From: Guyanagaster necrorhizus
Lineage: Eukaryota; Basidiomycota; Agaricomycetes; Agaricales; Physalacriaceae
Direction of reading: 5' to 3'
Assembly (NCBI RefSeq): GCF_019112545.1
Contig: NW_025064881.1
Coordinates: 842,591 to 906,590, forward strand
DNA: 64,000 nucleotides
Positions within the stretch are counted from its first letter, which is position 1. Each line of letters begins with the position of its first letter. A program made the translations under genes and the position numbers. The notes below the pieces were generated by a model that saw nothing but the letters and a program-made list of their open reading frames with translations, ran no database searches and was not told the DNA's origin. Shown one piece after another: positions 1 to 64,000 of the stretch.

Positions 1-1240
1 TTTTCTGAAAATTTTCTGGTTGGGCAGGTGGTTTTGATATGTTTGGAGCTGAGGTAGACCTTGTCTCCTACTGTGAATGGGGGTGCCAGAATCCAATGCT
101 TATCTGCTTGGATCTTGTAGTGAGACTGAGCTTTAGAAATTTCATCCTTCAGTAATTGATGAAGTTCGTCAAGATTGACTGCAAAATCTCAGGCCCAGAC
201 AGAGGTGATGTCCCTTTCAGGGTGAACAGTGATGTTGGGGTGGTAACCCTTGTTGGCAAAAAATGAGGAAATTCCAGTGAACATGTTAGAAGCATTATTG
301 TAGGCAAATTCAGCAATAGATAGAAGAGTGTCCCAGTTGTCCTGTTAGTAGAAGCAGTAGATACAGATGTACTGTTCCAGAGTTTGGTTTGCCTGTTTGG
401 TTTGTCCGTCAGCCTCTGGATGGTAATCAGAGGTAAGATGGAGCTCCATGTCAAGGGCCATGGCTAAGGCATGAGTAAATTGGGAGACAAATTCAGAGCC
501 ATGGTCAGATGTGATGTAACTGGATACCCCATGTTTGGAGAATATATGGATAAGGAAAAGTTGGGTGAGCTCCACAGAGTTAATGGTGTCATGAGTGGAA
601 ATGAAGATGGCTTGCTTGCTAGCTTGGTCTATGACTACTAAGATGGTGGTGAATCTGTTGGAGTCCAGTAGTTGTTCAATGAAGTCTATAGAAATGGAAT
701 CCCATGGCCATTCAGGAACTGGCAGAGGTTTCAGTAACCCATAGGGATGGTGTCTAGGTGCCTTATTGTGTCCACAAACTGTGCAGGACTTAACATAGTA
801 TCAGACGTATTCACACATCTTTGGCCAGATATAGTTCTGCTAGACTAGTTCCAATGTCCAGTTTTGACCAAAGTGGCCTGCCAAGATGTGGTCATGATTG
901 TTTTGTAGTATATGGAGATGGAGATCTCTGGACTCCAGGATATAGATGTGGCCTTCAAAGCAGAGGATATCTGATTCATCAATGGACCACTGAGAGGAGG
1001 AGGATTCCAAAGTGGCCTTAGCCTGATGGAGGCTGTTGGAGAATATAGAGTCAGAAGATTGTGCTTATTTGATATCAATGTGGAGCTTGTCAATGTCCAT
1101 GATGGCACTGGCTCAGAGAGTAGAGCCTTCAAGGTAGGTTGCACAGAGTGATGCAGAAAGTTGTTTTTGAGTGAACATGGATCAGAAGTTGTGGAGGTTG
1201 ACTTGGGCATATTAGCTATCCCCCTCTTTAGGGTAGACAT
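1..1240 (-). pseudogene. Ty3/gypsy integrase, partial at the left edge
   Basis: The catalytic core is readable at 345-575: TSDHGSEFVSQF (second Asp) and a later SDYHPEADGQTKQANQ with the catalytic Glu region. The segment at about 20-85 reads DKVYLSSKHIKTTCPTRKFS, the C-terminal DNA-binding part of gypsy integrases. The N-terminal zinc-binding part (845-1240) is badly degraded. The gene runs off the window. Confidence 0.85.
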
Positions 1241-1244
1241 CCCA

Positions 1245-2640
1245 TCATCTAGTGAGTGCATCTGGTTTTCCACCAAGTTTTTCAGGGCAGAAACATATTA
1301 CTAGATTGAACTGGGATAGGTATTCAGACCAGCAGACTTGTCTGAGGGTTAGAATCTTAGTGGTGGCGAAGTATTCAAGATTCTTGTGGTCTGTTATGAC
1401 ATCGATAGAGTCCACAGAGCCTTCAAGGTAGTGCCACCAATGGTTAAAAGCTTCAAAAATGGCCAGGAGCTTCTTGTCATGTGTGTCATAGTTGAGCTCA
1501 GCATTGTGGAGGCTTTGGGAGTGGAACGCAATCAGGTGAATTTCACCATCTTCAAGGTAGATGAAGAGGATAGCTGCAATAGTGTAATCAGAGGCATCGG
1601 TTTTTACCACTATCTTTCGATTGGGGATCCAGTGAGTAAGAATAGGAGCATGTGTAAAGGTCTTTTTTAATTCATTGCAGGTGGCTAAGCATTTATCATC
1701 AAATTTCCATGGAGTTCTCCTATGGGTGAGTCATGTAAGAGGAATGACAATGTTGCTATATCCATGTATGAAGCAATGGTAGAAGTTGGCAAAGCCAAGG
1801 AAGGATTAGATGTTCTTAACTTTTTGTGGCACTAGTCAGTCAACAATGGCCTTGACTTTTTCTTCTGACATGCGAAGTCCTTCAGATGATAGGATGTAGT
1901 CTAGATACTCTACAGAGTCCTGGTTGAATTCACATTTGAAGCCCTTGCAGTAGAGTCCATTAGCTCTAAACCTGTGTAGGATCTCTTGAACATGTTTCTG
2001 GTGATCTTCCAGGTTGTTGGAATATATGAGAATGTCGTCGAGGTAGACCACTACTGATATGTCAAGCATGTCAGAGAATATATCATTCACAAATTGTTGG
2101 AATGCCACTGAAGCATTTGTGAGGCTAAAAGATATGATGTGCCATTCAAAGGAACCATAACGGGTCTGGAAGGCTGTTTTCCATTCATCTCCTTTAGCTA
2201 TGCAAACAAGATGGTAGGCATGCTTAAGGTCGAGCTTGGTGTAGATGTGTACAGAGTGGGTGGAGTCGAGGAGATCAGAAATGAGGGGGAGGGAGTAGTG
2301 ATCTTTCTTGGAGATTTTGTTTAGGCCATAGTAGTCAATGCAAAGTCAGAGTTCACTGGTCTTTTTCTTGACAAATAGAACTGGAGCCCTATGTGGAGAG
2401 CGGGATAAAGTAATGAACCCATTGTGCAGATTATCATCAATAAACTCTCATAGGGCCTTGAGTTCAGATTCTGAGAGAGAATAAATAGGGCCAAGTGGTG
2501 GAGATGTTCCTTCCTCAAGGTTGATTTTGAGGTCATACAGCCTGTGTTTAGGTAGCTTTTCGGAGAGGGTATCACTGAAGATATCTGCAAAATTGTGGTA
2601 CTCTACTGGCACTGATGAAAGATCTGCTGGTTCTATAGAT
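1245..2640 (-). pseudogene. Ty3/gypsy reverse transcriptase and RNase H
   Basis: RT motifs can be followed across frames: HYPLPLISDLLD, YTKLDLKHAYH (catalytic Asp) and YLDDILIYS (catalytic DD). RNase H follows with VKTDASDYTIAAIL, the LNYDTHDKKLLAI block and a terminal GGKPDALTR. The stops and frameshifts at roughly 2320, 2140, 1836 and 1610 show it is non-functional. Confidence 0.9.
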
Positions 2641-2989
2641 GCAGCTTTGGCTCCAATATTAGGTAAGGAAGGCTGCAGTGTGAACTGCTGAGTGCCTTCT
2701 TCTGCACTGGCTCAGACAAATGCAGCAGCAGATATGATGGAGATCTTTGGGTGTGCTTTCATAGTAAAAGATTCTGAGAGAGAATAGGAGTAGATGGGTT
2801 CATATGAGAATGGAGTCTGCCAGTTATCTGGAGTCAATTTAGGATGGAATGAAGCCCTAGGAGTTGGACTGATGGAGTCCAGTGGGCACAGAAGTCCTGG
2901 ATTTGAGCTGAGAGGCTTGAAGAGGGGTGGACTATTGTCCTGTAGGTATGAAAGTCTCTGAGATGCAGTAGGAGCCATGGAATTGGTTG

Positions 2990-3467
2990 GAGTGAGGTCT
3001 TAGTAACTTGAGCAGAAAATGATACTGTTCTCAGCCCAGTCAATCAGTGGATTATAGCAGGAGAGCCAGTTGTATCCTAGAACAAGATTGCAAGATGAAT
3101 CCAGAGGAGTGACATAGAAGTCGATAGGGAAGGTGTCTCTAGATGGAAAACAGATGGAGATGGTTGCGACTTGAGATATATGGCTCCTGATAGAACCATC
3201 AAATAATTGAAGTTGCACACTAGAGATGGTTTTAATGGGGATTTCATTGGCAGCTACATACTTAGTGTCAACAAAGCAGTAGCTAGAGCCAGAATCAATA
3301 AGGGCAAGAAAATGTAGGATGATACAAGTTGGGAAACCATCAGGTTTCATAGTAGTTGGTAATTCTGCTGAGAGGGGAATGTGGAAGGAGTGGTTGGAAA
3401 GGGATGTTGCATTGAGAGTGATGACCTCCGGTGTGCGAATAGAGTCAACACAACTCTGAACTCGCAT
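2990..3467 (-). pseudogene. Ty3/gypsy aspartic protease domain
   Basis: Reads [17 protein letters not shown], the retropepsin active-site block with the catalytic Asp in DSG. It ends in [18 protein letters not shown], the conserved C-terminal flap of fungal Ty3 proteases. It would cleave Gag-Pol. The open stretch is intact for 155 codons but is cut off from RT by further stops. Confidence 0.85.
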
Positions 3468-3469
3468 GG

Positions 3470-4918
3470 AGGGAACAGGGTTGCTTCCTAGTTTTTCAAC
3501 TCCATCAGGGCTGGTTCTATGGAAGCAGTGTTGACTTCTGCTGCATGACCCTTAGTGGAGACTGCTGCCTTCCACTTGTTGCAGTCCTTGGTCTTGTATT
3601 TGGCTCCACAGAACATGCAAAGGTTGTTCTGGTGCTAGCAGTCTTTTTCTTCCTGAGTAAGATGGCCATCTTTGCTTAGCTTGTTGGCATAGGGCTTAGG
3701 GGTGGTAGATTTCGGTATGGAGCTGGAGTCTGAGAAAGAAATGTTAGACCCCTTGGATTTGAGATTGAGAGATTTATTGTCCCAGTTTTCACAGGCAATT
3801 TTGGTCTTCTGGGTCCAATAGCAAGCATCAAGTTCTTGGGCAAGGAAGCACATATCATAAAGGTTGTTTGGCTTCCCATGGTATGCCATATCATCCTTGA
3901 TACAGGTGCAGAGGCCATGGTAAAAGGCATGACAGAGAGAGTTGTCTCCATACCCAATTTGTGAAGTGTACTGGTTGAATTGGACTATATACTTCATGAT
4001 CTGATCTCTATCACATATCCGAAGGTGTTTTAATGCATCTTCAGCATCTCTGATAGCATCAAAGAGGCTGAAGTTGCTATGAAGCTCATCTAGGAAAGCT
4101 GCATAGGAGAATTGCCAGGCTGGTGGATTCTGCAGATTGGGGTTAAGAATGTCTGGTTCGAACCAGTTAAGTGTGGTGCTGGCCAGAAATGAAATGGCAT
4201 AGTTAACCTTATTAGCATCTGTTGCAAATGCAGTAGGTCTGTCATTGAAGTTCAACTGAAAGGAGATGATGAAAGTCTTCAGTTTGTGAGGGTCAGAGCC
4301 ATCAAATGGTTCTGGTTCCTTGACTTTGGTGTGGATAGTGGCTGGTTTAGAGTTGTTAAGGGAAGCAGAGACTCCTCATAGCAGGTTCATGAATTCTAGG
4401 AACATGTCCTGCTGGTTTGGATTGTTACTTCCTGTGAGGCCATCAGAGCTGCCTGGGCCATTAGGACCACCTGGTCCTCCTGGTCCACCTAGAAAAGGGT
4501 TTGGTGGATTGTCACCTGGTTCCCATCAGATGGGAGTATGAGTAGAGGTGTCTTCATCTCTGCCCTCTGAGTCTAGGCTGTCTGGATCCCTGTGCATGTT
4601 GCCTAGGGATAAGGGGTTTATTGGGGGATCGGTTCAGGCACTATACATCAGGCTGGTCCATCGGACCCTATTGGTTGGAATGCTAGTGGCATCGAAAGAG
4701 TTAGAGGAGTCATCGTAATTAGGTTGGCAGGCAGTGAAGCTAAAGTGATTGTAGATTTCCCTATGGGAAGGTTGTCCTCCACTGGAGGCTGATCCGAAAA
4801 GGCCTGGTTGTTCCTTTGAGGCAGAGGCTGGAATGTCTTCCATGGAAAACATGTTTAGATGGGTAGGCTGAGTTTGTTCAGGATTGGTTTCTGTGAGTTC
4901 AGTAAATATGGTGGACAT
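3470..4918 (-). pseudogene. Ty3/gypsy Gag, broken
   Basis: Starts at the ATG at 4918. The middle (4255-3635) is a retrotransposon Gag domain with the typical helix pattern around NWFEPDI and the FDELHSNF-like region. It is followed near 3600-3640 by a degenerate zinc knuckle reading LCMFCGAKYKTKDC, in which the expected His is absent (the spacing is one residue short). Stops interrupt it between 4634 and 4255 and near 3635. Gag would form the virus-like particle; this copy cannot. Confidence 0.8.
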
Positions 4919-5482
4919 GATAAAATTTTCAACTCAAAGGTTTAAGTTCGAATATACTGTTAGGAATGTGCCAATCAAGTGGGCTTAAGTGCATGCATGG
5001 AGTCCAGCAGAGTGTGTGGGCATTGATGAAGCTATTGGCAACATCACCCTTGAGTCAGAGCCCAAGGATCTGGATAGATGGAACAGAGTTCTGTCAGGGA
5101 AGTGAACAGGAATATCCTTCAGAGCAGAATCCGATGGATGAGATAGGGAGTAGTTGAGGTGAGTGTGAAGTGTAGATGGCTTATCCAAGTTGATATTTGA
5201 ACTGAGTAGTTACAATGATGTACATGGCTTTATATACTAATGGTAGCTAATTCCAAGTCAGGTTCCATTGGGTTCCAGTGTCAGTATTTGCTACCAAGTT
5301 CGGGGTCTAGATATTACAATGTGAAATATAGATGTGAAATGATAATGATGAAATGAAATTGGTAGGTAATGGGAAGTGGCTGGAGTCTGGTGGGTAGTGT
5401 GATTGGATTCATGGTTGGTTGAGATGACACAGAGGCTGGTGGCATGTGTGTAACAGAGTCAAAACTCACAGTGCTAGCCACA
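4919..5482 (-). promoter_or_regulatory. Probable 5' LTR and leader of the Ty3/gypsy element
   Basis: Upstream of the Gag start on the minus strand lies a TATA box (TATATAAAG, 5228-5236), the expected LTR promoter. Candidate LTR ends are TGTGGC at 5482 and CTAACA at 4958, giving TG...CA termini and about 525 bp. These borders are inferred, since the partner LTR is off the window. Confidence 0.5.
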
Positions 5483-5629
5483 GATCATTGGGTCTTTCTT
5501 CTTACTGCTCCTAGATGATGCTATCTCTACTCAATACTCTACAACTAGCTATGGTATTATACCTCTAGCTGTCTTAGAATATACTTGTCTTAGTGGCATG
5601 TAGAATTGACCCCATTTGAAGTACCATTT

Positions 5630-5752
5630 CTAAGTCCAACTTGGACTTAGTATTTTCCAAGGTGTGGTACTGAACTTTTCTAAGTTCAAACCTGACTTAG
5701 GATTTTTGTCCTTAGGCCATGTTATTTTTACAAAGTCCAATTTGGACTTAGT
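5630..5752. repeat. Three spaced 21-bp palindromes
   Basis: The unit CTAAGTCCAACTTGGACTTAG (5630-5650) is a perfect inverted repeat around one central base. Two imperfect versions follow at 5680-5700 and 5732-5752, so the spacing is about 50 bp. Nothing codes here. It could be a decayed terminal-repeat or binding-site array; its function is unknown. Confidence 0.6.
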
Positions 5753-5929
5753 ATTAGTGACTAGTATGACTATCAGCTCAGAGTCTCAGCCATAGTCCTC
5801 TACTGGCTAATGATCCTCAGTTACTAGCATATTCTAGTGTGTTATGTAGAATTTGCAAATTATAGGGCTGGACATGTAGCCTGCATATCACCAGGTTTAT
5901 TTCTCCTTTGGGCAGTCCTATGATAGGTG

Positions 5930-8737
5930 TTTTTTTTTATCCATAGTTGAAGCACTTTTCTTTCTTCTTAAGCTGATCAATGTCTATTGGCTTACTACTT
6001 CCAGTGTACATCATGCTGGTATCTGTCTTCTGGATTCTGTATGTGAGAATACTGAAAGTCATAGTGCTAGTCTTGGCAGTGTGGGTCTAATTGCTGGGCT
6101 TCATGTTCTGTGTCTGATGAGGCTGCTGATCAGTTCACAGATTAGCACTTTCTGCCTTCTATCACTGCCATTTTTTATTTATTTCTGTAATCCTCATCTT
6201 CCACTCATCATACCCTTTCAGCATGTTCATTCTGATGTCTGAGATCATCTTGATATAGAAGGAAGGTGCTCTAAGTTTGAGCATCTCAACTATCCTTCTG
6301 TCATTGTTGATATCTTCTCAGATTCTGGCCAATGTCCTGAGCCATTCTAATTCATTGAAGTACTTGCTGATGATCTTGTTGCCCATTTCAAGTTCTTTCA
6401 TCTTATTCTTGTGAACCTTCTGTACTACAGGGTCAATGAATTTGTTGTGGAGCATTTGTTTAAAGACCAGCTAATATGGCAGCCAATGGTGCTGTCTGAT
6501 GATAGAATAAAAAGAGGAGGAAATTAGTATTCACTATATCTTGGCTTTGTCCTCAAGGTAAGAGGCAACAAAGATGATCTTATAGATATAAACCTTAAGA
6601 TAAATAGTACCTCAAAGTATTGTTCACAATTGATGAGAAACTGGTTGATGTCATCTGATATGTCTTTAAAGAGGCAAGACTTTTGGAGAAGATTGGATTT
6701 GCACTGAATAAGAGCAGCATTAGAGAGAAGTGCCTCCATCAGGTTTGGGTATTCACTAAAGAGTGGATGCTACCATTTGGCAGGCAGTCCTGGAAATGAA
6801 TGAAGAGAGTTATTATCTGCAACTGGGCTCCCTATAGGTCCTGCTTCTTTCCATACAATGATTCTGTTTCTTACAGTGAATCTAAGTTTCACTGCTTCTA
6901 GGTTATCTACTTTGGAGGCCTTGCCACTAGTGCTGGCTTTGTCTGATAGTGGCTAGGTGCCAAAAAGTCAGCTTCTCCTGCCAACCCAAGGGTTTTGGAA
7001 CTCAGTGGTTCAGCTGGTCAGCTAGAATCAGGATCAGATGAGCCAGCTGGCAGAGCTTTGAATTGAGAGCATTAAGTATGTATATTGTATTCTAGTATTT
7101 CAGATAGATAGAGCTGTGTAGACAGCTTGTTTTAGCACAATCAAGGAGGTCCACAGCATGAGTTTGATCTTGTACTTAGACTTGTATGCTAGAAGCTCCT
7201 CTAGTTAGTCTTCAGGTTGTGTTCTGTTATAAATAAAAACTGCTTGTTTAGTTGCAGCATACTATAAAATATCTCTTTTTTCAATATTGTTTATGGCTGT
7301 ATACTCTTGCCCCAGAGATGACATTAGCCAACTAATGTCTCTTCATAGAGTTGCTGTCTCCTCCTGATACAGCTATAGGTACTTTTTTTTCTGCTCTCAC
7401 CAGATTTCTTTCTCCAGTGCTTCTTCATTTATATCCTCCTGTGTGTATTCTATAAACTTGCTCCATCTAAGTAGAATGTTCTTCTCATCCCCTTCATCTC
7501 TATCATCCATCTCCTCCTTGCTGTCCTTAGTAGAGAAGTTGCTGGGCTGATCATAGATGGATGGAGCATAAAGCTTGATTGTTGCAGAGAAACTGGTCTT
7601 TGTTTCAGATACTAGGTCTGGCAATGTTGGAACTGATTCTAACCTCAGGGTCTCCTCAGTGATTGTTATGTGTTTTTTATTCCTCCAGTTCATGGTGATA
7701 TCAGTGGAAGTTTCAGTAGAAGAACAGATTAAGGAATAATCCTGCAATCCTTCCTCCAAGAAACCTTTAGATGCTGTGGTCACTGATATAGATGTCAGGA
7801 GGGATCCAAAGTCTATAGGCATCAAGAATGGATCCAGCATCTGAGAGAATAGTATCTGTATTGAGGGCACTAAAATGTCTAGAGGGAGAGAAATAAGTAT
7901 CTCACTGAGCTACTTCATTCAGAGTGATGGCTTCTGCAGGTCTGATCCAGAGGTCTATTTCTGTTGTGCTAGGCTTTCAGAAGAGAGAGCCTGAGGTTTC
8001 TGTTTAGAGACCATACCATATTGAGGAGCTAAATTCCTAGATGGTAGCCTTGAGCTTGCATTGGTGATGTCAGTATTGAGCATCATATGGAGCCTCCTTG
8101 TACTTATTCTGTGCTTAGACCACTGTATACTTGGCAGTGGCACTGGCTGTTTCTGTTTTATTATGTTCAGGCCATGGGACCTGTTTAAATTCTCTGTGCT
8201 TTAGATGCCTGTGAAGAGGGAGTGGCTCTCTTGGAGTATTATTGTTGCTGTCACTGAGATCCATAAGTTCTGTCTCCCTAATGCTGATATGAATGGAGAG
8301 GATGGGGCTCTCTTCTGGGGTTACATAAAGAGAGTCATATCTGGAGTCTGAGGATGCATGTCAGAAGCCTGGAGCCACTCTAGTGGCATCAAGAGAGTCC
8401 CTGGCATAGTCTCCAACTCTGTGCTCTGATGAGGCAGTAGAAGGGTCAGAGAATGGCTCAGCATCAAAAAAGTCATCAGGAATGTCCTCATCCTCATGAT
8501 CAGAGACTGGAGGGAAGGGTGTTGGCTATATCCATGTGTTTCTAAATCCAGTGTGCTGAGTGTGGCTGTTTTTGCTGTTAGATCATCAGGGTTCTAGAGG
8601 GTATTAGTGTCTTCCTTCTTCAACATCTCATGAATCCAAGCTGCTAGGCTGGGCTTCAGGTATGGGTCCAAACATAGGCTGGAAAGAGGCTCAGACAGAG
8701 AGAGAGATGTCATGGAAGGAGAGGTCAGATGTGACAT
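5930..8737 (-). pseudogene. Second gypsy-like Gag remnant
   Basis: A long, stop-riddled Gag-like reading on the minus strand starts at ATG 8737 (MSHLTSPSMTSLSLSEP). An acidic region (7397-7870) follows, then a capsid-like block at 6524-6739 with INQFLINCEQYFEV. Near 6240-6420 comes a helix-rich block with KIISKYFNELEWLRTL. Near 5935-5955 is a zinc-knuckle trace, CFNYG...HLS.DC, with the second Cys now Tyr. No pol follows, so it is truncated or interrupted by the neighbouring element. Assignment rests on Gag-like blocks only, so family placement is tentative. Confidence 0.55.
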
Positions 8738-8879
8738 TTTGTAGAATTTGCTGTACTTATTTAAATATGTGGTAGTATCTAACTATCCAAGTGATTACTG
8801 ATTGGCATTCTCAACAAAGCTGTATAATAGTGAGAAGCCCAAGAAGAGTTCCTATAATCAAAGCTAGAAGCTTAAAGAA

Positions 8880-9278
8880 GTTGTCAGTGAGATCAGAAGT
8901 TGATGTAGTTGATGGTGGCTTTCAGTTTCTTTTACACTAGTGTGCATAAAGAAAGAAAAGCAGATGCTCATCAGAGGAGAACTTAGCAGATATATTCACT
9001 AAAGGCCTACCAAGACCATTACATGAGTATCTATCTGCAGGTATTCTAGGAACTCAGAATTGAGAGGGAGTGTTAGGATAGCAATCCTGAGCAAGTGTGA
9101 GAATGTACTTGAAGATATGATGCCAGTCAGTGGCAGCTGACTTGGATCATGATCTAGACTTATTTAGTATCTTGTAGAAAGATCTCAAAGTAATACAAAA
9201 TATATTTAAGTAGAATGTCTCTCTCTTGAGAGGCCAATTCTAATCCTCTGTACATTACTCTACTCTCTACTTACAACA
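8880..9278 (+). mobile_element. Ty1/copia 3' end with its LTR, plus strand
   Basis: The plus strand reads SEENLADIFTKGLPRPLHEY, the hallmark C-terminus of copia RNase H, ending in a stop at about 9058. A purine-rich tract (GAGAGGGAG, 9062-9070) follows, then the LTR. There is no primer-binding site after the LTR, so this is a 3' LTR. Sequence upstream of about 8880 does not continue into copia, so only the tail of this copy remains. Confidence 0.8.
9071..9278 (+). repeat. Copia LTR, plus orientation (208 bp)
   Basis: Begins TGTTAGGATAGC and ends ACTTACAACA. It is an inverted copy of the segment 14217-14424, with 13 differences counted by eye, all transitions. Neither copy contains a CpG. Confidence 0.9.
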
Positions 9279-10447
9279 GATGTACCTCAGTCTTGAGCTA
9301 AGGTTTAATACATCTGCTAAACTCTCTGACTATCTGGTGTGAATACTCTTGCCACAATGGCAGACTATATCTACCAGCCACAATCCTTCATCCCTATCTG
9401 TGAAATCCTTATTGCTTATCTTGTCATTCTCATTATACTTTTATATCAAAATCAGACTCAGACTTGGAACCTAGAATTGGACTCTGGCAGAAGCAGTGCT
9501 AGATATTTGTGATTGTTTAATAGAGGTCTAACAATTAGCTTAAGACTTTACACACTCTGGTCTGATAGCACTTTGCTAAGAACTAGCATATGAAACTTAC
9601 ACTTGGAAATATCATTGCCACCTCTATTGCAGGTGCTTGTCTGTTCATTGCAGTAATCAGAATTATTAGATACCATATCATATGGTTACTGAGAGAATGA
9701 AGAAAAAGAAAGAGAGAACTGAAGGAGTAGCAGAGCTGATGAAGAGTGGATTTTCTCTGTTGAGCTCTCCAACCAGCATTCTATGTACTTCTGAGTTGGA
9801 AGAGCATTATCATCTGGCCATTGGCCTCAGAATCTACAGACACCAGTGGCACAGATTACATCATCTAATCTCCAGGATCTAGAAGTATACAAAGTGGAAG
9901 AGAAGAAGTTAAACTCCTCTCTCTTGTCATCTGATTGACCATCTCTGATAAGAGAGAGTCAATGCATACAGCCTCAGCAAGCCTCAGTCCACTGAATCAG
10001 GAACAGTAGACCCATATAAGCCAGGCAGGAGATATGAATACATTCTCAACTGGTGAACCTGTATAGCAGAAGAATCTACCTGGATATTACTGACAGCTCA
10101 GAGAGTGGCAAATGGCAGACACCTGCTGGTTAGACACCAGCAAAGGACTCTGATATTTTGCACTGCCAGAGCATGCTAAGGATCTAATGGACAGAGCATG
10201 GGCAGAAACTAGGATAGCAGAAGTAGTACAGAATACTAAGAAGCATTGGAAACCCTCATTTTCTTCTTCTTACTATGTGCCTGTTATGATTTTTCTATTT
10301 TTCTTTTCTGATTAACTCCTATTTATGCTTAGTCAGGCATCTAGACCAGTGCTTAAGACCATGAGACAGGCTTAGTCACCATAATAAGCTGAGTCTACCA
10401 TTGTCCTCTGACAACAATGATGCCTCTCAACAATGAACAATACTCTT
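9279..10447. other. Stretch without a recognisable gene
   Basis: AT-rich, CpG-poor sequence between the two copia pieces. Short open frames exist (e.g. plus strand 9682-9882) but none matches a family I know. The missing 3' LTR of the minus-strand copia would be expected here and is not present. It is probably decayed transposon or filler DNA. Confidence 0.5.
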
Positions 10448-11577
10448 TTATAGGTAGTTATGATGCTCAAGAATGATGAGTACTATAGTCATAGAACATA
10501 CAATTAGTAGAGATATATTTATCTTATAGACAAACAGTATATAAGTAGCATAGCTCTTGCTGTATATCTCCAGCTTTGAGCTAAAGTTTATTCTTACCAC
10601 TTTATCTTGAGTCAACTGTTTATTGGCCTTGAAGCTTTTGATCAACAAGCATATATAAGTGAACTCTGATGCTTCTTCCCAGTCTGAGTCTGAATAAGGT
10701 ATCAGCTCATCCATAGTCCCTTCATATATGATTCCAAAGTCTAAAGTTCTCTTCAGATAGTGGAAAACTCACTTCATGGGTCTTCTGTCAGAATTTTCTC
10801 TAGCTGTACATTTGGGTCCATAGGCATTTTGACTGGTTTGCAGTCATTCATGCCCATTCACTCAAGTACTTTGAGAATATATGCCTTCTGGGATAGAGTG
10901 ATAGTGCTCTTATCCCAATTCCTGTCTATCTTTATGCCTAATATATATTGAATCTCCTTGATATCTGTGACATTTAGCTTCTTCTTAAGCTCTTCTTTTA
11001 TTTTAGATATAGTTTCATCATCTGGGGCAAGTAATGTCATGTCATCAACATGTACAGCTATGATTATGAGACCAGAACTCATTTGTCTGATGTACACACA
11101 TTGATCACTGATCAATCTGATGTATCCAAGTCCTAAAAATATAGCATTTAATTTGTCATTCCAAACTCAGCCAGATTGCTTAAGTCCATACAATGTTAAT
11201 TTGAGGTGTGCTGCTTTTCCACTCCCATCTGAATATTCAGGTGGCTGTGCCATGTAAATGGATTCATTGAGTTTACCATTTAAGTAAGCTCCAACAATGT
11301 CTATTCCATGAATGATTAGGTTTCTTTGAGCAGCAATTGCTATAAGTAGGCAGAATGTGCCCAGCCTGACAACTGGTGTATAGGTCTCAAAGAAATCAAT
11401 GCCAGATACCTGTGAAAATTCTTTTGCAACAAGTCTGATCTTGTATCTGGTGATTTTCCCATCACCATCTCTTTTCAATCTGTAAATCCACTTGCAATCC
11501 ACAAGTGATCTATCTTTGGGTAATTCTTCCAGCTGCCATATGCCTAGGGAAGTCAATAGATTGTATTCTTCATCCAT
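10448..11577 (-). pseudogene. Copia reverse transcriptase and partial RNase H
   Basis: RT begins near MDEEYNLLTSLGIWQLEELP and holds RLVAKEFSQVSGIDFFETY, then HGIDIVGAYLNGKL, then HVDDMTLLAPDD with the catalytic DD. RNase H begins at YSDSDWEE (about 10,690) and then decays. The frame breaks at about 11,160 and 10,850. Confidence 0.88.
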
Positions 11578-12333
11578 TGCTTTCTTTCAATGATGCCAGT
11601 CTGGCCTTATTTTGGCTTCTTCAAGGCTTAATGGCTCATCACTGAGGTTGTCTGCAGTTTCTCCAATGCATGCATAGTCTATTGCAATATTTATAGCTTC
11701 TAAAGATGATTCTTCTGAGGTATGCTATTGTTCCAATGTTTTCACAGCTCATACACTTGGATTATAAAGTGTCCAGTAACTCAGTTGAGTCTTTGATGCA
11801 ATCTGGACCAATTTGTTGCATGGCTTAATCACTTTTCCATGTCATATTGGGAACTTTGATTTGATCAATGACACATCAGGGGCTGTTTCCCCTTTTAGTT
11901 CAGCATTTCTGGCATCCACAGAATTATCTGAAATACCATCATTTCCATCCAGAGTCTGCTCAACTTTGCTCTCTGACTCTCCCTCGAGTGACAAAGGGTG
12001 AGAGACTACATAGTCAGTGTCTATAGGCTCTGTAGTATTGCTTTCAGAGAATATAACATTTCTTGAGGTCTGAATCTGCCTAGTTTGAGGGTTATAATAT
12101 CTCCAGGCTCTGGATTTATTTGTAAGACCTGTGAAAATGAATTTCCTTGACTTTGGGTCCAGTTTTGACCTTTTGTTATCTTGCTGCAACACTCAGCACT
12201 TTACTCCAAATTTCTGAAGTGCTGAAATATCTGATTTTGTGCCCTGAAACACTTCTTCTGAGGTTAGATCATTTTTGATAGCCCTGATTGGTGATCAGTT
12301 CTTCAGGTATGTGGCATATGCCACTGCCTCAGG

Positions 12334-13386
12334 CTATAGAAACTTCAGTAAGTGATGTTCTTCTAGCATGGCATGTGCATGCTCTACAAGAGTCTGATTT
12401 ATTCTCTCAGCAACTTCATTTTGAGATGGAGAATATACTGCAGTCAATTCCAACTGTATGCCATTGTCCTGGAGGTATTTCTTTACCTCTTCATTGACAT
12501 ATTTCTTTCCATTGTCAATCCTCATAAACTTCAGATCCTTTCCTTTGTGGACTTTAATGTATTTTTGATACTGCTGGATCTTCTTTTGAATTTCCATACC
12601 TTGCTTTGACTTCAAAAAATACAACATTGTCCTTCAGGATTTTCCATCTGTGAAGCTTATGTAATATCTTTCACCATGAATATCCTGAGTTCAGGCCAGC
12701 CTCCATAGATCTAAAAATGTCATTTTCTCTATTTCAGTATAGTCTCTTTCAGCTTTCTGTAGAAATGGCTTAGTATGATGTTTGGCTTTTATGCAAGCTA
12801 TGCAATCTGTCTGAGGCTCAGCTGACTCATCTATATCCATCCCCTTGACCATTTTCTTCCTAAATAGTCTCTTTACTGATCTCATATTTAAGTGGCCTAA
12901 TGTTTTGTGCCACTTTTGCCATGATCAGACTGATTTCATAGCATGGGCCTGGGTTATTTCTGAAATAATAATGTCAAGGCTGTACAGCTTTGATATTTTA
13001 TCTCTATAGCTGATTATCTTGCTATGTGATGAGATAATATCCATTCTGGACTCTTTGAATTTGAGTTCAAATCCAGCATCTGTAATACACTCTATTGACA
13101 TAAGATTGAATGGTGCATCAGGACAGTGGATACACTCCTTTAGTGTGACTGGAGTGATCTTTTCTCCTTCAACTATTTTAATTTTGACAGTTTCCCTTCT
13201 CAAGCCTTTGGATTTGCCTACACCAATGACTTCATATCCTGAGGTTTCAACATAGTCAGAAAAATATAATCTATTTTTGACTATATATCTGATAGTGCCA
13301 GAGTCCTCTAGCCATGATACTCCTGAGAGTGAGGTAAGTGTGATATCTGTTGCACAAAATATGCAGTCTTCTTCTTCTGAGTCCAA
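12334..13386 (-). pseudogene. Copia protease and integrase, broken
   Basis: The protease block reads WLEDSGTIRYIVKNRLYFSDY; the catalytic D-S-G is preserved and the usual HIV-like triad has become YIV. The integrase zinc region shows CIACIKAKHHTKPF, and the core shows RIDNGKKYVNEEVKKYL and YSPSQNEVAERINQTLVEHA. Stops at about 12,690 and 12,925 split it. Confidence 0.85.
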
Positions 13387-13439
13387 TTTAGTAACATGTA
13401 CCTGAGTCTGGCTCTTTCTCTTTTCTTTCTATGACTTTC

Positions 13440-14061
13440 TGGAATTTTTCTTCCTATTTGGGTAATTTGTCCTGATGTGATCAGTTTTCCTATATCTATA
13501 ACATGTGACTTTTAGATTGGACTTCTTGCTATATGCTGCAAGTGTCATGGTCTGATCAGAAGTCTTTTCCTTTAATCAGATGTCTTTCTGAAGAATTCAG
13601 GAAATCAACTTATAAGAATCTTTCAAGTCAGCAGTATCCACTGATGAGATGAATGAATTCCATGATTCTGGGAGTGATGTAAGCAGTATGATAGAAAAGT
13701 CCTCCTCCTCAACTTTCTGCTTAAGGGATGCCAGCTCCTTCTGATAAGACCTCAAATTCCTAATATGCTCCTCTATGTTTCCTCCTTCTTCACACCGAGC
13801 TCTGAAGAATTTTCTTCTGACAAGGACAATTCCCATGGGTCTCTTAGACTCATATATATCTTTCAGAGCTTTTCAGACTTCTGCTGAAGTCTTTGAACTA
13901 GCAATATATACCAGCAGGCCATCTGAAACCTGCAATCTTATTGTTGAAAGGGTCTTCCTATCACTCTTCTTCCAATCTGCCACCAGTGTCATGTCTGCTG
14001 AGGCTGAGATGCTTCCATCTGCATAATCAATTAGTCCTAAATTAGTTAGAATATTAATCAT
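13440..14061 (-). pseudogene. Copia Gag, broken
   Basis: Starts at ATG 14061 (MINILTNLGLIDYADGS) and continues through a UBN2-type Gag region with FRARCEEGGNIEEHIRNLRS. The zinc knuckle near 13470-13510 reads CYRYRKTDHIRTNYPN. Two of the three expected Cys are Tyr, so the nucleic-acid-binding motif is destroyed. Several stops interrupt the frame. Confidence 0.8.
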
Positions 14062-14200
14062 CTTGATTTTCTATGTCAGATAATTTTCTGGGCCCTTAAG
14101 AAGATCAATTCTATATATAGACTGGCTATCTATGTGGTTCTACATGTGTACATAAAGTATGAAAGAGTGTGAAATGAGTAGTGATATAAGTTTAGTTATA

Positions 14201-14216
14201 GCCAGAGCCCATAACC
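14201..14216 (-). other. Primer-binding site matching the anticodon arm of initiator tRNA-Met
   Basis: Immediately after the LTR the minus strand reads GGTTATGGGCTCTGGC. Its complement, GCCAGAGCCCATAACC, resembles the initiator tRNA-Met anticodon stem-loop (CAT anticodon). Drosophila copia is known to prime from a half-molecule of this tRNA cut in the anticodon loop. The match is by recall, not by alignment. Confidence 0.7.
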
Positions 14217-14424
14217 TGTTGTAAGTAGAGAGCAGAGTAATGTATAGAGGATTAGAATTGGCCTCTCAAGAGAGAGACATTCTACTTAAATACATTTTGT
14301 ATTACTTTGAGATCTTTCTATGAGATACTAAATAAGTCCAGATCATGATCCAAGTCAGCTGCTGCTGACTGGCATTGTATCTTCAAGTACATTCTCACAC
14401 TCACTCAGGATTGCTATCCCAACA
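14217..14424 (-). repeat. Copia 5' LTR, minus orientation (208 bp)
   Basis: On the minus strand it begins TGTTGGGATAGC and ends ACTTACAACA, the same ends and length as the plus-strand LTR at 9071. It is directly followed by a primer-binding site, which identifies it as the 5' LTR. Confidence 0.92.
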
Positions 14425-16690
14425 ACATCAGTGTATACTACTGTCTTAAATACTATCTAAAGAACTCTGTATTCTACAGGTGACTATTATCTGCTTTTCA
14501 TGCTCTCTGCTTATTGTCTGAGATAACAATGACTGTACCCTTGCTTTTATTTGTCATTGTTGCTCTGCTATACTATCACTATAGTAGGTTTTCCATATGC
14601 CACAGTTTCTATTGTATTCAAGATGTGGAATAGTGATAGTTACTATATTGTTTCTTGCCATCTTATTGTGTATTGATAAATAAGGTATAGCTATGGTATT
14701 ATCATATTTTCATCATCTTTTGTAAGATTGACCTGTGGTCAGAATTGGTAAGCATCAGTAGGTCATGATTTAGAGGCAAAAATCATAACAGGTCAAATAA
14801 ATTGTGACACTATTGATGTTTAGCACTCATAAGTATTCTTCTTTATCTAGCATTTCCAATATGCTACTGAGTGCAGACAGGAATAATGATTCCTTTTGCA
14901 GCAATATCTTTAGTGTTGAGGCTAAAGTGATAGTGGCAACAATCATTATTGAATCTCTTTTGAATGGACATTGGTGGCAAAAGAATGTCAAAGAAAACTG
15001 GACTCACCCTTTTATCATTTGTATGACCATCTCATTTCTCTCCTTGGCCACCCATAGAATATCTAGATATATTGACTCACCAGCAATGCTGAAAGCTTGT
15101 GTAAGAGCACTCTGTACAGCCTGACACAAGAACAGCATGTCAGATATTTCTGGAGATACTGAAAATCACATGTAATAGTATTCAGTATTCATCAGGATCT
15201 GATATACAGCATGAAAGAAGATCAAGCATGAAAACTGAAGAAATCGAATTTCCAAGGATTCTTTATATAAGCCCCTTTCTTCAATATTTGGGCCACAATA
15301 AGAGTTTAGAGTTTAGAGGTTGGAGATTAGAAAAACCAACTGGTATATTATTCCATTGGGATACTGATGTTTTGTGCTACCACTAAAAGTGTCACTAACT
15401 ATAACAATGCTGTGCTGCTGTGATATTTATCAGATGCTAACTGGCAACATCTCATAGAGACTATAGAAGATTAAGACTCAGACTGTATCCAGAGTATATG
15501 CCTGTAAGACCTTTAGTCTTTGGATTACAAACTCCTAAGGAGTTTTCTATTGACTTCTCATATTTATACTAAACTACTCCTTTTCCAGTAGTTTCTATCT
15601 AATTCCTTCAATTTCCCTTGGATTCTTTTCTTACTCAGTATGCCAGAATGCTGGATTGCTCAAATTCTCTCACAGATTTCAACATAGAAGAACAAGATGG
15701 GTGAAGAATTACACATGTAGACCAGTGACCAGAAGGACAAGTGTGCTATTAGTAATTTGAGTATCAAAGACTGCAGGAGAATATAAACTTGGGCAGCTCT
15801 GAATATTTCCAATCCATGATATGGCACTCAACTTTGCTCAAGTAACCTATAGTACAGGCATGAGAGTCATCCTTTAGCAACAAGCAACAATCCTTTTTCT
15901 GTTATTTTTTAGTCTTGAAATTGGCAGAAGGCTGCAGCATTGTCAACCAAAGAGAGTCTGTGCACATGATGCTCATGGGAAAGTCATATCAGATTTGGAC
16001 TGATAGCCTTATTTTGCTCTCAGACAGGCTTGAAGATTACAATCAGGTCTGTTGCTCTACTGTGCACTATTTTGTCATCTTAGCTGTTCTATTCAATAAA
16101 TGTTAAATTGCAGTGTGCTTTATATATTGAAATAATCTTCAATGTGTCTGGATACACAATCAGTAATCACTGGCAGCACTGAACTGGATTGTGACCCAAC
16201 TTTACTTGCAGCATTCTAGTACCATTAGTGCAAACTTTTGTGTCTATATCTATGTCAGTTATTTAGCAGCACAAGATGTACACATTCAGATACATTTTAT
16301 TCATCACAATGTGTAAGTCATCTCAGCAGACTACTATTTTTATATATAGCCAAAAGACTATACTGATTACAGTTGCAGATTACTGCACATATTCATCTTG
16401 ACTAGTATTATTAGCCAACTGAGATGAATTATCTCACTCCTCCACAAATAATAATATGATGACAAGGCAGCTTTTCACTTCAATGAATTCTGTCCTTCAA
16501 CACCATGGCCACAATTGTGTACCCATAGTGACCCTTAAATTGCTATAGCCACTCAAGCCACTCAATGCACCTAGCACTGCCTCATAAATTGCTAATAAGG
16601 TTATTCCTTCAGATTGCCTATACTCTATAGCCATAACAGACATTTGCTTGCCTCAGCCAGACTGGCTTATCTTGCTACATTTCTTCATTG
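14425..16690. other. Decayed stretch without a recognisable gene
   Basis: AT-rich and CpG-poor, with stops in all frames. The longest open stretches (14804-15124 and 15915-16106, plus) match nothing I recognise. It is probably an old repeat too degraded to name. Confidence 0.5.
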
Positions 16691-16944
16691 GGCAACTCTC
16701 TCTATATAAGATAAATTCTGCCAACCAATTCACTCAACTCACAAAATCTGTTATAAGAAGGAGCATCTGCCATGGTTTTCATCATCCTCTGAGCTTCCTC
16801 CCAGGTTTTCCCATCCTCTCAGTCTATCTCTTTCCTTTCTCTCTCTGTTGTACTATGAGTTTCTCATCCATGAACTTGAAAATTATGTGTTTTTTCCATA
16901 TGATCTACATATAGTCTCCTCACTGATATAATCTCTTGTTAGTC

Positions 16945-17918
16945 TTTTCCAGTGGCCAGACTTGTTCCACTGCATCTTCAACAACTGCAATCAGCTGTTC
17001 ATGCATAAGAACAATCTGAATTGTCATCTTAAAGCTCACTACACAATGTGGGTGCTCTATTACTACTGGAGTACATGATGACTAATGATCTAATTTGCAG
17101 GGGTAGGTATTAGTGCCTATGTTGTGGCCACCTCTTCAACCAGGCTGCTAATTTGGAGAGTCATATGAACAGCCTAGTCTCTAATGGCATCCTGACATTT
17201 TATTCTCCCAAGTCTTGGCCTTAAACCATACTGCTGTCTGAACTGTGTTCTCATGACTGCTAACAAAGGCTCACTTCTCCACCATCATAAGAGACAGCAT
17301 AATTACATGCCCAAGAAGTACTGCAAAGCTCAGAATGTTATCAAGGAGGCAAAAGAGAAGTGGACTGGTCCTCTGTACATCAAAAAGATCTCAACACTGG
17401 CTGCCACTTGACACACCACTTGATCCACTACCATCACCTCCCATTCCACCATCTCTCCTTCTCCTTCCCCTTCACAATCTCCTGCTACTCCTTCTTCATC
17501 TAAAGTCATGAATGATTTCTGTTCATTAGACTGGAACATGAAGATGCCAATACTCCCACAAGCTAAAGAAGTTTACTCTGCAGCCAGAGCTGGCTTCCCT
17601 CTTGAAGGACTGTCTCCAACAACTACTGAGGCATTGTCATTGCTCTTCTCCCTCCTCAATCATCCCCATCAACACCTTCTGGCTGAACAGATGGCAATAA
17701 CAACAAGCAGCATATTCAATGAGCAGGGATCTGAAGCCTCTATGTCTGCCTTGGCCAACTACTCTGCCACCACTGATGCTGATATGGTAGATATCTGCAA
17801 GGATCTCTTTGGGACATGAGTTCCATCCTCTGACTCAGAATCATTCAAGTTCATGTCTTTTGAATTTGAAGAGGCACTTTCAGAGTGGATGGGGCCCTTT
17901 GACTTTATCCTTGACTAA
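16945..17918 (+). pseudogene. Decayed C2H2 zinc-finger gene
   Basis: Three finger-like units can be read on the plus strand, in separate frames. Finger 1 (about 16,955-17,045) is C-X4-C-X12-H-X3-H. Unit 2 (about 17,110-17,175) keeps C-X2-C-X12-H but lacks the last His. Finger 3 (about 17,220-17,305) is C-X2-C-X12-H-X4-H. A Ser/Pro-rich region and a C-terminal frame (17,508 onward) follow. That frame is interrupted by TGA at 17817-17819 and ends, after readthrough, in an acidic FDFILD tail with a stop at 17918. A TATATAAG motif at about 16,701 could be the old promoter. I infer a former transcription factor, killed by C-to-T changes together with the transposons around it. Confidence 0.5.
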
Positions 17919-18492
17919 GAATCGATCGGAGTAGCATTGAGAATGTGAAAATGACTACAGAGACATTTTATTTCTCCTCCAATCACATTTATATTTCAAC
18001 TATTCTCAGTTGTATCACCTTATATGCTATTTATTGTCTCGGTTCCAATGCTTGTCGATCTCAGTTTTTTGTTTTTGTTTCTGATTTTGTTCTTTCAATC
18101 AATCGTATTGTTCCTCATCCTACATCATGTGCACCTGGATAATCTTCATTCCGCTTCTGTCTACCTGAGATGGTGGGCCTTACTATTGGTAGCGATTCAA
18201 ATGGAGCTTATTTTCATCAAACCCTAAACGGTCAAGACACCAAAACAAGACGTCAGTCGAGTATGTACACAGAAGGCGCAATGACAAGAAAATGATAATT
18301 GACATCTACCTTTGATACTTGAAGAAAATGCGAAGCGTTTCGATACCGCAATCCTGGTAAATTTCCTCCCCTCGCTACGCCATGAAAAGGGAGAAAAAGT
18401 TTCTGGGCTACAATTCACTTGTTTCTTGATGTCGTAGGGCGACCATGCACCTTCACACACTTATTCATCTCCAAGCCCTATCCTGGACATCC

Positions 18493-20016
18493 CTAACGTG
18501 CGGGGAGTATGTCATCCATGACTCTATTGCCCAACGCCAAGGTTCTCTTCTTCAATCTTGACTTCCGTCTGCATAAAGTCAAATTGAATATGAGCCACGA
18601 ATCATAATCATCGCATACAACGGGGAAATCACAAACCGCATTCTTGGAAACTACTCCCAAATCTATCTCGACGCAAATGTTATATGTTGCATCATCTGGA
18701 ACCTTATCGCTTTCACTTTCTGCTTCATAACCAAAAAAGATCATTCGATTACCAACTGCAGCGAAGGAATGCAGGTTCAGATCCATGGACCCGATCGTTG
18801 AGCGGACATTGAAACACTGAATTTTCTCTTCCGGTGGAAGGAAGTACTGCCATAGCCCTGGCATGATATGATCTTCTTTTCCATAGTCCACCCACCCGGC
18901 AATCATGGCATGCGCCGGATAGACTACGCGTTCTCGCGGCGGGGAAGACAATCGTTTCCGTTTTCGGAGCAACGGCGAGGTCGTTGGCAAAGTTGGAACG
19001 GAAGGTTGAGAACCTTCACTCGAGTACGACCCATACCAGCGCAAGTTTCCAGGGAAGGTGCCGATTGTGTCCGCAGCTGCACGAAATATGAAGTTAGTGG
19101 TGTAGAAGAAGATCGAGTTTGATTCCTGCATGTCCACAGGTTGTAGGTGTCTGTCTGAGAACACAGGAAAATAAATAACAGCTATCAACTCACTGCCTTG
19201 TTATTCAGGCGCCCAGGTGTCAACAAAATCTTCTTTTCCCCATGCACAGAGAGAGCCCGTCCACCAAACCCTAACGGCGGAACATGGGCATCGTAAGCCC
19301 TCTCCTGCCTTCCCGACATCCACTTCCATCGATAGTCTGTGTATTCTGCGATAGAGTAAGATGCTATACCGAGAGAATTCTTGTCGTACGAGGCCCGCCC
19401 ACCAAAGATGAACAGCTTGTTGTCTATCCCGATCATAGACGCGTTCATCCGCCCACAAACGTTGCCTCCCTCAATTTCGACGTACCACCACTGCGGGTCA
19501 TCAAGATCAATAGCTATGAGATGAGAAGACACGGCCTCGTCGTCGACGTCAAAGTCACCAAACATGAAGATATAATTTGTCTCTTTGAAATGAAAGAAGG
19601 AGCAAGCTGGTTTGAACAACGACGGCAAGGGTTCCGGTTTCCCTATTGGTTCGAATGGTTGATGAGCATTAGACCAGAATTTTGGCTGCATTATGGACTC
19701 AGGAAATGATGAAACTTGTGAATAAAGGGAACGCGCATTGTAAGCTTCTTCCACTGCATAGCGTCGACATCCAGAACATGGAAATCGTTCGTAGGGATGT
19801 ATTTTTTGTCATTGGGACGGCTCCCGCCATACATGTAGATTTTTTTGCCCATATCATCCACAATAATTGTGCACCAGTCATTGAAATGGGGCAGCGATCC
19901 AGTGTTTCTTATCTTGTATCCTTCGGGACCAGCCTCAATTCAGACCCCAAAGACGATTTCAGGCTTGGACGACTTGGATATCTTGAAGTGCTTCACACCT
20001 GATGTAGATGCCTCAT
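18493..20016 (-). CDS. Kelch/galactose-oxidase-like beta-propeller protein
   Basis: The four-exon model (20016-19999, 19933-19733, 19685-19194, 19125-18493) gives 447 residues in frame. Kelch-type blades are visible: KKIYMYGGSRPND followed by NDFHVLDVDAMQWKKL, then NYIFMFGDFDVDD, then NKLFIFGGRASYD followed by YRWKWM. Such propellers are protein-interaction scaffolds, often with unknown partners in basidiomycetes. There is no signal peptide, so it is probably cytosolic or nuclear. Introns 2-3 are well supported because splicing restores the frame. The first exon (6 codons) is the least certain, and the gene might begin elsewhere. It is the first intact gene beyond the CpG-poor block. Confidence 0.7.
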
Positions 20017-20152
20017 TACAAATCTGCAGCGGTATCCCGCGGAACGAGCAAAGTCTATTATTGAGTCACTATACTTTTCCTGATTTCTCCTGCGTACGTT
20101 GAAGCCTCTGATCGTACATCACTGAACGGCGACTGACTGTTAATTCTTTCAG

Positions 20153-20641
20153 TATGGTTGTCCCAAGATAGATCCGACACCAGCTACTCCGGATCCTCCC
20201 CAGGCCATTCCTCCTGGTCAAACAGCTCGTTTCCGACGTGAGTGTCTTTGTTCTACATTGACCTTGTCTATCATATGCTTCTCAAAAGTTCCAGCGAACT
20301 GTTTTATGCTGTTCCGGGACCCACTCAAAGGCGTGTATCCTTGTTCATCTAACACATGCTTGTTTACTGATGATTGGAGCGCTATCGGGGTGAACCGTTT
20401 TGTTGCGAGGGGTGGGTGATATGTTTTGACTGGGCCGCATAGCCGAATGGAGCGAATCTTACTGGCGAAAGGACTCGAGGGACTGCGACTTTGACTCGTA
20501 CGTGCTGCGAGGGTGACTACCACTATATATATCCCGTTTAACGGGGGTTTACCTTCGTTGTCCCCAGGTGTGATGCTTGCTATTGTTATAGGATTGATTG
20601 GGGCCGCGATAGGTACCTTTGGGGTACTTGTCCGTCCGTAG
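20153..20641 (+). pseudogene. Possible 3' exons of an unrecognised single-membrane-pass protein
   Basis: An exon-like piece (20153-20237) sits between a CTTTCAG acceptor and a GTGAGT donor and reads YGCPKIDPTPATPDPP. The next piece (20289 onward) reads LPANCFMLFRDPLKG. A terminal piece (20568-20641) reads VMLAIVIGLIGAAIGTFGVL before a stop, a clean membrane helix. No start codon or upstream exons are found before the kelch gene, so it may be a truncated relic. I do not recognise the family. Confidence 0.25.
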
Positions 20642-22076
20642 GACATTTCATTTTTTCGTAGCATACTTTTCGGACTTTTCACAGGACTTTTTGTACAAGT
20701 AGTTGACCTCATTTTGTGTATTCATAGATTCGCGCGTTCATCCCCTTCATTGACAACCCTCTTTCTTTACCGTATTGCATAGACAGTTCTAGGCTACTAC
20801 ACTACTAATAATATAATAATTTAGCATGCGCATACCCATTAACGAGGGTAGTTGTTGTGATGTATTGAGGGTCTGTTAAGCAGCTCCCGTCATAGATATC
20901 TACGTGCAGATACAACAAAGGCAAGTTCTCGGGTGCCGATGCCTGAAGCATCTACTTTGAAATAGATTAAAGTTAGTGAACGGATCACAGCTTGGGGGGT
21001 TTCAACCTCCAGGGTAGTTATGATTGAGAGTTAGATGATAAATGCAATAACTGTAGTTCTTCAGCTGCTGGAGGATAATTACCATACTCGAAGGTCTGGT
21101 ATTGCTACGTGCTTGGTTGCTGATGGACAGCACCTGTCACCTGGATAATGATTAAAGGAACATCAGCGAATTTCGACAATCATAAAGCACGGAATATGGA
21201 GGGTGCAAACTTTAACGATTTCAGGTAGACATGCACTCTCACGTCGGACTGAAGAAGATTCCACTGCCAAAAATAACAGCTGTGAACTGGTCCATCTCCG
21301 TTCCAGAAATGCTCGACCTTGGGTAAAGGTGTGATGAAGTGAGGTTTATCACCTCTTCATTATAACACATCAGTCATTACCGATGTGAATTACAGCATGC
21401 GTCAACAGAAGCGACGTATAAGTTTGTCAACTGGATAACCCGTGGTCAGACGCCACTTTATCAGAGAGACAAGGTGACCACACCAAAAGAAGTTACTGCT
21501 CCTACGAAGGAGAAGACCAAGGTGGATCTTTTAAGTTTCATAGATGGCTAGTTGGAAGACAGAGTCTAGAGGCGGACGAAGAAGCTACTTGAAGGATGGG
21601 ATTGGCAGGTGACGACTCCGGTTGCTGTTTATCGCCGGGTTCGGCATTTTCACAGAAGACTGGTGTGAAGGAGAAGGAACGGCAGGGTTCACAAAATACC
21701 CATGGAACAGTCACTCGTGGCCCAGGTGCACTGGATGATATCTCTACTGCCATTGAGTGCTGGGTAGTCGGTTCGTACGTGCCATCTCAGGATCGTGAAT
21801 TTGGAAGGGGTCACCATTGTCCTAGATGCATGCGGTGGACTTGAACAAGCCCACAAACCGAAAGCGGCTGAAATGCGAACAAAAAACTAGGTTTGGACCG
21901 AAAGTTTGGCGCATAATTATAATATGATGGCATGCCGCTTTGTTCCAAATTTAGATATGCTGATCTGGCACGAATCTAGAATTCCAAGTTGTTTTCTCTT
22001 TCACTCGACTTCTTTCAAATCCTATTCTGGTCTATCACTCGGGTGACGCATAGAAGGAAATGTGAATTCACGCATA
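20642..22076. other. Intergenic stretch, nothing recognised
   Basis: No supported gene. Between about 21,410 and 21,690 the plus strand reads protein-like with two in-frame stops (KEVTAPTKEKTKVDLLSFID, then GWDWQVTTPVAVYRRVRHFH). It may be a gene relic, but I cannot name it. Confidence 0.4.
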
Positions 22077-22347
22077 ATGACGCCGCGGTCCCCATATGTA
22101 CGTGTCCCATGTCGTCGAGCGGAAGTAATTCGTGCTGCAGCTTTCCTTCAGGATACCCAAGGCTACGATTACGTCGACGAAGAAAGAGATATAATGATTC
22201 TCGACACCAAACGTATGCACGCCTTTTTCTTATCGCCACATAACCACTTACCTCGCGCTGACAGAACAAACAATTAGTCATGATCCACAGGCGAAACGTT
22301 TGGTGTATTTCTTGGGTCCAACTCCTCATTTTGACGCGGATATTTAG
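22077..22347 (+). CDS. Small hypothetical protein, two exons
   Basis: ATG at 22077; exon 22077-22212, a 52-nt intron (GTATGC...GACAG), exon 22265-22347; 72 residues. It is hydrophilic, without a signal peptide or membrane segment, and ends GPTPHFDADI. It lies 310 bp upstream of the RdRP start in the same direction, so it might also be a remnant of that gene's 5' region. No family is recognised. A different acceptor (22281) would put the second exon in another frame. Confidence 0.35.
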
Positions 22348-22656
22348 AAAGGAACTCATCGAGGTCAGAATCAGGATCAGGCTTTATGGTGACGGCACAG
22401 GGATCACCGGTAAAGATGACAGGTATACCTTTTTGCTATTCTCCTCCTACATTACCGCTCAAAGGTTGATTCGACATAGGACCGCGACCACCCGAAAGAG
22501 ACAACTCAGGCGAATGGATGGACGTGTCATCGAATCACCGCAGTAAGTCGGCTGCAACCTTTGTGCCACATATGCTTCATTCCCGTTGTAGCACCTTCTC
22601 GGAACACAACCTCCCACTCAACAGGCGTCTCGCCTATCAACAAGGGAATATCTTCG

Positions 22657-25600
22657 ATGGAAATATCGTCGCTTCAGACTCCCCCGAAGGATCTTATTGG
22701 TATTTCCTTTGCAGCTACTACCCTTCAGATGTTCAATAAACAATGCACTAGTCCTCTCCAGCGACTCGGAAGACGAGCCTACATTCCTATCCCGAAAACG
22801 GAATTCATCTTCTTGCAATGCCTCTCCTTTGCCTTCCTCACCTTCCAAGATACGGAAGGCTAACTCTCAAACCGTTACACCTACCTCGTCACGCAAAGCA
22901 GACCCGATGGATTCGATCTCTGCCAATGTCACGTTGACTCGACCGAGAAGGACACCTGTCTCTGCCCGTTCACCTAGCGCTCCAGTAGTATCCGGATCAC
23001 CATCCTCGACACCTAAATCTTTTTCAAAGTACACACCGATGCCCATGTCATTCATATCCCGCAACGCTTCTTCCATATCATCTCCGAGCTCTTATAATCG
23101 GCCACCGCCAGGGAAATTTCCAGATGATGAAAGTTCAGAATCCGACTCTGCGATCGAGTCCGATGTTTCTGCTTCTCGCAATGGCACACCTTTGCATACG
23201 TATACCAGAACATCCACCGATGAACTGTGGGATGACTTCAACATGGATGTTGATAGCCTCGGCGCCAACAGTATTTCTCTGGGGAAAGGAAAACAGCGTG
23301 CGGCAGGCGCTGCGCCAGCCTTCTCTGCTGATGACACCGACATAGACATGTCGAACTCACATGCAGAGAGGTTGACGCCTACCAGTTCCTTTATACACCG
23401 TTTATTTGATCGTGAGGTTAAACTGCCTACCAATATCGTTGCACACAATCCAGCAGTCCAAAAATTGTTCGATGATAAAGAGATCTCATGGGGTGTTCAG
23501 TGGGAATTGGCGCGCGGAGTGTCGACCAACTCCTGGACATGGGATGATGTCAAGGACAAGCTCGTCTCGTCGGATTCACTCCGTGGCTCGGAGGAAGACA
23601 TCCTGTTCAAAGTTGCTGTGATTATGAAGAACCGACCTATTTCTGCTGCTGAACTGGAATACAAAATTGGGTTAGTACTTTTGGTCTGGTGCAATGTATC
23701 CTCTCAATTTGAAAGTCTCTTCGTAGGAAGCAGCTCTGGCTCGAGCAGTTGGCACTCATGGAAAACCAAGGTTACGGTCTCGGCCCTATGAAAGACTTCC
23801 AGAAAGAGACCCAATGGTACGGCGGACGAGTCCAGCAGATCGGCCATCTCATCCCCGACTCCAAGAATAAGTTCAGAGTCGAATTGCAGCCACTGGAGAT
23901 GTGCAAGTCAACGCGCTTTGCGCGCTTTTTGGGCTCTCGTCGGATGTTACAGATTCGCATAGCTGATAATCTCTTGATGCACGCGGAAAAGGACATCAGG
24001 GAATTCTTGGCTCAAAAATTTGTCATCTGCGGACGTGTCTTTGTTCCGTGGGTGCCAAAGGAAGGGTCTCTTTATCTCGTTGAAGGCAATGAAGATTTCG
24101 AACGGGCGAACCAGAAATGGTGCGGAGATCAATATCGTTTGTCATATCCTGCTATTTTGGAATGGCACAACCCTGCAGCGCTGAATTCGGAGCAGGTGCG
24201 CGTTGATCCCTTTTAAGTCGTTAGATATTGATTGACGCTCTGCTAGCCAATTGCAAAATATGTTACGAGGAATACACTCGGATTGTCTACTTCGATTCCT
24301 GGCTTGGTTTTTGAGGAGGAAAATATCTTGGAGATCGCGGACGAAAGTGAGATGATATTTGACTTGAGAGTGTCTTTTCCCTGACATCAGCGATAGCCAC
24401 CTCCGACTGGAATGGCGAGGGAAAACCTTCCGCAGAACAGCTCATGACCGATGGATGCGGCTTTATCAACGAATCCGCCCTCAGAAGCATAACTAAGCTG
24501 CTTGGGCTTTCTGTCATGCCGACGGCTGTTCAAGGTCGTATCGCCGGCAGCAAGGGACTATGGACACGCCATCCCAGCAACTTCGATGAAGAGCATAAAA
24601 TCTGGATCCGACCTTCTCAGAAAAAGATCAATTATGAGCAGCTCGATTACTGTCACCGCATCCTTGATATTGTCAGCGTTGGGAACCCATCGGCAAGTAG
24701 CACGCTCTCTTCTCAGAGCATTCTCAACCTGTCCTTCAATGGCGTACCCGACGCTGTTCTGACCGAGCTACTAAAGGAGGGACTAGAAAGGACTGTGGAC
24801 ACTCTCACAGAGAAGAAGGGCAGGTTATCTGATGTCGGTCTTTGGACGGCTGTGAACCAAGCCGGTGGTGTGAGCGCTGCAAGGATGCAGAGGCTTGCTG
24901 GAGGTCTCGCTCGGGTTTTGGGTTATACCCGACGTGAATGGCATGAGGCTGTTATTTACGACGACAAGAAGGTTCCTGATGATGAGGAACAATCACTGCC
25001 CATTTGTACGGGTCGGAACGAGTATAGTGGTGGTACGGTATCCTCAGAGTCTACTCATGCGCATGTCTGATCATCGTCTTAGCACCCTTGTCTCTTCATG
25101 AGCTTGCTCTTGATCTCATTCAAGCGGGCTTTACTCCTTCAAAGTCCAATTTCTTGTGGGGGAAGATGAGGTACATTATTGACCAGTCAATCAAGTCGGC
25201 GACAGAAGGGTTTCGTATTCCGCTTCCTGATGGAAAATCTGCGGAGGCCTTCGTCATTCCCGGTTCGTCTCTCTCTTCCTTGTTTCGTTGCTTCCCTCAT
25301 TGTCTTTTTACAGACCCGACAGGCCTTCTGCGCAACAGGGAGATATTCTATTATTCTTCAAAGGCGATCATGGATAAAGAGACCAATAAGGAATTCAACA
25401 TCTTGGAGGGCGATGTCTTGATCGGAAGATACCCACTGAGGCTTGCATCCGATATTCAGAAGGCGAGTTTTGGATAATATTCCATGAAGTGGGTGTTGAC
25501 AGTTTTGTAGGTCCGCGCTGTCAACATACGGGAACTGCACGAATACAAGAATGTGATAGTCGTTTCTGTTCAAGGGCCACGGAGTCTTATGACACTTCTC

Positions 25601-26770
25601 AGTGGTGGAGGTTGGTATTCCGTTTAGCATTGATAGATTTATGACAAATTGTTGATGTTCTGTCTTTCAGATTTTGATGGAGGTAAACGTGCTTTTTAAA
25701 CGTCATCGCTTGATTGATAACCCCTTTGTTAGACGTTTGCTTCCTACTGTGGTTGGCCTCGCTTGTCGAAGGGTTTCAGAGCAAGCTATTGCGTCGTCAG
25801 CCAAAGGATTTCATGCAAACGCATTTCGAACGAGACATTCAGTCCGTCGCGCAATTTCAGGAATGCGTTGAAAAACGTGAACGCACCCAATTATGCTTTG
25901 TGAACATCCTAATGACTGGCCTCACAAATGGGAGGGTTGGTTTGTATTCGAAGTTCCACGACAACTCTGTCAAAAAGTATGGGTATGACAGCGAACAGTC
26001 GATCCTGCTTTCCTATATGTACGCTCCTGTCATTTTTTGCGCGCTTCTGTTAGTGATCTTGGCTTAGGTTCAATACCTTACTTGACGCAGGTAAAACCGG
26101 CCATCGATTACGACATGAATCCTATATCGACCACAACGCCAAGTTCGGGAGGCCAGTTTCCCAAACCTCCGATGGTCGTCCTTTTATTCTGGATGTACTG
26201 GAGGATGTTGGAAAATCATTAAGGGACAAGATTCTGCAGGAGTATCAGCAGCAACAGGTTCCCAGCGGATCAGACGTCAATCTTTCTAAGCCGCTGCAAG
26301 ACATCCAGAGGCGCATTGTTGCAGCTACCGAGCATCAAACTGCGTGCGAGTTCCTTGAAAAAGAGCTGGAACTAATCAAAAACCATGTCCGTCAAGCCCA
26401 TTCTGAGTATCGAATGATCAAGTGGCCTTCGGCCTCGTCATTCTGTGTCGGAAAGAGAAACAAGGCGAAAGAAGGAGAGGATCCTGCACGTAGGGTTGCG
26501 GCCTTGTACGCGTCTGAAGTTCCTGGGATCTTCCTCATGTCGGCTAGAGAGGTCGCATGGGTCAAGGCTTCATTTGCGTATAAGGAGATGTCTAAGTACA
26601 ACGAGAATTTTGCGTTTAAAGTGGCGTTCAAGGACCTTTGTGCTATCAAGGCACACGAGTCGTCGGATGGGGCTGCGGCTGTGACGAGAGCTTTGGATGA
26701 GATGAAGTCGATTTCCACTGCTGCTCGTAGGCTTGTCGCGGCTGATTTGGAGTTGCAGTGTGTATTATAG
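22657..26770 (+). CDS. RNA-dependent RNA polymerase of RNA silencing (QDE-1 type)
   Basis: Copies aberrant or transposon RNA into double-stranded RNA for Dicer, feeding the quelling/siRNA pathway. The eleven-exon model is 22657-22699, 22752-23670, 23727-24195, 24247-24346, 24391-25032, 25083-25262, 25314-25462, 25511-25610, 25671-25682, 25733-26018 and 26068-26770. It gives exactly 1200 codons plus stop. The N-terminal 200 or so residues are Ser/Pro-rich and disordered. The RdRP domain holds LMTDGCGFIN, then SLHELALDLIQAGFTP, then the catalytic DFDGD, whose first four residues sit on a 12-nt exon. Intron 25463-25510 must be GC-AG, since reading on meets TAA. The 5' exon is the least certain. 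It is convergent with the GH28 gene (152 bp between stops). Confidence 0.93.
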
Positions 26771-26922
26771 TTTTTTTCTCGCAGATGGATTTGTATTGCA
26801 CATGTATATATCTATAGCTTACCCCTTGTATACCGATGTATCATAGCAGTCGATGTTCCGTTCGCACATAGCTTTGATCTAAATGAAGGGACTTATCATT
26901 GAATGCAGCACGACTTCGAGAG

Positions 26923-29158
26923 CTAGAGACCAGCAACAGTAGGAATATAAGCGCCATCCCAGCATTTGAATCCAACGTCATTCGTCACCTATGAATGTGA
27001 GGTGTTGGTCATTACGCAAGAAACCGTTGGTGAGTTATGCTTACAGTTGTAGGATCACACATTACATCGACGACTGAGCCTGTCTCCGTCGTCGCAGAGA
27101 TGGCCTTGGCCACGATATCGGTTACTAGAGAGAAATGTAACAATTAAAGGCCAATCGGAAGAGTATTATGAAGCGCACCGGTACCAGGATATAGATCAAA
27201 GATAATTACTTCCTTGCCCGTAGCATTGGCTACATAATACCAACACGGATCGCTAACGCAACTCCCCTCGACGTATGGCGTGCTGGTCGATGAACCTTTA
27301 CCAGGTGATCTTTGGATTGAAAATGCACTCACTCCCTGATTGTTCCAGCAAAGTTCTGGAAAGTCATGTCTTCAATGTGGGTGCTGGTGGTGTTAGTCGA
27401 GTTTGGTTGTGCTCCGAGCTATGAGTGAACATCAGAGATGGGACCACCAACAAGGTGAGTAGATGATTTACTTCCTGGTCCCAATAGCTGGCAACATCAG
27501 GTTCATGAAGTGAATACAAGGGCTTATCGAATGGACTCACTTCTGTGTAACATAAATCTTCGAGGATCATAGTAGTTAGTAAATCGATGCATACCAGTCG
27601 AAATGGACTTACAGGAAAGGGAACATTATCGAACACGATATCCTTCCATGTGATACTGCAAGAAAGAGAACATCAGACGACAAAGTAACAAGTCATTTGG
27701 CAGAGAAACGTACTTGCGTGCAAGCCCGTTTCCTCCTGCCCAGCTCTTGAAGCGCGCAGCGTACAGCGTATCCTTCTGAATGCCGACAAATATGCAGGAA
27801 CGGTCTCAAGGAGAGATAAGATGGGTTATTTTACCATAATAACATTTTCAAACCTGTTTGTTCCTAGGGTCAATTCCCGAAGCTCAACTAGAGCCCAACA
27901 CGTACAAAACGTCCTGGACATTAGACACGGCTCCGTTCTCTCCTAAGGATCCGATTGAGAGACCGTGTCCGCCTTCGCAGTATGAATTCCTGAAGGCAGT
28001 GCGGTAGGTCGCATCAATCGACGAATGCCTACGGCAGCAACCTACCGGAAATGTATATTGCTCGCGCCACTTCCTACTGTGATACAATCATCCCCGTTGA
28101 CGACGCGATTGTTCTCAAAGAGCATGTTCGTTCCACCAGCGGAAAATCCTGGACCGAATATAAGAATACAAGTCGAATGGAGGTTTAATTTATTTTACCA
28201 TCGCTAGTGGAAATGGACCATTAGTACTTGATATAAAGATAGAGTGCTACACTTACGTATTGAAAGGGAAAGCCTTTTCCGGATTTGAATGACTTGGTGA
28301 TGGCGAGCTAAAAGAAGAGACATACCGAGGAATTATCAGACACCGCCATGATAATATTATTGAACGCGTGCAAATTTGACGAGCCGCTGGTCGCAAAGCT
28401 CCATGCTATTGGCTGCACCATGTGATGAGGAGTAAAACCTTCCGCCAAGGGAAGATGCACACCTTCCAGATTTTCATGTCCCTAATGACACCGTTGCTGA
28501 TTTTGCTGAAGGACCAGCCATGGGGACGATTGGTCTGTTCCATGGTGTCCCACCACTTGAAGATAATGTAAGGACCCTCGAATATGCGAAGATGACAAGG
28601 ACTCACTCCTTGTCCGTGGGCATCCACCCAGCCCCAGTCGGGATCGGTTGAACCACGCAAGGTTACGTTGTCTCCACCCGAAAACGAGAACCTGGTAAGG
28701 ATTAAACGGACTCGAGATGGATGTCAACTCGGCTACACACCAGGAGCCTTCGAAATCCTTTGAAAGTTAACCGCGGGTTAAGCGCACATCTAAGAGATAC
28801 CAAATAGCAAGGGCTCACGTCAGACGCTACAATAGCTGCATCAACTTCGTTTTAGTAACATCGCTCCTGATAGTCCATGTGGCTGACCTTGAACAGTGGG
28901 AATATCCGAGGGATAGGTAAGGTTTCCCTCGATCGCGACTTCTACGTTGGTCAACTTGGGGAACTCCACCGGAGTGAAGATGTTATAAGTCACTCCCTTC
29001 TGGAACAGAATGGTTGAGTTGGAAGTGAAGTTAGCTAGAGCTCCCGTGAGGCCCGGAGTGTCATCTTGGCCATCAGTATGAGGGACGACAAATGTGTTCC
29101 AAGCATGACTCTCGAGTGAGAGGTATGCAACAAGGTACATGAGAGCTGTGAAGAACAT
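26923..29158 (-). CDS. Secreted GH28 polygalacturonase-type pectinase
   Basis: Hydrolyses pectin in the plant cell wall. It starts at ATG 29158 with a signal peptide (MFFTALMYLVAYLSLESHA). Nineteen exons give 421 residues: 29158-28888, 28835-28819, 28757-28741, 28691-28607, 28555-28463, 28412-28326, 28273-28257, 28203-28199, 28148-28046, 27989-27906, 27853-27835, 27775-27714, 27655-27613, 27557-27541, 27487-27472, 27418-27333, 27282-27185, 27124-27045 and 26988-26923. GH28 motifs are in order: NTDGFSAGG, VVNGDDC, GGHGLSIGS and AARFKSW (the R-x-K site). The catalytic Asp of NTD comes from a 5-nt exon. The C-terminus has Cys pairs (SCVSDPCW, FKCWDG). Endo- or exo-action and exact substrate cannot be told from sequence. 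All introns are 48-65 nt. Confidence 0.93.
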
Positions 29159-29505
29159 TGGTGGCGGAACAGAACAAATTCAACCGTGTAGCGATGTGAA
29201 CTGAGAACCCACATTTAGCATTCTACCAATTCTCCGCATGTGATGTAGAGGCTTTCTCGGGGAAACTAGCGGGACAGACGACTGATCCCCAAGACACGTG
29301 GTAGTTGTGGGCGTCAGTAGAAGCGGGCCGGCGGTTCACGTTCCAGGAGCACGAAGCTAATCGTAAGCTCTGAAAGAGCGAACGGAAAATAGAACTGGTA
29401 CGAGCGTGAGAGAGGGACTTGAGGAGGAGTTTCAAAGAAGCAGCAAAAAGCCCGACCATCGATGTTGTGCCATCTTAACCATTTCTCCACCTGCAGAACG
29501 CATTG

Positions 29506-29886
29506 ATGACTCGTACCAAGGTCCTGTTCCAAAGAAATGGCGTTCTTGTGAAGCACTGATGAAACTTGGTTATAGATTGCACCCCCAAAGATGTCTGTTG
29601 GTCTGTTCTCAATCTGTTCTTTCAATAACGCTCTGCTTGGACGGCTAACTTGAATACTTATTGTCGTTTAGGCCGAGCTCCCCGCAGACAAGTGGAGATC
29701 AAGGCCGCTGAAAAGAACGCGGCAGTGCGTAGCTGATACGTGCTCGTATCACCGTAGTGCTGATAGTAGCCTCTATGACAGTCCGCAATCACTGGTACCA
29801 GGAAAAACGGTGCCGAAGAGCTACAGCGGAAGAGCAGTAAGGATGAGGTGGGCAGTAGTCGGGCCCCGGAGGAACGCCGGTCATAG
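29506..29886 (+). CDS. Histone H3 tail-like mini-gene (65 residues), no histone fold
   Basis: Exons 29506-29520, 29576-29600, 29672-29724 and 29782-29886. The first three are 15, 25 and 53 nt, exactly the lengths and phases of the first three exons of the H3 gene at 37480-38176, and the splice donors are alike (GTCC/GTCT, GTGCGT). The protein begins MTRTK and continues with RAPRRQ...KAAEKNAA, against MARTK and KAPRKQ...KAARKTAA in H3. Lysines 4, 9, 23 and 27 are kept; 14 and 18 are Arg, S10 is Met and R26 is Glu. The fourth exon begins SAITGTRKN and then leaves H3 and stops at 29884, so the histone fold is missing. It could be a neofunctionalised tail protein, or a pseudogene that has kept an open frame by chance. 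Nothing else is found in 29159-30472. Confidence 0.55.
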
Positions 29887-30383
29887 GCTACAGGACGCGT
29901 ATTCCTCGAGCGCCCGCCCATCAGTGATAGCAGAACAGTGAAACCTGAAAACATGTAGTTTTAAGAGTGTGCAGCTTGAAAACACTGATAAGTAATCACA
30001 CCGAAACCGATCATTCTGTCGCCCGGAGGAGCCTACAGTCTAGTGACTCACCGTCCATCAAGTTTTGGCCTGTAAGCCGATTTTAATGTTTGCTTCAGTA
30101 GTTATTTAGCATTTGAAGGTAGAAAATCGTCCAGAATCCACCAGGTCTGTGATGTTTTTGCGGCGAAGTAGTTCATATTACGGGTCTCTGCCGTCCCGGC
30201 ATGCCATAAAGGGACGGCGAAAGCCGGAAAGCACGTGAACAATACGTGAAAAAAAAAGGTTCCGCCGAGTATCCAAACCCCCAAAGACTCAGGGGCTCAT
30301 CTTGCTTGCCCCTAGCTCCTCTCCCATCGACCAACACGTCCTCCACACCTTTATTTCTCCATATTTTCGTTATTGCTCGCCAG

Positions 30384-30476
30384 GTAACGTCGTCGCAGCT
30401 CTTGTCGACGATGGAGGTAGTGCTGACTGATATTTCCAGCCGAGGCCCCTGTCAGCCCGTCCCAACAGCTCCATGA
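30384..30476 (+). promoter_or_regulatory. Leader with possible 5'-UTR intron and overlapping upstream ORF
   Basis: An upstream ORF of 21 codons starts at ATG 30411, and its TGA overlaps the main ATG as ATGA (30473-30476). A possible leader intron (GTAACG...TTTCCAG, 30384-30439) would remove that upstream ATG. Splicing could therefore switch translation of the downstream zinc-finger gene. This is inference from sequence only. Confidence 0.4.
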
Positions 30477-31712
30477 AGGTCGATACACAGAGCTTGGAAA
30501 AGGAGGTTGAAGTAGATCATAGAGCAGAGGCAGTCATCGCTGCAGAGGACGAGGTCGTCGTGTCGCGCGATGATCAGGTGCGTTTGGTGATGCCTATGGG
30601 TGGACGCCCCACTCACCAGTTACACCAGGGCAGCTCCAATGACACGAACACCACACCCGAATCGTCTGAGATTCGCGCGTCCTCGCCACCCCGCAGACCC
30701 TTGACTCGCTCGCAGACAGGTCGTCCATCGAAACGACGAGTGCTCGAGGACAACGCACTCGATCGTGACAGCTCTTCGCCGCCACCAGTGAAGAAATCTC
30801 GTACCTATCGTAAGCGCGCTGCTCAAAAGGGACAAGGCGAGGTGGCCGATGTTCCACCACCGGCCCCATCTTCCCGCGAAAACTCTACAGCCAGTTCCTC
30901 CGCGGATATACCCACTCTAAACTCGAACAGTGTTACGTTTCTGGATGGTTTAGACGACTCAAATGTGCCCTCTGAACGTCGTGGTCCCAAGTCACGCGCA
31001 AATCTACCAGTTCCTGTGCCCAATCTTACCAAGAAAAGTCGCGGGCGAAGAGTTCCCACCACTGTGGTGTTGCAGCCAGAGGATTTGAAGAAGGATAAAC
31101 GGACGTATGTCTGCTCAGTAGAAGGCTGCGGTAAGTGTTTCCATCGCGGAGAGCATCTGAAACGCCATATTCGCTCCATTCACACACACGAGAAACGTGA
31201 GGACTTGGTTCAGCTACTCATGAAAAATATTACTGACTGATTGCTTAGCTTTTAAATGTACATACCCGGATTGCGAAAAATTCTTCAATCGACATGACAA
31301 TCTCCTCCAGCACCTCAAAGTTCATACTCACAACAAGCGCCCGCTTCCCAGCGATGGCAGCGCAGACAGTCTTCTAGCCGATCCAGCTCAGAATGAGACT
31401 GAGCCGGCCGCTCTGGCTGCTTCCAAGCCATTGGCATCTTCTAGCCTCCTTGCTGCCCTCCAGCAACAGGCGTTCACACCATCCGTGGTCGCTCGGTCGT
31501 ATGCCTTGCCTTCTGAAGAACTTTTCACTAAAACGAACATGGCCGTCTCGTCTGTTCGGACGGAGATGCCCCAATCGCCTCCGCGGATGTCGATCGCACA
31601 ATCGTCGGTACGCGATGCGCCTCCGATGAATTTTCATCCATCCCAGAACGGTTCCCCACCTCTACTTTTGCCCGTCGCCACCGGACAAAACTGGCCCCCC
31701 GGCGTAGCGTAG
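30473..31712 (+). CDS. C2H2 zinc-finger transcription factor, Msn2/4-like (copy 1)
   Basis: Two exons (30473-31196, 31249-31712) give 395 residues. The N-terminal half is low-complexity and charged, with basic patches (KKSRTYRKR). Then come VPVPNLTKKSRGRR and two C2H2 fingers: C-SVEG-CGKCFHRGEHLKRHIRSIH and C-TYPD-CEKFFNRHDNLLQHLKVH. The single intron falls at the linker proline codon. The finger pair and the HTHEKP-type linker resemble the stress regulators Msn2/Msn4, which bind AGGGG-type elements. Function here is inferred. A paralogue lies at 46869-48660 with the intron in the same place. Convergent with the Zn2Cys6 gene. Confidence 0.88.
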
Positions 31713-32006
31713 TTTTCCTTGTCGCCACACACGTTTAGTTTCCGGATGACTCTACGTTATTTAACCTTTATTGATTCGGGTCTGCTGCTCTGATATATGT
31801 TTGAAGGAGCTCTTTATAGTTTTTCACTACCCATGCTGAATCTTGTTCTTTTTTTGTTTTTCATCCACCAGATTCAACACATATATATATACCAGCTCGT
31901 ATGCCTGGCGTGGTAAACCGCTTTGGACTATTGTTGTATGGCTTTACTTACTATCCAATTCCTACCTACATCCTATTATAATTTACCATGTCCCCAGTCT
32001 GAAAAT

Positions 32007-35000
32007 TTAAAATCCCAGTTGTTCAACAAAACTCTGCCATGTCGCGTCCAACATGGGAGCCGCTGCAGCTGCGAACCCGTACGCAGAATGATGATGTGGT
32101 AGTGGTGGTGGTGGTGATTGCGGCTGAGTGTACTCGCCCAGAGAAGGCGGCGACTGTTGCGCAAAGAACCCAAAGTTATCGCCCGTAAACGACACTTCTG
32201 GCATCCTTTCTGCGGTCAGCACCTCGGCTGGATTATCAAACAAGTTCAAATGGAACCCGCCTGCATCGAGGTTCTGCATATCCTGAGCGATGACGGGATG
32301 GACGTTGTTAGTGGCCGGGAATGGTGATGATGGGGAAGGCTGCCGGTGGGCGGGAGGCGATGGGGTATACGCAACGGTGGGCGTGTCAGAGTCGACGGAG
32401 GAGATCAAGTGCGTCTTGCCTCCCAGGCGATCCAGCTCGTCTGGGGATAGATCGCCCGACTCTGGTGAAGGTGCTTGGCCCACCGCTTCATGAGCTTTAT
32501 TTCGAAGCATTTGGATTGTGTCCTGCAACAGGTCAGCGGGAGAGCATTTTCCAATAGAACAGGGTCGTACCAGCGTGTTGGCGGCCGCGCGGCAGTTCGG
32601 CGCAGCTTCCTCAAAAAGCTGAGCAACGAGGTCCAGCTCCTCGAGGGACGGTTTCGTCATCTTCGAGTTGGGCGCTCGGGTTACGAGGATACACATCACA
32701 ATCTACGCGTGACAGGTCAATTTAATTGGAGGAAGAGTGGAAAGGACGTACAACGGCAGACAACGCATGGGACCACGCCAGATTGACTCTATTCAATAGA
32801 AGAGGAGCGTAGTTCCTCAGCATCTTCAGAGACTGCATAATTCTCCATGCCGACCGATACGTCGCCATCACAGACGGCAGATATCTATGATGGGCCAGAT
32901 CATCCGGCTGGTCTTGCAGGGCTTGAGCAAAATATACTCGATGAAGATTGAGCAGTACTAAGATTGGATTACTTTGAGCAGCATCCAAATGGAATAGAAG
33001 CCCATCATACCTGATTCTTTGGATATCAGGACCATCCACCGCTGCATATAATGAGTCGGCCTCAAGGATTCACTCCCATAGTTCACACAAGGATGGAATC
33101 GCGACGGGACAGGAAAGTCTCGGATTTTCCGGTCCAAGTCCAGGATGGCGCTGTATGCAGGGACTTTAACCCCAAACGCTGCTCTCATCACGGAATGCAT
33201 AAGAGTTGCGTATTGCCATATCCACGAATGAACTAACAAAGTAAGCGGGCGGACGGATATAAAGACGTTGAACAAATAAACATACATCCCGTTTCTCTCT
33301 GGCCGTCCGCATTGATAATCTCGTCCGTATCTCTCGGGAGTGCACAATCAATATACTGAGCCGACATTGACGGAGGACGACCAAACAAAAAACTCTGCAA
33401 GCGCAAACGTGTCAGTCTAGAACCAACACATTGCGCAGATGTCGCACCGTCCATGTATCGCATGCAAACAATTGCCAGAAAATGCGACTTCGACGCTGAC
33501 TGGTGTCTTCCCCAAGCTGCCAACGGGAACTGTTGAGATCTAGAATATTAACGTTAGCCGAAGGGGGGTTATCACGATCGAGATACATACGCAGACCGAT
33601 CTAGGGGGCCTGAGTCAGGACGATCAGGGGAAAAGAAAGACAAACTTACGCTTTGGCCTAATCGCACAGCGCATCCTATGGTTATCCATTCGGAATTTGT
33701 CCCTAACGCTTCCCAGTCGCTGTAAGCTTCATACTCAGCAAGGTGTATCTGCAGGCAAACTTAGCAGGTGCCACGGTGGTCGAGTCCGGTAAGTGGATTA
33801 CTTACCATGCCCTGAATCGCTCGAAGAGTTTGGTGGTTATTGATAGAAGATAGACCTACGGCCGCTCGGGCCAAGTAGTAATACTCTTGGGCCTCTACGG
33901 AGAACGGCGGTCGTTCTTGGTCAAATAACACCGCCAGAGCGAATACGGAAAACAGAAAGTAGAGCGTATGATGACAGGAAAGCGATGTAAATGATCTATA
34001 TAGTGTGTGTCATGAGGAGGTCAACGATGCAATGGAAGTCAGACACGCACTCCGCTCTGTATATGCAAGCAAGAACTTCATCAAACAACTCTGTACGGTC
34101 CACTGTAGAGTATCTACAAATCAAATGAGAGACAATAGTAATAACGTCGTGGGAAAAACTTACAGATACTTTCCATGCTCAAGATATATTTCGCACAATC
34201 GTACCGCCTCAGAAAGCGGTGGTAGAAGACTGAAAACTTCATGCCCAAGGCTTTCGTCTAAAGGGTCGGCACAATTGGATTCTATAATTCGTTTTGATAC
34301 GCGAGGAAGTACGAGTGTTGACGTTGATTGTGGTTTTGAAAGTGCCTGCAAGGAGGTTTACGAATGGCAGCGACGATATCAGAGGTGAACATACACGGAG
34401 TAGAAACTAGTAAATGAAAGCTGAGAAACACCACCAAGATAAACAGAAACAAGGATACAGACCTCAGAACGGGCTGTTTTCCCTAAAAAACTGGATTCGC
34501 CTTGACGCCCAATCGTCAACGTGCCTGCAGTATGCTTAGCATTTGTATCCTTCCCGGGTTAAGCGCTTACCAAACGCGTCGATGAAATTTTCATCTTCAC
34601 TTCGCACTTGCTGAGGCTCCGTTGAAAATCCCAAGTAGGTAGATTGAGAATTGACGGAAGTAGAAGTAGGGCCAATCGTAACCGACGGACCAGCTAATCC
34701 ATTTTGTGTAGGTAGCGTAGACTGGGGAGATTTTAGCTGCAATAGGTCGGCGCGCAGGAGTGGATGGGGCTCTGGGGACACTGTTGCTTGTATCATCTTG
34801 AGTGCATTTTCTAGGTCGCGAATACGTGAACAGAGGTGCTCTATTCGTTCATGGAGTTGTTCTGTATTCGCTAGAATCAACCTAAAGAGCATTAAATAGA
34901 GCAGCTGATACATGCAAGGATTCGTACCGATTTCCTTTCCCGCTAGTCAGAGATCCTACAGCCACATGTAAGCGTGCATTCAAGACGCATATACTCGCGT

Positions 35001-35255
35001 ACCGTCCGGACATATTGCACCACAGCCTCGGCTGACACATTTCTCGCACGGAACCTAGCCCGTTAGGTCAAGGTCGTAAGAAGGGTAATGAATGGTCGCG
35101 CCTACATTCTTGTCGCAGCGCAGTTTTAGTCTCCGGCATTCCGAGCATGACGTCGGCCTTGAATGAAATGAGTATACTGTATTCTGACACAGAGACAAAG
35201 GCACGCACACACGGCCTGGTTTTCGTCGAGGCTTACTCTCCGGCTCCTTCGGCAT
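32007..35255 (-). CDS. Zn2Cys6 fungal-specific transcription factor
   Basis: Eighteen exons give 798 residues: 35255-35209, 35157-35106, 35054-35003, 34955-34928, 34881-34571, 34524-34463, 34420-34397, 34345-34164, 34113-34051, 33995-33806, 33748-33650, 33600-33591, 33539-33448, 33394-33286, 33232-33011, 32957-32752, 32702-32571 and 32522-32007. The DNA-binding cluster is spread over exons 2-3: TSCSECRRLKLRCDKN, then VPCEKCVSRGCGAICPDG (six Cys). A coiled-coil (EQLHERIEHLCSRIRDLENA) and the fungal_trans domain (FALAVLFDQERPPFS, RLGQSIGLHLNSSRW) follow. The tail is Pro/Ser-rich. The exon at 34397-34420 is the least certain; exon 33591-33600 is only 10 nt. Targets are unknown. Divergent from the LTO1 gene with 292 bp shared upstream DNA. 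Confidence 0.88.
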
Positions 35256-35547
35256 TATTCGATTCGTTTTCGGGCGTCGGGAAGAGAGATGAAGAGGAAA
35301 ACAGCGCCCAAGACTTGAATTACGAAAAAGACGCCCTGCGACGCAGTAAGTCCCTTACAAATTCGTAAACGCCCTCGAAATAGACCTGCTCAATAGATAT
35401 TTTACTCCAATAGCTTGCTGGCAGCGTATCAATGTCGAGTAGTAATGCAAGGGGCATGATGTAGCAGGGTGACAAATCCGAGTGCGTCTGGAGTCCATTT
35501 TCGATCTTGTTTTCAATCCATCACCATCATCACCAGCAGCCATCACA
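35256..35547. promoter_or_regulatory. Shared divergent promoter region
   Basis: The Zn2Cys6 gene and the LTO1 homologue start on opposite strands here, 292 bp apart. Both promoters must lie in or overlap this stretch. I see no clear TATA box. Confidence 0.5.
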
Positions 35548-36129
35548 ATGGACTTTGACTTGGAATCCCTCGTGCACCTCGAACAAACGTCGGCGTTGAT
35601 TTTTATACGTCGCTACGCAAGCTGAGATCTCCTTCAGTTTTTACGATTTCGGATACCAAGACGGCCTCGAGCATGGACGCATACATGGTCTTATTGAAGG
35701 ACGGGCGCTAGGGCGAGAGAAAGGATTCGAGATGTGGGAAGAGCTCGGATTCTACGAAGGATTTGCAAAGACATGGAGGGCGATATATGTGAAACAAGGC
35801 AAGGAAGACAGGTCGGTCCGTGCCCCTCCCGTAGGGTACCTTATTAACCTTATACCAGCCGGGCGGGCAACCATATCCGACATCTCCTGGACCTTATTAG
35901 CCAATTTCCCAAACAAAACCCATCCTCATCGGATTCCTCATCTTCTCTTGATATTTCCCGACTTTTGCGGCAAATACGCTCACGGTATAAGGCGTTGTGT
36001 TCTACGCTGGGTGCCGCGGCATCTCTTCGAGCGGCTGACAGTGCAGATGACTCTGTGGAGCAGCCGGCTACGAGGAAGCCTTTTGTCTGGCCGTTGGAGG
36101 CACCCACACAGCAGGATCTGAGTTTCTAA
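35548..36129 (+). CDS. LTO1: LTO1/ORAOV1 homologue (Yae1-family Fe-S adaptor)
   Basis: Three exons (35548-35588, 35638-35811, 35859-36129), 161 residues. It opens MDFDLESLVHLEQT and carries the GX3 repeat of the family (FYDFGYQDGLEHGRIHGLIE, then GRALGREKG). GFYEGFAKTW and a conserved SRAGNHIRHLLDLISQFP follow. In yeast Lto1 with Yae1 recruits the cytosolic Fe-S machinery to the ribosome-recycling ATPase Rli1. Yeast Lto1 relies on a C-terminal Trp for docking to the CIA targeting complex; this protein ends QQDLSF, so the terminal aromatic is Phe rather than Trp. Confidence 0.85.
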
Positions 36130-36131
36130 AG

Positions 36132-36290
36132 ATGATTTCTTCCCAAGTGGTTCCCAAATGGGCGCTTTTTGGCCAGCTGGATACGCATATGACACTGGGG
36201 CCCTGTTACTGAAAAGTAGGATCTGTTTTCATCATTGGCGGACCCGTCCTCATAGACAATATTATCAGAATATCACGGAAAGGGTCTTGA
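36132..36290 (+). pseudogene. Small membrane-protein ORF relic
   Basis: Begins three bases after the LTO1 stop. It reads MISSQVVPKWALFGQLDTHM and, after an in-frame TGA at 36210, VGSVFIIGGPVLIDNI, a hydrophobic helix. It could be a decayed small mitochondrial subunit, or just part of the LTO1 3' UTR. Family not established. Confidence 0.2.
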
Positions 36291-38176
<1,886 letters not shown>

Positions 38177-41100
38177 TTGTGCTTGAGGTCACTAGTTGTC
38201 GATGTATATGCCGATTCTTGAGGGTAGCAACAGGGGATGCTGGTGGGCGGGAAGAGAGAAAGGTAGGAATCAAACTTCCGATGTCGTTTAGAAACCCCCA
38301 ACACAAAAGCCCCTCTTTCTCACGCTCGTGCCACCGGAAATCCAGCCGTTTGTACTCGGGCCTACGTTGGAACTTTGCTCTGATTTTTTTCTAGCGCTTC
38401 CCTGGCTCCATTTCTCCGATTTTTTGTACTCAACCTTCTAATGTACATATCAGGTACCCTTTGTGAATTTCCTGGATTTTTAGGACCCCGTCTTCGTGGT
38501 AAAGAAAGCTGCTTGAATTGGAGGCACTCTATCCTTGGAAGTTTCCATCTTGGGAACATGCACCGCCACATCATATATTTTCCATTACAATCTGTCTCTG
38601 TTCTGGCCTTGGCCTCGACTCTACGGGCGCATGTGTCCTGCGATTGGCACGGCTTCAGAAATTGCTGTCAACTGTCGGTACTTGGTCAAATGTCTCAATG
38701 GTTTCACCTTGCCTTCGACAGGCACATTGCGTGTCGATGATCGGTTCCGAATTCTCAGGCAATCAGTCGAAAAAACTGTTTTTTTCGGAAAATTGAAAGG
38801 ATTATCTTATCTATAGAGAACTTGATAATCGTTTCATTTGTCTACGAGAGACTAGCTGAATGCCGGAAGAAAAGGTACAGTTGCAAGGATCTTCGATATA
38901 CTCTGATAATGTTAGATTTTCCGGCCTTTTCTGTGCATGATTCGCATACTGGAACGACAGCCTTATTACTCAGCTGACCCACGGAACTTTTTTTTCTTCG
39001 CTCACTTAATGTTTGAGGCGCGCAACTTTCATGTTCTTCGTCTCGTAAAGATAAAAACGAGGCTCTCAAAAGAAGAACTCACATGTGGGCTTATCATGGA
39101 CGATTCTTCGCTTCGTGCTCATGACATTCTCTCGTCATGTACGAGCATGTATGCCTTGATTCCGTATCCTCCGACATCTTTTCATAATACAGTCAGTCAG
39201 ATGTGTACGTGAACGACGAGGTAAAGTGAATATTCCGGCAATTCGTTGAAGCGGATTCTTATGAAGTAATATTCACTGTGGGTTTTCACCTATTCTTGCG
39301 AAATCAGTCTATGGATTTGGACGTTGATCTTCAACGCTGAGGAATACTAAAGTGCTGATAGCGGCAGAAGAAGACAGTCTCCTAGGGTCGGGAGTGGGTC
39401 TTCTTGATATCTTTATATTTTTGGATGGGAAAGGGAGATAACGAATGTCGACACTACAACACCTGTGGCTTCGGTCTTCAATTGCCGCCGTGTACCGGAT
39501 GTCTTCTGATGCTTCTGAATCTATCAACTACCTTTATTCTTTATTGAAGACGCGTCGGTAGCGCGAACGTGTCGAATATCCACTATTTATCCGCCTTCGG
39601 AGCCCTCTTCGACAACCTTCTATCCTTCGGTTTCCACGAACGCATCATATGCAAAGGTCACAACTTACTCCGCATCCTCCTCTTACAGTAACTTTGCGAA
39701 TTCATGCCAGACTGATGTTTCTCAATTTTGGGATCAGAAAACACCGACGCCGGTTTGGTAACAATTAGTTCGCCAGTGTGGCCGAGCGGACCCTTCCCAA
39801 ACTCCTCCGATAAAATGATCATTGTTCGCTAGCGTTTCTTTGAAGGATAAACAACTGAACAATTGTTCTGTTCATCTTTCCCTCCATGGCCAGGCTGCTA
39901 AGACTGATTTGTTTTGTTTGTCGGATATACTCGGACCGATCGTTGCAAGCACGTGCGGGATCAACCGTGGCTTCAACGTTGCCGTAAGTACTGTTGCGGT
40001 CAACCACGAGTATCGCAGGAACTCGCGCTGTGACAAATGCCGTCGAACGATACTCCAGCGTGCCGCTAGCTTCTTTTGAGCTTTCGTGCTTTCCCACTGC
40101 GATACACTAGCAAAAAACGACTCTACTTTCCATGTTTTGCACATCTTCACGCTACTAGTACGCTTACGGCGTTACCCAGTCATCATCGACGCCTAAACTG
40201 AAGGGTCATGCGTATTCAACTATTTGTGAACCTGGTGAGCTAAGATTTATCGTATTGGCCATCATGGCTATCTGCGGATTTTACCCACGTTTCTGACTTC
40301 AAACACTTTTAGACTCGGACGAAGTAACATGGTCGGCTCAATGGATTCGGGGGCGACCCTCGCCGCCTTACGCTCGACATACATGCACTGTCTCTCAGCC
40401 TCAGTTGATATCAAAGTACCGGAGCAATCATCTCTTCAACACCGGTTGACGTGCTTCATGGAACTCTGAGCCTCCAACCTTTTGCAGTGATGTACTCTAC
40501 ATTCACCTGAAGAAGCTTTCCTGACATGGTCAACCTAGCCAATGCTTCTTTACTGTATGCCAAGCAGTTATGAGAAGAGATCCCTTTCGGTATGGACATC
40601 TTGATGAAGAGACCATGGTAATGGCATGGGCCGACCTTTCAATGTATCATCGATGAGACTAGGTTCGTTCTATCCTTGGACCCATTTCTTTCGCCGTCCA
40701 CGAATTATCCGCCAGGGGAAGGTTCATTCAAACGGACTGGTTCACCCGCCTTGGGTATCAATCGCCTTCCAAAGCCATCCAACAGCCCCCAGAGCATACG
40801 GATGTTCCCGCTGACTCCTTCTCCGCTGTCATAGCTAATAGTGCCTTCATTGAATGTGTTCGGCTGTACGCCCCGGAAGTTGAATGCTCGGAACATGCCC
40901 AATCCATCGTAGTCCACCTTAGAGATGTGTCTCTCCCACTATGTGGCAAAACTCATATGTGACTTATATGATTCCCTCGGGCGGGATGCTACGGACACAG
41001 TGTCTTCTCTGGGTTGCTCCGATGCGGGAAACTGTTCCGGAAGCCTGGGATATTCTCTCTAGCTCAAGGTCGATATTTTAATACCCTCCACTGTTCTCCA

Positions 41101-44100
41101 AGATGGATACTCCACCTTCTTTTTGGAAGTGGCCGTGAATAAAGCCTTCTACTGAGGCAATCACATCGATGACGCATTCTGCAATCCCCACCTTGGCCGG
41201 CACTTCTGCTCTTAAATCGTACGGTCTGGTTTTGACCGGATTTTTCTTGCCCTGAAACATAGCCTTCATGAGTGGCAGTTGCCCCACTGCTGTGCAGTAA
41301 CAATCTCGAGGCACAGTACCAAAGCTTTCACTCAAGGTTGTGCAGTTCCTTTGTCATAAGGAACTATTCTCGATCCTGACTTCCAGTTTCAGCATTTCTT
41401 CTCAGTCATCGGACCACTCTACCTTAGCCAGCTTTCTCTGCGCCTAGATTCGGGATGTTTTCCTTATCTTTACATTGCAGCCGACCTTTCAGCGCCTGGA
41501 CTTCTCAGCTTCGGAAGACATGTCGGTTATCACTAATCAGCACTTGAACCAGCTCACCCTTTGCTCTTCGCTCTACGGGGAACAGCGGACATTTCCCGCC
41601 TGCGAAATTTGGAGCTGAATTTGCCTGTAAAGCCCTAGGCTCGTATCGAAGATGGCTTCGCATATGGTGCGCTGTATTCGTAACTTGGGTCCCCTTCTTA
41701 CGAGACTGTCGTGGAACCCGTCCCTGTTCTCAACGACCGTTGAGGGAAGGAAGTTTCGATCGAATGTAGATACGCCGTATGGTCTCCATTCCTGGTCTGT
41801 GGCGATGACTGGAACTCTTCTGACGGTATGGGCTTCGTAATAATGGTCTTGCTTGCATGAGATGTCTCGCTGCCCAGTCATTCCAAATTCATACCGAGAA
41901 ATACATGTGGCCCACACTGGTCATATGTACGGATCATGGTGGGTCATGGTGTCTCCATCCTTCTCTATCCCATGTTCTAAACCAAGTCTTTCAAAGGTCT
42001 AGGTACTTGGCCCGGGGTAGCCAGTGATCTAATGACGACGCCTTTCTCATCGAATGGACAACCCGATAATACGACATGAAGAACCAGTTTCGGACACCTC
42101 CGTTCATGCTTGGTCGGATGAATAAATAATTCAACCTCGGATGCAACCGATGTAGACGGAGAATACAATGGGAACAGGTTGCCTCTGCAACTTCCGCTTC
42201 GTATCCGTGATGAGAATATTGCCCGAGGCTGTAGATCAGGAGAAGCGTCAATCAGTCCTGTATGGGAATAATTGTTTCTGGACAGGTCCGCAGCTACAGC
42301 TTCGATCTAGTGACACGGTAGCCCGGGCTGCAAGTACCTGTGGAAAGGAGGCCCGAAATAGATTGGTAGCCTCGTGCCGTTACTTTTTGCCACAAATCAT
42401 CATCCCCATCAACATCTTTTGAGTCCTGGTATTATTGAAGCTGTCCAGAGATTTAGAACCCAACTGTACGAATCGGACGTCAAGTGGTGACGAGATTTCA
42501 TTATGCGTATGAAATAGCTTACGAAAGGTACATATGTTACGACCATTTCTCCATGAAACCGCATCATGCATTACTTATCGCGGACGTACGTGTGGATCGA
42601 GAACGAAGGAAAGGTGACTCAGGCAAGTGAAACCGTATGCATTAGAACAACTACTCGCCACTGCACGCATGGATCATGACTGTTGTATAGGTATGAATGC
42701 ATTCTGGCTTAATAAGGTACCACCGTCCCGAGTCGGATCAATGTACTGATAGGGCAAGCTAATCAATTACAAGAGACCACCGAGAAGAGATGTAACGTAC
42801 CCAACGTGACTGGGACGTGATGGGACGAACCAACAGGAACCAGCCCATCCGTGATGGGATAGAGTTAAGGTTTGCGGTATTGGATCGGTCCCGTACCTTT
42901 GGTGGCGGGAATATAGGTACGCACGGCTGGGAAGATATTTCGAATTTCATCTTTGAGTCTTTGGAAGTATTCCAGAGACAACGGCTGCTGATTTAGGTAC
43001 GCTCAACTTGGACTGTTTTCAGCCTAAGCGGCGATCATTGAAATACAGTACTAAACGAAGATAATAAAGTACCTGACTTGCTGTTGTTGTTCTTGTATCC
43101 TCTCGTATGGTCTGCCTAAGAAAGCCGAGTTTAGCAACTGACACAGCACCTTGATGAAAATGGAAGGTCTTAACCAAGACGAGAGCTACCGCAAGTACTT
43201 GGCAATTATAATACAGGGAAGATGGAATCTCTGGTCAAGTGTAGGCCCTGGCTAGCACACTAACGCGTGCTGGCATGCCAACAGACAGCATCTTCCTCGT
43301 GAGGCCCATACGTTCCCTGGGTCCAATTCACACCAATCCGGTCACCTAGTGTATTTCAAAGTAGTTTTTTGATATTTCTAAGACATACGCTAACATCAAA
43401 TTTTTGACACGTTCATATGCGTAGCCGTCACAGGTCCGTTTACGCTAGCACCCAACAAGTCGTGGCAGCACTCTGGCCCAGCGTGGCGTCACGCAGTAAA
43501 ATTTGATACCTTGCAAGTTAGCTTTGAACAAAAAAAAAAATGGAAGGTCACCATGTCTAATAATACGGACATAAATGTTTGTTCCACAACAAAGCGTGTG
43601 TCCGTCAAATTCGCACTAAAACGAATACCGCATTGCACCGCTCTGTGATAACAACAACTGGGGGTTCCGCTTTTTTTCTGGCCGACAATATTTCATAACT
43701 TCAAGCAAGCCACGTTTTACCCATTCATATCGACTCTATAAGCATCACCGACAACAACGCTAGGGCGCACCCCGGTCGTTAATACCAACGAACCGGTTCG
43801 ATTTCGAGGAAACCCCAGAAAATTGCAAATAGCCCGGGCCTTCTACAGGTATTTGACACAGCTTCCGCGACTGGGTGCTTTTCACCCCCGCTTGGAGAGA
43901 CGGGAGAAGGAGGGGAAGGAGGGAAGGAGGGAAGGGGAAGAAGAAAGACGACCGATAAATGGAATGTACTCGAATCTCGAGAACGAGAATGAAATTCGTG
44001 TACCAGATCCATGTCAATCTGTGGCGGCTAGCTCGGCCAAAGTGGGTGCCTGCAGCCTTGTGCCTTACAATCGCACTGAACGACATGAGAAATTTTAATA

Positions 44101-46868
44101 TTGTTTGGATTGGTCTTTATGAAACAAGAGATAACGCACTGCAAAGATGGGCGATGCTCGTGCTCCATGGCCAGCCACGAGAGGTCAAAAAAGGAAATGA
44201 ACACTAGATCAGTGTGCCACGTGTTTCTATCGTCCATAGGACATCTGTCATCCCGTCCTTGTTCTCTGAGTCTGTCTGGCCCGTCTCTGCTGATATGTTA
44301 CGAGTTCCAGAGTTCAATTATATGGAAGTTGCACAGGATTCCAATGTTTGAATCTGCACAGAGATTGTGGCGTGGCTTCTTTTGTCTTAATCCAGCTCCA
44401 AGGCGACGCATTGAATCTACCAACACTCGTCAGATTATATTATCAAGGCTGTATTTTCTCGGGTATGGAATTTCCCCGTTTCCGTTATTTTGAAACTTTG
44501 ACGTATTGCCTTCGCAGTGGAAGAAATCCCGGCTGTGTAAAACGGCCCATGCTTATGTATCTCTGATGATGTTTTCGGTGTGATAATTGTTACCGCATTC
44601 ATCTATGTGGCAGAGATATCACTGTGCTCTGCCTTTTGCTCAGTGTTAATTCATCCTGTGAGTAGGGCATCTCTTCCTGTGCGCATTTCTCGGGATCATC
44701 GGGTCCGAGGGGACTAATCGGTGTCCCCGGAACACCAAAATTACATTGCTTCCGGTCATTTGTTGTCAATCCAACTGTCTCTTTATCGCAATATTTCAAG
44801 GCAACTTTTTTTCTTCCTTTTTGACACGATTATGATAGTCAGCTCTTGACTCACATGTGCGTTGACCGAGGTAGAAACTGCGCGTATTCCTTCGGCGTCA
44901 GTTCAGGTGTCCGCTAGAAGTTCTTCCTCCGCGAACTAGACTTTTCTTACAAGTTTCCCTCTGCGGGCGTATCATACGCTATCTACATGTGGCGCAGGGT
45001 ACCTTACTAGGGACGTCATATGCTCATCGAAAATCCCCCATAGATCTTATCCTTCCCACCCACCAAACTTGTCGCGTGCCTACAAAAATGAATGTCGGCT
45101 TTGAAAAAAAAAACTGCAACACTAATTCTTGACATATGCCCCGCAATGAAACCCAAATTTAACGCACCCAGTGAGTGCCAATGTGACCTGAGGAACGTTC
45201 ACCTGAGCAGCGGGACGGAAAAAGCTTTGAAACGCGTGTTCCTTTAGGGGGCGCATCCAAATGGCAGTCGAAGTGACGATAACAATAGGGGGATTAGAGA
45301 TTTTCTGTTCCGTTTCCATAATTAAATGATCGACTCCCGAGCTGCTACTGAGCCACTACGTCCGAACTTGTTTTTCCTGAGCACCCTGAGGGTGCTGTGC
45401 TGTGCTGAGACGTGGTCTACGCGACTGAATGTGGCGTAGAATAAGAGGTATAGGTTCTCTATTGTTGTCGCCTTCGGCTGGAACTAGGCCAGTATATAAC
45501 GAAAGCGGCACGAGAGATTAACTCCGCAACGCTCATGTTGATCAATTCACTCTGCTAGTCGCATGCTGGTGGTCTTTAAGTGCAACGCCGAAGTGTCCAC
45601 CAATGGTAGACAAAGAGGAAGGCTAGAATGTACTATCAGGAGGGTCGCTATAGTAGCATAGAACGATACTGTGTACGTTGTTAAACATCCTAGGGATATG
45701 ACGAGAAATTGAATAGAAAGCGGAAGCGGAATGCAAGAGGAAATGTTCCGCTCGGCCTTTGTGAGACCTGACAAAAAAACATCCTGCTGCACCAACTGCA
45801 GTGACGACAAGTGAAGGAGGCGTTGTTCCGGGAATATAATATATATTAAGACAAACAATAGCGACGTCGACAGTAAATATCTGGCGAAATAAAAGACGGA
45901 TGGAAAACAGAGAATGATGTTTGGAGTGACGTTGGCAGGTGTTTGGGCGTTTATGTTGTGCTAAGCGGAGTAATAAATAATATAAATGAATGGGTACGGG
46001 GGGCAGTGCCGACAGATGAATATTGAATAACATAGCTTTGACGAAACGCGTCAAAAAAACAAACATACGCAGAACAGAACAGTACATTGGAGCAAGGCAC
46101 CGACATCAAAGAAGAATTTCCAAACTGGGCGCCGATGGTGAGATCATTTTGGGGGGGTGGATCGGAGGATAAATCTGCAGATCTGACCGAAAGCAGCCGT
46201 GGGAACAAATTGCTGTGGGCTGGGTCGGCTCGGAGCTCAGTTCACGATCGTGGTTGTGACAGGTGCTTCCTCAGCCTGGGATGCCCAAGATAGCAGACTG
46301 GCACCAGAAAAATGGGAATGGAATGGAGAATACGTAGGTACGTACTTGAAATAGAGTATAATAGACGAGTCGGGGAGGGCAGTGGGAGGACGCGCAAGGT
46401 AAGGGCCAATCATCCGCTGGTGAGCCCGTCTGCTTTCGATCACTTCCGTGCCAAGGTCAGCCTCAAAGGTGAGTGACTCTTGATTGGAAATAGCTATAAA
46501 ATGGGACTGAAATGCAGATTAGCATTCATTTACCCTTTCTTAATCCCAGATTCGCTCGATTCGTTCCTGTTCCCTTCGATTTTGGTCCTGTTTCTGGCGA
46601 GCCCGTCATACGAGGGGCTCGAAAACTCGCCATAATTGACGCAAAGGACATAAACGTCGAGAGCGCGCGCGTTGCCCTCAATTTAATCCGATTTTCCCGC
46701 AATTTTCCAACAATTTTGGCTATTCTGGGCTTATTCCGATTATTGCGTTTATTTCTGGGATTATCGAGATTGCCGACTTTTGAGTTTATTTTTCTCTTTA
46801 TATTCTTGTTATATTGCCTTGGAATGGGACTTTTCCGTCCCCTGCAAGGTCTTCCGTTGCCCTCTCAG
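38177..46868. other. Long gene-poor stretch (about 8.7 kb)
   Basis: No supported gene. CpG content looks normal, unlike the transposon block. Features seen: a purine-only tract (about 43,903-43,948), A-runs at 38,052, 43,530 and 45,105, and one protein-like minus frame at 41,078-41,335 (PYDLRAEVPAKVGIAECVID) without splice or family support. The right end must hold the promoter of the zinc-finger gene at 46,869. Confidence 0.5.
46495..46501 (+). promoter_or_regulatory. TATA box
   Basis: TATAAAA sits about 370 bp upstream of the chosen start of the zinc-finger gene. Transcription would start near 46,525-46,540, which would exclude the upstream in-frame ATG at 46512 from the mRNA and leave a leader of about 330 nt. 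Confidence 0.5.
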
Positions 46869-48660
46869 ATGTCCTCCCCGGTCAGCCCTACCAGCCCTAC
46901 ATTTACCAACTTCTCTGCTCCTTCCCCATACTCTTCTGCCTCGTCCGTCGACGACACCCCGTTTGACACCGTGCCCAACGACCGCGACCGCGACTCTGCC
47001 GTTGTGCAGACCATGTCTTCTTACTCTTCGTACCCTTCCAACTCCCAGCAGCCTGTCTACCAGAATCAGAACGACCTCGTCTATCCCGACCAGGACCAGT
47101 ACTACCCGTCGACGTCAATGATGATGCAATGGACACCGCCCGTCGCGAAAAAGCAGCAGGGCATGCAAGGCCAGTACCATTCTCAGCAGCAACAGATGCC
47201 GGCACAGCAGCTGTCCATCTTCATTCCCAACGGCCAGCAGCAACAGCACGCGCCGGTCATTCACTCGCCTGTGCCCCATCACCACAGCCAACAGGGTCGC
47301 CAATCGCAGCAGAGCCCACATCATCTACTCGACATTGATCTGGATGAATGGCATTCCCAACAGCAGCAGCACCAGTACTCGCACGCCCAGTCGCATTCAC
47401 TGGCCATGGCACAGGTCCACCCGAGCCACTCATACCCGCGGGTCAAGCAGGAGGACGTCTCTGTGCTCTATCCTTTGAATGGGAACGGTACGTACGGACA
47501 TGGTCAGCAGCAACAGCAGCAGACTTCATCCCATTCCCAAGGGCATATATTCGATCTCTCGACGCCCCACCAGCTGCAGGCGCTGCAGGCTCAGCATTCC
47601 CCCTCATACAACGACCTCCTCGACCCGTACTACTCGTCGCAAGGCCCGCATTCTGCCATGGTACTGCACGAGCGCTTCGTGCATCCCTCGGAGCTCTCCC
47701 CTGCCGACTCACCCGTCTCGCCGCTCGAATTTCCTCCGCGGCCCGACGAAACCGCGGACCCTGCGCAGGGTCAGACACCACAACAACAGATGGCTGTCGG
47801 CTGCGATCCGCGCTACGTCTCGGGAGAGCTCGGCGCGGTCAATGCAGGGAAGGATGACGCGCATGAAGAGGATGCAGAGGGGGATGACGATGTCGACGCA
47901 GAGGGCGAAGACGAGTACGACGATAAGGAAGGTGCCGGCGTTAAGGACGATGACGCGTATGAGGATGACGAAGCCTACGACGATGCTGACTACGACGACG
48001 ACAGGGATGGAGAGTACGTACTACGTCGAGGAAGACGCATGTCCGGCGGTTCTTCGAACCGAAACCTACGTACACGCACGGGCACAGAGCGGTATAACCC
48101 GTACCAATATACCTCCCCGTCTCCTTCGGCCTATCCAGAACCCCCAAGCCAGATAGGCATCAGCACGCGTTCGAGACGCACTACTTCAAATGATTCCTCA
48201 CTTGCTTCGACGGCATCGTCGTTAGACTATGCCCTTCCCTCTCATCGTCGCAGGCCTCGTCCCGCGACGAACCTCCCCGTACCCATTCCAGTGCCCAATC
48301 TCACTAAAAAGTCTCGGGGACGGCGTGTGCCCACCGTTACATCGCTGGACGACAGTCCACGACGCGATGGTGACGGAGACTTCTCTGTGGCCACTGGGAA
48401 GGGTGCTAGGGTCCATCTATGCCAGGTTCCTGGTTGTGGAAAGTGTTTCGCCCGAGGCGAACACTTGAAGAGGCATGTCCGTAGCATCCATACATATGAG
48501 AAACGCGAGTCTTCTTTCATATCTTCTTTTTGGTGATTTGGGCTGACTTGTTGCATTTCTTCCAGCGCATAAATGTCCGTACCCTGGCTGTGGAAAGGAT
48601 TTTAGTCGCCACGATAATCTCGGTCAACATATGCGGGTTCATAAGGATTATCGGGGTTAA
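46869..48660 (+). CDS. C2H2 zinc-finger transcription factor, Msn2/4-like (copy 2)
   Basis: Two exons (46869-48504, 48566-48660), 576 residues. A Gln/His-rich N-terminal half (runs of CAG codons) is followed by an acidic Asp/Glu block (about 47,850-48,010), then VPVPNLTKKSRGRRVPT. The two fingers are C-QVPG-CGKCFARGEHLKRHVRSIH and C-PYPG-CGKDFSRHDNLGQHMRVH, and the stop comes 6 residues later. The intron sits at the same linker codon as in copy 1, but its donor is GC (AAAC|GCGAGT). Continuing without splicing stops within about 10 codons and loses finger 2. Start chosen at MSSPVSP; the frame is open upstream to 46512 but lies beside the TATA box. Glutamine-rich and acidic parts suggest an activator (inference). 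Confidence 0.88.
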
Positions 48661-49349
48661 TAACGCTCGTCCCCTTTCTCCCGCCTCATCTACAACTGCA
48701 TCTACGTCTCGTTTATTACCAGATACCCCATAATTCATTTGGATTCGGTTTTTGGCTTAGTTCTGTGTGCCCGAGGAAATAGGATTATGCTTTCGCTCGC
48801 GATTTTTTTATGCGCGGGTTAGTCTTTATTCGTTATTCGTCTTTTCATTGTTGTTGTCATTGTACACTCTCCCCACAATCCCCAACCATCACGCATTTTT
48901 TAACATAGATAAAACAGTTATAGCGTATCATAACTTACCAACTTACTACTTAGTACTATAATCGTACGCCCTCAGTGTTTGTTTCTTATTAGTGTACACT
49001 GTATTGTGGTTATATTATCGGCAGGCTTTACGCTTGCACTTGTGTCATCAGACTTGGAGCGGAACCCCTTACTGAGACCTAAAAAGGAGCTCTTGTATTC
49101 CTTGTACCTGAGAGGGGGGGGAAACGTCAACCACAGCATACGTCGTTTGCGGCTGAATCAGGGTTACACGTGGGCAGCATAAAAAAATGCATTAACGCGG
49201 TGGTATAGTGTTACAAAAATGGTATTACATACTGCGATGAATGAAAACGCTATAGTTAGTATCGGCAGCAAGATTTTAGAGGTGAAAGACATCACTTACA
49301 GAGACGGAGAGCAATACAAGACATAGATGGTATGTGTAGAACAAGCAGG

Positions 49350-49953
49350 CTATGCGTCATCCGTCATGATAGCCAAAAACTCTTGCTCGCTGATCTCGCC
49401 GTCCTGGTCCAGGTCGAACTCATCTATCATTGCTTGCCTAGAGCGAAAAACGTTAGCGAACAATGGGAAAGTCAAAAAGGAATGCCAACAATTCATCGTC
49501 CTCCAGCCGGTCGCCAATCTCCTTTGCCACGCGCCTCAAATTCCTCAGACTGATCTTTCCCGTGTTGTCGTCGTCGAAAAGCTGGAAGGCGCGCCGAATC
49601 TCATCCATAGGGTCTCGTGCGAGTATCCTCTCCGTCACTGTTCACCGTAAAGCAGCCTGTCCCATCCACAGTGCCAAATCCCACTCACTTATTTTCGCAA
49701 AGTCATCAAAATCCATGAGCCCATGACCGGTCTTGTCGTTATCCCGGAGGATCTTCAACACCTCCGCCTTCTTCATATCAAACCCCAGTGCGCGCATCGC
49801 GACTTTGAGCTCATGATAATCCACACAGCCGTCCTTGTCTGTGTCGAACAGTTCGAAGGCCTCTTTGATTTCCTGTTTTTGCTCGTCGGAGAGCTCGGGG
49901 CGGCTGTGGGTGCGCCGTTTGGCTTTTTGCACGGCATTGGAAGCTCCGTACAT
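49350..49953 (-). CDS. Centrin (Cdc31-type EF-hand protein)
   Basis: Three exons (49953-49689, 49637-49490, 49437-49350), 166 residues. It starts [14 protein letters not shown] and has four EF-hand regions. Loop 1 ([12 protein letters not shown]) is a full Ca-binding loop. Loop 2 ([14 protein letters not shown]) and loop 3 ([12 protein letters not shown]) are recognisable. Loop 4 ([12 protein letters not shown]) is canonical. Centrin sits in the spindle pole body and is needed for its duplication. An alternative start with a 3-nt first exon at 50039 would add about 11 residues. Convergent with the zinc-finger gene. The 49954-51812 region upstream has no recognised gene. Confidence 0.92.
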
Positions 49954-51812
49954 GGTTGGGGAGGAGAAGAACGCGTTTCGAGGCAGCTTAATAGGCGCGT
50001 TGGAGGAGGGAGGTGACGATGAGGACAAATTTGGACCATTGTTCCCCTAATGCGGAGCTGGAATTTGGGAGATCCCGAAGTCGGCATGCATTGTTTTGCC
50101 GAGGTCCGATGTGAACTCCGCATTGTGCTGGGAACACGGCATGGAATGGCCCGCGAACTGTTTTGCGCATTAGAGCCGCGGACTCTTGCTTTGTTGTTTT
50201 TCTTCCGAGTCAAAAAGGGTTATGAGTATTACCTGATTCAAGGAAGTATGAGCAAAGGCCCACGCCACTTTCATTTCCGTCCGTGTCTTGAATGTTTGAC
50301 CTGTTACTTTGCATCGAACTCTATCGACGAACTGGTGGTTCAATGGTTCACCTGGCTGACTTGTTTCAAGGCTTTCCCATAACGGTTACATGGACACATT
50401 TACCTAAACGCCACCGCAATACGCATGCATGCACACTTGTAGCCGTCTCTCTTGAATGGTGAATGACAAGTAAGTACTACTACCAGTGATCCAGCGGAAC
50501 GATTCGGATATCCCTTTGTTGCAACCATAGCGACAGAAATTCCAAGTCAAGACCCTTCTGGAACAGCACGGGTACCGTGACCGTTTCCCTTCGCGACCCT
50601 TCCCACTTTCCCCTCAAATGACATCGCGGAACCGCGGATGATCTGCCCACGATTTGGGGGTGCACAGTGGCGTTTTTGCATTAGTAACTTGCTCAGATAA
50701 ATAATTATGAAAATACATGAGGCCTACGTTCAGGTCCATAGAGTTGGGACAGGAACATAATAGGCAAGTTGAAGCTATGTGATGACGGGTGCATTGGTAG
50801 GGCTATCGGGAAGAACATTCAACAGCGGGGAACCTGATGAAGATCCTTAAGGGAAGTTCCCATCCCTGCGAATACAAAGAGCAGGACGAATGTCGGGATT
50901 TCTTTTAGCGCATCACACTCTGACAAGACAATTAGCTGGTAAAATTGGTCAAAGTATCCTGACCTACGCCCGCGGATATCATGCACGCTCCAGGTCCAGC
51001 CCTGCTGCAGAAGAAGACTTGACGTCTCGTTCAAAAAGAGTTTAGCACATCCGTAATATAGCCCTGGCGCTGTGTCCCTGAGAAACAAAAAAAAAATATT
51101 ACTGGCGTTAACGTTGGTCTCGCCCGCCAGTCCGACGTAATTCAGTGTGACAGTCTGTGGACTTGAAAATGAAAGTGGACCTCCCCCCCCCTCCCCCCCG
51201 AGTTAGTTTGGTAGCACTGAGCAACTTTGCCATTTCGGGGATTGACCCATTAGCGAGTGCCAGGTTGGAAGTACGTTCTCCGTTTATTTCTGAAGAGAGA
51301 TACTTAGCAGGGTGACATCGACGCGATTGAACAGATCGACAGCGAAACAAATCGATAAATAGCCCCAGTGCCAAATAGATCGTTCCAAATATCATATAGA
51401 GTGTTAGCCGTCCACTCTACTAGCCAGTAGTTGGGGAATGAATAAATTCGTCTGGCCAAGTTAGGCGACCCTATGGGCTTCCGCATACGGAATACGCGTA
51501 TATCCGTAAAATCCGGTATGTGTATCACAAACAAAAGATTACTACCGCACCTGAATATTCTAGACAGAGACACATACACTTCACCTCCAGCATACTCCGT
51601 TACTCTGAAACTCAGTTGGAACAGAAGTAAAAAAAAAAAAAAAAGGTGCACATTATCCAATAAGAAGCCCCCAAAATGCCTCACCGCTGATTGGCCGAAT
51701 CGGCAATTCGCGTTCCGCGTCTTCCCACGATCCTAGAGTTCCCGAAGGCCACACAGAGGCATTTTCCCTGCAAACCAAAAAAGCCCAACGGTCCGCATCA
51801 ATTTCCTTCGTC
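49954..51812. other. Intergenic stretch, nothing recognised
   Basis: Open frames at 50,819-51,088 and 51,304-51,684 (minus) encode hydrophobic, unfamiliar sequences and lack supporting splice patterns. A C-rich tract lies at 51,182-51,200 and an A-run near 51,629. The right end is the promoter of the oxidase-subunit gene. Confidence 0.45.
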
Positions 51813-52500
51813 ATGCAAGCTGCCCTTCGTCTAGCACGCCAGCAACGTCGATGCCTCGTGACGACCGCGAACCCTGCTCACGTCCTCGCAGGCTCTACGA
51901 GCGCCGCCGTGCCCAAGCGACCCCTCATTCCGCTGTCCAACGTCGAGGCCCAATGGGACAAACTGACCTCGGAGGAGAGATCGTCGGTGCACGACCAGCT
52001 CGAGGTGCTGATGAAGAAGGACTGGAAAGAGCTGTCAATTGATGAGAAGAAGGCTGGTGCGTCCCGTCCTGGTCTAGAGCTGGAGGGGCTCGTCGTCTCA
52101 TTTATTTTTTTGCTATGAATAGCTTACTACGTTTCGTTTGGCCCTCATGGACCCCGTACACCTTCGAGCAAGCCTGGAGAGAACTTCAAGGTCTTCTTGG
52201 GTACCGCGGCCCTCCTCGGCGTCACTGGTATCTTGTTCATAGGTATTCGAGCTCTCGGTATGTTTTTTTTCTTCTTCGCATATATACCTCAAGTTTTTGA
52301 TTCTTTTCGTCGCAGCACCTGCGCCTCCCAAGACTATCAACAAGGAGTGGGAGACTGCGATGAACGAACGCGGCTTGGAGCAAAAGATGAACCCTATCAC
52401 TGGTACGTCGCCGCTACGGTCGTCTTGCAGTCAGCCTGACCTTCTTGTAGGTATATCATCGGAGGGATACAAGGGGAAGGGTTTCGTCGTGTCGAAATAG
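51813..52500 (+). CDS. Cytochrome c oxidase subunit (COX IV/Cox5 family)
   Basis: Four exons (51813-52056, 52123-52257, 52316-52402, 52451-52500), 171 residues. The start has an Arg-rich, acid-free presequence (MQAALRLARQQRRCLVTT) for mitochondrial import. Then come VEAQWDKLTSEERSSVHDQL and MKKDWKELSIDEKKA, typical of the family. AYYVSFGPHGPR and one membrane helix (FLGTAALLGVTGILFIGIRA) follow, then an intermembrane-space tail (INKEWETAMNERGLEQKMNP). It would be a nuclear-coded subunit of complex IV in the inner membrane. Confidence 0.9.
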
Positions 52501-54735
52501 ATATCCGAGACAAGTCACGACAACTAAACAATTGCCCGTTTCCTCTCGAACTTTCAGAATTGGATAAAACTTTGATATTTAAGTTGGGAGTTGGACGATA
52601 ATTGCCTCAAGATAGCTAACGTCACCATCCCGATATTTCCCTTTCAATGCCACCCCTCACATTTCAATTTGGCTGCCGGCAAAATCTATTTGTGTTGGCG
52701 CGATTCTAACGTTTGTATGGCTTCAGTAATCGTGACCGCGGCATTGCAAGTCTTGCCAGTACTGCCTTTTCCTCCAGTTTTAGATGCCAGCACACCCAAG
52801 GCACGAGGCATTCATACGGTGATTGATGTACGGCGGCCGGTCCGCGTCTGCGTTTATTTTGCTCAAAATGTGACCGTGGTCTGGCGTCGTTCGTCGCTGA
52901 CACAGCACGTGAGTTGATTTCTAGCCCACGGACCGCCAGCCTTGCGTGGTCGTGCGATTCTCCTGCTCAATATGTCTCCTATATGCTCTGTAACTAACCT
53001 TTTAGACTTTCAAGATCTCTTTGACACGCCACCCGTCCTCGTGGCGTCTGATGATGTGCTGAGAATGTCTATTCTAACTTGTAGTGGTGAGCAGATTTGA
53101 TTTTCCCCCCCCGATTTTGATTGACATCCTGGTACGGGGTACTTGGTCACAATATTGCGGGGTGGAGAATCAGCTGTCGAGTTTGGACACATTTTGTTCG
53201 TCTACTTGACCCTGATCTCTTCTTGTGACTTTTGATAAGTTTGCTCGTTTGAAAACCCTTTTTTACCGATGTGATAGGCTACACTAAACTGGTTTGAACC
53301 TTTCATCTGATGAGAACTGTTGATTGAGCATCTTCAAGGAACGTTCTTGGTTTTGCATGATATTGTACCGTTGCGAGACGCTGGGAATGGGCCTGCTTCA
53401 AGGTGATGGCTACGTATGACTTTATGTTCTGCCTTTGATCTGCTCCGAGGAATGTATCTAGTCAGCGTGCACGCACTTTCATCATCGCGTTCCTCAGTTT
53501 CTCCTCCTCGGTGCAACAAAACGACTGAAGACGGTACTTTGTGTATGCATATGGCTCCAAGGCCTCACCCTGTTCGTTCATCACTTTTGATGCGAGAATA
53601 CCAAAGGAGGTCTTGGTCGAGCCCCCATCTTTCTGATACCTCCCGAGTGGTATGAAGCCAAGGCATTCGCAGTCAACGGTGGAGGAAAGACCTCTTTTGA
53701 TCGGGGAAGTGGGTCTGGTATGGATGCGAGTGATTGTTTTTTGAACCCTAAATTGTAGGCGTCTGATTTGACAAGTTCCTCAAGGATCTATGCTCTGAGA
53801 AAACATGTGCAGATGCATGACCATACAACAGATCTTCCACTTCGGAACGAACGCGTCCGGGTTATTGCTGTATTTCAGCCATCGTAGGCGCTGCGATAAG
53901 CAGCTACTGACCGTGTTAACCTTGCATATTGCCTTCAGGCGCTGACGGAGTACCTTCTGATTTGTCACACGGGGATAGCAGACAAGTGGCGGTCTCGGAG
54001 CTCGGTCCCGACCGAAAGCGTTTCCGTTCGCTTCCCCCAACAGTGACCATACCTCCAGATTCAACGTATCGAGTGTGTTTCGAACTTGGTATTCGTCCTT
54101 GTCCTGCCAACTGCGTGGCGCTCTAGCCCAGAATATTCATTTCATTATTCTGTCAAACTGGTAATAAATGGGCTTGTCATGTCGACTTTGCATTTGGCCA
54201 TCGCCTGCGTTCTCCCCGGATATATCTTTCGGCCCATGTCATGCATGTTTCTCCCTTCTGAGCGCTCACCCCAGATCAATGATTGATCCTTTTAGGCTAG
54301 GCAGGCCTCGTTCTTTGCTCGTCCGGGGATATCGAATCGATAAGTTTTCAAACAGCACTCGTCAAAAGAGTTGCATATTAGAGGTTCGTCAATTGCCGTA
54401 GATTGCAATAATCAGTAAATGCGTCTCGCCTCAGGCACCACCTCGGGAGATACTGCCCTTCGTCTTTGTGCAGACAAAATGCTCTGCTGACCCTTAAATC
54501 AAATAATTTGAAAATTGGGATGCCTTCTCTTTGTTTCTGTTGTTTGTGAGTCTTGATCACCAGCTCATCAAAGCAGCGTAATCACATCATGGCTGATGTT
54601 GTTTCTTCTAAAACCTGCACTAAGCGGAGTGCAGGGAACGCTCTGATGAGCGGTGTTCGAATTTTGGTCCCTACTTCGGTTTATAACAGAGGTGTCCTTC
54701 TTCGGTCCCGTCTTGTTCAGCTAACCGTTTCAAAG
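52501..54735. other. Intergenic stretch, nothing recognised
   Basis: No supported gene. Short frames exist on both strands near 53,780-54,130 without motif or splice support. The frame of the EthD gene stays open upstream to 54,553 and includes an ATG at 54,589. Confidence 0.45.
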
Positions 54736-55263
54736 ATGGCCACTGGCACAATCCAAACAGACCGTGTCCGCGTCGCCCTTCTCTTCAAGCGAAAAGAAGG
54801 GCTTACGCTCGAGGAATTCTACCAGCATTGGTTCGAGGGTCTCTCGAAAATGCTCCTCTCGTCTCCGATCTTCATAGATAACGTGCTCAAATACGAACAA
54901 GTGAGTTGTTACCGAGTTCATCCCCCCCCCCCCCCCCAGGAATGCCCCCCGTCTGATTGACATGGGAAGTTACGTATTGACAACGAAACTGCGGCAATGC
55001 TGAAGACTGTGGGTTTCGAGCCGCCGGAGGAGTGGGATGGGATGGCTTTGCTGGAAGCAGAAAGCTTCGAGAAGATATTCGCTGTAAGTTTCTATTCCCG
55101 GTCGAGATAAGGAAACGTCATCTTACGTACTGCGAAGGTATTTCAGTCGGAAGAGTACAAGACGGTTATTGGTCCTTACGAGGACCAATTTTTGCAAAGA
55201 AAGAACGTTCAGATCTTTCCCTTGAGATTTGCTGTGTTCTTGGATAAGACCTTGTCAAACTAA
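54736..55263 (+). CDS. EthD-domain protein (dimeric alpha/beta barrel)
   Basis: Three exons (54736-54900, 54970-55083, 55138-55263), 134 residues. The domain shows DRVRVALLFKRKEGLTLEEF, YQHWFEGLSK, EEWDGMALLEAESFEKIF, and SEEYKTVIGPYEDQFL near the end. EthD-like proteins form small ferredoxin-like barrels, often near degradative or secondary-metabolism enzymes. The reaction here is unknown. Start placed at MATGTIQTDRVR; an ATG at 54589 would add 49 residues not typical of the family. Intron 1 contains a C-run of about 17 (near 54,922-54,939). Convergent with the first DUF6534 gene. Confidence 0.85.
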
Positions 55264-55522
55264 TCGTATCTGGGATTGGATATAACCTGTATTTATTGTT
55301 AGTCCATTTTTTCCAATTACTTTCTAGTGAAGACTGTATAGCGCTCAATATTGCATGATGGGCGAATATGTGGAAAGTCATAAAGTGTCGTCTGGAATAC
55401 AAGATGAATTATTTCCCCAAAACCAACTGGTACGTAACCCTAATGCGCAAAATTAATGCCCCGAGTGTTCACTATTAATAATATCGTCAGACGTTTCCCG
55501 GCTCTGTCTTAATTACACCAAC

Positions 55523-57198
55523 CTACAAGCCTTGGTCTTTTGGAGTATCCGAGTCATCTGAGAGAGCCATGCTGGCATTCTTCTGGTTGCGAGGATCTCT
55601 CATCTCATGGCTCTCATACTCGACACTTATGAACACCTGTTGATTCGCATGAAGGTTGAACTAAAGTGATACAAGGAAATACTTACCCCCTGTGATCGAG
55701 GTGGGATACGACCCTACAAAAAGGCGACCATGTTGAGAGGACGGGAGTTACTATTGAGAAAGTACGCACCTCGTTGCTATTCCAGGGCATTGCCAGAGGG
55801 CCCGATTCGTCCGCGATATCCTGAGTGTGGGATCGCCGCTAAGCAAAAATCATCTACAGTGAGAACCAACACTTATGACAGACGTTGCATTACGCACGGA
55901 ATTAAGACTCGAAAGCGCTGGACATCCTTAGCGTTGCGAAATTAATAGCTTTAGACAGGCATACCTGAGTTCGTATACAGTTTGGGTAAGATGAATGCGA
56001 CACCTGGGAGGGGGAAATTAGAGTGGTTGAACACAACGAAAATCGGAGAGCGCGCACAAAGATAGTAAGGCTGCCTCTGTTGGAAGCATGAGCAGGAAGG
56101 TATTGAAAAAGAAAAAACAATTGTGGGACATGCCTTCACGCCGAGAATTAAACCTAGGTCAACTATGGCGACGGTCGCAGTGAGAAGCCCTATTGATTAT
56201 ATTCAGCCTTGTGGTGCAGGCGACAGAGAAATATGGTACTTGCCATTCTGCATAGTCACTAACGATTCGGATGCTTCACCGTAAAGTAAAACTGAATTGA
56301 ACAAGAGACTCACGTCGAATAATTCTATTCAAGACGCGATTAGTCCGCCGGATAGAACCTTTTGCTCGCTGCAAACACATGGTGATAACGACCGCAATGA
56401 TGAGGTCCCCGAGTGCAGCTGGCATGAGCCACACGAGAGAGGGCGTGTCCAGTTTATTACGGAGCTCGGTCCAGTCAACCGAGTCGATGACTAAAAAGCC
56501 GATTATACTTGTCGCTATACCGCCGGCCGAGGATGTCAATGCGCACATAAGAATTATGCCGACGTAGTAATAGTTCCTACGATCGGGACACTTTGATTAG
56601 AAACCGACGCGCTGACCGTTTGGAAGATGCACAAACGTACTTGGTCAACAGCCAGATCTTCCAGGCAAAAAAACTTTGAACCATTCCTGCCATGACACCC
56701 GCCAGAAGCGGGTCAGTTGTGGCGGTCCAGTCGGCTGTGTGAAAAGCTGTAGGCGTTCAATTGCAGGCCCCAAGAAGTCACCTACCTACCTTTGGTAAAT
56801 GCGACAAGGTTCCCAAAATTATTGATCAGGAGTTTATAAACCCTACGAATCAGTCACAACTTGGAACATGTTAGCTGTGCTGCTATGTCCGTACCACATA
56901 ACCACAAAAATCGAGTTGAGCACGTCCAACGCAAAGAGAACTATGACGAAGACCTTTAGCCAGATATTGTCCCTTGAAATTCAAATCAGATAATGACATA
57001 GGAAAGGAAGATTCAACAAACTTCGGATAGCGGTCAAGGTAAATGTATAACTGCACGAACATGGCACCCAATAGAAGGATGCTCAAAAATACCGCTAGAG
57101 AAAGACGCGTTGTTTATCCCAACCGTCCCATGAAAGACATCGTAAATTTACTTACATACAACGACACCACCGAACGGGTCTGAAATTACACTGCTCAT
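55523..57198 (-). CDS. DUF6534-type multi-pass membrane protein (copy 1)
   Basis: Thirteen exons (57198-57156, 57094-57022, 56972-56895, 56842-56790, 56734-56641, 56576-56314, 56258-56244, 56189-56134, 56076-55965, 55917-55898, 55838-55770, 55713-55687, 55636-55523), 338 residues. It opens MSSVISDPFGG and has about seven hydrophobic helices, including SILLLGAMFVQLYIYLDRYP and VWLMPAALGDLIIAVVITMC. RAKGSIRRTNRVLNRIIR follows. The C-terminus is hydrophilic. It is a basidiomycete-specific family of unknown function, probably plasma-membrane. Introns 56190-56243 and 56077-56133 use GC donors. In exon 9 an intron present in copy 2 has no usable donor and is read through in frame. Confidence 0.85.
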
Positions 57199-57710
57199 AT
57201 CTGAGGGTAAAGGGGGGACGAAGAGTGGGCAAGGGAGGTAGCCGATTCAAACGCAATAATATAGCTCATCTGCTGAACCCACTGAAAGTGCACTGATCAG
57301 GGGAAGAGATAATAAGTCTGAAACTTAGCACAGCACGGGGTCCAGGACAAAGGTGAGGTTGCATGCTGAACTTTAAAAAAATAAGGCTAGATAAAGGTCT
57401 TGTTCAAGAGTCAAGCCCCGAATTTGAAATATGACCTGATATTGCCGCGGCCTCTAGCCGCCGGCCCTCATCTTCTCAAATTCTGAAGGACTTTTAGCGC
57501 AGAATAGGCTTTGTTTCAACATCTGTCTCTAAATACTACAGCGCGAATACCATCTCAGCGTCTATAATTCACGGAATATCTGAGACGGCTACTATTATAT
57601 CGTACATCCTGCTGTATAATATAATAACACACAGAAAGAAAGGACCAACTAAGACAAGAAGACATTCGGGGCTCTGAGAGGCAAGAGTCAAGTAGGTTCT
57701 CGGAATCAAC

Positions 57711-59399
57711 TCAGGGAGACTCACATGGTCCAACACTCCCACCTTTGGGTAGATCCTCTGAAGTGACAGTATCTGCATCATGATGGTCGGAGTCCTGGCG
57801 GTTCCCATACCCCATGTTGACGAACATCTACGCAGATTAGGTGATTAGTTCTAGGTCCCTGCTAATGCAATCTGGAGACTTACTTCTTCTGGTCGTGTAG
57901 TGAGTGGAGAGACGCGACCCTACCATCCGAGGGTGAGATGAAGGAGATTAAATGTTCATTTGGGACAAACGCACCGGACTACTGCCCCAGAAGCCAGATA
58001 CCATACTCAGAGACGCTGCATCATCCTCTACATCGTTGTTGCGAACGTGGCGCTGATCATCCATGAGTGAGCACTATGAAACATGTCTCATTGCGGCGTC
58101 AATACTTACAGCATTGAGACTGGACATGGCTGCAGGATTGTCAGTCGTCGAGCGACTACCACCAATAGGGGACAAGGCAATGCTTACCAGAGTTTGTATA
58201 CAGTTTGGGTAGAATAAAAGCGACGACTAAGGGGGGGAAGAGATCAAACTAAGCTAATATATGACCGCTGCGGTCGAAAGAGTGCGTACAGAGATAATAT
58301 GGCGTATCCTGAAGTCTAAACGTCAGCGGAAACCGCACGTACGATCAATTGATGCGTACCTTGATGGCAAGAATTAGAACAAGGTCAATCACTGCGACAG
58401 TTGCCGTGAGGAGACCTAGGACTCAATGAGGATAACCATACGTCTTCTGAACTTAACTGCACTTGCCGTTTTGCATGGTGACTTACCATATCATTAGTGC
58501 TGTGCCTCACAAAATATAAGAAAAAAGACTCACGGCGAATAACTCTGTTCAAGACCCGGTTCGTCCGTTTGAATGGACCTTTGGCACGTTGCAAGTACAC
58601 AGTTATGATGGTAGCGATGATAAGATCGCATACCGCCGCCGGGATCAGCCATACCAAAGCTGGGGTATCTAGTTTGATTCGTAGTTCAACCCAATTCACG
58701 GTGTCCAAGACCATGAACGCTATGGTACTGGTAGCGATGCCTCCAGCGGAGGATGCCAGCGCGAATGCGCCTATGGCGATGAAGAAGAAGTAGTTTCTGA
58801 TAGCACGATGAGCGTCCGAGCAACGACAAGTTGACTGGAAACTCACTTGGTTAAGACCCATATTTTCCAAGCAAAGAAGAACTGAACCATCCCAGACATG
58901 ATACCGGAAAGGAGAGGGTCTGTTGCGATGGTCCAATCAGCTGTGGAAGACAGATACTCAGAAATGGGGGCGTCGTCGATGGAGGGGGTGGTTACCTTTG
59001 CTGAAGGCTGCGATATTCCCAAAGTTAAGGATTAGCATTTTGTAGACCCTTCAGAGAACTTAGACAACTATCACTTCTGCGAATTGTGAAGGGTTATTGC
59101 GTACCATGCAAGCACGAAGACAGAATTCAGAATGTCCAAGGCGAACAAAACCAGGACAAATAATTTGATCCACAGGCGATCTCTTGAGAGAAAAATGAGC
59201 GTACGCGAACAAGAGATAAAGAATGAACTGACTTTGGGTAATGGTCAAAGTAGATGAACAGCTGCACGAACATCGCTCCCAAGAGGAGGATGCTCACAAA
59301 TACCGCTACGGAACAGAGTCACCTTTGTTGTATGATATATGAACAAGGACAATCACAGATGAGAACGCCACCAAAGGGGTCCGAAATCAGACTGCCCAT
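57711..59399 (-). CDS. DUF6534-type multi-pass membrane protein (copy 2)
   Basis: Fourteen exons (59399-59357, 59305-59233, 59182-59105, 59048-58996, 58940-58847, 58796-58534, 58481-58467, 58415-58360, 58308-58266, 58226-58188, 58129-58110, 58052-57975, 57919-57884, 57827-57711), 335 residues. It opens MGSLISDPFGG and matches copy 1 throughout. The first eight exons have identical lengths (43, 73, 78, 53, 94, 263, 15, 56 nt). Helices include SILLLGAMFVQLFIYFDHYP and LVWLIPAAVCDLIIATIITV. AFILPKLYTNSAMSSLNAR near the end is the family tail signature. Intron 58416-58466 is GC-AG, in the same place as copy 1. Intron 58227-58265 is only 39 nt. A tandem duplicate; function unknown. Confidence 0.87.
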
Positions 59400-59973
59400 A
59401 CTCGACGATGGAAGGGGGTTACATCAGACAACAGCGTGTCCTCACGGCTATTAAAGGACTGTGCAAGGATGCCACATTAAGTATCGGTGACGATCAAGCT
59501 GTAAATACGTTTTGAGACCTGAATGTCATTTGACGGAGAGAAAAATGTCGGATCCAAGACACGAGCCCTTGTCAATTATTGTTTATGAGACAGGATGGCC
59601 GGTCCGGGCGGCGTTCCGGTATTCTTTGGATCACCGAAAGCACGAGCCGCGGCATCTACCGCGGCAAAGATTTGCTCTATTCAGCTTCACCCGCTAAGCC
59701 GCAGCCGTAGGCTCCCCCAATAATACGTCCGTGCATCGATATTTGAATAGCATTGAGTCCCAAATAGAGGGACACATATACACTCTTCATTCGGTGCAAC
59801 GGCTGCATTCACTAGTCTGTATTTCTTCCCCCCTAAATAATACCTGTTTTGGTCTTTTTTTTTTCAGTCAAGACATGAAAGCGAAAAGACTCACCATAAG
59901 TGGATTTTCTCTGCGCTGTCATTACCAAATGTTACGGGTGTTGACAGGCTGGCCATTTTCTTCTGGAATGGAA

Positions 59974-60780
59974 TTACCATGTCCAATCTACTTGGAGGAA
60001 TCGCATTCCAGTCCTGATTTGTTGATTCCGGCGGAAGTTGTACCGCAGAGCCGAAAGCACGGCTTTCTCCACTGAATAAGTACCGTAGCGTTCACAATTG
60101 CAACCAACTGTGTTAGATTCCATGAAGGACGGCGGAGACGTGGTCTCCAAACGATGAACCCCTCTATCAAAGAACGTCCGAGTCCCGTAGCCTAGAGGAA
60201 GCTCAGTTAGCACTCAGGAAACATCTGAAGTCGTAGAGATAAATGAAATCAGGGTTGAGATGCAAGCGTGTGGTTTATCTCATACCACCTCCACTGCAGC
60301 AAAGCTCCGCACGTCGCGTTGCCGCCTGAACCATCGTTTGAAGCAGAAATGGCGCACAATTGCAACGTAATGTGAGACTCTGCCTTTGCCAGCGCGCCGT
60401 AAATCTCGAGGTCCATGCCAGCCAACTAACAAGAGTCAAAAATGTCGGTCCAGCCTTACAATAAACATCCCAGAAAATGTGTGAGGATGCATTGGGAATT
60501 TAGACATGTTTGGGCTCAGGCGGTCACAAACGTGGGTTCTTTGACCTACCAGTACGAGGCTCCGCCCTTTACTAGAACATCATGGAGAGGAACTATAGAA
60601 GGCGACGTTTACCTATCAGATCCAGCTTGGTGGTCTGCTCCACTTTGGCACCGATGAGGTAATCAATGACTGCCAAGAAATGGAAATCAGGAGCCACGGA
60701 AATAAAATGCCGACCCGACGGGCGGCTCGGGCGGTCTCCTATCTGACCACAAATAGCCTTGCTCCTGCCGGTATTTAGTA
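59974..60780 (-). other. Possible exons of an unrecognised gene
   Basis: Three protein-like pieces lie on the minus strand. Near 60,600-60,710: SVAPDFHFLAVIDYLIGAKV, ending at a GTAAAC donor. Near 60,290-60,425: MDLEIYGALAKAESHITLQL after a CTTGTTAG acceptor. Near 59,990-60,195: GYGTRTFFDRGVHRLETTSP. The phases do not join cleanly in my reading. No family is recognised. The rest of 59,400-61,507 holds nothing I can support. Confidence 0.25.
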
Positions 60781-61507
60781 TGACGCGCCTCTTCATTCAC
60801 TTGCTATAGAGAGACAGGCATAGAATTCGCTGAATGGGAACTTGCCTCAGGCCTGGCACCCTTCGCTAAAACCCGGAATACTCCGTGTTGGAAGGATAGC
60901 AAGCACAAGAAGTGAGTGAGTCAAAGCCGCTATTGAAGGGAAAAGCATTGCCGGAAGGTAAACTCCAAAAATATTTGAACTCTTATATAATTGTCGCTTC
61001 GATTCGCTTTTCGGAAAAACCGTGTCCTGTTTTAGAGTGGTGGACGGGTTGAAGCACCGACGCCATGTTGAGAAGCGAGAAATGGTGGCAGTCGTCGAAG
61101 CAGTAATGACACCTTGAACGTAAAGAGGGCCGGGGTAAACGAGAAAATCAGGTCTGCGCATCTGCTTGTCTCGGGACAGTCACGATCACGTGTACCTAAT
61201 GACCTTGCCCCAGCTTGGAGTACAGACTCGCCACCGTTAGTTCTAGTATGTCTTCTGCTGGATTTTTGGGGTTAGAAGAGTTTGATCCTGGGTCTGCAGT
61301 TCAAGTATGGCGGCGATTGGTATCTAGGTACCTATGGCGAAGCGTGAAAAAAGGTTCAAAGACTTACACAGATTCCAACAGTCTACTGGAAGCTCTCTCG
61401 CATCGTATACATAATATAGATTTGCGACAAACGTCAGACGCATACGGTATTGTAACTTAAATAGATTGCCAATAATCACATGAAGATATCGTAAAACAGA
61501 TCGTTAT

Positions 61508-64000
61508 CTATTGCACCGTCGACTGGTGCTCAAGGGTCTTGTTATCGATGGATATACCTGTGAACAAGCAGATCAGCAAGAGAATCAGGAGAATATCCAA
61601 ATGAAAATACTTACTTTGCGTAGCATTGTTCGTCTTGTAAATCCCAATGAGACGTTGACTGAGCTCGAACATATCATTCCTGCACGGCCTAGGTATTAAT
61701 TATCACGAAAAACAGTAAAAAAAAATAGCTACCCACCGAAGAGAGATAATGATGAACTGCGCATTCTTCGTCCGGTCTTTGATATAATTAGCCACGATAG
61801 ACACATTACGGAAGTCAAGGGCGGCATCAATTTCGTCCATGAAATACAGAGGCGTAGGCTAAAACATACTGTTAGCCAATCCTCAAACTTGCAACTAGCA
61901 ACATACCTTGAATACGTGAAGAGCGAACACCAAGGCAAGCGAACTCAGCGTCTTCTCGCCGCCAGACAAGTTGGATATGTTCTTCCAGCTCTTCTTCGGA
62001 GGCATGACGCTGAAAATGATGCCCTCGGAGAAAGGATCCATGCTATCCACCAGCTCTAGCTCGGCGTTGCCTCCAAGAGTGATCATCTAGAGTTTATTCG
62101 AGGTGAATAAAAGGCCGGAAACAGAAGGTGGAAACATTCACCTGGTACATCTCTTTCAACTTTAAAGATATCATATTGAACCCCGCCATAAACTCGTCGA
62201 GCCGCTGCTTCCGTAGACGATCATACTCAGCCTTCTGCTTATCACGTTCATGGGTAACCATTTCGACGTCGCTGGCACGAGTGAAGAACTCCTCCTCCTT
62301 CGCTTTATAATCATCTAGAACACCTAGATTGGGCTGGGGTTTCGAGAGTTTCTCTACGGCGAACGTTAGTCAGTATAGATCCAACAGATTCCATTGTACT
62401 TACCCTCAAGCAACTGGATATCAGCAACCATATCCCGCTTCCGGAATTGGCATAACTCCTCGTTGCTGTAGATGTGAAGCTGGGTCCTGGGATCTTCTTC
62501 ACCATCGTCGCCACCTTCGGGATCAGATTTAACACTGTGACCACGGCTCTGGCGGCTTGAGGTTGGCTGACGGGACCCTTCGCGACTTTCATCGGCTTTG
62601 CTGTCGCCTTCCTGGCTTTCGTCATCCTCCTCGTCGTCATCGTCATAATCACTGGAACAAATATAAGAATTCTCCACAATAAGAAATAATGAACAGCGAA
62701 CTCGATTTCTTCCAACTGAAGTTCGTCATGCTTCTCCTGCCAATGAATGATCAACTTTTCATTCTCCTGGAAGGCCTCTTTTGCAGCTTGAGCCTTGTGT
62801 TTCAGTTCGGCCTGCGAACGAAATTTGTTCTTCAGCATCGATAGGAAACCTGATGAAACAAAGATCACACCTCTCGTTGAATAAAGCTCTGGACCAATTC
62901 AAGCGTCTCATCTAGCTCCCCTTTAAGTTTCTGAAGGTCCTCCGCCATAGTCTCTTCAGCATCTTTGGCTTTTGCGACCTTGGCACTCAGGTCAGTCACA
63001 TACGCTCTCACTTCTTGGAGCTCTGAGTCCAATTTCTCCAGCTCCTCCTCGGCTTCTTTCTGCGAAACAAGGTTGGAATCGAGGGATGCCGTCAGCTTAG
63101 CAACGTCGTTCTGCGCTTTCTTCTTGGCAACCTCCGCTTTGGTAATCTCATCGTTTGCAAGACCGAGATGAAGCTTAATGCCGTCAACCTTGGAGCGCTG
63201 AGCGAGAAGTTTCGCTCCTCCTATCTCAAGAATTTGCTTTTCGAGATCTTTGATAGCAGTTTCGATCGTGCTTGACCGCTCTTGCAACTTTTTGAGATCC
63301 GCAGTGTAGGTAGCGATGTCTTGTTCAAGCTTAGCGATGCGAGTCACATCGCCAGCATCAGGTTTACTCTGAGTCCTTGAAACGTATCCTTGTCAAGATC
63401 ATATCTAGTCGGATCAGAAAACATACGCACTTCAGCTCTCGCACACGTTTCTCAGCATCAGCTATACGCTTCTTCCCATTCTCGATATCCATACCCAACT
63501 TCTCGAACGACAAATCAATCTCTGGTCCAACCTTAAGCAGCCGATCACGTTCAGCCTCTGCTTCACGGCTTTCTTGGGTGGCGAGCTCCAGTTGTTTCCT
63601 CGCTTCTTCGCTTTCACGTTCGTAGTTTTTGAGAACCTCCGGACGGACTGCGTCGGCAGCAAACTTCGAGCTCATGCCGCCTCGGGCTGGCTGGCCTCCT
63701 CCTCCCATAGTACCACTCATATCAATGAGCTGACCAGCCAGAGTAACCACGCGGTATCGCCTGTTACCAAAGGCTATGCGGTTGGCCTGTTCCATATCCT
63801 TGGCTACAAGTGTCTCACCCACGCCCTTGTAAAACGCTACGGCGAATTTCGGGTCCTTGGGAGTAATGAGGTCGAATAGCCTCGGCACATTCTCAGGTGT
63901 CGGCTTTTTGCTCATGTCAGGCTTGCCAAGTTTCTCCAGAACCAAGATTGAAGTACGACCCGCATTTTGCGACCGCAGATGCTCGATACAAGCTTGGCCT
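61508..64000 (-). CDS. SMC4: Condensin subunit SMC4, C-terminal part (runs off right edge)
   Basis: ATPase of the condensin complex that compacts mitotic chromosomes. Nine exons are visible (>63431, 63375-62871, 62829-62702, 62651-62404, 62353-62142, 62086-61907, 61858-61737, 61679-61615, 61557-61508). The piece starts in the hinge (RTSILVLEKLGKPDMSKKP, ending near IDMSGTMGGGGQPARGGMSS). A long coiled coil follows, then an acidic Ser/Asp/Glu insertion (about 62,500-62,651). The head has the signature motif LSGGEKTLSSLALVFALH and Walker B in PLYFMDEIDAALDFRN, followed by FIIISLRNDMFELSQRLIGI. The stop is at 61508. The Walker A half and coiled-coil N-arm are outside the window. Intron 62830-62870 is only 41 nt. 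Confidence 0.95.

Follow-up and report, generated by a model that had tools for sequence, protein, structure and literature searches.

Proteins that imitate histone tails are known from several settings: EZHIP, G9a and influenza NS1 are histone mimics, in which short motifs sit in otherwise unrelated proteins, and protamines are thought to derive from histone H1. To our knowledge, duplicates of histone genes normally remain histones or die. Here we describe a locus in the wood-rotting fungus Guyanagaster necrorhizus that pairs an H3-like N-terminal tail with a new C-terminus, and that is very probably a real, old and functional gene.

The window analysed here is a stretch of 64,000 nucleotides of contig NW_025064881.1. 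On its plus strand, four exons (29506-29886), which we refer to as the tail gene, join into an open frame of 65 amino acids, MTRTKIAPPKMSVGRAPRRQVEIKAAEKNAASAITGTRKNGAEELQRKSSKDEVGSSRAPEERRS. Exon 1 (29506-29520, 15 nt) encodes MTRTK where H3 has MARTK; exon 2 (29576-29600, 25 nt) encodes IAPPKMSV+G, corresponding to QTARKSTG+G in H3; exon 3 (29672-29724, 53 nt) encodes GRAPRRQVEIKAAEKNAA with a split G codon; and exon 4 (29782-29886, 105 nt including the stop) supplies the new C-terminus, SAITGTRKNGAEELQRKSSKDEVGSSRAPEERRS. The three introns, of 55 nt (29521-29575, GTCCTG..TATAG), 71 nt (29601-29671, GTCTGT..TTTAG) and 57 nt (29725-29781, GTGCGT..GACAG), all begin with GT and end with AG. The branch-site consensus is CTRAY, and one candidate site per intron was picked out by eye: CTGAT at 29556-29560, CTAAC at 29645-29649 and CTGAT at 29760-29764. 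An upstream ORF of 14 codons (29462-29506, plus strand) ends in a TGA that overlaps the A of the tail-gene ATG.

The putative sister copy is a canonical histone H3 gene of six exons and 137 aa on the opposite strand (37480-38176, minus), the two start codons lying 8.7 kb apart. The first-pass annotation had claimed that the first three exons share their lengths and phases with canonical H3, which agrees with the H3 exons as read here (38176-38162, 15 nt; 38096-38072, 25 nt; 38015-37963, 53 nt; minus strand), and it was right that K4, K9, K23 and K27 are kept while K14R, K18R, S10M and R26E are changes. Its statement that all four exons stay open at roughly half identity over the tail also holds, as the 65-codon frame is intact and codons 1-31 encode residues identical to those of the window's H3 at 16 of 31 positions, in register. 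This ungapped match to the H3 N-terminal tail scores 72, against a maximum of 45 among 20,000 shuffles; in local alignment against H3 the score is 87, which none of 20,000 shuffled tails reached (mean 31, maximum 64). DNA alone is weaker evidence of the relationship than protein, because under two of the four scoring schemes a shuffle outscores the real alignment. One scheme gives a colinear alignment from 29396, 110 bases upstream of the gene, through the three introns (score 62.1; 300 shuffles, mean 37.2, s.d. 4.7, maximum 57.2), and the other three give a shorter best alignment, with observed scores and bests of 200 shuffles of 19.5 and 21.0, 33.0 and 38.0, and 24.5 and 24.4. In exon 2, just 10 of the 25 bases match H3.

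Beyond the tail the resemblance ends. Exon 4 had been said to start H3-like and then turn into unrelated sequence; the second half of that description stands, and the first is weak, with 10 of 14 bases matching and no significant similarity on its own (p 0.12-0.87). The last 34 residues contain no recognizable H3, and no remnant of H3 exons 4-6 rose above shuffles in 29782-30100 or 29750-31400. The idea that exon 4 is H3 in a shifted frame following a deletion was unsupported in every frame. Searches of this protein and its two relatives, described below, gave no histone fold (PF00125) and no other Pfam family at E values up to 10.

The tail gene appears, with good support from the sequence, to have arisen by duplication of the H3 gene in this window, losing the fold and gaining a new C-terminus, because the two have in common an upstream element, the intron after codon 5 and the first 31 codons. 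The element, TGGTACGAGCGTGAG plus flank, occupies 29396-29420 (plus strand), starting 110 bases before the tail-gene ATG, and its match in the H3 promoter occupies 38307-38333 (minus strand), starting 157 bases before the H3 ATG. Its 15-base portion TGGYACGAGCGTGAG occurs at exactly two sites in the 53.3-Mb genome, one before each of these genes; the reversed pattern, used as a control, occurs at none, and by a 4^15 reckoning about 0.2 sites would be expected by chance. The genome encodes further canonical H3 copies at C4:460k, C6:1004k, C18:633k and C18:648k. These four were rejected as the source, since they lack the codon-5 intron (as seen in sequence for C4, C6 and one C18 copy, and from an unbroken tblastn segment for the second C18 copy) and since none carries, in the 600 bases upstream, the 11-mer ACGAGCGTGAG of that element, even with one mismatch allowed. 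A genome-wide search for a second copy of the tail gene gave none, except for a chance-level match at G000:C3:1666083-1666220 (E 6.9, 36% identity).

Other H3-related sequences in the same genome are worth recording. An H3 with a divergent tail, named CENP-A-like by eye, lies at G000:C6:615.5-616.1 kb (L051). A degenerate H3-like sequence, MACTKNCAIKSTGGKS..., at G000:C18:628.42-628.96 kb (L049:3421-3960) keeps much of the fold and has an in-frame TAA; across 38 fold codons it matches four H3 copies compared with it at 30-32, 36 and 13-19 of first, second and third positions, respectively. An H3-H4 pair also occurs twice in opposite orientation, at C18:633 kb and 648 kb (L049, L050), with identical tblastn segments, apparently through a recent inverted duplication.

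A hunt for the same 65-residue ORF in relatives, by protein search with the tail peptide, yielded two proteins out of three candidates. One, P0001, is ARMOST_17092, an uncharacterized protein of 88 aa from Armillaria ostoyae that is identical at 52 of 65 residues (80%); the other, P0002, of 87 aa and with the source label 'lgn', carries the same peptide. Both contain MTRTKIATPKLP(I)GRAPRRQVEIKTAQKNAASAITSTRKSAAEELQRKSGENEVGSS(R/Q)APEERRT. Searching with an alignment of the three sequences, across annotated proteins within length limits that full H3 proteins exceed, returned only these two again among 185 candidates. All three splice junctions predicted for the tail gene are contiguous in both proteins, with P0002 one residue shorter at the exon 2/3 join. 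Exon by exon, identity to A. ostoyae is 5/5, 4/8, 16/18 and 27/34, so that the new C-terminal part (27/34) is conserved to the same degree as the H3-derived part (25/31), and the C-terminal end falls at the same place. A leader of 23 additional residues precedes MTRTK in the annotated A. ostoyae protein; it is out of frame in Guyanagaster and, if used, would bury the free N-terminus. In A. ostoyae, the leader corresponding to the upstream-ORF region (29462-29506) shares the reading frame of the tail ORF. If 'lgn' is read as Logan, whose proteins are Prodigal calls on assembled contigs (PMC12424806), the P0002 contig would represent either spliced RNA or a retrocopy, since Prodigal cannot skip introns. 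The contiguity of P0002 is thus suggestive, not proof, of a spliced transcript, and a retrocopy in Armillaria is conceivable. The first-pass view that no gene like this has been described therefore needs amending, as databases already hold the A. ostoyae relative under the label of an uncharacterized protein; no description of such a gene appears among the literature matches listed, in the portions available, and as far as these show, the gene is undescribed as a histone derivative.

Among the armillarioid lineages Guyanagaster diverged first, and the common ancestor of the clade dates to ~51 Ma (PMC5264464). We ran neutral-drift simulations of the 65-codon frame, without indels, counting as success a frame that stayed open and kept 52 or more identities. 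Success fell from 76% at 0.05 substitutions per site to 40% at 0.1, 6% at 0.15 and 0.4% at 0.2, and was 0/3,000 at each of 0.3, 0.4 and 0.5, these divergences being assumed values. Two rough guides place neutral divergence to Armillaria at or above 0.3. The 87% ITS identity reported between two Guyanagaster species separated by ~8 Ma (PMC5264464) scales to 0.9 over 51 Ma, and the 5' leader, read as codons in the one frame matching the Armillaria leader, is identical at 8 of 15 positions over its best stretch, about what drift would give at 0.3, its frame being broken before the ATG here.

A neighbouring gene offers a further yardstick. Downstream of the tail gene lies a C2H2 zinc-finger gene (30473-31712, plus strand; exons 30473-31196 and 31249 on), whose protein as modelled is 96% identical to BT62DRAFT_959770 of G. 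necrorhizus. It is 79-81% identical to proteins of A. mellea, A. fumosa and A. luteobubalina and 75-77% identical to those of two Desarmillaria species, in a comparison whose rows do not name A. ostoyae and include one Armillaria row of eight members. As the identity of the tail peptide is about that of this neighbour, itself a normal gene, the peptide's evolution looks like that of an ordinary protein under constraint. Elsewhere in the window, a second C2H2 ORF (46500-48536, plus strand) and the one just described flank the H3 gene and have in common the motif NLPVP...PNLTKKSRGRRVPT, making them possible paralogues by sequence. Remnants of two retrotransposons, one Ty3-type (Ty3_capsid and RVT_1) and one Ty1/copia-type (RVT_2 and Pol_BBD), lie at 1836-4375 and 11167-13428, respectively, both on the minus strand. 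An upstream minus-strand gene had the look of a pectinase; two pieces of it gave no Pfam match, and we do not claim that identity.

Across 31 codons, first, second and third positions of the tail gene match H3 at 22, 21 and 10 sites, respectively, a bias that tested against H3 alone gives a Fisher p of 0.0009. We set this test aside as proof of constraint, because silent changes in H3 itself inflate the third-position differences, and instead simulated both branches, again without indels. The observed codon pattern arose in at most 0.95% of runs, and in at most 0.53% with no stop. When the ATG and all splice dinucleotides also had to be kept, 0/4,000 runs succeeded at each of eight divergences, a figure that flatters the case, since splice sites and match were what the exons had been picked for. 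We consider it highly likely that the gene encodes a protein and is constrained, and we strongly infer a protein of ~65 residues that is older than the armillarioid radiation (~51 Ma) and has been under purifying selection since.

In all three sequences, the H3 residues R2, T3, K4, K9, G13, A15-P16-R17, Q19, K23, A25, K27 and A29-A30 are retained, and K4, K9, R14, R17, R18, K23 and K27 are invariant. The changes relative to H3 that are fixed in all three include K14R, K18R and an N at position 28; R8, S10 and R26 are lost, and with them the ARKS motifs around both K9 and K27. Of the H3 reader and writer motif ARTK, RTK at 2-4 is kept and A1 has become T1. The calculated pI of the whole product is 10.9, with residues 1-39 at 11.9 and residues 40-65 at 6.4. 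AlphaFold2, run from two sequences, predicts a single helix over ORF residues 18-51 (P0001 41-74) at a mean pLDDT of 66.7 and a pTM of 0.31, a low-confidence model that suggests nothing specific.

We favour, at a probability of roughly 0.45, the reading that the product is a stand-alone nuclear mimic of the H3 tail that works through H3-tail-like binding. H3 is imported via its tail by importins, and its K14 and K18 are acetylated by Gcn5-type enzymes. Because no histone fold remains, the product presumably cannot enter nucleosomes; its H3-like basic N-terminus could drive nuclear import, and once in the nucleus it would be a free-standing tail. There it might occupy binders of the H3 N-terminus (R2-T3-K4) or of the G13-K27 stretch, with importins, chaperones, and acetyltransferase or deacetylase complexes as candidate partners, its own positions 14 and 18 being closed to acetylation. 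Co-expression with H3 is plausible, given that the upstream element has been kept. Given the binding rules for WDR5-type recognition of A1, the change of A1 to T, together with the loss of ARKS and the changes at S10 and position 28, argues against mimicry of the K9 and K27 methylation sites and against WDR5-type binding. The earlier suggestion of a tail decoy or signalling peptide is thereby weakened in part, both ARKS motifs having gone in all three sequences, and the pattern of kept and lost residues would be better explained by a nuclear protein with the import and general binding behaviour of an H3 tail than by a decoy for K9/K27 methylation.

The same losses also suit a conserved protein whose job is no longer tied to the H3 tail, such as a small basic, partly helical nuclear protein, or another partner-binding protein, that only began as an H3 copy, a reading that we regard as quite possible if short of an even chance. 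It would account for an exon 2 that is nearly unrecognizable (10/25 bases), for the loss of both ARKS motifs, for a new C-terminus conserved as much as the tail part, and for a predicted long helix, of low confidence, that spans the boundary between H3-derived and new sequence. Set against it, several modification-site lysines and the framework GxAPRxQ...K.A.K.AA have been kept in all three sequences. That the transcript itself is what counts, as a leader or first cistron for the zinc-finger gene that lies 0.6 kb downstream, seems very unlikely to us. The longest P0002 contig, at 2,545 bases, exceeds what 65 codons need and could reach the neighbour, and the upstream ORF overlaps the tail ATG, whereas protein conservation is even along the ORF and the leader is only 8/15 identical and out of frame here.

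Decay remains to be weighed. The first-pass annotation had proposed either selection on the peptide or a recent pseudogene, and of these the former is supported by the intact frame and 80% identity in Armillaria. A decaying pseudogene left open by chance is improbable: it would explain the lost fold, the change of about half the tail residues and the return of no G. necrorhizus protein in the peptide search, and drift would suffice if neutral divergence to Armillaria were only ~0.1 per site, but the frame, junctions and end are conserved across ~51 Ma, and the neutral simulations, at assumed divergences, give no sign of the loss of coding constraint that marks H3 pseudogenes. A chance assembly of H3-like exons has a negligible probability. 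In its favour are the near-random identity of exon 2 and the DNA alignment, which a shuffle outscored under two of the four schemes, yet 0/20,000 protein shuffles matched the observed score, the upstream element is unique to the two genes, and the independently found Armillaria protein aligns with H3 residues 1-32 in 59 of the 60 PDB matches listed (E 0.069 to 5.4 each; the top match, E 0.032, is the unrelated protein CpcN).

A stronger form of the mimic reading can be put forward, which we hold to be doubtful: a tail-only histone, born from H3 and kept for >50 million years, that is soluble, is co-expressed with histones and competes with the H3 tail while not being acetylatable at positions 14 and 18, so that in armillarioid fungi it tunes the import, chaperoning or acetylation of H3. 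An H3 copy that lost its fold and lived on as a short tail protein would mean that selection can act on a gene product consisting of the tail alone, and the gene would provide a natural, genetically separable competitor with which to probe the role of the free tail in the cell.

The tail gene shares with canonical H3 (37480-38176) its 15/25/53 exon lengths, phases, codon-5 intron and upstream element and 16/31 tail residues, and differs in its missing fold, K14R and K18R, lost ARKS motifs and unrelated C-terminus. With ARMOST_17092 it has in common a 65-residue protein (52/65) ending at the same place, the 23 annotated N-terminal residues being the difference. Like EZHIP, G9a and influenza NS1, it presents H3-tail-like sequence outside a histone, but theirs are short motifs in unrelated proteins, whereas the tail gene descends from an H3 gene. 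H3 variants and CENP-A also descend from H3 duplicates and, unlike the tail gene, retain the histone fold. Protamines, with their proposed origin from H1, would likewise represent a histone copy that kept a basic tail and lost the folded part, although their ancestor would be H1 rather than H3, and they pack sperm DNA and are strongly basic and fast evolving.
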